Shown: positions 1 through 38,670 of the stretch, one piece after another
Position numbering within the stretch: the first letter of the stretch is position 1
Layout of the letters: each line of letters opens with the position of its first letter
Source: Romeriopsis navalis LEGE 11480
GTDB taxonomy: Bacteria > Cyanobacteriota > Cyanobacteriia > Leptolyngbyales > Leptolyngbyaceae
Assembly (NCBI RefSeq): GCF_015207035.1
Contig: NZ_JADEXQ010000061.1
Coordinates: forward strand, 1-38,670
DNA length: 38,670 nucleotides
Direction of reading: 5' to 3'
Notes under the pieces: model-generated
Databases searched by the model: none
Told to the model about the DNA's origin: nothing
Seen by the model: the letters and a program-made list of their open reading frames with translations, nothing else
Made by a program: the position numbers and the translations under genes

Positions 1-270
1 CTTCAATGCTCAGGTCACTCGGATATGATAGTGTCATTGTTCTTTGGGGCCGACGTCTGTATTACGTTCAGCCTATAACCAGAGAACTTTTTTTACCGCC
101 ATCCTGACTTCTCAAACACCCTCTTAGTTCGACCTGGCTAATGTTTATGCTAAATATTCTAGCACAAAACTAGACTGTTTGTTCTACAATTGTGGTGAGC
201 GCTAATGCGCTGTTTCTGATATCTCCCCCTAACCCTGCGGGTATAGGCACAGTCTTACGAAAGGGTCGCT
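1..270. other. Left-edge stretch without a gene
   Basis: No convincing reading frame is visible. The right part (225-246) holds a hairpin that, read on the minus strand, matches the two end hairpins of the IS605-type element to the right. The carrier-domain reading begins abruptly at 271, so this stretch may be the end of a second, decayed IS605-type insertion reaching in from the left. That is inference from the hairpin only. Confidence 0.4.
225..246 (-). repeat. IS200/IS605-like end hairpin, reverse orientation
   Basis: On the minus strand this reads ctataccc, a short loop, then gggttaggggg. The same pattern occurs at 404-425 (left end) and 1929-1950 (right end) of the adjacent element on the plus strand. 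A third copy in opposite orientation about 25 bases before the carrier-domain fragment suggests a second insertion or a MITE-like remnant. The opposite orientation means it cannot be part of the intact element. Confidence 0.45.
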
Positions 271-381
271 AAATTTTTCCAGCTTGGGGGAGACTCCATC
301 CTCGTGGCTCAAGTCATCAATCGTGTCCGGGAATCACTCCAGGTAGAGTTGTCGTTTTTGGTCTTCTTTCAGCACCCCACC
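271..381 (+). pseudogene. NRPS carrier (PCP) domain, 5' half, interrupted
   Basis: The frame starting at 271 reads KFFQLGGDSILVAQVINRVR and continues to LVFFQHPT. This is the phosphopantetheine-attachment region of a peptidyl carrier protein: the FFxLGGDS motif with its modifiable serine at 295-297, then helices II and III. The reading then runs into the left end of the IS605-type element and stops at 418-420. The missing C-terminal helix is found after the element at about 1959-2048, so the two fragments look like one domain split by the insertion. Sequence upstream of the domain is absent or replaced. It was probably the last domain of an NRPS subunit encoded to the left. Confidence 0.8.
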
Positions 382-394
382 GGAAGTCTTCGCA

Positions 395-441
395 GTGCTC
401 CGCCTATACCTGAAAGGTGAGGGGGTGGTGAGGCGGAGCAC
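395..441. repeat. Left-end hairpin of the IS605-type element
   Basis: GTGCTCCGCC at 395-404 and GGCGGAGCAC at 432-441 are perfect reverse complements. The inner sequence ctatacctgaaaggtgaggggg (404-425) can form a smaller hairpin resembling the right-end one. TnpA of this family recognises such subterminal hairpins on one DNA strand. The hairpin ends 12 bases before the tnpA stop codon. Confidence 0.7.
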
Positions 442-453
442 AGAAAGGAGTCC

Positions 454-864
454 CTAATCAATCGCCTCCTGTTGTTGAATATACTGCTTGAGAACCGATA
501 TGGGTGAGCCGCCGCAACTAATGACGCAATAAGAACGGCTCCAAAATACCGGCTTGTCTTGGTAAAACTGCGCCACTTGTTCCGGGTATTCTTTCCGAAT
601 CAATCGACTAGACACAGTTTTCAGGTTGTTCACCAATTTTGAGGGCTGTGTTTTTGGGTTTATGGAGATCAGCGCGTGAACATGGTCGGCTTCACCGTTG
701 AATTCAAGTAATTCACCCTCCCATTTGCGCAAAGTGTCCCCGAATATTTCACCCAACCGATCCCGCATCTCTGCGGTGATCACTTTGCGCCGGTATTTGG
801 TGCAAGCGACTAAGTGAAGCTGAATTTTATAAGAGCAATGGTGAAGGGTATTTAAGGTTGTCAT
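454..864 (-). CDS. tnpA: IS200/IS605-family transposase TnpA (Y1 HUH)
   Basis: A 136-residue protein of the length usual for IS200/IS605 TnpA, which cuts and joins single-stranded transposon ends through a covalent tyrosine link. The HUH motif is seen as His61-Val-His63 in EADHVHALISI. The candidate nucleophilic tyrosine is Tyr128 in the C-terminal helix LKQYIQQQ. I chose the ATG at 864 because family members begin close to the 'LHHCSYKIQLHLV' strand. An upstream ATG at 894 would add ten residues and overlap the tnpB start. It is divergent from tnpB with a gap of about 28 bases. No frameshift or missing catalytic residue is visible, so it is probably functional. Confidence 0.88.
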   Translation of the reverse strand: MTTLNTLHHCSYKIQLHLVACTKYRRKVITAEMRDRLGEIFGDTLRKWEGELLEFNGEADHVHALISINPKTQPSKLVNNLKTVSSRLIRKEYPEQVAQFYQDKPVFWSRSYCVISCGGSPISVLKQYIQQQEAID

Positions 865-892
865 TTTCAAAATGACCAAGTAGAATAAGCCC

Positions 893-1816
893 ATGTTAAC
901 ACTGACTTACGAGTACAAGCTAGTCCCGACAAAATCGCAGGCTGAAGCGATGCAACACATCCTAGATGTCTGTGGTTCAGTCTGGAATTATGCGTTGCGT
1001 GACCGCAAAGATTGGATCGCTTCAAGGAAGTCCCCAATTAATGCTTGTTCGCTGCGTAGCGAGTACGTCATCGGTGTTGATGCGCCCTATCCAGGATTCA
1101 ACGAGCAATGCAAAGGCTTGACCCAAGCGAAGCAACTCAGTCCTCGCTTAAAGTCGGTTAATGCCCAAGTATTGCAGCAAGTCCTAAGAAAGCTGGATAA
1201 GGCTTTCAGGGACATGAAGGATCGCAAATTTGGGTTTCCACGCTTCAAAAAACGTGGCCGGATGCGGTCGTTTGTCTTCCCACAATTAGGCAAGCATCCC
1301 TTGGGCCAAGGTGCGGTCAAGCTGCCAAATATCGGGCGGGTTAAAATTCGTCAGTCCCGGCCCTATCCCGATGGATTCCAGGTTAAGCAAGCTCGGATTG
1401 TGAAACGCGCATCCGGCTTTTACTTGATGCTGTGTTTTCAATCGGACTTGAGTATTATTGAACCGCCATTGACCGGCCACTTTGTGGGGGTTGATGTGGG
1501 TTTGGAATACTTTCTTTCAACCTCTGACGGGCTTCAACTAGAACGTCCGAAATTCTTCGTTGATCTGCAACGCCAGCTGAAATTGCTGCAACGCCGCTTG
1601 AAGCGAAAGAAAAAAGGTTCGGCTAACTGGCTGAAGGCTCAAAAGAAAGTGGCTTTGCTGCATGAGCAAATTGCCAATACTCGGAAGGACTTCCATTTCA
1701 AAACAGCGCATCAACTCTGTAATCAGGGTGATGTGGTTGCAGTGGAAGACCTTAACCTGATTGGCTTATCACGTGGCATGTGGTTCATCAAAGCCACGCG
1801 ACATCGCCAGCGGTGA
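893..1816 (+). pseudogene. tnpB: TnpB (RNA-guided nuclease family), internally deleted and frameshifted
   Basis: The 307-residue reading frame starts with the usual TnpB N-terminus (helix-turn-helix-like, ending near LDKAFRDMKDRKFGFPRFKK). It retains the RuvC-I aspartate (Asp201 in VGVDVG) and RuvC-II glutamate (Glu285 in VAVEDLNLIG). After 'GLSRGM' it should continue about 80-100 more residues through a CxxC...CxxC zinc ribbon to RuvC-III. Instead it reads 12 unrelated residues and stops. The typical tail reappears in another frame at 1800-1901, with the RuvC-III-like 'RDIAS'. An internal deletion joined out of frame explains this. TnpB proteins are guided by an RNA from the element's right end. 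This copy is very unlikely to cut DNA. Confidence 0.85.
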
Positions 1817-1901
1817 AGTGATTCGCAATCGAGCTGTGGGGCACACAGTTCATCAAAATGCTTGTGGAGACGGTCTGACGGGTGCGGCTCACGCCGCATA
1901 G
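1800..1901 (+). pseudogene. Displaced C-terminal tail of tnpB
   Basis: In the frame shifted relative to the tnpB reading, codons from 1800 give DIASGEVIRNRAVGHT and on to NACGDGLTGAAHAA, stopping at 1899-1901. This matches the usual sequence after the last catalytic aspartate of cyanobacterial TnpB proteins (D-x-A-A-x-x-V-x-N-R). It overlaps the out-of-frame end of the 893-1816 reading. It also marks the region where the guide RNA scaffold of such elements normally lies. Confidence 0.65.
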
Positions 1902-1952
1902 TTAAGAGTCTGAAACAAGAATCTCCGACTATACCCAACCGGGTAGGGGGAG
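1883..1952 (+). repeat. Right-end hairpins of the IS605-type element
   Basis: Two stems are visible: TGCGGC-tcac-GCCGCA at 1883-1898, and a longer one at 1922-1952 built on TACCC-aacc-GGGTA with flanking CTCC/GGAG. In this family the right end folds for TnpA recognition, and in TnpB-carrying elements it is also transcribed as the guide RNA scaffold, the guide being the flanking host DNA. Confidence 0.6.
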
Positions 1953-1958
1953 TGTGTC

Positions 1959-2048
1959 AACCTCGCGAATATGGCAGTCAGTATCACTGAGTTACAGGCG
2001 GAGGCAGTCGATGCTGATGAACTAACTCCATACCAGCAAGAAGGATAA
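1959..2048 (+). pseudogene. NRPS carrier domain, 3' half and protein C-terminus
   Basis: The frame ending at the TAA at 2046-2048 reads NLANMAVSITELQAEAVDAD and then ELTPYQQEG. The start fits the last helix of a carrier domain, which typically reads 'FFxxPTxANLAxxI'. Joined to the 271-381 fragment it restores FFQHPT/NLANMAVSI. The stop is only 2 bases before the DUF3326 start codon, so the original NRPS gene and the DUF3326 gene were probably co-translated. Confidence 0.75.
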
Positions 2049-2050
2049 CA

Positions 2051-3358
2051 ATGCTTATAGAGAATCAAATATATCGATTTTCCCTCGAGCAAGAAGGGCT
2101 TTCCTGGTTAGAGCGGGTATCACGTTGGATGGAGCAGCATCTCGACACTGATATGTATCCCTTACGATTTGCCATTGTGGAAGTGGAAGATCATGAGGTT
2201 ACGCTTGAAATCACCATGCTCAAAGCTGGACCTGACTCCCCTTACACCAAGAGGCTTCACACCTTAGAAATTCTCAATCCCAGGCAAAAAGCATTCCAGG
2301 CGACTCCCTTTGGGGTTGTGCAAATTGTGCCGACAGGCATTCGGTGTGAAATTGGTGGTTTTGCCGGGGATGCAGGCCCAGCCACCAACCTCTTGGCCGC
2401 GACAGCAGATTTCCTGGTGACGCACCCGAATGCGGTAAATGCCTCCGAACTTAATGAAATGGCGGCGAATGTGCTCTACGTTGAGGGCAAGGCTTTGGAT
2501 GATTTCCTCCTAGGATATGTGGGACTTCAACAAGTTGTCAGCAATAAGATTGGAACTTTCGTTGATGTTTCTGGCATTGACTACCTTGACGAGGTTGTCA
2601 ACACGCTGAATGCCGGTATGGCAGTCAAAGGTATTGATTGTGGCAACTACATGCTTTTGAAGGAGGAATTGGGAGTCAAAATAGGGTGGAGTGCTAACGG
2701 ATGCGCCGTTGGAACGGTACTACGACCGGAGGCCATTCTGGAGGCCGTAGATGGTCTAATCGCCCATGGGGCCACTGCCATTGGAGGGGTTTCTGTGATT
2801 CATGGGGTCACTCAGGCCATGTTCGCCCAACATTTGCAAGGCAAAATGCCTAATCCCTCGGGTGGAGTAGAAGCGATTATTACCCATCTGATTTCCAAGG
2901 TTTTTAGGGTTCCCACAGCCCATGCGCCCCTGCCTTACTACCAGGACGTCAAAGAGAAAGGGACCGATAATCCTCGCGCTTCAGCCGAGTTTATCTCTAC
3001 CCCTCATTATTTTTGTGTCTTGAAAGGGCTGGCTCGAGCCCCTCAACTCAGCTTACTGTCTGACCTGAGTGCCCCGCCGCCTCATCTCATTACGGTCAAT
3101 AACATTGGCGCTGTGATTGTTCCAGCCTCCTGTCTGGGAGGAGTACCTGCCCTCGCAGCAGAATACAGTAACATTCCCTTGATTGCCGTCCGCGATAATC
3201 AAACAATCCTCAATGTGACGAATGACAAAATGCGGATGAACAATGTTATTGAGGTCGATTCTTATCTGGAAGCGGCTGGTGTCGTGGTGGCCTTACGGGA
3301 GGGGATTTCGTTAGCCAGTGTGCGTCGTCCCATTAATTGTGCTCGACAGGTATTTTGA
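2051..3358 (+). CDS. DUF3326-family protein
   Basis: A 435-residue protein whose central and C-terminal part fits the DUF3326 family, known from cyanobacteria and plastid-bearing eukaryotes, with no established function. Supporting stretches are IVPTGIRCEIGGFAGDAGPA (about residues 98-117), THPNAVNASE, ANVLYVEGKALD, and ATAIGGVSVIHG near 240-251. The N-terminal 90 residues are less typical. There is no signal peptide or membrane helix, so it is probably cytosolic. The start is supported by an AAGGA about 8 bases upstream. It sits 2 bases after the interrupted NRPS frame and 12 bases before the next NRPS gene, on the same strand, so an operon role in peptide assembly or substrate supply is likely but unproven. 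Confidence 0.8.
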   Translation: MLIENQIYRFSLEQEGLSWLERVSRWMEQHLDTDMYPLRFAIVEVEDHEVTLEITMLKAGPDSPYTKRLHTLEILNPRQKAFQATPFGVVQIVPTGIRCEIGGFAGDAGPATNLLAATADFLVTHPNAVNASELNEMAANVLYVEGKALDDFLLGYVGLQQVVSNKIGTFVDVSGIDYLDEVVNTLNAGMAVKGIDCGNYMLLKEELGVKIGWSANGCAVGTVLRPEAILEAVDGLIAHGATAIGGVSVIHGVTQAMFAQHLQGKMPNPSGGVEAIITHLISKVFRVPTAHAPLPYYQDVKEKGTDNPRASAEFISTPHYFCVLKGLARAPQLSLLSDLSAPPPHLITVNNIGAVIVPASCLGGVPALAAEYSNIPLIAVRDNQTILNVTNDKMRMNNVIEVDSYLEAAGVVVALREGISLASVRRPINCARQVF

Positions 3359-3369
3359 GGTGTAGAGCA

Positions 3370-6300
3370 ATGTCAGAACATTCCAAGCAAGAATCATTAC
3401 AAGGCGAGGCGCTTAAACAGGCTCTCATCCAGCAGCAACTCAAAAAAGCCGCCGCAGGTCGTCTCTCCTTGAGCGATCGCATTCTGCCCGATGAAACGTC
3501 CGACAATATTCCCTTATCGGCGGCCCAGAAACGCATCTGGTTGATGCAACAGCTAGAGCCAGATGTGGCTTTCGCCAATCGGCCTTTGGCGATTCGTTTT
3601 CAAGGAATGCTCGACCTGCAAGTGCTTGAGCAGAGTCTCAGCACAATTCTTCAACGACACGAGGCGCTGCGCACGATCTTTCCCAGCCAAGCGGGTGAGC
3701 CTGTGCAACAGGTTTTAGCCCCTTGGTACCTGACACCGGATGTGATCGATCTGCAATCTTTTCCCCCGGAACACCGGGAATCCGAAGCTATACGGCTAGC
3801 CCAGGTAGAAGCCCAAAAGCCGTTTGATTTAGCAACCGGCCCTTTGATTAGAGGGATGCTCTTGCTTCTATCAGAGTCTGATCACATCTTACTGCTGCTG
3901 ATGCATCACATTGTGTTTGACGGCTGGTCCGAAGGCTTGCTGCTCCAGGAATTACGCAGTTTATATGGGGCGATCGCGACAAATCAGGACCCCATCCTGC
4001 CCGAACTGCCCATCCAATATAAGGACTTCTCCTGGTGGCAACAAAAACGCCTGAAGACAGCCCTCTTAGAGAAACAATTGAGCTATTGGCAACAGCAATT
4101 AGGTCGCCACGCCACAATGCTGGAATTGACTCCGGACTCTCCTCGCTCGGCGGCCCGAACCTTTCGCGCTCAGTCTCAAGTGCTGCTGCTGCCACAACCG
4201 TTGACCCAAACCTTGAAGCAGCTGAGTCAACGAGAAGGTGTCACCCTGTTTATGACCTTGTTGACAGCGCTGCAAATCCTCCTCAATCGCTACACGGGGC
4301 AGGAACAGATTGCTGTCGGCGTTCCTGTCGCAGGCCGTAATCGGGTCGAGACGGAGGCGCTCATCGGTGTCTTCATGAATACGCTCGTGCTGCAGAGTGA
4401 TTTATCCGGCAACCCCACTTTTCGAGCGGTCTTGGGGCAAGTACGGCAGATTTGTCTGGAGGCTTTTACGCATCAGGAATTGCCATTTGAGAAGCTGGTC
4501 GAAGCGTTACAGCCGGCTCGGGTTGCGAATCGATGGCCGCTGTTTCAGGTCATGTTTAACTTTCGCAACATGCCGCAGACGAAGGATATCAGAACGGATT
4601 CTTTGACAATCACACCCTTTGACTTTGCTGGGGGCATGATTGGCGGGTTGGATTTAAGCCTTGAAATTGAAGCCGGGACTGAGGGGCTCCAGTGCAAATT
4701 CACTTATCCTGTGGAGCTCTTCGAGGCGAGTACTATGCAGCGTCTGGGACAGCATTTTCGAGGGTTGCTTGAAAGCATCGTGCATGACCCAAACCAATCT
4801 ATCGGAACAGTGCCGTTCATGACGCCCTCGGAACGGCACCAAGTGCTCACCGAGTGGAACGCGACCCATGTGGCCTATCCTGATGGCTTCCGGGTTCACG
4901 AATTAGTGGAGGCTCAGGCCGATCGCACCCCGACTGCCACGGCCGTTGTGTTTGCCGATCAAAGACTGACCTATCAACAGCTTAATCAGGCGGCCAATCA
5001 ACTGGCCCACTACCTCAAAACACAAGGGGTTAGCCCTGGCATGACTCTGGGTATCTGTGTTGAGCGCTCTCTGGAAATGGTGGTGGGACTCCTCGCCACG
5101 TTGAAGGCAGGAGCCGCCTATGTTCCCCTCGATCCGGAATATCCCCAGGAACGTCTGGCCTTCATGTTGCAGGATAGTGGGGTCTCAATTTTATTGACTC
5201 AGCACCACCTGAGGACGCTGATACCAGACTGCCAAGCAAGGGTTCTCTGTTTAGAGAGTGATGCATATCTCTGGACCTCACTCGATCAAGCGAATCCCAG
5301 CTGTGACATCAGTGCTGATGATCTGGTCTATATCATGTACACCTCAGGGACAACTGGCCAGCCCAAGGGCGTCATGATTTCCCACCACGCTGCTTGTAAC
5401 CATCTCTACTGGCGACAAGACTATTTTGGTTTGGAGACATCCGATCGAGTTCTGCAAAAAGCCTCTTTGAACTTTGATGACTCTTTTTGGGAGATCTTTG
5501 AACCACTGACGGTGGGAGCGCAACTGGTGATTACTCAACCGGGTGAGCATGGCAATATCCCTTACCTGATTGAGACCATTATTCAGCACCAGATTACGGC
5601 ACTATGCCTTGTTCCTTCCCTTCTGCAGGTATTTGTTGAGGATGCGGATGTCGAGCGGTGCACGACGCTGAGGCGGGTCACTACTGGCGGTGAAAGGTTG
5701 TCTAAAGGTCTGCAACAGCGATTTTTTGAGCGCTTGGATGCCTCTCTACATAACGGTTATGGCCCGACAGAGGCCACAGTCGCCGTCACCTATTGGTCAT
5801 GCCAACGTGAGGATACGCTTTCTACGGTTCCGATTGGCCGCCCCATTAGTAATGCACAAATCTATCTACTAGATGCTCAATGCCAACCAGTGCCTATTGG
5901 TGTGCCGGGTGAACTCTACATTGGCGGCGTGAGTCTTGCCAGCGGTTATCTTAATCGTCCTGACCTCACGGCAGAGCGCTTTATCGAGGTTCCTTCCCAC
6001 TTGCCAGAGATTTCCTCAGCACGACTGTATAAAACGGGCGATCGCGCCCGCCACCGAGCAGACGGGACAATCGAGTTCCTAGGGCGCGTTGACCATCAGG
6101 TGAAGATTCGCGGATTGCGGGTGGAACTGGGGGAAATTGAAGCGACTCTACGGGAACATCCTCAGGTGCAAGAAACCGTTGTCGTGGCGCGTACCGATGA
6201 GGTAAAGGGGCAATACCTGCTGGCGTATCTCGTGGTCACGGGTGAAACGGACACGCTAAAGCAGACTCTCCGCTCTTTTCTGAAACGCCGACTGCCAGAC

Positions 6301-6663
6301 TATATGCTGCCATCGGCGCTCATCTGGATTACGGCAATCCCTTTAAAACCCAATGGCAAAATAGATTACCAATCCCTGCCAATGCCGGATTCAGTGCAAC
6401 CCGTCACCGACACTGAATATGTGCTAGCACGAACGTCGACGGAGAAACAATTGGGTCAAATCTGGTGTGAACTCCTGAAGCTTGAAAAAATAGGTATCCA
6501 CGACAACTTCTTTGAAAGCGGCGGACACTCCTTACTGGCCACGCAAATGCTCTACCGTATTTCTGATGTTTTCTCAGTGACGCTTTCCTTGCGGAATCTG
6601 TTTGAGTTCCCGACCATTGCTGAATTGGCGGAGGCCATCGAGTTTCTGATGTTTTCTCAGTGA
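3370..6663 (+). CDS. Nonribosomal peptide synthetase, one C-A-PCP module, 3' end altered
   Basis: This 1097-residue protein has one complete elongation module. The condensation domain spans about 45-480, with the active motif HHIVFDG at 179-185. The adenylation domain spans about 500-1000: YTSGTTGQPKG at 657-667, NGYGPTEA from 795, then the YKTGD and GRVDHQVKIRG motifs, and NGKID with Lys997. The carrier domain has FFESGGHS with Ser1054. Aligned by eye to the phenylalanine-activating domain, the pocket reads D-D-W-C-T-G-V-A-K; I do not assign a substrate. I chose ATG 3370 (GAGGTG about 9 bases upstream) over an in-frame ATG at 3337 inside the previous gene. There is no thioesterase. The stop at 6661-6663 is created by an 83-bp tandem duplication, and the carrier domain itself still looks complete. 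Confidence 0.93.
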   Translation: MSEHSKQESLQGEALKQALIQQQLKKAAAGRLSLSDRILPDETSDNIPLSAAQKRIWLMQQLEPDVAFANRPLAIRFQGMLDLQVLEQSLSTILQRHEALRTIFPSQAGEPVQQVLAPWYLTPDVIDLQSFPPEHRESEAIRLAQVEAQKPFDLATGPLIRGMLLLLSESDHILLLLMHHIVFDGWSEGLLLQELRSLYGAIATNQDPILPELPIQYKDFSWWQQKRLKTALLEKQLSYWQQQLGRHATMLELTPDSPRSAARTFRAQSQVLLLPQPLTQTLKQLSQREGVTLFMTLLTALQILLNRYTGQEQIAVGVPVAGRNRVETEALIGVFMNTLVLQSDLSGNPTFRAVLGQVRQICLEAFTHQELPFEKLVEALQPARVANRWPLFQVMFNFRNMPQTKDIRTDSLTITPFDFAGGMIGGLDLSLEIEAGTEGLQCKFTYPVELFEASTMQRLGQHFRGLLESIVHDPNQSIGTVPFMTPSERHQVLTEWNATHVAYPDGFRVHELVEAQADRTPTATAVVFADQRLTYQQLNQAANQLAHYLKTQGVSPGMTLGICVERSLEMVVGLLATLKAGAAYVPLDPEYPQERLAFMLQDSGVSILLTQHHLRTLIPDCQARVLCLESDAYLWTSLDQANPSCDISADDLVYIMYTSGTTGQPKGVMISHHAACNHLYWRQDYFGLETSDRVLQKASLNFDDSFWEIFEPLTVGAQLVITQPGEHGNIPYLIETIIQHQITALCLVPSLLQVFVEDADVERCTTLRRVTTGGERLSKGLQQRFFERLDASLHNGYGPTEATVAVTYWSCQREDTLSTVPIGRPISNAQIYLLDAQCQPVPIGVPGELYIGGVSLASGYLNRPDLTAERFIEVPSHLPEISSARLYKTGDRARHRADGTIEFLGRVDHQVKIRGLRVELGEIEATLREHPQVQETVVVARTDEVKGQYLLAYLVVTGETDTLKQTLRSFLKRRLPDYMLPSALIWITAIPLKPNGKIDYQSLPMPDSVQPVTDTEYVLARTSTEKQLGQIWCELLKLEKIGIHDNFFESGGHSLLATQMLYRISDVFSVTLSLRNLFEFPTIAELAEAIEFLMFSQ

Positions 6664-6726
6664 CGCTTTTCTTGCGGAACCTGTTTGCGTTCCCGACCAT
6701 TGCTGAATTGGCGGAGGCCAATATGA
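6561..6726 (+). repeat. 83-bp tandem duplication at the NRPS 3' end
   Basis: Copy 1 (6561-6643) and copy 2 (6644-6726) both start ttctgatgttttctcagtga. They agree except for three substitutions over the first 77 bases. Because 83 is not a multiple of three, reading enters copy 2 out of frame and stops at 6661-6663. Without the duplication the frame would continue through LAEANMIDATADYVLSSNSQ to a stop at 6840-6842, adding about 45 residues. The few substitutions argue against a pure assembly error. Confidence 0.9.
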
Positions 6727-6842
6727 TTGACGCGACCGCTGACTATGTATTGTCATCTAACAGCCAATACTTTACGGGGAATATGCAGAAGTTTTCTCGC
6801 TTTTACCCTTATCGTGTTGTGCACATACGGAAACTTTCATGA
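6664..6842 (+). pseudogene. Disconnected former C-terminus of the NRPS
   Basis: In the frame that copy 2 of the duplication keeps, the sequence reads LFLRNLFAFPTIAELAEANM, then a tail ending in VVHIRKLS with a stop at 6840-6842. It repeats the last carrier-domain helix and then carries a tail that the present protein no longer includes. Bases 6717-6765 recur at 10816-10864. It lacks a ribosome binding site and is unlikely to be translated alone. Confidence 0.55.
6717..6765 (+). repeat. 49-nt dispersed direct repeat, copy A
   Basis: This copy matches 10816-10864 at 40 of 49 positions, in the same orientation and without gaps. Translated in matching frames both give a peptide of the form ANMI.A...Y.LSSNS. 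The two copies bracket the block from the methyltransferase to the DJ-1 gene. Confidence 0.7.
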
Positions 6843-6873
6843 GAATAATAGTTAGAAGGGAGAGGAGTATCAC

Positions 6874-7650
6874 GTGATAAGAAGCAACTCAACGACCGAA
6901 AGGCTCTTCAGAGCCTCAGGCATATCATTGGGTATGACTGTCCTTGAACTGGGATGTGGCCCTGGTGAGGTCTCAGCACTCCTCAGTGAGATAGTCGGTC
7001 CAACCGGCATCGTGCTAGCCGTTGATCTTAGTGATGAGATGCTATCTATCGCCAAAAGGAATCTTGAGAAGGCTGGCAAGGGAAATGTTCGCTTTGTCCG
7101 CGCAGATTTGAATGACGCTCCCGAGTACCTAGGAGATGTAGATCGGTTTTCGTTCGATGTGGTGGCTGGCCGTCGAGTTTTAATGTACTTAGCCAGGCCT
7201 GAACGAGTACTCGCAGGTCTATTGCCGTGGTTACGAGAAGGCGGTCTAGTTGTCTTTGAAGAGGCTGACTCTACGATCTGCCCAGGTCACGTGGCGAGCA
7301 TGCCCGCTCACGCACAAGGCGTATCCTTACTTGATAAGATGCTTGGTAAAGAAGGTGTTGACCGGTCTATGGGTTTCCATCTCTCTGCCACTTTCTCAGC
7401 AGCAGGACTTCGATTCGAGCAAGTTTGGGCAGAGGCTGTCATAGATGGCCAGGGTGATCAGTACACCCTTGGGGAGCTATTGCAGCTGCTTAAGCCTCGC
7501 TTGGAATCATCAGATGTTGCAACCACTTCCGAGATTGAATCCTTAATAACGCAGATCGAAATGGAGAGAGAACCCACAACTATCTTTGTTAGTGGAATGC
7601 GTTTCTGCGCCAAGGCTAGAAAAGGACAAAATTCGGGCGGCGATGCATAA
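6874..7650 (+). CDS. Class I SAM-dependent methyltransferase
   Basis: A 258-residue protein with a Rossmann-fold methyltransferase core. Motif I is VLELGCGPGEVS at about residues 23-34, followed by the acidic loop VLAVDLSDEML, where the aspartate would hold the SAM ribose. A further motif is FDVVAGRRVLMYL, and then LLPWLREGGLVVFEE. The acceptor substrate cannot be told. The start is GTG at 6874, with a strong AGAGGAG ribosome binding site 8-13 bases upstream. It lies about 210 bases downstream of the NRPS on the same strand and could be a tailoring enzyme for its product. However, an attC-like sequence overlaps its stop codon, so it might instead have arrived as a cassette gene. Confidence 0.85.
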   Translation: MIRSNSTTERLFRASGISLGMTVLELGCGPGEVSALLSEIVGPTGIVLAVDLSDEMLSIAKRNLEKAGKGNVRFVRADLNDAPEYLGDVDRFSFDVVAGRRVLMYLARPERVLAGLLPWLREGGLVVFEEADSTICPGHVASMPAHAQGVSLLDKMLGKEGVDRSMGFHLSATFSAAGLRFEQVWAEAVIDGQGDQYTLGELLQLLKPRLESSDVATTSEIESLITQIEMEREPTTIFVSGMRFCAKARKGQNSGGDA

Positions 7651-7708
7651 CAACCGGCGGCATCAGACGGCTCGCTGCTCACCCTGCTGATGAACCAGAG
7701 CATTAGGC
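7645..7708 (+). repeat. attC-like sequence after the methyltransferase
   Basis: The stop codon sits in GCATAACAACCGGC, which resembles the R'' end of integron attC sites (RYYYAAC). A CATCAG...CTGATG stem follows, and GCATTAGGC at 7700-7708 roughly resembles the R' end. Overlap of gene end and R'' box is typical of gene cassettes. The match is imperfect and no integrase gene is in the window, so this is tentative. Confidence 0.28.
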
Positions 7709-7756
7709 TTACATCTTGCAGTATGTACAGTCTGCACTGCCAAAATCCACTTTGGA

Positions 7757-8650
7757 TCACTGCTTTTGATAAGCCTTGGGTGTCACCCCTGTCATCTGTC
7801 GGAAGACTTTTGTTAGGTGAGTTTGATTGGCAAATCCGCAATCTAGGGCAATGGTGCTAATTGCAGTCGATTTCTGTTCCAGTAATTGCTTGGCTCGTTC
7901 CACACGTTGTTGCATCAAATATTGATAGGGGGAAATTCCCACTGATTGCTTGAAAGATCGGCTAAAGTGAGATTCACTCATCTTGATCAGAGTAGCCAAA
8001 TCCAAAATCGATAAATCTTGTGTCAAATTGGCCTTCATATAATCAATAACTCGCTCCAACTGTGACCGAGATAAACCGCTGGATTTGAACTTAAGCGAAG
8101 GCTTACTAACTGCGTAGTTCTGCACTAAACGGGCAGCAAGTGCTGTTCCCAACGACTCGCCATATAGCCTGCCAGACAGACAACCCGTTTGGATTTCCAG
8201 CTTGAGTGCGTGGGCTAATTGCTGGATTACCGGATCATCGATCGCAAACTGTGGAATTAGCTCTATTTCGCGCTGCATCAGTTCCTGAGTGGTTTGATTT
8301 ATCAAAGTTGGGCTAATCGCAATCACTGAAAATTCGACTTTCCGATTCCAGTTTGTCCAGTGGTCTAGAAATGCTGGAATAACATCTATGCGACCATTGC
8401 CGTGGGTATAGTGTTTAAATTTGCCGTCCAAACAACGCTCTGCTTTGAAGTAACTTTTGGGGTCTGTGATCACCCGTGAATGTTGTAGAAGGCTATGCTC
8501 CATCGTTTTGTGGGGAGGATGGCAGTAGTGGGTAAAGGTTACACCTTTCCACCCGGTATGATAGCTAGCGACTAGGGGTGAGTGCGGAAGCACCCGCGCG
8601 GCTTCCTGTTGGTTTGTAAAATCAAGTGTGAAGGTTGCACGATTCACCAT
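7757..8650 (-). CDS. AraC-family transcriptional regulator
   Basis: A 297-residue protein. The C-terminal 100 residues form the AraC-type double helix-turn-helix: VIDYMKANLTQDLSILDLAT, then MSESHFSRSFKQSVGISPYQ and the second unit IALDCGFANQTHLTKVFRQM, ending GVTPKAYQKQ. The N-terminal about 180 residues lack a recognisable family motif and probably form the effector or dimer domain. It is transcribed away from the adjacent NTF2-like gene, and the 125-base spacer contains an inverted repeat (8676-8697) that could be its operator. It points toward the methyltransferase end. The target pathway is not evident. Confidence 0.92.
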   Translation of the reverse strand: MVNRATFTLDFTNQQEAARVLPHSPLVASYHTGWKGVTFTHYCHPPHKTMEHSLLQHSRVITDPKSYFKAERCLDGKFKHYTHGNGRIDVIPAFLDHWTNWNRKVEFSVIAISPTLINQTTQELMQREIELIPQFAIDDPVIQQLAHALKLEIQTGCLSGRLYGESLGTALAARLVQNYAVSKPSLKFKSSGLSRSQLERVIDYMKANLTQDLSILDLATLIKMSESHFSRSFKQSVGISPYQYLMQQRVERAKQLLEQKSTAISTIALDCGFANQTHLTKVFRQMTGVTPKAYQKQ

Positions 8651-8675
8651 AGGCTTGAACCTAGTCAGGATTTCA

Positions 8676-8697
8676 TATCCTAAGCAGGATTAGGATA
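8676..8697. promoter_or_regulatory. Inverted repeat in the araC-like/NTF2-like divergent spacer
   Basis: TATCCTA at 8676-8682 and TAGGATA at 8691-8697 are exact reverse complements with an 8-base spacer, located between two divergent gene starts. The position suits an operator, for example for the AraC-type protein. This is inference from position only. Confidence 0.35.
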
Positions 8698-8775
8698 ATT
8701 TTAGCAGAATTAGATGGGACGGTAGGTGGAGGCTAAGACTACTGTAGGGGTGTTATCCATTTCCTTCACCTATTT

Positions 8776-9180
8776 ATGCCAAATCAACCTGCAACAGAAA
8801 TCGAGTTACTGCGCGCAGCCTACGTGTCCTTTAACGCACGCGACATTGATGCCGTCCTCTCGGTTATGACTCCCGATGTACGCTGGCCGAGAGCATTCAA
8901 AGGCGGTTTTGTTCGTGGACCTAAAGAAGTCCGTGCTTACTGGACAGAGCAGTGGAGTGAGATCGCTGGACACGTCGAGCCGATTGCCTTTAACTCGGAA
9001 GCGGATGGACAGATCCTGGTCGAGGTGCATCAGGTCGTGCGTGATCTGACCGGAGCCTTGCTTGTCGATGAGTATGTCGGTCACCGTTTTACCCTTGCGC
9101 ATGGCTTGATTCAAGCTATGGAAATCTGTCCACTGTCATCGTCTGACCTCGATGCCCAATGTTATCCTCATGATGAGTAA
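8776..9180 (+). CDS. NTF2/SnoaL-like domain protein
   Basis: A 134-residue protein with the cone-shaped NTF2-like fold signature: LLRAAYVSFNARDIDAVLSV, then MTPDVRWPRAF with the conserved 'xxDVxW' turn, RGPKEVRAYWTEQW, and later beta strands ILVEVHQVVRD and GHRFTLAHGLI. Family members are small-molecule isomerases, hydratases, epoxide hydrolases or ligand-binding proteins, and sequence alone does not separate these. There is no signal peptide. No strong Shine-Dalgarno sequence precedes the ATG. It diverges from the AraC-type gene and converges on the LuxR-type gene. Confidence 0.8.
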   Translation: MPNQPATEIELLRAAYVSFNARDIDAVLSVMTPDVRWPRAFKGGFVRGPKEVRAYWTEQWSEIAGHVEPIAFNSEADGQILVEVHQVVRDLTGALLVDEYVGHRFTLAHGLIQAMEICPLSSSDLDAQCYPHDE

Positions 9181-9237
9181 AAGACTAGATCAAGAAAAAA
9201 TAGGACAGGTGAACGACAAGTTAATTCTTAATGAATG

Positions 9238-9957
9238 CTATTGTAATTGTCTTTCTGCTGAAAGCCGCGTCGCCATTTCGGTACGAGAAGAGACTTCAAG
9301 CTTGCGGAATATTTTTTTCAGTGCTTGCTTGACAGAGTTCTCAGTAATCCAAAGTTCCGCACCAACTTCTGCATTTTTCTTCCCTAAAGATACAAGATCC
9401 GCTATCTGACGCTCACGAGCGGTAAGACGTGCTGATAGAGGCATTGAATCACTATCAACAGAGTTTTTTGCAAAATTAGGAGATTGTTGGATACGCACGG
9501 TTGCCGCCCATACTGATAGGTGTAGGCATATCGCACTCATGTCGGCTAAATTTTGGTTGTTAAAGTTAGGCTGAGACTTCTCGCGAGTGCAACCCAACAC
9601 GCCGATTAGCTGCCCCTGGGTAACGACTGGGCCTGCCATCACATGCCAGTGATCTGGTCGAGGGCAGATAATTTGCCAGGCTTTGGGTGAGGTGACTAGA
9701 CTTTCATGAACTGGGGCGTGTTGCTCGGCTAAATAACGAGCAATTGGGTTGCGTTCAGTTGAAAGAACCGTTTCTATCGCCTTTTTGAAAGCGGGATTTA
9801 AGTTGCGCTCTGCTGCAAGGATGCGATCAAAGAAGAAGATTCCTGAGCGCGTTGCTGCGAAGTGTTCTCCAATTTTTGGCGCAACTCGTGCTCGAAATTC
9901 ATCTTCGCCTGTCGCTTGGTTAATCGCTTGAAACAGGCTCTGCAAATGGCTTTTCAT
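9238..9957 (-). CDS. LuxR-type transcriptional regulator with GAF-like sensor part
   Basis: A 239-residue protein. Residues about 172-235 form a LuxR/GerE helix-turn-helix: LTARERQIADLVSLGKKNAE, then WITENSVKQALKKIFRKLEV. The first 150 residues look like a GAF-type sensor fold, with ARVAPKIGEHFAATRSGIFF near the start and AGPVVTQGQLIGVLGCTREK around residue 100. There is no receiver domain with a phospho-aspartate, so a ligand rather than a kinase probably controls it. It is divergent from the DJ-1/PfpI gene with a spacer of about 140 bases, which suggests it may control that gene. Confidence 0.85.
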   Translation of the reverse strand: MKSHLQSLFQAINQATGEDEFRARVAPKIGEHFAATRSGIFFFDRILAAERNLNPAFKKAIETVLSTERNPIARYLAEQHAPVHESLVTSPKAWQIICPRPDHWHVMAGPVVTQGQLIGVLGCTREKSQPNFNNQNLADMSAICLHLSVWAATVRIQQSPNFAKNSVDSDSMPLSARLTARERQIADLVSLGKKNAEVGAELWITENSVKQALKKIFRKLEVSSRTEMATRLSAERQLQ

Positions 9958-10099
9958 CTGACTTCTTATATCTACAACAAATGAGTAAATTTACAAAAGA
10001 CTACCCGAACGAGGTCTAGGCGTCGTCCAAGCTCCTCTCTATCGTAGATGGCATAGATGCTCACTGACATCGTTCTAGCATCATTAATTGGGAGAAAAA

Positions 10100-10771
10100 A
10101 TGACTGAGCTACAAACTAACTGGCCACATTATGTCATTGGCATTGTTATCTATCCCGGCATGACCACCCTGGACATAGTTGGTCCTCAGACAGTATTTGC
10201 TGGGTTGCCTAACGTTACAATTCATCGCGTTTGGAAAACGCTAGCGCCTGTTACGGGAGACGATGGCATGGTGATCCTGCCAGATACTACTTTTACAGAT
10301 TGTCCGCCTGTCGATGTCATCTGTATCGGTGGCGGTCGTGGACAGAGCGCGATTATTGATGATACTGAACTGCTCAATTTTCTAAAGTTACAGGGCGAAA
10401 AAGCGAAGTTCGTAACCTCTGTTTGCGGTGGCTCTGAGTTTCTCGCTAAAGCAGGACTACTCAATGGCTATCGCGCTGCCACTCACTGGGCAGCACGCCC
10501 ATTGCTAGCCAAGTTGGGTGTTGAAGTCGGCACGGAGCGAGTGGTCGTCGATCGTAATCGGATGACTGGCGGTGGTGTCACGGCCGGAATTGACTTTGGG
10601 CTAACAGTTGCTGAAGCACTCTATGACGAAGATGTTGCCAAGATTAGCCAGCTATTGATGGAATACGATCCAGCGCCGCCTTACGATGTAGGTTCGCCAG
10701 ACAAAGCTGGGCCTGAGCTGATAGAGAAAGCTATCCTGTACATGGCCCAGACATTGGGTACAACTTTATGA
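10100..10771 (+). CDS. DJ-1/PfpI superfamily protein, isonitrile-hydratase-like
   Basis: A 223-residue protein of the class I glutamine-amidotransferase-like DJ-1/PfpI superfamily. The nucleophile elbow is FVTSVCGGSEFLAKAGLLNG, with the reactive cysteine in VCGG. The early GIVIYPGMTTLDIVGPQTVF and the later ATHWAARPLL and GGGVTAGIDFGL segments are the pattern of isonitrile hydratases and of GlxA-type sensor domains. It lacks the AraC-type tail of GlxA regulators, so an enzyme is more likely. I chose ATG 10100 because GGGAG lies 5-9 bases upstream; a TTG at 10088 is in frame but weaker. Its exact substrate is unproven. Confidence 0.85.
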   Translation: MTELQTNWPHYVIGIVIYPGMTTLDIVGPQTVFAGLPNVTIHRVWKTLAPVTGDDGMVILPDTTFTDCPPVDVICIGGGRGQSAIIDDTELLNFLKLQGEKAKFVTSVCGGSEFLAKAGLLNGYRAATHWAARPLLAKLGVEVGTERVVVDRNRMTGGGVTAGIDFGLTVAEALYDEDVAKISQLLMEYDPAPPYDVGSPDKAGPELIEKAILYMAQTLGTTL

Positions 10772-10869
10772 CTACTCATGGCCCTTCTGAGCAATTGTTT
10801 ATCAGAGCAGATGATGCCAACATGATTAGCGCATCCGTTGCCTATGCATTGTCGTCTAACAGCCTCTAA
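10768..10869 (+). CDS. Possible 33-residue peptide overlapping the DJ-1 gene stop
   Basis: An ATGA overlap joins this frame to the DJ-1/PfpI stop. It reads MTTHGPSEQLFIRADDANMI and then SASVAYALSSNSL before TAA. The second half matches the abandoned NRPS tail at 6717-6765. It may be a leftover fragment rather than a gene. The start overlap would permit translational coupling. Confidence 0.25.
   Translation: MTTHGPSEQLFIRADDANMISASVAYALSSNSL
10816..10864 (+). repeat. 49-nt dispersed direct repeat, copy B
   Basis: See copy A at 6717-6765: same orientation, same length, 40 of 49 bases identical, and similarity retained at the peptide level. The distance between copies is 4.1 kb. Confidence 0.7.
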
Positions 10870-10891
10870 TATGTTGTAAGCAGTGAAGGTA

Positions 10892-11146
10892 TCAAAGGTC
10901 TGATGCATTATCTGGGGCAATTTCAACCCCTTGAGACATTTGCATTACCTGCTGTTCAGTAATCAGACTATCTAATCCATCATAGGCGATACCTAAATCC
11001 TTACAGGATTGTTGCAAAGCGAGCTGAAAGGCGACGTTATCTGTACCATAGCCACACTGCTTTGTTGCGATTGTCAGCCCTAACTTTGCATTGCTCTTAG
11101 CACAATCAACTAGCGTGATACCGGTTAAAGGACTTTGTGCAGACAT
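10892..11146 (-). CDS. Small conserved cyanobacterial-type protein, function unknown
   Basis: An 84-residue protein that begins MSAQSPLTGITLVDCAKSNA and has a second conserved-looking stretch TKQCGYGTDNVAFQLALQQS, ending in an acidic tail. Two cysteines (in VDCAK and KQCGYG) plus a third in SCKDLGI are regularly spaced. I recognise the general pattern from cyanobacterial genomes but know no name or function. I chose the ATG at 11146, with AAGGAA upstream, over an in-frame ATG at 11164. It is encoded opposite to the DJ-1 gene and to the MscS cluster, so it is probably an independent unit. Confidence 0.6.
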   Translation of the reverse strand: MSAQSPLTGITLVDCAKSNAKLGLTIATKQCGYGTDNVAFQLALQQSCKDLGIAYDGLDSLITEQQVMQMSQGVEIAPDNASDL

Positions 11147-11164
11147 AAACCATTCCTTGATCAA

Positions 11165-11408
11165 AACTACGAAAAACTTGCAGGAGACTAGCTTAGCTAA
11201 ATTAATGAGTTAAGTGTTTCCTACTTGATTCCAGCCTAGTGTGGATGCCTAATGGATGCTAGGGATTATATGCAGTTTCCTACTTTAGAGAGATGCTTAC
11301 AAAATATTGTCAGTAATTATGTAGCTAAATATCTGCAATTGTGGACATTCATTGGGCTACAGCTCGATCGTAGATTGAACTAGCTATGTACCTGAGTGAG
11401 GTTCAACC
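11165..11408. other. Intergenic region before the MscS cluster
   Basis: About 245 bases, AT-rich, between divergent genes, so promoters for both are expected here. I see no clear -35/-10 pair or strong inverted repeat that I would call. Confidence 0.4.
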
Positions 11409-11663
11409 ATGATCGAAAAACAAGCTGACGCTATTACTGGTGGTGATTGTGATGCGAATACCTACCAAGCCTCTGTCGCTGGTGAAGAAGCTGTTGGTGG
11501 GAGTGCATCAGTACCTGGCCAGAATGATACTGATCAACTGGCTGCCGCTGTTGGCATTGAAGTTACGCCCGAAATGCCGCTACAGCTCAGTGCAGATATG
11601 TCTGAACGCGATGACCACCGCTGGGAACTAAACCAGGCATCCGAAACTGGTCAGCAATTGTAG
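11409..11663 (+). CDS. DUF6335-like small acidic protein
   Basis: An 84-residue acidic protein reading AITGGDCDANTYQASVAGEE and AVGGSASVPGQNDTDQLAAA, with a C-terminal ERDDHRWELNQAS. The 'TGGDxDA...GEEAVGGSxxxPxQ' and 'RDDxRWELxxxS' blocks are the pattern I associate with the cyanobacterial DUF6335 family, whose function is unknown. There is no membrane segment. It ends 10 bases before the first MscS channel and is probably co-transcribed with it, which suggests a role in the same response. Confidence 0.65.
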   Translation: MIEKQADAITGGDCDANTYQASVAGEEAVGGSASVPGQNDTDQLAAAVGIEVTPEMPLQLSADMSERDDHRWELNQASETGQQL

Positions 11664-11673
11664 GACTTTAATC

Positions 11674-12594
11674 ATGGAAGACATTTCGTTAGCTGCTGCA
11701 TGGGACAAAATTGGCAATATGTTGGAATATAGCATTCGTCTTATTCCAAATCTTATTCTCGGTATCATTGTATTTGTCATATTTTGGATAATCGCTCGAA
11801 TTTTTCGGACTATCGTTCGTAAAATTGCACAGACCCGTAAAAAATCACGCAATGTTGGGCTTGTTTTTGGACGTTTGGCACAAGGGGGAATTATCATTCT
11901 CGGCATCCTTGTCGCAGCGACAATTGTCTTTCCATCATTCCAGCCAGCGGATTTGCTTAATACTCTTGGTATTGGTGGTGTCGCGATCGGTTTTGCATTT
12001 CGTGACGTACTTCAAAATTTTTTAGCAGGTATTTTAATTTTACTTACTGAACCATTTCAAATTGATGATCAGATTGTATTTAAGGGCTTTGAAGGTACAG
12101 TTGAACGCATTCAGACGAGGGCTACAATCATTCGCACTTATGATGGGCGTCGAGTCGTTATTCCAAATGCTGAGCTATTTACTAACTCCGTTACGGTCAA
12201 TACAGCCCACGAGCAACGCCGGCTACAGTATGACTTTGGGATTGGCTATGGCGATGATATTGCTAAAACGAAGAGACTCATCCTGGAAGTCCTAAACGGC
12301 AATGAAGATATTGTCAATCACCCAGCGCCAGAAGTGCTTGTTGTAGAATTAGCAGATTGTACGATCAATCTGCGTGCGCGCTGGTGGATTAATCCACCGA
12401 ATCGAGCTGAAGCACTTGATTCACGTGATCGTGTATTGGAAGAGGTTTGCAATACATTAGTTGGCCATGGCATTGACTTACCATTTCCAACTCAACAAAT
12501 TCTGTTTCATGATCAAACCGAAGAAACCGATGGCGATCGAACTCGTCAACGCGAAGGTTGGCCGGCTGGAAAGGTTGCAATGGATCAATCGTAG
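11674..12594 (+). CDS. MscS-type mechanosensitive channel (first of three)
   Basis: A 306-residue inner-membrane channel of the small-conductance MscS family, which opens when membrane tension rises after osmotic downshock. Helices are at about residues 18-40 (IRLIPNLILGIIVFVIFWII) and 68-90. The pore-lining TM3 is LGIGGVAIGFAFRDVLQNFL at about 99-118, glycine/alanine-rich as usual. It is followed by the beta domain (FQIDDQIVFKGFEGTVERIQ, then RRVVIPNAELFTN) and the C-terminal alpha/beta vestibule. Its length is close to E. coli MscS (286 residues). It lies just after the DUF6335-like gene and about 135 bases before the ATPase-like gene. Confidence 0.95.
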   Translation: MEDISLAAAWDKIGNMLEYSIRLIPNLILGIIVFVIFWIIARIFRTIVRKIAQTRKKSRNVGLVFGRLAQGGIIILGILVAATIVFPSFQPADLLNTLGIGGVAIGFAFRDVLQNFLAGILILLTEPFQIDDQIVFKGFEGTVERIQTRATIIRTYDGRRVVIPNAELFTNSVTVNTAHEQRRLQYDFGIGYGDDIAKTKRLILEVLNGNEDIVNHPAPEVLVVELADCTINLRARWWINPPNRAEALDSRDRVLEEVCNTLVGHGIDLPFPTQQILFHDQTEETDGDRTRQREGWPAGKVAMDQS

Positions 12595-12728
12595 ACCCTC
12601 CGAGTCGGCAGTCAGAAAGCCTATCAGAACGAAAATCATGCATAATTAGACGTAACTCAGTATTCGTAGATTATGCATCATTATCATTTTGTGGGATGAA
12701 TTAGCTATCGGTAGTATGGCTTTGTTTT

Positions 12729-13931
12729 ATGGAAAACCTCATTGCGCGTTTGAATGAGCGGTTACACAAAATCGCACTTTTTCGCTGGATTTGGCCCTCT
12801 AGTGATCAAGCGGAACAATCTGCACCGGCTGTTGTGCTAGAAGATTTGCCCAGTGCGATTCGCCATTGCTTACTCACGACAATTCAGCAACTCCCAACGC
12901 ATCCTGATATTCGGGCATATATCCGCAGTGAGGTGCTTGATCAACTCAGCCAGTGGCAGGGGAAATCGGAAAATGGCTGTAATTCGCTGGTATTTCTGGG
13001 ACGACCAACTTTAGAAATCAATCATTTGGTTCCAGATAGCTTGGCTGACTGGCTTGGGCAACAGATCTATGCGACTCCCGAAACGATTCATATTTTAGAT
13101 TGGCAAGTCCGTCCACCGAGTATCGATATACTACTATCGCAGCTTAAACAGTCGTTGCAGGTTGCTTTAAACGGCGATCGCAGTACAGTCAAAATTGTGG
13201 TCATTCCAAATTTGAACTGGTGCTTCCTTCGCAGTGCTGAAGGGCTCGATGGCATTGAATATCTTCAGCAACAAATTCAAGATAATCCGCAAATTTTCTG
13301 GATTATTGGGGCGGGGCAAGTTGCCTGGGAATATCTTAATTCTGTTCTACACATTGAGGCCTACTGCCCATTGCAACGGATAATTCCTGCATTATCCGGT
13401 GAACAGTTGCAACTATGGCTTAAGCCTATGGTGAGAGAGAATCAATTACAGTTTCCAGTACAGTCAATATCAGACAAACTCAATCAGGTAAGACAGCCTG
13501 ATGACGCTCAGGATCAAAGTACATCTTTAGAAACAGCATTCTTTGAGCGTTTAGCAGATATTTCTGCAGGGATTGGACTGATTACAACCCAAATATTCCT
13601 GCGATCGATATACCAAGACTCTGAGGCCGATTTACAACCATCTGAATCACACCAATTGATGCTTACTTGGCCAGCCACGCCCAGTTTCCCTGATATCGAT
13701 CGTGATGATAGCTATGTGCTGTATTCATTGCTCATGCATGGCGATTTGAGTTTGCCGCAATTAGCCGAAAGTCTTGGTGACCCGATTGAGCAAGTTAATG
13801 CCGCAATTCAGAACCTCCGGCGATTGGGCTTGATTGAACAGCAGGGGAGCATCCTGCAAGTTAATCCAATCTATTATTTGCCACTGTGCGATCGATTGAG
13901 TCGTGAAAATTTTGTTATTCCTCAAAAATAG
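12729..13931 (+). CDS. ATPase-like protein with C-terminal winged helix, between two MscS genes
   Basis: A 400-residue cytosolic protein of no family I can name. The middle looks like a degenerate P-loop NTPase fold. A Walker-B-like strand IVVIPNLNWCFLRSAEGLDG is at about residues 157-176, and FWIIGAGQVAWEYLNSV near 195-211 resembles a sensor-1 strand, but no GxxxxGK[ST] Walker A is visible. Residues about 335-395 (YVLYSLLMHGDLSLPQLAES, VNAAIQNLRRLGLIEQQGSI) form a winged helix. This could be an ATPase-derived regulator that senses or controls channel state, or a MarR-like regulator. It ends 12 bases before the second MscS start, so the two are clearly co-transcribed. Confidence 0.75.
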   Translation: MENLIARLNERLHKIALFRWIWPSSDQAEQSAPAVVLEDLPSAIRHCLLTTIQQLPTHPDIRAYIRSEVLDQLSQWQGKSENGCNSLVFLGRPTLEINHLVPDSLADWLGQQIYATPETIHILDWQVRPPSIDILLSQLKQSLQVALNGDRSTVKIVVIPNLNWCFLRSAEGLDGIEYLQQQIQDNPQIFWIIGAGQVAWEYLNSVLHIEAYCPLQRIIPALSGEQLQLWLKPMVRENQLQFPVQSISDKLNQVRQPDDAQDQSTSLETAFFERLADISAGIGLITTQIFLRSIYQDSEADLQPSESHQLMLTWPATPSFPDIDRDDSYVLYSLLMHGDLSLPQLAESLGDPIEQVNAAIQNLRRLGLIEQQGSILQVNPIYYLPLCDRLSRENFVIPQK

Positions 13932-13943
13932 GGTTAATTTGCC

Positions 13944-14807
13944 ATGATACAAAATTTTATTTTAGCCGAGTCAGCCACTGATGCTGCTAGCAAAACTAAG
14001 GAAATATTGGCCCAAGTCACAGCCTGGAAAATTACTCAAGCCTTTGTGATCTTGGCCTTGGCCTATGCTGCGATCCGATTAATTGATTGGCTCGTCATCG
14101 CACTCTCTGAAAAAGTTGCCAAGGAATGGCGACTGCGAGTCAAGCAATTTCTCCCATTTTTACGTATGGGCGTACTGACTAGTGCGCTCATCATATTAAT
14201 GAATTTATTTCTAAATCTCTCACAAGAAAATATATTTGCTGTCACCGGTACAGTTGCCGTAGCTGTAGGATTTGCCTTCAAAGATTATGTCAGCTCCGTT
14301 ATTGCAGGCATTATTGGCATTTTTGAAGCATCCTATCGTGTGGGCGATCGTGTCACGATTGGTGGGGAATATGGGGAAGTCATTGGATACGGACTACGGG
14401 GAGTACGCATCCAAACACCAACTGATAATATTGTTACGATCCCGCACAATCAGATTTGGACCAGCGGTGTCTCTAATGCCAATATGGGTCGGCTAGAAGC
14501 TCAAGTTGTAACGAGTTTTTTTCTAGCCCATCATGTTGATGTCGCATTGGTTGAAAAAATCCTATACCGCGTGGCACACACTAGCAAGTACACGCATTTG
14601 CAGTTGCCGATCGTTGTCATCATGGAAGATTGCCATTGGGGTAGTTTATTCAAACTTAAATGCTATCCGCTCGATGCACGGAACGAATTTCTCTATAAAA
14701 GCGATCTGACACGTCGGGCCAAATATCTCTTTAGCAAGCAGCAAATTTCATATCCTCAGCTGTTAAAGATTCCCGATACAGCTGCCTCGGCCACCGCGCA
14801 TCAATAG
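13944..14807 (+). CDS. MscS-type mechanosensitive channel (second of three)
   Basis: A 287-residue MscS-family channel, divergent from the other two in the window. TM1 is at about residues 30-52 (ITQAFVILALAYAAIRLIDW), TM2 at about 72-92, and TM3 is FAVTGTVAVAVGFAFKDYVS from about 98. The beta domain follows (YRVGDRVTIGGEYGEVIGYG, then NIVTIPHNQIWTSGVSN). The cytosolic C-terminal part is shorter and contains an unusual MEDCHWGSLFKLKCY segment. It has two cysteines, whereas MscS itself has none. It starts 12 bases after the ATPase-like gene, probably as the second gene of that unit. Confidence 0.93.
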   Translation: MIQNFILAESATDAASKTKEILAQVTAWKITQAFVILALAYAAIRLIDWLVIALSEKVAKEWRLRVKQFLPFLRMGVLTSALIILMNLFLNLSQENIFAVTGTVAVAVGFAFKDYVSSVIAGIIGIFEASYRVGDRVTIGGEYGEVIGYGLRGVRIQTPTDNIVTIPHNQIWTSGVSNANMGRLEAQVVTSFFLAHHVDVALVEKILYRVAHTSKYTHLQLPIVVIMEDCHWGSLFKLKCYPLDARNEFLYKSDLTRRAKYLFSKQQISYPQLLKIPDTAASATAHQ

Positions 14808-15025
14808 ACTTGCCTCAAGCCGATATATTTCATCCTATTTAGAGATTCTTTTTGTGAGGAGTATTGCTAAGTTCAAGCTAAGCAAGATGTTGTTTCTCAG
14901 GTATTGACTCAACTGCATACATGATTATCTGCTTGTTGATTCAAGCTAAATTTTCAGGTGCATTTTGATCTGCCAGAAAACTTACCTATCTGTGGCTCTG
15001 AAACACAATACTTCCAAAATACACT

Positions 15026-15829
15026 ATGCAAGGTATTCAAAATAAAAATGTGCTGATCACCGGCGCAAGTTCCGGAATTGGTCAAGCGATCGCGATTCGT
15101 TTAGCTGCAGAGGGGGCAAATGTCGCTGTCAACTATTACAGTGATCAGTCTGGTGCTGAGACGACTCGCGCAAAAATTCAAACTCATTACCAGCAGCAGC
15201 AACTAACTAGTGCAAAAACCGCAATCTACCAAGCAGATGTCGCCGATCGCCACGCCGTCAATCAGATGTTTAGCTGGATGAAGCAGGAATTTGGCTCTGT
15301 TGATGTGCTCATCAATAATGCTGGTATTCAAACTGAATCACCTTCGCATGAAACTGATGCCGATAGCTTCCAAAAAGTCCTTGCCACGAATCTCAACGGC
15401 ACTTACTTTTGCGCGATTGAGGCAATTCAAGGATTTCTCGATCGTCACTATGCTGGTGTAATTATCAATGTTTCTAGCGTTCATGAAATAATCCCTCGGC
15501 CCCAATATTTATCCTATGCGGTCAGTAAAGGCGGGGTTGATAGCTTAACCGAAACCCTCGCTCTAGAATATGCAAAGCATCGGATTCGCGTCAATGCCAT
15601 CGGCCCTGGTGCCACAAAAACACCAATTAACGACTGGAGTGATGAAGCCAATAAACTGGACGAACTCGCTCAACATATTCCCATGGGGCGAGTGGGTACG
15701 CCCGAGGAGATGGCAGCGGCTGTCGCTTTTTTGATCTCTGATGAAGCTAGCTATATTACCGGACAAACCTTATTTATCGATGGTGGATTAACTTTATATC
15801 CATCTTTTCAGCAACCCTGGACAAGTTAG
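15026..15829 (+). CDS. Short-chain dehydrogenase/reductase
   Basis: A 267-residue classical SDR. The NAD(P)-binding motif is TGASSGIG at about residues 13-20, then LINNAG near 94-99 and the catalytic set Asn, Ser (NVSSVHE), Tyr and Lys (YAVSK, about 163-167). The end '[20 protein letters not shown]' is typical of the glucose 1-dehydrogenase-like group. The arginine-free acidic loop region makes the cofactor choice uncertain. It reduces or oxidises a sugar or small alcohol. In cyanobacteria such genes are often in stress regions, and glucose dehydrogenase is possible but unproven. It stands alone and is followed by a strong terminator palindrome. Confidence 0.88.
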
Positions 15830-15867
15830 CAACCATTCAGCACTGAGCAAACAGCCTGCAAACCCAC

Positions 15868-15900
15868 AAAAAGCACTTTCACCCTGCAGGGTGAAAGTGC
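15868..15900 (-). terminator. Rho-independent terminator, perfect 28-bp palindrome
   Basis: GCACTTTCACCCTG and CAGGGTGAAAGTGC form a perfect palindrome at 15873-15900. On the minus strand it is followed by a run of five T, as expected at the end of the lipoprotein transcript. It also lies 43 bases after the dehydrogenase stop, so it may work in both directions. Confidence 0.75.
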
Positions 15901-15999
15901 CGTACTGCTCCTTATCAAACTGACATTAGCTGGACTCTAAATCCAGTAGCGTTTTTGCTGCAACTCTCTTCGGGAAAAAAGCTCCAAAAGATGCGATCG

Positions 16000-16419
16000 C
16001 TATTCGTTATTTGCCTTAGCTTCCTGCTTCATATCCTTACCGGCTTCTTTCATATCTTTGCCAGCTCCTTGAATGGCTGCCCCTGTGCCCTTAATTACTT
16101 CCCCCGTGCCTTTCTTCACAACGTCACCAGCTTCCTGGATTGCTTCGCCGGTCTCTTGAATTGCTTCCTTTGTTTCTTCACGGACTTCCGCTGTCTGTTT
16201 TTTCACGGTGTCAGCGGCATTTTCAGCCGCCTGATTCACCTGTGCCGCATTCTGTTTTGTGTCTTTTTGCACGGCTTTGCCGGTTTCCTTGAAGGCATCA
16301 CCGGTTTCGCTAATGGCTTCGCTACCCTCCTGTCTGACTGCTTCTCCCGTATTGCTACATGCTGTGATGGAAGTTGCAATCGCTAATGTTGTGGCGAATA
16401 AGACTAATTTCGTTTTCAT
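16000..16419 (-). CDS. Small repetitive lipoprotein, LEA-like
   Basis: A 139-residue exported lipoprotein. The signal peptide MKTKLVLFATTLAIATSITA is followed by the lipobox cysteine Cys21. The mature part is a continuous amphipathic helix made of degenerate 11-residue units of the form 'ETGxAxxExGK' (AISETGDAFKETGKAVQKD, AIQETGEAIQEAGDVVKKG). It is rich in Ala, Glu, Lys, Thr and Gly with no aromatic residue after the signal. Such composition is shared by LEA-like and CsbD-like stress proteins. I infer an envelope-stabilising role, not an enzymatic one. It is read toward the terminator at 15868-15900 and its own promoter must lie in the 240 bases upstream. Confidence 0.8.
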   Translation of the reverse strand: MKTKLVLFATTLAIATSITACSNTGEAVRQEGSEAISETGDAFKETGKAVQKDTKQNAAQVNQAAENAADTVKKQTAEVREETKEAIQETGEAIQEAGDVVKKGTGEVIKGTGAAIQGAGKDMKEAGKDMKQEAKANNE

Positions 16420-16659
16420 ACTTTAAAATCCTGGAACTAATCAGTTTCCTATGTCTTTCATGTAATCTAAATCGCCACGAATTAAATTGCTTCTGCACAA
16501 ATGGTGAAAAATATCTGTAATCACGATTAGCACTTTAAAAAGTACTAGCCAATAGACATATAAGCATTCCAGACTACGTTTATGCTGTATGCCAAAAGTA
16601 GTATTAACGGTAAATCCTAAAGATAGATCTATCCTCCATTAACTATGCGTTGCGCCGGT

Positions 16660-17472
16660 TTAAGATATCAATCCAGCTCGGAGCGCTCGTACTGCCGCTT
16701 GGGTTCGATCGTGCGCACAAAGTTTCACCAAAATATTTCGTACATGGGTTTTGACTGTGCCAGGTGTGACGTTGAGTTGCTGTGCAATTCCGTTATTGGT
16801 GCAGCCACAAACAATCAGTTCTAGTACTTCCATCTCACGCTCTGTTAAAGGATAAGAGTCAATCACCTCTTGATACTCTGGCTTCAATGCTTTGATTGCG
16901 ATCGTTGTTGACATCTCTATTTCTGTCATCAGCTCAGCCGGTAACACAGAATTATTCAATGCGTCTACAGAATCATGCGTGTCCATATTTATTTTCGGAG
17001 CACGCGATCGCTGACTGGCTTTGCGCGTTTCTTGCAGGACCAATCGAGCAATTTTTGGGTCAATCCAGGAGCTACCCTCATGGGTAATTCGGATTGCTTC
17101 AATCAACTGGCTGAGACTCGTATCCTTTAATGTGTAAGAATCGGCACCTGCTGCAAATGCTGCCATGACAGAGCTTGCATGATTATGCGTCGTCAGGATT
17201 AAGAAACTTCCCTGTATGTCGCTGGCGGACTTGCCTAGGCGAAGTTGCTCATGGCGATATACCCGGATCAATTCGATTCCATCATAATCGGGTAAATCAA
17301 TATCCAGAATTGTGACATCAGGTTGATGTAATAAAAGCTGCTCTAATGCCTGTTCAGCGGTGGCTGCCTCACCTACTACCTCGAAGCCTTCAACTCGTTG
17401 CAAGGCCGCACTGAGACCCACGCGACTAAGATTATGCTGCTCAACAATTAAAATTTTGACGTGCTCTGACAT
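16660..17472 (-). CDS. NarL/FixJ-type response regulator
   Basis: A 270-residue two-component regulator. The receiver domain starts MSEHVKILIVEQHNLSRVGL. The phospho-acceptor aspartate is in VTILDIDLPDYDG, and the conserved Thr and Lys are in LILTTHNH and YTLKDTS. One of the usual acidic residues near the start is replaced (VEQH). The C-terminal LuxR helix-turn-helix is LTEREMEVLELIVCGCTNNG, then LNVTPGTVKTHVRNILVKLC. The linker of about 70 residues is long. The start at 17472 is preceded by GGAG, and an upstream in-frame codon would add 24 unlikely residues. It lies near two histidine kinases, and the likely partner is the GAF kinase at 18292-20301. Confidence 0.92.
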   Translation of the reverse strand: MSEHVKILIVEQHNLSRVGLSAALQRVEGFEVVGEAATAEQALEQLLLHQPDVTILDIDLPDYDGIELIRVYRHEQLRLGKSASDIQGSFLILTTHNHASSVMAAFAAGADSYTLKDTSLSQLIEAIRITHEGSSWIDPKIARLVLQETRKASQRSRAPKINMDTHDSVDALNNSVLPAELMTEIEMSTTIAIKALKPEYQEVIDSYPLTEREMEVLELIVCGCTNNGIAQQLNVTPGTVKTHVRNILVKLCAHDRTQAAVRALRAGLIS

Positions 17473-17810
17473 CCTACTCCACCTTGAAGCTCGACCAGCG
17501 ATAATCACGCACTTCGGTAATATCGATCCCGAACGTGTGAGCAATTAAAATTCCAACGCCAGAAACCGTGATTGATCAGCGATTTCTCTAACATTGAAAC
17601 AGCACTGGTCTAATACTTCTCCGGAGATACGGGAGCGATACTAGAGCATTGCAACAACAGAATTTTGAGCCATTAGCTGCTGAGTCCTAAAGCAGTGATG
17701 AACTGCAACTCAAGCAATATCAGCAAGTAAGGGCGGTTATATATTGATATAGAGCATGTACAAATTTTGCAGAAATTCTTTACAAAAATGCGTGCTTCTA
17801 CAATATAGCA

Positions 17811-18224
17811 TCAACGATTTGTTTCAGGTGGGTGGGTTACCGTGAGGTCGGCAATCGTCTTGAGCAAATCACCATAGTCAACGAGTGGCTTTGTAAACAG
17901 TGCATCAGCTTGGGCCACTTGCAGAAGATGATTTTGCTCTGAACGCATCGCATAGGCGGTTAATACAATAATCGGAATTTTCTGGGTTAATGGCTGAGAT
18001 TTTAGATATTTCGATAAATCTGACCCAGTTACTTCTTCCCCTTGCCAAATGGCTCCAGGCAAGTTGACATCCATAATGATTAGATCAATTGCACCGCTGC
18101 TACAGACCTCAAAAATATATTCCGGATCCATAGAGACTTGTACTTGATGCTGCCCTTGGCGCTCGATAATCCTGGCTGTGCCTTTAGCCAACAATGCATC
18201 ATCTTCAACTAACAGAATATTCAC
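17811..18224 (-). CDS. Receiver-only response regulator (CheY-like)
   Basis: A 137-residue single receiver domain: NILLVEDDALLAKGTARIIE with the acidic pair, phospho-acceptor aspartate in LIIMDVNLPG, the conserved Thr in IIVLTAY, and Lys in LFTKPL. It has an insertion (AIWQGEEVTGSD) after the active aspartate. No output domain is present, so it probably relays phosphate or acts by protein contact. I prefer the GTG at 18224, with GGAAGG upstream, over an ATG at 18269. It lies about 70 bases after the GAF kinase on the same strand, which suggests co-transcription and a cognate pair. Confidence 0.85.
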   Translation of the reverse strand: MNILLVEDDALLAKGTARIIERQGQHQVQVSMDPEYIFEVCSSGAIDLIIMDVNLPGAIWQGEEVTGSDLSKYLKSQPLTQKIPIIVLTAYAMRSEQNHLLQVAQADALFTKPLVDYGDLLKTIADLTVTHPPETNR

Positions 18225-18291
18225 AACAAGCGATTTCCTTCCCGACTGACTCCGATACCCACAAAGCATTCACTAGCAGTGAATACCGCTA

Positions 18292-20301
18292 CTAGTTTAA
18301 CTGACGATCGGGCAACGTAAATTGCGCCACTGTACCGTGACCTTCACCTGCACTGGATAAGGTAATTTGGCCTCCCAGACAATCGATCAATTTTTTGCAA
18401 ATCGTTAACCCGAGGCCAGTGCCGCCATAGGAGCGCCGAATTGAACCATCGGCCTGAACAAATGCTTCAAATAAGTCATCGAGATTCTTTGGATCAATTC
18501 CAATGCCGGTATCCGTGATTGTAAAAATAATGACTGGCTGATCGACCTGTACATCGCGCACTACATCAAGGTGGATGCTGCCCGTGCGGGTGAACTTAAA
18601 AGCATTTCCAACTAGGTTAGTCAGGATCTGTCGAAGGCGCATTTGATCGGTGGTGATTTCCTCAACCGCCGATGTCATTTGAAACTGAATGCGTTCGTCT
18701 TTAATGCTGGGCTTAAATAGTATTTCCTGCTCCCGCAGCAACGGTTGTAGCGCGAATGTTTCATACTCAATAGAGAGTTTACCGGCCTCAACTTTTGCAA
18801 TGTCAAGTACATCATTGATGATCGCAAGCAAATTTTTGGCTGATTGATGCGCCGCTTGAACATATTCATGTCGTTCTTCTTCATTATCGTACAGCTCATC
18901 ATTGAGCAATTTGAGATAATTGAGTGTTGCTGCGAGCGGCGTTCGCAATTCATGGCTGGTTGATGATAGAAAGTCTGACTTTAACCGACTTGCTGTTTCC
19001 GCCGCGTTACGTGCTAAGTCAAGTTCGCGGTTGCGCAATTCAACTAGTAAGCGCTGTTGATGCTCTTTGCGATAGAGTCGTTCCTGTATAATTACGATCG
19101 ATAGCTGGCTCGCTAGATCTTCAATCAGTTCGATCGATTCAGTTTCCCAGACATGGGGTTGTGCTTGTTTAATTTCTTGCCATTCTTCAAAGGACTGACG
19201 TGGCCGATCCTGGCGCGCATCAGTATTCATGCCACCCGCCCAAAGTTTCTTGGTATCGATTTCCGATCGAAAGAGACTCAAATATCCGAGCGATTCTTGA
19301 CCATAACGCAATGGCACAAACATTAGGCTGCGTAGCTGTGATTCAAGAAAGGCCGGAATATAAGGGAAAATTTGGGCATTATCCTGAATATTCGAAATAG
19401 TTTGGATCGCTTCATCTGCCATCAAGCGACTAGCCAGCGATTGCCACTGCGCCTGTCCCAGCTGGGGCTGTTTCCCATAACGCAGTAAATAGTCTTCTTG
19501 CTCCAGCGGTGCAGCCAAATGCAGATAGCCACCACTCGCATCCATAATTTGGGCGATCGCGTCCAGCATCGTTTGCAACATCTCTGCGCGCGGGATTGGC
19601 GCATGGAGTAGATTGGTAATTCGGTTAACGAGGGTTTGTTGCTCGGCTTGACGACGTAACTGCTGCAAGAGTGAAGCCTGGGTAATTGCGATTCCGACTT
19701 GGTCGGCAATGATCTGCATAATTTGCACATTATGCGGAGAGAGCTTTCGGGGTTGACTGTGATGGGAGATGAGCAATCCCCACAGATCATTTTGCTGGAG
19801 AATTGGTACGACGATCGTTGATTGCACACCCATCAACGATAAATATTCCACATGGCAAGGATCGACGGCGCGCGAAAGCAAACCTTGCAGTGGCGTTTCT
19901 TGCACCGCCTCTACCGTTAAATCGTCATCACTTGTTGATAATCGATCGGGCTCACTCAGATAGATCCGCTGTTCTGCTAAATTGATAATTGTCCGAACCT
20001 TCGCTTTACAAAATAGCGCACGGGCTTGGGGCGGGATATCACCAGCGGGGAAATGCAGACCGTTGAGACTGGGTAGACGATCATCGGCAATCGCTTCGGC
20101 AATGACCTGCCCATTGCCATCTCGATCAAAGCGATAGATCTTGACGCGATCGGTCTGGAGGAAGTGTTGCACTTCTTGAACCGTCGTATTGAGGATTTCC
20201 TGGAGTTCTAACGACTGCCTAATCTGGCTAGTAATTCGATTCAGGATACTCCACTGTCTGCTATTCAGCTCATCCACAGGCGGGTGGGGGGCTTGTTCCA
20301 T
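18292..20301 (-). CDS. GAF-GAF histidine kinase, first GAF cyanobacteriochrome-like
   Basis: A 669-residue sensor kinase without membrane helices. GAF1 (about 30-210) has FPAGDIPPQARALF at 84-97 and DPCHVEYLSLMGV at 147-159. Cys149-His150 match the canonical bilin-attaching Cys-His of phytochromes and cyanobacteriochromes. No PHY domain follows, which favours a cyanobacteriochrome-type photoreceptor. GAF2 covers about 225-405 and lacks such a site. HisKA has His450 in SSTSHELRTPLAA. The ATPase domain shows NLVGNAFKF, DTGIGI and GGTGLGL. The expected role is a light-controlled kinase for the receiver proteins downstream. Whether it binds a bilin, and at which colour, cannot be read here. Confidence 0.9.
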   Translation of the reverse strand: MEQAPHPPVDELNSRQWSILNRITSQIRQSLELQEILNTTVQEVQHFLQTDRVKIYRFDRDGNGQVIAEAIADDRLPSLNGLHFPAGDIPPQARALFCKAKVRTIINLAEQRIYLSEPDRLSTSDDDLTVEAVQETPLQGLLSRAVDPCHVEYLSLMGVQSTIVVPILQQNDLWGLLISHHSQPRKLSPHNVQIMQIIADQVGIAITQASLLQQLRRQAEQQTLVNRITNLLHAPIPRAEMLQTMLDAIAQIMDASGGYLHLAAPLEQEDYLLRYGKQPQLGQAQWQSLASRLMADEAIQTISNIQDNAQIFPYIPAFLESQLRSLMFVPLRYGQESLGYLSLFRSEIDTKKLWAGGMNTDARQDRPRQSFEEWQEIKQAQPHVWETESIELIEDLASQLSIVIIQERLYRKEHQQRLLVELRNRELDLARNAAETASRLKSDFLSSTSHELRTPLAATLNYLKLLNDELYDNEEERHEYVQAAHQSAKNLLAIINDVLDIAKVEAGKLSIEYETFALQPLLREQEILFKPSIKDERIQFQMTSAVEEITTDQMRLRQILTNLVGNAFKFTRTGSIHLDVVRDVQVDQPVIIFTITDTGIGIDPKNLDDLFEAFVQADGSIRRSYGGTGLGLTICKKLIDCLGGQITLSSAGEGHGTVAQFTLPDRQLN

Positions 20302-20677
20302 GGGACAATTGGAAAGTAATTGATGTAGACCTAATTGCTACAAGCTGGAATTTGTGCTATTTAAAATTTCAGCTAATCGTAACAATGATGCGATACTTTA
20401 GTTAAGCATGGCAACTAAGTTAGTTGGAATGTGATTTCACAGGAACAGGATTAACTGGTTGACGCAAAGCCAAGCTGCCTGCGCAGGCTGAAATTGTTAG
20501 CTCAGCGAAGCGGCCCTTGCAAACCCACTTCTGACTGTACGCTTCTGAACGCTCATCAACAATCGCCAAACCGCTCAAAATCGTCGAACCGCATGTCCGT
20601 TCAGTCGTCACATGCACGATTGTCGGTGTATTTGAGCTAGTTGTATCAGTCACCACTTGTGTCAACAAAAATAATCT
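20302..20677. other. Spacer between two divergent kinase genes
   Basis: About 375 bases separate the divergent histidine kinases, so both promoters must lie here. It contains one weak minus-strand reading frame (20420-20668), described separately. No terminator or clear operator was seen. Confidence 0.4.
20420..20668 (-). CDS. Uncertain small protein between divergent kinases
   Basis: An open frame of up to 82 residues with a TTG start, containing VDERSEAYSQKWVCKGRFAE and LTISACAGSLALRQPVNPVP. The composition looks protein-like, with a balanced residue mix and an ordered-looking centre. I recognise no family, there is no good ribosome binding site, and no ATG is available. It could be a degraded gene or a real short protein using TTG or the nearby GTG. 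Confidence 0.3.
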   Translation of the reverse strand: MLTQVVTDTTSSNTPTIVHVTTERTCGSTILSGLAIVDERSEAYSQKWVCKGRFAELTISACAGSLALRQPVNPVPVKSHSN

Positions 20678-22720
20678 ATGAGTCGCCTATTAGATCAATA
20701 TGAGCAGATTTTGCTTGATTCGATTATTGATTTGGTTATTGTGCAGTCAGCAGACGGTATCTGTGAATATGCTTCTCCATCCGCTCAGGCACTACTAGGA
20801 ATAGATGCGAATACCTTGATTGGTCAGCGGTTTGAGGATTTAATGCATCCAGATGATGCAATGGCGCTGCAGCGGCTTCGTGTGGCAATCGGCGAATTTC
20901 CTGATCAGTTTTCTCATCGTCATCGACTCCGGCACCAACATGACGGCTATCTTTGGGTGGAGACGGTTAGTCAAAAGCGATATACCGAAACTGATGATTG
21001 CCATGATGGCAAACCAAAAATTGTTACGATCTCCCGCGACATTACCGCTCGGAAACAGATCGAAGATGAAGTAACACAGCTAAATCAGGATCTAGAGCAA
21101 CGGATTGAACGACGGACCGAGGCATTGGCAAACAGCGTCGAACAGCAAAAGAACCTGCTCAAAAGTGAGTCACAAGCCCGTCAAATTGCGGAAACTGCTC
21201 AGTCAGATCTCAAAATTTACCAGGATATTGTTGAAAATATTCAGACGGGCCTAATGGTCTGGCGCTGGCACGATCCTGAAGATATAGAGAGCTTTCGATT
21301 AGTTGCAGCCAATCCGCGGAGTAGCACATTGCTGCGGCGGGATATGCAATTGATGATTGGTAAAACTCTCACTGAAGGTTTTCCAGAACGTGCGAGAAAT
21401 ACTGAGCGATCGCTACATGCAATTTATGTCCGCGTGATTCAAACCCAACAAGCCGAAACCTTTGAGGAAGTTTGTCCGGCGAATGCCAGTCGAGATGAGC
21501 AAATTTATACACTCAAGGTGTTTCCTCTGCCCGATCGTTGTGTCGGGGTTGGATTGGATAATGTGACGCAGCCGCGCTACGCTGAGAAGGCCTTAGCGCT
21601 CAGTCAACAGCGTTATGCGACAGTCGTCAACAATGTGCAAGAAGTCATTTTTCAGCTTGATTGCCAAGGTCGTTGGCTGTTGCTTAATCAAGCCTGGGAG
21701 AACCTCACAGGACTCGCGATCGTGGATTGTCTCGGGCGACATTACGCGGATATGGATTGGCAGCATGATGTTGACGTGGAGCATGTTTTCCAACAACTGA
21801 TTACTGGCAAAATCGAATCTTACAGCTACGAAGCCAAGTTGATGAACCATGATGGTGACCTGCGAATTGTTCAAATCGATTTGATTCAAGGGCCGATCGA
21901 CGATACTGAGGTTAGCGTCCTTGGCACAATCAATGATGTAACGGAACGTCAGGCCGCAGCGATGCGTTTGCAAGCAAGGGCCGATGAGTTATCGGCGAGT
22001 AACGCGGCATTGCTGGCGACAACGATTCAGCTCCAGCACCGCAATGCCGAATTAGACCAATTTGCCTATGTGGCATCGCATGACCTAAAAGCCCCGCTAC
22101 GTGCGATCTCGAATTTATCCAGTTGGCTAGAAGAAGATCTCGCTGACAGCCTGACTCCGGATACTCAGACCCAGATGTCTCTCTTACGTCATCGTGTCAA
22201 ACGTATGGACAATCTGATTGATGGACTTTTGCTATATTCTCGCGTGGGTCATTCTAAAGGTGATCTTAAACGCATTGATCTACGACAGCTTTTGGAAGAA
22301 ACGCTACAGCTAATGGTAGTTCCGGACGGGGTGGCAGTGCAAATCAGCGCACATTTACCCGTTATCCAGGGATATGAGCTGCCACTCCAGCAAATTTTCA
22401 TGAATTTGCTGAGCAATGCTCTAAAGCACGGTTTGCCAGCTAGAGACGGTAGAATTACTGTTTCGTCGATTGAGCAAGGTGATTACTATGCCATTTCAAT
22501 CAAGGATAACGGCCCTGGGATTGAGCCACAATATCACGATCGAATTTTCCAAATTTTCCAGACATTAGAGGCACGCGATCAGTCTGAGAATACTGGAATT
22601 GGCCTCGCGATCGTCAAAAAATTAGTGGAAGCTGAAGGGGGCAAAATCAGCATTAATTCAGTTAAAGACCAGGGCACACAATTCACGTTTACTTGGCCAA
22701 AGCATATCGTCGAATCCTAA
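20678..22720 (+). CDS. Multi-PAS sensor histidine kinase
   Basis: A 680-residue cytosolic kinase. PAS1 is at about residues 8-130 (DSIIDLVIVQSADGICEYAS ... ISRDITARKQIE). A coiled coil follows (EVTQLNQDLEQRIERRTEAL), then PAS2 at about 185-300 and PAS3 at about 310-430 (GRWLLLNQAWENLTGL ... VLGTINDVTERQ). HisKA has His468 in YVASHDLKAPLRA, the type found in phytochrome-like cyanobacterial kinases. The ATPase domain has NLLSNALKHG, KDNGPGIEP and NTGIGLAIVKK. No transmembrane helix is seen. The receiver gene at 23055 lies downstream in the same direction and is a plausible partner. The PAS ligand is unknown. Confidence 0.93.
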   Translation: MSRLLDQYEQILLDSIIDLVIVQSADGICEYASPSAQALLGIDANTLIGQRFEDLMHPDDAMALQRLRVAIGEFPDQFSHRHRLRHQHDGYLWVETVSQKRYTETDDCHDGKPKIVTISRDITARKQIEDEVTQLNQDLEQRIERRTEALANSVEQQKNLLKSESQARQIAETAQSDLKIYQDIVENIQTGLMVWRWHDPEDIESFRLVAANPRSSTLLRRDMQLMIGKTLTEGFPERARNTERSLHAIYVRVIQTQQAETFEEVCPANASRDEQIYTLKVFPLPDRCVGVGLDNVTQPRYAEKALALSQQRYATVVNNVQEVIFQLDCQGRWLLLNQAWENLTGLAIVDCLGRHYADMDWQHDVDVEHVFQQLITGKIESYSYEAKLMNHDGDLRIVQIDLIQGPIDDTEVSVLGTINDVTERQAAAMRLQARADELSASNAALLATTIQLQHRNAELDQFAYVASHDLKAPLRAISNLSSWLEEDLADSLTPDTQTQMSLLRHRVKRMDNLIDGLLLYSRVGHSKGDLKRIDLRQLLEETLQLMVVPDGVAVQISAHLPVIQGYELPLQQIFMNLLSNALKHGLPARDGRITVSSIEQGDYYAISIKDNGPGIEPQYHDRIFQIFQTLEARDQSENTGIGLAIVKKLVEAEGGKISINSVKDQGTQFTFTWPKHIVES

Positions 22721-23054
22721 ATCTACGCCAAAAGGTAGAGAGAAAATTGAATTAATTATGCATATCGCCTGTTTGCCATCGGGTCACGGCGGTCTGATAG
22801 ATTGGGCTGCTAAACGCTATAAAGCCTGAATGACCGAGATTTGGGGAAGTTTGAGATGCCTTTCTGCTAGAAATTATCGCCGGGTCAATCGGGTATTGGG
22901 TAGTCACGATCAAGAGATCTATCCAATGGGCGACAGAGAAATTGCTCTACAGCCAGCATGATGTAGCAGCGGTATTCTTCCCCCTAGCTTAAATCGGTTA
23001 TCTGAAATAGTGCATGCAGCTTGAATTCTTAATTATCCTAAGGGGTAAAAGTCG
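22721..23054. other. Intergenic region with no recognised gene
   Basis: A stretch of 334 bases. Short frames exist (for example one beginning ATGCATATCGCCTGTTTGCC, 23 residues) but none resembles a protein I know. It may contain a decayed gene, since base composition here is not especially AT-rich. The Rcp-like regulator has AAGGGG 10-15 bases upstream of its ATG. Confidence 0.4.
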
Positions 23055-23483
23055 ATGAAAAGTCAGCTAGTCAATATCTTGCTAATTGAAGATGATACTG
23101 TTGATAGCATGGATGTTCAGCGGGCGTTCAAACGATCTCAAACTATGAATCCGCTATTTGTCGCTAAAAATACGACTTCAGCTCTAGCTATTTTGCGTGG
23201 CGAAGATTCAGCACAAGTAATGCCAAATCAGCGCAAGCTGATTATTCTTGATATACATTTATCCGGTAAGAGTAGTTGGGATTTTCTAGAGACTGTTGCT
23301 CAAGATCTAGAGCTGAAAAAAATCCCAATTATTGTCTTAGCAGCGGATTCGCAAGTCCAAGCAAAATTAGAGGCTAAAGGCTATCATGCCACTGGTTACT
23401 TACAGAAGCCGATAAAATTTGAAGATTTAATTGAAATAATGACTAAAATCAATCAATATTGGGGTATTTGCCTCATTCCGTGA
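23055..23483 (+). CDS. Rcp-like receiver-only response regulator
   Basis: A 142-residue CheY-like protein of the phytochrome-partner (Rcp) type: VNILLIEDDTVDSMDVQRAF, phospho-acceptor aspartate in LIILDIHLSGKSSWDFLE, and Lys in LQKPIKF. The position usually occupied by Thr or Ser after the fourth strand is alanine (IIVLAADS), which often weakens phosphorylation-coupled switching. It lies 334 bases after the multi-PAS kinase, same strand. It could be its cognate receiver, but the altered switch residue leaves room for a non-canonical regulator. Confidence 0.85.
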   Translation: MKSQLVNILLIEDDTVDSMDVQRAFKRSQTMNPLFVAKNTTSALAILRGEDSAQVMPNQRKLIILDIHLSGKSSWDFLETVAQDLELKKIPIIVLAADSQVQAKLEAKGYHATGYLQKPIKFEDLIEIMTKINQYWGICLIP

Positions 23484-23654
23484 CTTTAATTTCTTCGAAA
23501 TGGACGGCATCTATCGATTTGTATAGATAGAGCTAAAACTTAAACTGTCTGGCAATATTACTTTAGATAGAATGCAAAATCAAACAAAAATTTTACATTA
23601 TAGATACTGTTAATGATGCGATGAAAGCATCAAATTGGAAATAGGAGATAACTT

Positions 23655-23837
23655 ATGAGTATCGAAGAAAAAGCAAAAGCTACAGCAAAAAATATTGAGG
23701 GTAAGGCCCAAGAAGCAGTTGGTCAGGTTACTGGTGATAAGCAGGACCAAGCAGAAGGAAAAGCGAAGCAGGCAGAAGCCTCTACTCGCCACGCTGTCGA
23801 AAATGCGAAGGACGCTGTGAAGGATGAGATCGACTAG
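23655..23837 (+). CDS. CsbD-family stress protein
   Basis: A 60-residue hydrophilic protein, MSIEEKAKATAKNIEGKAQE and on to AVGQVTGDKQDQAEGKAKQA. This is the CsbD pattern (small, Ala/Lys/Glu/Gln-rich, 'GKxxExxGxxTGDxxxxxEGK'). CsbD-like proteins are induced by general stress in many bacteria, with an unknown molecular role. A good AGGAG lies 9-13 bases upstream. It opens a run of small general-stress genes extending to 34682. Confidence 0.92.
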   Translation: MSIEEKAKATAKNIEGKAQEAVGQVTGDKQDQAEGKAKQAEASTRHAVENAKDAVKDEID

Positions 23838-23855
23838 TTATAGTTGATCGCTGTT

Positions 23856-23924
23856 GCATGGCTCATAACTCTTGACTCAAGGACAGCTGCGTTATCAAAG
23901 CTGCAAGATCGTTATGAGCCATGC
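23856..23924. repeat. 14-bp perfect inverted repeat after csbD-like gene
   Basis: GCATGGCTCATAAC at 23856-23869 and GTTATGAGCCATGC at 23911-23924 are exact reverse complements, 41 bases apart. The inner part can form a further small stem (CAGCTGC / AGCTGCA region). There is no T-run after it, so it is not a simple terminator; a structured RNA or a miniature element end is possible. Confidence 0.6.
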
Positions 23925-23960
23925 TAGCTTGCTCAATGCGTAAAACCGTCAGAGCTTTTA

Positions 23961-23998
23961 TACCCGTAGGATATTGTATGCCCTGCGGGTAATTTTTG
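23961..23998 (+). terminator. Rho-independent terminator downstream of csbD-like gene
   Basis: TACCCGTAGG at 23961-23970 pairs with CCTGCGGGTA at 23982-23991 (one G-T pair), followed by ATTTTTGTT. It lies 124 bases after the csbD-like stop. Confidence 0.65.
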
Positions 23999-24208
23999 TT
24001 GACTGAAAAACAGCTCCAAGAAAACGCTACTTCTCTTACCCATTGCCTGATTGCTGGAATGCAAAGCAATATTATCGTTCAGAGCCTCTATCCCTTTAGA
24101 GCTATGGCACCCCATATTCAAATTCACTCTAAAAGCACAATACGACTCCCAAGTATATTGCTAGATTACTTTTATATTCATTTAATACTTAGTAGGGAGC
24201 GACAAAAT

Positions 24209-24478
24209 ATGGGTATCATTGCTTGGATTGTTTTAGGACTGCTAGCAGGTGCAATTGCGAAGGCAATCTATCCTGGGCGTCAAGGCGGTGGCATTATTGC
24301 CACAATGGTTCTGGGTGTTGTTGGTGCATTCCTTGGTGGCTCGCTTCATTCATTCCTATCAACGGGGTCTTTACAATTAGTGGGAGCAAGCCTGAGTATC
24401 CCCGGTGTTTTTGTTGCGGTACTTGGCGCAATTATCGCCATCTTTATCTGGCAAGCCGTAAACCGCCGTTCTGCTTAA
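24209..24478 (+). CDS. GlsB/YeaQ/YmgE-family membrane stress protein
   Basis: An 89-residue hydrophobic protein starting MGIIAWIVLGLLAGAIAKAI, then YPGRQGGGIIATMVLGVVGA and a C-terminal membrane helix. The glycine-zipper pattern over three helices and the 'GxGGGIIxTxxLGxxGAxxGG' block are the transglycosylase-associated (GlsB/YeaQ) family, which occurs with stress genes in many bacteria. It is probably in the cytoplasmic membrane. The ATG at 24209 has AGGGAG 10-15 bases upstream. A longer in-frame start at 23996 would lie inside the terminator tail and is rejected. It follows a DNA gap of about 370 bases after the csbD-like gene. Confidence 0.92.
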   Translation: MGIIAWIVLGLLAGAIAKAIYPGRQGGGIIATMVLGVVGAFLGGSLHSFLSTGSLQLVGASLSIPGVFVAVLGAIIAIFIWQAVNRRSA

Positions 24479-24593
24479 CCCGCATAGATTGAGCCATTTA
24501 TGGAAATGGCAACTTGTACAAGCATAATAGCTGGCTACTCAGTAATGTGACTAGCCAATTATTATCGTTGTTTAATTTAAGGTACTGTTGACA

Positions 24594-24998
24594 ATGAAAA
24601 CACAAGATTCTGGTTTGCCAACCCGTGGACAGCTTGAACGTTCTCTTTCGCAGAGCATTCAGGCTCTCTATCGTAAACAACTTGGTCACCAGCCGAGTAA
24701 AGTCACCTGTCGCTTACTGGATCGAAAGATTGTGATTGTAATGGAAGATTCGATTACACAGGCAGAGCAGGTTTTAGCTAGTGCAACCGCTGACGATAAA
24801 TTAGTTGAGCAAGTTAGAAATGCTTTGGATACAGCGATAGAAGCAGATCTTAAGCAGTTGATTCAAGAGAAAATTGGGGTTGAAATCGTTGATCTGCTGA
24901 GTGATTCAACCGTTGAAACTGGAAGACTTGGAATCATTGTTGTTTTAGCGAATGATCCTGAAACTCGGCAACCGGATTCTGCTGCTAAGAAATTATAG
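24594..24998 (+). CDS. DUF2294-family protein
   Basis: A 134-residue protein whose core QSIQALYRKQLGHQPSKVTC, then VIVMEDSITQAEQVLAS, and the end GVEIVDLLSDSTVETGRLGI fit the DUF2294 family. The family is found in cyanobacteria and firmicutes, has no established function, and is often near general-stress genes. There is no signal or membrane segment. ATG 24594 is chosen over an in-frame TTG at 24588. It belongs by position to the stress group, 115 bases after the GlsB-like gene. Confidence 0.8.
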   Translation: MKTQDSGLPTRGQLERSLSQSIQALYRKQLGHQPSKVTCRLLDRKIVIVMEDSITQAEQVLASATADDKLVEQVRNALDTAIEADLKQLIQEKIGVEIVDLLSDSTVETGRLGIIVVLANDPETRQPDSAAKKL

Positions 24999-25407
24999 GT
25001 TTCAGGACTGTAAGCGACTGGCAATGCGGGCTGCACTGGCATGAGGCAATCTGCAATCAGATTTCAGTAGTTGCACTATCGCGATTGCACTATCATGATC
25101 ATGATTGTACGGTGTGGTTCGTATTAGCTAGGCTTGGAAACTACTATCATTCCAGCGCTGTAAGGCTTTGAGTGATGTGGATGTGGTTCCTAGTAATAGT
25201 ACAACTAGGATTTCTCGTAGAAGTGAAAACTAGTAGGAACGCACATACTCGGGTTTTCACTTCTACGATCAGTCGTTGAAACGAAAACCCAAGTAAATAG
25301 TAGTCAAATCTAATCAATAAAAAATCTACCTTTTTAGACAAATTAGCATTTTAGGAAGCCGCAACTATTGAACGATTAATCACTGAATAGCTTAATGCCT
25401 AAAAAAT
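24999..25407. other. Intergenic region with nested inverted repeats
   Basis: No gene is visible in these 409 bases. Structure is high: a symmetric ATCATGATCATGAT near 25091-25104, and strong overlapping inverted repeats at 25215-25290 described below. Confidence 0.6.
25215..25290. repeat. Overlapping, mutually exclusive inverted repeats
   Basis: TCGTAGAAGTGAAAAC (25215-25230) is an exact reverse complement of GTTTTCACTTCTACGA (25253-25268). The start of that second arm, GGGTTTTC (25251-25258), also pairs exactly with GAAAACCC (25283-25290). The two hairpins cannot form at once, as in attenuators or switches. It lies about 120 bases before the 689-residue gene. Confidence 0.6.
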
Positions 25408-27477
25408 ATGATTACGACAGCCCCTAATTTACTGTTTGTTTGGTTTGCTGGTTTACTACTAGCCTTGGCTTTTCAGGTGATATTGGCCCAGTTTGGGGTG
25501 GCGATCGGTCTAAGCTTCACACATTTCTTATGGAAACCAGAAGAATCTGAGAATTCCGCATCCGCAGAAACGACTTCCCAAGACAATAATTTATCTGTCA
25601 GCAACCGCGTAATTAGCTGGATAGCTGGTCTAGGAGTACTGCTAACAGTTGATTCTGTGTTATTTATCGCTAGTTTCTTAGCTGTGAAGCTAAGTTTGAG
25701 TTTGTGGCCGATGCAGGGGATGGTAATTGCCTTAACAATATGGGCGACATATCTGTTGCTACTATTCTGGTTTAGCACTAAGGCAATCAATGCGGCCGGT
25801 GAAATCCTCTTTGGGATTATTGTGCGTCCGCTACGGCAGTTGTTTCAGGCTTTACAAACTATTATTCAACCGGAGGATGAGCCAGAAGCCGTTGAATCGA
25901 TTCGGGCAATCCAAGCACAAATCAAGGCTGAGGTAGAACAGTTTATACAGCAACTAGAAGGGAACTCACAGGAATTTGATCGTCATGAAGGCTTATCGAA
26001 TCAGCATAACCCACAAGGCGCTAGCACTGCTGCCCCACTGGCATTTCCCAGTCAAGCGCAGAAATCGGTGACAGTGAGTACACTAAAGACTCAACCGAGT
26101 GCCGTGAAGTCAAATTGGTTGAGTCAGATCAAAGATTTTGATTGGCGCGTTGCTGCACGCTCATTGGTTGAGCAGGTTGATCTGTCTGATGTGGACGCCC
26201 AAGCACTATGGTCGATTCTGCAGGAGTGGTTGCAAATTGAAACTCTTCCGGACGCGCATCCACAACAGTTAGAAGGTTTGAGTCACCGGCAATCTGACAT
26301 AGTCGTAACTGAATTAGAAGAGAAACTACAGCGATATCTACGCTACACCAATCTTGATAAACTCACAGCGTCTGGTATTAAACGCAAGATTGATCAACTG
26401 CAAGCATCTTTGCCATCAAATACTAAAGAGGCTTCACTTTATCTTCCTTCGGCAAATACCGTCGAAACCTTACTGCAAAATCGCAAAGGCATAACTCAAT
26501 CAAAAATTCAGCAGGTGGTTCAGGCGATCGAGGCGGAGCGACCTAGCCCTAGGTCATCACATCCAGAGGCGATCGTGCGGCTTTATCATAGTCTTTCCGC
26601 AATACCTTGGCATGAAATCAATCTAGAAGATTATAAGGTGAGAGCTATAGAAATATTTGACTATCCCCCAACTGACTTACAGGTAATTAGCCAATATCTA
26701 ACACAGCTTGATTGGCCTCTGTTGGCACAACGGCTTAAAACGAGTCAGATTATGCCGACGATCGATATCGATCAGCTGCTAGAACAACTGCGGCAGTTAA
26801 TTAATCGCAGTAGAACTGTCATGCAGCTGACACAACAAACGGCAAGTCAGCGATCCAGTCCACCGACTGTACCCAAGGCGTCAGATGATTCCTTCAAGCA
26901 GTCACTTAAACAAGTTCCTGAGGCAATTTCGGCTGCACATGAAAAAATTAGCCATAAACTGATGGATGCCTCATCTGAACTGACTGACTATAAATCAGGG
27001 TTGCAGCAAATTAAGCAGTTCGTTAGCGAAATGTCAGGGGAAATCCGCGATGCTTTACCTGATATTTTAAGCATTAATCAGGATTTACCACAGTTGTACG
27101 ATCGCCTAGGCGACAATATGCAGCAGGCGAAATCACAGTTTGAGTATTTGCAATCGCAGGTTCAAGATCTCGCAGACGATCCTCAATCAGCGCTGGCACA
27201 TCTCGTCAAACAGGCTCAACATGAACTTTTACAACCTTTGCACTCCCTGGAAGAGAGCCTAAATGAAAAAGCTGATCAGCTCAATCATCATCTCAAAACA
27301 CAGCTAAAATCTGTACAGAAACTCGCGATTGTTGCTGCCTGGTGGATCTTTTTCATTAGCTTCAGTTCTGGTCTGAGTGCGGCTTGTGCTGGCTGGCTGG
27401 CCGCAGGGGGCCGATTACCCAATGTCGAAATTATTGTTGCTCAGCTATCACAATTGATTGCTAACTTAATTGCTTAA
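25408..27477 (+). CDS. Large membrane-anchored coiled-coil protein, unknown family
   Basis: A 689-residue protein I cannot place in a named family. The N-terminus has one helix at about 7-36 (LLFVWFAGLLLALAFQVILA) and two more at about 68-130 (GVLLTVDSVLFIASFLAVKL, then GMVIALTIWATYLLLLFWF). Then about 500 cytosolic residues follow, Gln- and Leu-rich with coiled-coil-like stretches (QAQIKAEVEQFIQQLEGNSQ; ALAHLVKQAQHELLQPLHSL). Segments at 240-480 repeat a helical motif (KSNWLSQIKDFDWRVAARSL; LSQYLTQLDWPLLAQRLKT). One or two C-terminal helices end it (AIVAAWWIFFISFSSGLSAA). The topology resembles membrane scaffolds rather than transporters. It sits amid stress genes, upstream of an exported protein. 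Confidence 0.75.
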   Translation: MITTAPNLLFVWFAGLLLALAFQVILAQFGVAIGLSFTHFLWKPEESENSASAETTSQDNNLSVSNRVISWIAGLGVLLTVDSVLFIASFLAVKLSLSLWPMQGMVIALTIWATYLLLLFWFSTKAINAAGEILFGIIVRPLRQLFQALQTIIQPEDEPEAVESIRAIQAQIKAEVEQFIQQLEGNSQEFDRHEGLSNQHNPQGASTAAPLAFPSQAQKSVTVSTLKTQPSAVKSNWLSQIKDFDWRVAARSLVEQVDLSDVDAQALWSILQEWLQIETLPDAHPQQLEGLSHRQSDIVVTELEEKLQRYLRYTNLDKLTASGIKRKIDQLQASLPSNTKEASLYLPSANTVETLLQNRKGITQSKIQQVVQAIEAERPSPRSSHPEAIVRLYHSLSAIPWHEINLEDYKVRAIEIFDYPPTDLQVISQYLTQLDWPLLAQRLKTSQIMPTIDIDQLLEQLRQLINRSRTVMQLTQQTASQRSSPPTVPKASDDSFKQSLKQVPEAISAAHEKISHKLMDASSELTDYKSGLQQIKQFVSEMSGEIRDALPDILSINQDLPQLYDRLGDNMQQAKSQFEYLQSQVQDLADDPQSALAHLVKQAQHELLQPLHSLEESLNEKADQLNHHLKTQLKSVQKLAIVAAWWIFFISFSSGLSAACAGWLAAGGRLPNVEIIVAQLSQLIANLIA

Positions 27478-27687
27478 TTGCCATAAGTGTAAATTCTAAA
27501 TTTTCAAAATTTGAGTTGCAATCTACATCTAAAGGTATATCTTTTTTGCATCTGATCGATGATCGCTAAGAAACCATTTCTTTCGAGAGAAGATAAGGCA
27601 TTCTAGGTCCTTCAGAATAAGCAGTGTAGCCGCTTGAAATGCTTGCTGGCCGGCTACGCAAAGCCTAAATAATGGAGGTATTTAGTA
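27478..27687. other. Intergenic region, possible hairpin
   Basis: About 210 bases without a gene. A small stem (GTAGCC ... GGCTAC, 27627-27656) precedes the next gene's ribosome binding region (GGAGG about 10 bases before its ATG). Confidence 0.4.
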
Positions 27688-28755
27688 ATGAAGAATTTAA
27701 TCGCTGCTTTATCTTTGACAATTGGATTTAGCGCAGGGCTCAGTATGATTGCGCCACAGGTGTTTGCCCAAACAATTTCTGGTGTGACACCGAGGATTGG
27801 CGCACAGGATGCTACGCAGCATGCTGTTATCTCAGGCGTATTTTCGGGTGATAAAGCCGTTGATCCACAGCGCGTCAAGATATTTATCGATGGCCAAGAT
27901 GTCACGGCTCAAAGCTCGGTTACAGAAGGCTTATTTAGCTACCGATCGTTGCAGCCGTTGAGCCTTGGACGGCATACTGTAAGAGTGGAATATGCCAATA
28001 TTGACGGCGAATGGCAAGTTGCAAATTGGTCATTTTATGTCAGACCAACAACAGCATCCTTGGAAATTACGAGTGTTACTCACAACGCTGTTCAGCCCTT
28101 GAACAATGATTCACCTCTCTTAGTGACTATTAAAGGTACACCAAATGCTGCCGCGTCAGTGCTATTGGCCGAACCAGGTATGAGTAGTCGTTCCCTGAGT
28201 GCATCAGAAATTTCGCCAGGTGTCTACGTCGCAACAATGCCCATGCAATCACAACTCGGCCAAGCGGCAGTTCTTGGTCGTCTGAAGCGTCGTAATGATC
28301 AAGTCTTTGGTGCAGCGGCACAGCCGATTCGCATTAAATCGCTACAGCCTGCGACTATGCGCCCCAATGATGGCATGCCACGGGTCACAGCAATGCCAAG
28401 CAAGGAAGAAATATCCTCGGTACCTTCGACGAATCTACTACAGCCAACGTTTTCACGCTATGCGGATGGCGATCGAGTCACAACTAAAGGATTCACACTC
28501 GCTGGCAAAACTGAACCAAGTGCCCGCATTGACATTCAAATTGTCTCTAGTACGCCACTGGTTGGTGGATTGGTGAATCTTGGCAGCACAAAACTACTCG
28601 ATCGTGCAATCATTGCTGATACCAGCGGTCATTTTGAAGTGCGTGTACCGGCACCCGCGATCGTTACGTCTGGCACAAAATATAAAATTCGTGCGGTTGC
28701 TCGTCAAGGCAATGTTTTGAGTCCTACGACTCAGCTGATATTAGAGCAGCAATAG
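27688..28755 (+). CDS. Exported beta-sandwich (Ig-like) protein
   Basis: A 355-residue secreted protein. The signal peptide MKNLIAALSLTIGFSAGLSM continues to a likely cleavage after VFA (residue 27). The mature part shows two or three Ig-like or FN3-like units. The first spans about 30-120 and has KIFIDGQDVTAQSSVTEGLF and LGRHTVRVEYANIDGEWQVA. A second is at about 125-220, with a third at about 265-350 (KGFTLAGKTEPSARIDIQIV). A linker of about 40 residues rich in Pro, Met and Ser lies between. There are no catalytic motifs and no SLH or LPxTG anchor. An envelope, adhesion or polysaccharide-binding role is plausible. Confidence 0.75.
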   Translation: MKNLIAALSLTIGFSAGLSMIAPQVFAQTISGVTPRIGAQDATQHAVISGVFSGDKAVDPQRVKIFIDGQDVTAQSSVTEGLFSYRSLQPLSLGRHTVRVEYANIDGEWQVANWSFYVRPTTASLEITSVTHNAVQPLNNDSPLLVTIKGTPNAAASVLLAEPGMSSRSLSASEISPGVYVATMPMQSQLGQAAVLGRLKRRNDQVFGAAAQPIRIKSLQPATMRPNDGMPRVTAMPSKEEISSVPSTNLLQPTFSRYADGDRVTTKGFTLAGKTEPSARIDIQIVSSTPLVGGLVNLGSTKLLDRAIIADTSGHFEVRVPAPAIVTSGTKYKIRAVARQGNVLSPTTQLILEQQ

Positions 28756-29096
28756 CCCGATCGGCAACTTAGATGACCCTGTGCAGCAATATGAAATATG
28801 GTGAATGCTTTTTTCGCCTGGGAGCATCAATTAGCTCTTCACGGAAGAAGTCTACATGTGCTGCCCTTTGAGCTGGCTAGGCTATGTGCGAGGGCCGTTG
28901 ATATATCTCGAAAGGAAGAAGCTGAGTCGTATTTGCTTCACCGAGATCTACCACTATCTAGGGTTTGGCAATCCTCGCATCATTGCTAAGTTACTCATAG
29001 CAGCAGATTAGAGGTAGCAGCGAATTGATTCAGCGTTGCTCCGAGTCAATGTAAGACATCAACGAATCATCTGTTTTTAATTGAGGTAAAGCAAAT
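28756..29096. other. Intergenic region without a recognised gene
   Basis: About 340 bases. A 63-codon open frame (28798-28989) exists, but its translation (starts VNAFFAWEHQLALHGRSLHV) shows no family resemblance and no ribosome binding site, so I do not call it. The next gene has a GAGGTAA 8-14 bases before its ATG. Confidence 0.4.
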
Positions 29097-29396
29097 ATGA
29101 CTAACCTAACCGACAAAAAATCAGCTTATAGTGCAAAAGTAGAGGCTCAACTTGAGCAGCTAAATGGCAAAATTGACGAGCTCAAAGCCCAGGCAACGCA
29201 GAAGAAGGCTGAATTATCAGCTCAGTATTATGATCAGCTAGAAGATTTGTATGCCAAGCGTGACGATACCCATACCAAACTCCAAGACTTAAAGGCATCC
29301 AGTAGCGAAGCCTGGGAAGACTTGCGTGAAGGATTTGAGCATGCTTGGTCTGAATTAACGCGTTCCTTCGAGCGTGCATCCAAGAATTTTAGCTAG
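29097..29396 (+). CDS. Coiled-coil stress protein, Sll1863-like
   Basis: A 99-residue protein with a long heptad-patterned helix (KSAYSAKVEAQLEQLNGKID, KAQATQKKAELSAQYYDQLE, LYAKRDDTHTKLQDLKASSS), followed by a second amphipathic segment (EAWEDLREGFEHAWSELTRS). This layout is shared by the Sll1863-type stress-response proteins of cyanobacteria. There is no signal peptide, and the function is unknown. It lies in the general-stress block just upstream of the third MscS gene. Confidence 0.65.
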   Translation: MTNLTDKKSAYSAKVEAQLEQLNGKIDELKAQATQKKAELSAQYYDQLEDLYAKRDDTHTKLQDLKASSSEAWEDLREGFEHAWSELTRSFERASKNFS

Positions 29397-29508
29397 ATAT
29401 TTAGCGCTGCTTGGGCCAATACGATTCTTGGCTCAAGCAAAATTATCAATTAGGCAAATAATCGCCAGCGAGATTTTTCGCATCATTCACTGACAGTAGG
29501 ATTCTTCC

Positions 29509-30420
29509 ATGACCGAAGTATTGGAAACAGTATTTAGTAGCTTACGCGAACTACTTGGCAGTTCAATTAAGATTCTGCCGAACTTGATAATGGCTCTAGT
29601 CATTATCTTTATCACGCGCTATGCTTCGCAGGCAGTTAAGCAGGTAGCTCAGCGCGTTGCACATAGAACGTTTCCCCATAGTAGTTCACTAAGATTGCTG
29701 GTCATCAAGGTTTCCTACATGATGACTTGGGTTGTTGGATTTGTGCTAGCAGGAGTTGTTGGATTTCCTGGACTTAGACTGGGCGATATCATTGCGACTC
29801 TCGGTTTAGGTTCGGTTGCAATTGGTTTTGCCTTTCAGGATATTGTTAAGAATTTTCTTGCTGGCATTCTCATTTTAGTTCAGAATCCTTTTAGTATTGA
29901 TGATCAAATTATCATTGGAGATTACGAAGGCGTCATTGAACATGTCAGTTTTCGTACAACGCAGATCCGGACCTATCAGGGTGAGCGTATTTTTATCCCT
30001 AATGCAGTTGTATTCTCCAGCGCTGTCCAAGTGCGTACGGCTTACCAGCATCGTCGAACTGACTTAGCTGTAGGTGTTGATTATAGTACCCCATTAAAAG
30101 ATGCAGTTGAAATACTACATCGGTCAGTTGGCCAAGTTGAAGGTGTCTTACAGAATCCAGAGCCAGAAGTAGACTTAATTGGCTTTGGCGATAGCTCAAT
30201 TGATTTGGTCGCTCGATATTGGACAACGCCAGAGCAGGCACAAGTGCGTCGTACTAAGACAAGAGCCATTTTGGCAATTAAGTCGGCCTTTGATCGTGCC
30301 AGCATCAATATTCCGTTCCCAATTCGTACAGTTTATTTTCATAATCAAGACAATACGGAAAGTTCGGTCGAATTAGACAACAATCAACAATCATCAAATG
30401 GCTCAAGGTCACTCGTGTAG
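29509..30420 (+). CDS. MscS-type mechanosensitive channel (third of three)
   Basis: A 303-residue channel closely resembling the first MscS. It has an N-terminal helix (IKILPNLIMALVIIFITRYA) and TM2 (MMTWVVGFVLAGVVGFPGL). TM3 LGLGSVAIGFAFQDIVKNFL is close to the first copy's pore helix, then PFSIDDQIIIGDYEGVIEHV and ERIFIPNAVVFSSAVQV. It ends with a polar tail rich in Asn, Gln and Ser. The similarity of TM3 and beta-domain motifs to the copy at 11674 suggests paralogous duplication, while the second channel is more distant. A terminator-like hairpin follows the gene. Confidence 0.95.
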   Translation: MTEVLETVFSSLRELLGSSIKILPNLIMALVIIFITRYASQAVKQVAQRVAHRTFPHSSSLRLLVIKVSYMMTWVVGFVLAGVVGFPGLRLGDIIATLGLGSVAIGFAFQDIVKNFLAGILILVQNPFSIDDQIIIGDYEGVIEHVSFRTTQIRTYQGERIFIPNAVVFSSAVQVRTAYQHRRTDLAVGVDYSTPLKDAVEILHRSVGQVEGVLQNPEPEVDLIGFGDSSIDLVARYWTTPEQAQVRRTKTRAILAIKSAFDRASINIPFPIRTVYFHNQDNTESSVELDNNQQSSNGSRSLV

Positions 30421-30452
30421 AAAATTTAATAATCGTTAGTTGAGAAGATCAG

Positions 30453-30485
30453 CAGTTGGAGCCTTAAGCTGGCTCCGACTGTTTA
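30453..30485 (+). terminator. Hairpin downstream of the third mscS-like gene
   Basis: CAGTTGGAGCC (30453-30463) pairs with GGCTCCGACTG (30471-30481), one G-T pair, loop of 7, followed by TTTA. It lies 33 bases after the mscS-like stop. Confidence 0.6.
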
Positions 30486-30512
30486 TGCTATGAGCAGGAA
30501 TTTATGTAAGTT

Positions 30513-32078
30513 ATGAAGTTCGTTTCTGATCCAACAATCGCCCGTAAAGTTGCTGCTATGCAGCAGCGTGTACGATGGCAGCATCCGCTGATTCAACAAT
30601 TGGGGATTGATCAGACACGGTTGGTACTCGAACCAGCAATTGCTCCCGATGCCGCATTTAAATTTTGCGTACTCGGTGATAGCGGCAATGGTCAACATCG
30701 CGGTGATAGCCCCCAGCGTCGAGTCTCACAGCTGATGCAATCACAGGCAAGTGAGGCTAAATTTGTGCTGCATACAGGTGATGTTGTTTACCTTGTTGGC
30801 TCCAGTGAGCAATATCAGGAAAACTTTATCCAACCCTACCAAGAACTTTTAGTTGGCGGCTCACAACCGCAACAAATTGCCTATAACCAAATGGTATTTA
30901 ATCAGCCATTTCTACCTGTCCTCGGCAATCATGATTACTATGATTTACCGGTTGCCTATGGTCTCTTATCCCAATTACTATGGCCGCTTAAGCAAGTATT
31001 TCGTTACCACATTGACTTAGACGTGGGCTGGCATGGTTCTTACCAAGGAGATGCTTATGCTCAAGCGTTCCTAGATTATCTAAAAGATGTACCTGATGCG
31101 GCACTTAAAGCACATCTGGAGCGTCATTATACAGCTCAAACCTCTACTGGGAGAGGGTTATGCTATCAACCCCAAAAGTTTACCCGTCTACCCAATCGCT
31201 ATTATCGATTTCGCTATGGTGGGATTGACTTCTTTGCACTTGATTCCAATACCTTTAACGCCCCTCGACCGATCGGGACTGATGCGAGCAGTCAGCAGCG
31301 AAGACAACACCTCATCGCTACGCGTAACTCCGCTATGGCGCAGCTTGATACCTATGTTCAGCAGATCAAAATGGTTGACCATCAACCATCGACCGTAGAA
31401 TCCCAGGATCAGTTAGATGAGCTGTTAGGCCAGATTGAGCAAGTTGAAGAATCGATCCGTGACATCGAAAAACAACTCGCGCCCCAGACTGTTGACCAAT
31501 CAATTGATCAAGCGCAACTCGATTGGCTATATGAAAGTTTGGTCGAATCCTGGCAGGACTCATCCGTGCGGGGTCGCATGATTTACTTTCATCATCCACC
31601 CTATGTGACGGAAGCAACCAAATGGGATCAGGGGCAAACTTTAGCTGTACGACATTATTTACGCACTGTGTTTGATCGGGTAGCCCAAGAAGTGAGCCGC
31701 ACACAGCAGCAGTCGATCGTGGATTTAGTGCTTTGCGGCCATGCTCATTGTTTTGAGTATTTGCAAACACTGGAAACCGGTCATGCCGATCGGCATACAC
31801 AATGGGTGATTTGTGGTGGGAGCGGCTTTAGTCTTCGGCGACAACGCCGCGAAGGTCATGTTCTCCAAGAAGAAATCGATGGGGAATTACGTGATGTGGC
31901 AATTTCCCGTGGCTTCTGGGGTAAAACTGGCCATGGTGCTGATAAACGACGAACGTATTCTTTCTTAGAGGTTGAAGTCTCTGCCGGTGAACAACTACAG
32001 TTTCGGCTCAAGCCGCATATGGTTGAATACCAACGAAAAAAGTGGAACCCCTATCAAGTGAGCTTGGCTTTCAGCTAG
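30513..32078 (+). CDS. Metallophosphoesterase (calcineurin-like)
   Basis: A 521-residue enzyme of the calcineurin-like phosphoesterase superfamily. All metal-ligand motifs are present: GDSG with Asp56, GDVVY with Asp90, GNHDYYD with Asn139-His140, FHHPP with His360, and GHAH with His410 and His412. There is an insert of about 70 residues between 270 and 340 that looks helical. There is no signal peptide. Family members hydrolyse phosphomonoesters or diesters (nucleotides, phosphoproteins, nucleic acids), and the substrate cannot be read from sequence. It lies 92 bases after the mscS-like gene, with a hairpin between, so the two are probably separate units. Confidence 0.9.
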   Translation: MKFVSDPTIARKVAAMQQRVRWQHPLIQQLGIDQTRLVLEPAIAPDAAFKFCVLGDSGNGQHRGDSPQRRVSQLMQSQASEAKFVLHTGDVVYLVGSSEQYQENFIQPYQELLVGGSQPQQIAYNQMVFNQPFLPVLGNHDYYDLPVAYGLLSQLLWPLKQVFRYHIDLDVGWHGSYQGDAYAQAFLDYLKDVPDAALKAHLERHYTAQTSTGRGLCYQPQKFTRLPNRYYRFRYGGIDFFALDSNTFNAPRPIGTDASSQQRRQHLIATRNSAMAQLDTYVQQIKMVDHQPSTVESQDQLDELLGQIEQVEESIRDIEKQLAPQTVDQSIDQAQLDWLYESLVESWQDSSVRGRMIYFHHPPYVTEATKWDQGQTLAVRHYLRTVFDRVAQEVSRTQQQSIVDLVLCGHAHCFEYLQTLETGHADRHTQWVICGGSGFSLRRQRREGHVLQEEIDGELRDVAISRGFWGKTGHGADKRRTYSFLEVEVSAGEQLQFRLKPHMVEYQRKKWNPYQVSLAFS

Positions 32079-32315
32079 CTGGCTGGCTAGCTCAGTAAAC
32101 GACCCAACTGTTATCTCAGGTGAAAACTGAGCTAATCGCAACAATATTGACATCGATACTTTCGAGAGACTAAATCATGCCTACTATCTTCCAATAGTAA
32201 GAAACTCCACCAGAATTAAATTTTCCGACTTCCAACTATAGGGCGATTCGCTAGCACCATTCCCAAAGCTATATTTATAGCGTGGTGTTGAGATTCCCTA
32301 AAGAAAGAGGTTCAG
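32079..32315. other. Intergenic region
   Basis: About 240 bases, AT-rich. A small palindrome AGCTAGCtggctgGCTAGCT overlaps the phosphoesterase stop (32073-32092). An AAAGAGG just before 32316 is the ribosome binding site of the next gene. Confidence 0.4.
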
Positions 32316-32708
32316 ATGATTAATTCAATGCAAGTAATGTTTCAATTCTTGATTAGCAAAGTTGCAAAAATTGTAACTTTGGCATTCTGCTTAGCACTAA
32401 CAGGCTTAGTATTGCCTGCCACAGCTTTGACGACGCCAACAGTTATTGCAGTTGGCACTCAGCGTCAGCTTGAAGGAGCAGCGGAGCAAGGAGTTGGCAA
32501 AATGCAGCGCACAATGGGTGATGTCAAAAGCGAAACGCAAGGGCTGGCCCGTGAAGTTGCTGGCAAGGTCAAGCGTGATGTTGGTCGGATTGAGTCGCAG
32601 GCTGAATCAGCGGCTGATAAAGGTGAAGACGTGCTGAGTGACATTAGTGACCAAGTTCAGGATACGGCTGCTGATGTTGCTGATTCGATTAAGGATTTGC
32701 TTGACTAA
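32316..32708 (+). CDS. Exported CsbD/LEA-like protein
   Basis: A 130-residue protein with a signal sequence (IVTLAFCLALTGLVLPATAL) and a mature region of helical repeats: QRQLEGAAEQGVGKMQRTMG, AREVAGKVKRDVGRIESQAE, and DQVQDTAADVADSIKDLLD. The first part resembles CsbD ('GxxEQxxGKxQxxxGD'). The protein is therefore an exported relative of the cytosolic CsbD gene at 23655. No cysteine lipobox is seen at the signal end, so it is probably periplasmic or lumenal. I infer a stress-protective role by composition only. Confidence 0.75.
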   Translation: MINSMQVMFQFLISKVAKIVTLAFCLALTGLVLPATALTTPTVIAVGTQRQLEGAAEQGVGKMQRTMGDVKSETQGLAREVAGKVKRDVGRIESQAESAADKGEDVLSDISDQVQDTAADVADSIKDLLD

Positions 32709-32797
32709 TCCACTCTAAATTTTTGGGGTTCATTGCTAATCAGAAACTTCTAGCAGAACCTAATTCATCATTCATTTAGCCCACAGGAGGATTTTCT

Positions 32798-33124
32798 ATG
32801 AAAACTCAACGCTCTTTTACAATGCGTTTGACAACTGCATTTTTTGCGATCGTCATGTTTTTCGGTCTCATTTCTGCACCGAGTTTTGCCGGTAATATCT
32901 TTTCTGCCGATAAAGGTGAGACCACTCAGTCAGATGTGTTGAAGCAAGCTGAGAAGGTTGCTGGTAGTGAACCGCGCTCGCTGGAGGAAGTCCAGAGCCA
33001 ATCTAAGGGTGGACTCAATGGAGTCCAAGGAACTGCTGGCTATCAGAAGATGGAAAAGGATACGACAATTGGTAAGCCGGATAATGTTATCGCTCGTAAA
33101 GTCGACAAAGCCTTGAGCAAATAG
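32798..33124 (+). CDS. Small exported protein of unknown function
   Basis: A 108-residue protein with a clear signal peptide (MRLTTAFFAIVMFFGLISAP) ending SFA at residue 31. The mature part is polar (GNIFSADKGETTQSDVLKQA ... KDTTIGKPDNVIARKVDKAL). A very strong AGGAGG lies upstream of the ATG, suggesting high translation. I do not recognise the family. It lies 90 bases after the CsbD-like exported protein and 160 bases before dps. Confidence 0.6.
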   Translation: MKTQRSFTMRLTTAFFAIVMFFGLISAPSFAGNIFSADKGETTQSDVLKQAEKVAGSEPRSLEEVQSQSKGGLNGVQGTAGYQKMEKDTTIGKPDNVIARKVDKALSK

Positions 33125-33285
33125 GCTGATCAGTCACAGTTTGACGATTGCCGTTTAGCTGCATCACTTTTTACAGGAAGGTTCCCGCATTGAAAGATAA
33201 ATCACAATCATTGGGCTGACTTTCGCTATGCGACCTTCCTTGCAATTTTTTGGTTCCGTAATACTACGTGGAGAAGTAATAACAT

Positions 33286-33828
33286 ATGCTAAAGATCAAT
33301 ATTGGTTTGACCGAGGAACAGCGTCAAGGCGTAATCCAGTTACTAAATACATCCCTCGCCGATGCTTATGTACTCGTCGTTAAAACTAAAAAGTATCACT
33401 GGGATGTCGTTGGTCCGCAGTTCATGACCTTACACAAAGTATGGCAAGAGCAGTATGAGACATTGACGTTAAATATCGATGCTTATGCTGAGCGAGTACG
33501 TCACCTAGGCGGTTACCCAGTTGGAACAATGGAAGGGTTCTTGGAGTTAGCCACTCTGGAAGAACATCCAGGTGATTTGCTCAATGCTACAACCATGGTA
33601 GAGCGACTAGTCTATGACCACGAATTAGTTATTCGCAACCTCCGTTTGGCGATCGATAAGTGTTCCGGAGATTTTCATGATGAAGGTACAGCCGACTTTT
33701 TGACTGGCTTGATGGAGGCCCATGAAGAAATGGCTTGGATGCTGCGATCGTTCATCGAAGGTCAAGCCGTTGAAGCTGACGGCAAAATCGCTGGAAGTCA
33801 TGGTGTTCCAACATCCACATACGTCTAA
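33286..33828 (+). CDS. dps: Dps-family ferritin-like protein
   Basis: A 180-residue DNA-protection/ferritin-like protein. The ferroxidase ligands fit the family spacing: His38 (KYHWDVVG), His50, then Glu54 (where E. coli Dps has Asp67), Asp65 and Glu69 (NIDAYAERVRHLGG). The His38-to-His50 distance of 12 and the Asp65-Glu69 distance of 4 match E. coli Dps exactly. It mineralises iron with hydrogen peroxide and protects DNA. The long N-terminal DNA-binding tail is absent, so direct DNA binding is less likely. It lies among stress genes and about 1.8 kb left of the isiB-isiA block, consistent with iron/oxidative-stress use. Confidence 0.93.
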   Translation: MLKINIGLTEEQRQGVIQLLNTSLADAYVLVVKTKKYHWDVVGPQFMTLHKVWQEQYETLTLNIDAYAERVRHLGGYPVGTMEGFLELATLEEHPGDLLNATTMVERLVYDHELVIRNLRLAIDKCSGDFHDEGTADFLTGLMEAHEEMAWMLRSFIEGQAVEADGKIAGSHGVPTSTYV

Positions 33829-33899
33829 GGCCGCAGTAGAACATTTCTCGATAGCACCCCCTTCATCCAAAACTGTCAATTAACCCTCAAGGAAGCCCT

Positions 33900-34682
33900 A
33901 TGATTAGTACCCCGATTAAAGCACCCGAAAAAATCCAAACTGCAAGAACCATCGATCGCACAATTTCTGCCGTCTACAAGACGCAAGATGAGGTGCAAAC
34001 TGTGATTGATCGACTCAAACATCGCGGCATGCCGGTCGAGCATATTTCCGTCCTAGGCCGTGACTTTTCCACCGATACTCGAGTTGCCGGTTTTATCACG
34101 AAAAAAGACGTGATTCTTGGTGGCTTGAAGCAAGGCGCAATTTTCGGTTCCTTATTTGGTTCCGTGCTGAGTCTGCTCACGGGAGTCGGCGTTTTGTTCA
34201 TCCCGTTTGTTGGTCCAGTTATGGCCGCCGGTCCTTTGGGTACAGCTTTAATTGGTGCAGCTTCTGGAGCTTTAGCCGGTAGTGCTGGCGCTGGTTTAGC
34301 TTCACTCCTTGCCACATTAGGCATGCCGGAAGAAAAAGCCGCAATCTACCAAACTAAAGTGACTGCCGGGGAATATTTAGTCATGGCCGAAGTGCCGACC
34401 GAGCAGACTGGAGAATATCAACTGCTCATGGAAAGTGCTGGTGGCCAAGAAATTCACGTCACTGATGCGACTTTACCGCGTCCCTGTGATGGTGAGTGCA
34501 AAGGGCCAGAAGACCTTTCTCCTGAGGTTCGCAGTCATCTTTCACCAACGGCTCAACAAGACTTTATCGAGACTTATAATCAGGTTTTGCAGGCATCGAG
34601 TGATGCCGATCAGGCTGAACATGCTGCTTGGGATATGATTCGATCGAAATACCAGGAAACGGCTTCAGGCATATGGTCTTAA
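33900..34682 (+). CDS. YflT-like general stress protein fused to a ChaB-like tail
   Basis: A 260-residue fusion. Residues about 20-165 follow the general-stress 17M/YflT pattern: [32 protein letters not shown], then a glycine-zipper membrane-like stretch ([40 protein letters not shown]) and EYLVMAEVP. Residues about 205-255 look like a ChaB domain: [20 protein letters not shown], then [14 protein letters not shown]. The combination in one chain suggests linkage of two stress modules. It is separated by 70 bases from dps on the same strand. It may be membrane-associated through the glycine-rich helices. Confidence 0.8.
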
Positions 34683-34721
34683 TGTCCCATTGAGCCATTG
34701 AGGTCATTGAGCAATGGATAT

Positions 34722-34768
34722 AGACTGACATCATCCCCGATCTGCAGGCATGGGGATGATGTCAGTCT
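34722..34768. terminator. 17-bp perfect stem after the YflT-ChaB gene
   Basis: AGACTGACATCATCCCC (34722-34738) and GGGGATGATGTCAGTCT (34752-34768) are perfect reverse complements with a 13-base loop. There is no T-run, so the hairpin could be a processed RNA end, a repeat element or a terminator without a tail. It starts 40 bases after the stop. Confidence 0.55.
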
Positions 34769-34839
34769 AGAGATTTAGATAAAGCTATGTTTCAAAATTT
34801 GATGCGTAATGGCGAGTGCACCAACCGCGAGATTTTGAT

Positions 34840-35118
34840 CTAACTTTTCCATATGTGGGATACATTCAGATTAATTAATTGTCGTTTGCTGATCGACGTT
34901 GATTCAAAATCACGGCAGCCGATAGCATGTTGACTCAAAGCATGACAAGGATTTACAGTGCATTTAAGGTTTAAGTCACCTGTGAAGTAGATGCATTTTG
35001 TGCAGGGAATTTGGTGCATTTGCTTTAACTGATGCAATCCTTGGCGGAATCCACTCCAAAAATAAGCAGTACACAGTGTGATTAATCCGCTAATCAGCAG
35101 CATGGAGATAAAGCACAT
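34840..35118 (-). CDS. Short Cys-rich conserved cyanobacterial protein
   Basis: A 92-residue protein with an N-terminal hydrophobic helix (LLISGLITLCTAYFWSGFRQ), then QMHQIPCTKCIYFTGDLNLK and CTVNPCHALSQHAIGCRDFE. The CxxC...C...C arrangement followed by 'AIGCRDFE' is a pattern I recall from many short cyanobacterial proteins of unknown function. A metal-binding or redox site on the cytosolic face of a membrane is an inference. The start is uncertain (a second ATG at residue 6). It is encoded on the same strand as the flavodoxin, about 540 bases farther downstream. Confidence 0.65.
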   Translation of the reverse strand: MCFISMLLISGLITLCTAYFWSGFRQGLHQLKQMHQIPCTKCIYFTGDLNLKCTVNPCHALSQHAIGCRDFESTSISKRQLINLNVSHIWKS

Positions 35119-35234
35119 AGTTTGTTAGCTGGAAAGAGTTTTAACTGTAGAGTTACGAATTAGAAAGTAATGAGAATTGCAATCTAAAATCAATTCGCGA
35201 TTGGATTTTGACTTAATTGCTGCATTTGATGACG
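35119..35234. other. Short intergenic region
   Basis: About 116 bases between the Cys-rich gene and the remnant at 35235-35438, with no recognised signal. It must carry the promoter of the Cys-rich gene. Confidence 0.35.
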
Positions 35235-35438
35235 TTACTTGATTTGATTCCAAAATTTTAAAATCTGTTTTGTCATCGACTCTGGATGGTAATGGAAGAA
35301 GTGATGACCACTTAAATGTATTGGTTTATCACAATCCTTGAGGCAGCCATGCGAAATTTGTACAGCTTTATCGAGGGAACTACCTTTATCCGCAGTTTGG
35401 ACATATTCCCAGTGAATAATGAGCTCAGCCGCATCAGT
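35235..35438 (-). pseudogene. Gene remnant downstream of isiB, possibly isiC
   Basis: On the minus strand the frame from 35438 to the TAA at 35235-35237 reads TDAAELIIHWEYVQTADKGS and on to GHHFFHYHPESMTKQILKFW, 67 codons without a stop. The residue mix is protein-like, with His and aromatic residues as at the end of an alpha/beta hydrolase. Two stops precede it, it has no start codon, and it is too short to be complete. It lies downstream of isiB on the same strand, where some cyanobacteria carry the third isi gene (isiC), so it may be an isiC relic. The family assignment is tentative. Confidence 0.4.
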
Positions 35439-35586
35439 TTAGAAGTTTTATCGGCTCAGCTCATCGCATGAGAAAGGTCAGAGGGTGAACTTGCTGATAT
35501 GTTGGGTGCGCAGTAACCGCTCTGACAATGTTGATACTTAGCAAGCACTCAGACTTATAAGTGTTGATACTTGTAATATCACTTGA

Positions 35587-35638
35587 CTGTCAGTGATCGA
35601 TTTAGGGAGTTGAACAGCAACCGATCGATCACTAACAG
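35587..35638. terminator. Hairpin immediately downstream of isiB
   Basis: CTGTCAGTGATCGAT (35587-35601) pairs with ATCGATCACTAACAG (35624-35638), one G-T pair, loop of 22. It starts 16 bases after the isiB stop in the direction of transcription. The poly-T tail is missing, so efficiency is uncertain. Confidence 0.5.
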
Positions 35639-35653
35639 CTCATTTAGCTTGAG

Positions 35654-36166
35654 TTAGAGCCCCATTTCCTGGCGGACCTGTGAAACCCAAGCCGAAATCC
35701 GATCATCAGTTAGATCCGACTGGTTATCTTCATCGATCGCGAGACCAACAAATTTGTCACCGCGTACGGCTTTAGATTCATCATATTCATAACCAGCGGT
35801 ACTCCACATACCAACAGTTTTTCCACCTCGTTCAGCAATCTTTTCTTCAAGCATGCCAGGAGCATCCATAAAGTTCTCTGAGTAACCAACTTGATCACCA
35901 CAACCAAAGTAGGCCACAGTCTTACCACTGAAATCAGCATCGTCTAGATCGGGATATAGATTTTCCCAATCTGCTTGTAGATCACCAAGATTCCAGGTTG
36001 GGCAACCGATAATTAGATATTCATACTCAGCCAGATCATCAACTGAGGCGTCAGCGACATCATGCAATTCGACAACCGCTTCACCGAGCTGATCGCGAAT
36101 TGCCTCGGCAACGGTCTCAGTATTGCCTGTTTGCGTTCCGTAGAACAATCCAACTTGTTTGGGCAT
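35654..36166 (-). CDS. isiB: Flavodoxin
   Basis: A 170-residue long-chain flavodoxin that carries electrons from photosystem I in place of ferredoxin when iron is scarce. The FMN phosphate loop is GTQTGNTET at about residues 10-18. The isoalloxazine loops are at CPTWNLGDLQADWE (about 54-67) and FGCGDQVGYSENFMDAPG (about 89-106). The length fits IsiB. The ATG at 36166 has TTGGAG 7-12 bases upstream; an in-frame ATG at 36271 adds 35 unrelated residues. In Synechocystis isiB follows isiA in one operon. Here it is divergent from the isiA-like gene by 1.15 kb, so regulation must be through separate promoters. Confidence 0.95.
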   Translation of the reverse strand: MPKQVGLFYGTQTGNTETVAEAIRDQLGEAVVELHDVADASVDDLAEYEYLIIGCPTWNLGDLQADWENLYPDLDDADFSGKTVAYFGCGDQVGYSENFMDAPGMLEEKIAERGGKTVGMWSTAGYEYDESKAVRGDKFVGLAIDEDNQSDLTDDRISAWVSQVRQEMGL

Positions 36167-36302
36167 ATTCACTCCAAGATAAATTCGATAAATTGGGACA
36201 CAAAGGCCCAGAAATTTGGTGCGGGCAATAACTGCCAGGGAAAACGTCGAAATGACGACTATGGCAACCAACGATTCTCTAGCTGCACATCACACAAAGG
36301 TG

Positions 36303-36336
36303 GGAAAAATCTGCGGCTGATAATGTGCCGCAGATT
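36303..36336 (-). terminator. Rho-independent terminator upstream of isiB
   Basis: AATCTGCGGC (36308-36317) and GCCGCAGATT (36327-36336) pair perfectly with a 9-base loop. Read on the minus strand the stem is followed by a run of T. No protein gene ends here, so a small non-coding transcript starting further right is suggested. Confidence 0.65.
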
Positions 36337-36950
36337 TACTAGAGAGAGAACACTAACCACAAGAACGATAAGTACCGTTGCCGCGTTGTGCTCTGAATGG
36401 CGACTTACATGAGTTAGATTGAAGGACGATGCGACCAGCTTAATTTCCACTAGGTGAGGACCTTGAGCTGCTTTCCATCCTTGAATCGATTCAACCTCTT
36501 ACGACACAAGTTTTCCTTTACCGCTAGAGTCCAAGTGAGGCAGTTGATTGAACTACACATTAGTCCGAGAGCGAGTTCCAGCTAATGCATATTTATCTCA
36601 ATAAATTCGTCGAATCAATCCTAGCATGAACTTATCGCAAAAGAATAGCAATAGTCTAGATCTTTTTTCAAAAATTCGTGAGGCTTAGACCCAGCATAGC
36701 AATGACTAAAAACTATCATTTTCAGCAAATATAGGGTTATTCGGCTTTTCATCTCGCGATCGTGATTAAATTTTCGCGACGATGATGGGTCGGATTTTTC
36801 TTGCATAGATTTATAGTCAAGCTGATGGACTAGCAAAAGCTGATTGACGGGTGAGGGCCTAGTTATCTATGGCTACTATAGTCTTGACAAAATATTTTTA
36901 CCATCTTATATACCCGATGATATTTGACTATTGCTTTGATTGGGAAGCTG

Positions 36951-36976
36951 TCTCAAGCGAAAATTAGCGCTTGAGA
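36951..36976. repeat. Hairpin in the isiA upstream region
   Basis: TCTCAAGCG (36951-36959) pairs with CGCTTGAGA (36968-36976), loop of 8. It lies about 345 bases upstream of the isiA start; a leader structure or terminator without T-run is possible. Confidence 0.45.
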
Positions 36977-37319
36977 TCCGTATTTCTTACGAAAAAATTT
37001 CCTAAAGATACAATCAAATCCTATTAAAGCAATTTATGTATTGCGATATACAGTCACTAAAAAGCCAAATAATTTTTGTTTTGCTCTTAAAAGACTTGAT
37101 AGAAAGGAACTTAAAGCTGAATAGGAATTTTTTACATAAAACTTAATATCAAATTATTGAGAATCTATCTAAACTAGCGATTAATCACTTAATGATTTTA
37201 AATCTCAATAAGTGGCCGACCCGTTTTATTTGCTTTAAGGGTCGATTGGAATCTTCGAGACTCTCCTTTATCTCATTCCAAAACAATTAACTCAAACAAT
37301 TTGAGAGGAATTATTCCTA

Positions 37320-38351
37320 ATGACAACAACAACGGTAGCCGCCGTTAAGTGTGACTGGTGGGCCGGCAATGCACGGTTTCTCGATAAATCGGGTCTGTTC
37401 ATTTCCGCGCACGTCGGTCAAGCGGCACTAACTGCCCTCTGGGCTGGTGCGTTTACGTTCTTTGAGCTATCGCACTTTGACTCGGCATTGCCGATGGGTG
37501 AGCAAGGTTTGATCCTGCTACCACACTTGGCAACTTTAGGTTTCGGTATTGGTGATGGAGGACAGGTGGTTGATACCTATCCGTTCTTCGTTGTTGGTGC
37601 GATTCATTTGATTTCTTCGGCTGTACTTGGTGCCGGTGCCCTTTTCCATGCGTTCCGCGCGCCGGAAGATTTAGGAACGGCCTCGGGTCGAGCGAAAAAG
37701 TTTGACTTTAGCTGGGATGATCCAAAGAAACTGGGTTTTATTTTGGGTCACCACCTGCTGTTCTTAGGGGCTGGTGCATTGCTATTCGCCTGGAATGCAA
37801 TGAATGGTACAGGTCTATATGATCCAGCCGTGAAAGCGGTAAGGATGGTAGCTGATCCAACCCTTGATCCCGCAGTAATTTATGGTTATCAGACGCACTT
37901 TGCTTCTGTCAGTAGCCTTGAAGATATTGTTGGTGGTCATGTTTATGTTGGGGCGATGTTAGTCCTTGGTGGGGTTTGGCACATTCTGATTCCGCCTTTG
38001 GGCTGGGCGAAGAAAGTGTTGATCTTCTCTGGTGAAGCGATTCTTTCCTACTCTTTGGGGGGTATTGCTTTAGCGGGTTTTGTTGCCGCTTATTTCTGTG
38101 CGGTCAACACAACGGTTTATCCCGTTGAGTTTTTCGGTGAAATTCTACAAGTGAAGTTTGGTGTTAGTCCTTACTTTGTTGATACTGTAGCTTTGCCGTT
38201 GGGTAAGCACTCAGCCCGTGCCTGGTTAGCGAATGCTCACTTCTTTTTAGCATTCTTCTTCTTGCAAGGTCATCTGTGGCACGCATTGCGAGCTATGGGC
38301 TTCGACTTCAAGCGGATTGAACGAGCTTTGAACAGCATGGCTGAAAGCTAA
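37320..38351 (+). CDS. isiA: IsiA/Pcb-family chlorophyll-binding antenna protein
   Basis: A 343-residue six-helix membrane protein related to the CP43 subunit of photosystem II but lacking its large lumenal loop. It starts [20 protein letters not shown]. Transmembrane helices carry likely chlorophyll-binding histidines ([89 protein letters not shown]). No PsaL-like extension is fused. IsiA forms rings around photosystem I under iron shortage, and Pcb proteins of the same family are constitutive antennas in some cyanobacteria. The two cannot be separated by eye. The flavodoxin gene nearby favours an iron-stress role. An AGAGGA lies upstream and a terminator follows. Confidence 0.93.
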
Positions 38352-38390
38352 CTTAAATTTACCGTGATTTGCTTTTGCGTATGAGACAGG

Positions 38391-38445
38391 AGACCGGTTA
38401 GACGGGTTGCAGCATAGGTAACTTGACTAACTGGTCTTTTCTTTT
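38391..38445 (+). terminator. Terminator downstream of isiA
   Basis: AGACCGGTTAG (38391-38401) pairs with CTAACTGGTCT (38427-38437), one G-T pair, and is followed by TTTCTTTTGG. It lies 40 bases after the isiA stop. Confidence 0.7.
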
Positions 38446-38465
38446 GGTTGATTTTTGAATAATAG

Positions 38466-38670
38466 GTACTGCTCCAGAAGTAAGGATACTTTTGTCCATC
38501 TCCACGTCGTATCAGATAGTTGAACTCCTTATGGGAATATTCAGATGTCTTCTGATACAGTACGATGCCCATCCTGCCAGTCCACTCAAGTGGTGAAGAA
38601 CGGCAAGATTCACAATGGCAAGCAAAACCACAAATGCCGCAACTGCGGTCGTCAGTTTGTCCTTCGCCCA
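38466..38670 (+). mobile_element. IS1-family insertion sequence, left end, cut by the window
   Basis: An InsA-type frame begins at 38545 and runs off the right edge. GGTACTGCTCCAGAAG from 38466 may be the left terminal repeat, judged by its GGTA start and its distance of 79 bases from insA. The boundary is a guess. Confidence 0.55.
38545..38670 (+). CDS. insA: IS1-family InsA (N-terminal part only)
   Basis: The 42 visible codons read [20 protein letters not shown] and then [20 protein letters not shown]. The CPSC...CRNC zinc finger with 'QxxxxNGKxxxGKQxxKCRxCGRQF' is the IS1 InsA/transposase N-terminus. InsA binds the IS1 ends and, through frameshifting with InsB, yields the transposase. The window ends before the frameshift site, so integrity cannot be judged. 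Confidence 0.88.

Follow-up and report, generated by a model that had tools for sequence, protein, structure and literature searches.

The window analyzed here is the whole 38,670-nucleotide (nt) stretch of contig NZ_JADEXQ010000061.1 of Romeriopsis navalis LEGE 11480 (positions 1 to 38,670, forward strand). Between positions 11,409 and 14,807 it carries four genes and a putative regulatory site, listed below; the third gene is here called mid.

11409-11663, + strand: DUF6335 gene, 84 aa; PF19861 at 80.6 bits (cut-off, 25), over profile positions 42-116 of 124 only
11674-12594, + strand: mscS1, 306 aa; PF00924 at 76.5 bits (cut-off, 20.2) and PF21082 at 28.6 bits (cut-off, 21)
12625..12691, no strand: inverted repeat in the mscS1-mid gap, 22-nt arms (18/22 complementary), spacing 23 nt; putative operator
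12729-13931, + strand: mid, 400 aa; predicted to comprise an amphipathic helix at the N-terminus, an AAA+-like core lacking the P-loop, a lid, a winged helix (325-379), and a C-terminal helix
13944-14807, + strand: mscS2, 287 aa; PF00924 at 68.2 bits (cut-off, 20.2) and PF21082 at 24.5 bits (cut-off, 21)

All four genes are codirectional and separated by gaps of 10, 134, and 12 nt, and these gaps agree with a first-pass annotation of this sequence, which had read the genes as a single cassette. At Pfam curated cut-offs, both mscS1 and mscS2 contain the MscS beta domain together with the C-terminal domain; the R. navalis genome holds 11 matches to PF00924, 3 of which are on the window contig. 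No Pfam or NCBIfam model was reached at its curated cut-off by Mid, whether the window protein was searched or 24 members were compared against the families. The fold of the 134-nt mscS1-mid gap did not indicate a structured RNA (z, -1.07), and counts of promoter-like and terminator-like sites did not rise above those in shuffled sequence.

To follow mid and mscS2 across genomes, we used a first Mid profile made from five Mid proteins, a second made from 24, and a separate profile made from channels of the mscS2 clade. Of the 386 genomes in the phylum sample, 25 matched the five-protein profile (E ≤ 0.001), and the 24-protein profile returned the identical 25 at strong scores; another 12, which it matched only weakly and in part (E of 0.004 or higher), were left out of this count. 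The mscS2-clade profile, applied to the same phylum sample at E ≤ 1e-50, detected exactly those 25 genomes that carry mid; it had been built from mid-adjacent channels, and the presence of mid was no condition of the search. Copy numbers of the two genes are equal in every genome: G220 and G260 carry both genes twice, and the remaining 23 genomes carry them once. By taxonomy labels, the 25 genomes span 13 families. The phylum sample mixes classes (58 of 98 drawn genomes fall outside the class of the window), so that a better estimate of the share of carriers comes from the class sample, which was searched for mid and in which 21 of 131 genomes possess it.

Gene order across cyanobacteria had been named by the first-pass annotation as a check on its proposal, and in the phylum sample mscS2 lies directly behind mid, on the same strand, at 25 of the 27 mid copies. 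One GST-like gene separates the two in G106, and in G108 they are unlinked, 420 kb apart on a single contig (at ~723 and ~1143 kb), and both are kept. In G252, mid and mscS2 read as a single 711-aa frame. Because an internal ATG of the channel is still present, the fused frame may have arisen through loss of the stop codon or through a sequencing error. The class sample contributed 17 further mid copies, of which 14 adjoin mscS2, 1 does not, and 2 lie at contig ends (G444 and G454), giving 14 of the 15 decidable copies; the exception, G445, has no mscS2 within the ~9 kb searched on either side. In the same sample, G457 looks like one gene split by contig ends, and in G465 stop codons interrupt mid next to an open mscS2.

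A scan of bacterial and archaeal species genomes with two conserved Mid peptides returned 26 mid loci, all titled cyanobacterial; such a scan would miss distant kin (e.g., with an intact ATP site), may omit records near the window's own genome, and covers phyla other than cyanobacteria only in part. The channel gene follows mid in 26 of 26 named loci, some of them from the same species as genomes of our sample. With the window protein as the query, no relative of mid was detected among plasmid sequences at E values up to 1, and none of nine pattern matches in viral contigs was confirmed. The homologues of mid nearly always adjoin mscS, and the protein matches no Pfam or NCBIfam family at cut-off, so that neither of the two outcomes which the first-pass annotation had named as refuting its proposal was observed. 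Since the two genes are so rarely parted in other cyanobacteria, Mid probably serves the MscS2 channel as its dedicated partner.

The channel itself forms a separate MscS clade by sequence. When 25 genomes (5 with and 20 without mid) were searched at E 1e-10, clade members scored 348-480 bits against the clade profile versus at most 73 bits for every other listed MscS, and the window MscS2 scored 452.5 bits. Mean pairwise identity within the clade is 0.77 for TM3, 0.71 for the beta domain, and 0.64 for the alpha/beta domain; we drew the borders of these domains ourselves, and no other clade served as a control. The single-chain model of MscS2 was poor (pLDDT 69.2, pTM 0.42). Over 50 distinct adjacent pairs, Mid and MscS2 distances correlate (r = 0.75, with 0 of 2000 permutations as high); these pairs were picked for adjacency, 8 of 58 having first been removed for identical Mid, and the correlation carries no species-tree control. 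The nearest neighbors of the two proteins were concordant in only 27 of the 50 pairs.

Within its own family, the window genome is the only one of 35 searched that carries mid, and the closest kin of the window Mid (37-38% identity) and MscS2 (61-63%) are found at Pleurocapsa-like loci (L009-L013). In the search that covered these 35 genomes, two weak hits (L007, E 3e-4; L008, E 3.9e-4) lay in other genes and were not scored as mid. The pattern may reflect horizontal gain.

As to the outer genes, the DUF6335 gene was considered as a member of the system and rejected, for none of the 17 other genomes with DUF6335 carries an MscS gene within ~1.5 kb on each side of it. This gene is present once in the window genome and in 18 of the 98 genomes drawn, and a tblastn search with the window DUF6335 over all collected loci matched only its own locus and known DUF6335 loci; accordingly, none of the other loci examined contained the complete four-gene unit. 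The upstream channel gene mscS1 was likewise rejected as a core member, its orthologue occurring upstream of mid in one sub-lineage only. It is 65-66% identical to the gene directly upstream of mid in L010, L012, and L049 and is shortened in L009, and the order mscS1-mid-mscS2 is common to the window, Waterburya (L010), Pleurocapsa CCALA 161 (L012), and genome G121 (L049). More broadly, a same-strand MscS gene of another clade lies upstream of mid in the window and in L009, L010, L012, L014, L021, L049, L059, and L060/L061; in L014, L021, L059, and L060/L061 this gene differs from mscS1, and the other loci compared have none in the stretch examined. Of the proposed four-gene cassette, mid and mscS2 hold together, whereas DUF6335 drops out and mscS1 is not a general member. 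The conserved unit is mid plus mscS2, smaller than first suggested.

A structure prediction for the middle protein, also advised at the outset, was obtained with AlphaFold2 from 24 sequences (pLDDT 82.7, pTM 0.80), and it predicts an AAA+-like core followed in turn by lid, winged helix, and a terminal helix. Searches with this predicted model assigned the AAA+ alpha/beta core a Foldseek probability of 1.00 but a TM-score of only 0.35 in the first row, and VIA-align superposed it on NSF over 212 residues (Z 14.6, rmsd 3.4 Å). The Walker A motif, GxxxxGK[ST], is found in 0 of 24 members, and after strand 1 (86-91) of the model the helix begins within two residues, the P-loop being missing. The strand at the Walker B position (set by strand and motif rather than by residue-level superposition) spans 155-159 in the model; the window sequence there, IVVIPNL, has no Asp. 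Where that Asp would stand, 20 of the 24 members have Pro and the other 4 have Ser, and an Asp follows one position later in two (L014 and L016). Thus the earlier description of Mid is borne out as regards the missing Walker A, the Walker-B-like strand, and, in the predicted model, the C-terminal winged helix, with the correction that the strand lacks its Asp, and the Mid family is probably a pseudo-ATPase family. Residues after strand 3 (F166, L167, R168, and G172) and strand 4 (F190, W191, G194, and W200) are invariant, and because in the model they sit near the AAA+ nucleotide site, the pocket may serve another use.

Outside the core, the C-terminal helix ends in a conserved NNF-like tail, and the N-terminus could fold as an amphipathic helix that contains Trp or Phe in many members (among the 40 listed, the largest moment is 0.26-0.77, without a control). 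A fold search against viral structures returned AAA+ proteins of broadly this type and nothing closer. Among PADLOC anti-phage models, the CARF3 model matched Mid (E 8.8e-5) over residues 280-374, i.e., in the winged-helix region only, and no model matched either channel; an anti-phage reading was set aside.

The distribution of mid suggests a link to salt tolerance. In the class sample, glucosylglycerol-phosphate synthase (ggpS; TIGR02398 over its cut-off) is encoded by 16 of the 21 genomes that have mid versus 9 of the 110 that do not (Fisher P = 2e-10), or by 13 of 16 versus 5 of 64 when counted by genus (P = 1e-8); the phylum sample gave 20 of 25 versus 32 of 361. Kinship is ignored in all of these comparisons. 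The window genome possesses ggpS, and 5 of the 21 class genomes with mid do not. Several named mid carriers bear marine or saline names, namely, Halomicronema, Roseofilum halophilum, Spirulina subsalsa, and Synechocystis salina, whose habitats we take to be marine or saline, without a baseline count.

Considering these data together, we favor, with reasonable but far from full confidence, the reading that Mid is a dedicated cytosolic regulatory subunit of MscS2 and that this channel serves osmotic release in salt-tolerant cyanobacteria. Mid would lie at the inner face of the membrane through its amphipathic N-terminal helix and bind the cytoplasmic cage of MscS2, acting as a nonhydrolyzing AAA+-shaped protein, in a ring or in single copies, its winged helix and conserved C-terminal tail serving as protein-contact surfaces. 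So placed, it would determine at what tension MscS2 opens, or how it closes or inactivates, such that compatible solutes (e.g., glucosylglycerol) would be released upon dilution and retained in the steady state. In a more specific docking arrangement, offered tentatively as one conjecture among several, AAA+-shaped subunits without catalytic activity would attach to the cage of MscS2, perhaps in the form of a ring, and either gate its portals or plug them. The regulatory-subunit reading is supported by the occurrence of both genes in the same set of genomes at equal copy numbers, by the gene order kept in all three collections, by joint retention in G108 and the single frame in G252, and by the distance correlation, the AAA+-like fold devoid of ATP-site motifs, and the ggpS association. 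It is weakened by the G445 copy with no mscS2 nearby, by the limited agreement of nearest neighbors, by the mid-bearing class genomes that lack ggpS, and by winged-helix matches that would fit DNA binding equally well.

An AAA+-like fold paired strictly with a membrane protein would suit equally well a factor for assembly, targeting, or quality control, which would serve the folding, membrane delivery, or oligomerization of MscS2 rather than its gating. AAA+-type chaperones use their ATP site, however, and Mid has none; moreover, the two other MscS clades found upstream of mid in some loci do not replace mscS2 there, and we regard such a role as unlikely. The winged helix invites a different explanation, namely, that Mid acts in transcription, sensing the membrane or the channel's state and regulating its own operon through this domain. 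Several winged-helix families match this region weakly, including CggR_N (11 of 24 members, best E 5.1e-5) and TrmB (18.7 bits for the window protein, against a cut-off of 25.6); Arg is common in the recognition helix, and it occupies position 359 in 18 and position 365 in 22 of the 24 members; the net charge of the winged helix reaches +6 in some of them; and the pairing of the inverted repeat upstream of mid in the window was equaled in 0 of 300 shuffles. Yet all 24 proteins are acidic overall (net charge, -6 to -32), the winged-helix charge ranges down to -6 and is -5 in the window, and the domain stays below Pfam and NCBIfam cut-offs, which leaves DNA-binding control a rather improbable account. 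The least probable explanation, to which we give very little weight, is that mid and mscS2 merely share an operon and a saline niche, their products never being in direct contact. Both the patchy distribution in the class and the ggpS association would fit a shared niche, but equal copy numbers and the retention of both genes where they are unlinked argue against it, and ggpS itself is kept less strictly with mid than mscS2 is.

MscS channels are textbook examples of gating by membrane tension alone, and we know of no precedent for the gating of an MscS channel by a cytosolic pseudo-ATPase. Should the docking arrangement hold, the pair would represent an osmotic valve under the control of such a protein, evolved along with glucosylglycerol-based salt tolerance. 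Since the MscS2 clade was seen only together with mid (25 of 25 genomes, 386 searched), the setting of an MscS valve's threshold from the cytosol becomes testable. The pair bears on cyanobacterial salt physiology, and Mid adds a protein family for which no Pfam or NCBIfam model is found at cut-off.

The closest known counterparts of Mid among AAA+ proteins with a winged helix are Orc1/Cdc6 and RuvB, which share its predicted order of core, lid, and winged helix. ORC/Cdc6 chains were matched by Foldseek at E 6.4e-7 and 2.0e-6, with low TM-scores (0.33-0.41 in the rows quoted first) and about 10-13% sequence identity, and VIA-align superposed Orc1/Cdc6 chain 2qby_B on Mid over 266 residues (Z 13.4, rmsd 7.0). 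Unlike these proteins, Mid lacks both Walker A and the Walker B Asp and has a channel as its neighbor.

Among MscS systems, a likeness is seen in E. coli, where FtsZ is reported to bind the cytoplasmic domain of MscS (PMC4440785), i.e., a cytosolic NTPase-related protein on the very domain proposed here for Mid; FtsZ is, however, a tubulin-like general division protein, whereas Mid is the gene neighbor of one channel clade and probably dedicated to it. No Mid-like neighbor is present in the stretch inspected around E. coli mscS. In salt-acclimated Synechocystis 6803, MscS proteins accumulate (Slr0639, 14.3-fold; PMC8670252), and the release of glucosylglycerol upon down-shock likely proceeds via mechanosensitive channels (PMC8670252, PMC6753628); according to a 2019 review, the single MscL of Synechocystis had been shown to be active in down-shock, but none of its eight MscS candidates had (PMC6753628). 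The passages considered from these two sources name no partner protein, and those from PMC12903740 and PMC4005912 name none of the Mid type. The first-pass annotation knew of no described MscS partner of this kind, which agrees with our search of the full-text literature (most subscription journals lie outside its scope), which returned no such description, and no curated family was reached. Within the MscS family, the MscS2 profile matches the solved structures of MscS, MscK, and YnaI by sequence, and yet MscS2 forms a clade of its own, present only in genomes with mid among the 386 searched. Because the channel is a plain member of the MscS family, and its partner stands outside the AAA+ ATPases by their defining motifs and by every curated family searched, we regard mid-mscS2 as a variant of the MscS systems.

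Within the gap that precedes the gene for the 400-aa AAA+-like partner protein (mid), we located an inverted repeat, and the same contig (38.7 kb) carries a further MscS gene:

12625-12646 and 12670-12691, arms of the inverted repeat (22 nt each, 23-nt spacer, 18 of 22 positions complementary)
29509-30420, third MscS gene (303 aa; 52.9 bits against the profile built from channels adjoining mid)

As a shuffle control, 300 shuffles were scored, none of which paired as well as the repeat at 12625-12691; this element is a candidate operator.

A gene encoding RTX-like glycine/aspartate repeats lies immediately 5' of mid in two genomes, which belong to different families (loci L003, 521-1261, and L159, 10709-11935). 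Genome G220 carries the pair of mid and its adjoining channel gene, mscS2, in tandem copies (L053, L060, and L061), and these are preceded by a long MscS of another clade.

At L038 (129-2264) of genome G252, a single 711-aa frame spans mid and mscS2 with no stop separating them, reflecting a fusion, a lost stop or a sequencing error. At L158 of G465, stop codons interrupt mid and the adjoining mscS2 is open; possibly the partner has decayed recently, or the draft assembly (730 contigs) is at fault.

By sequence, the third MscS is assigned to a clade different from that of mscS2.
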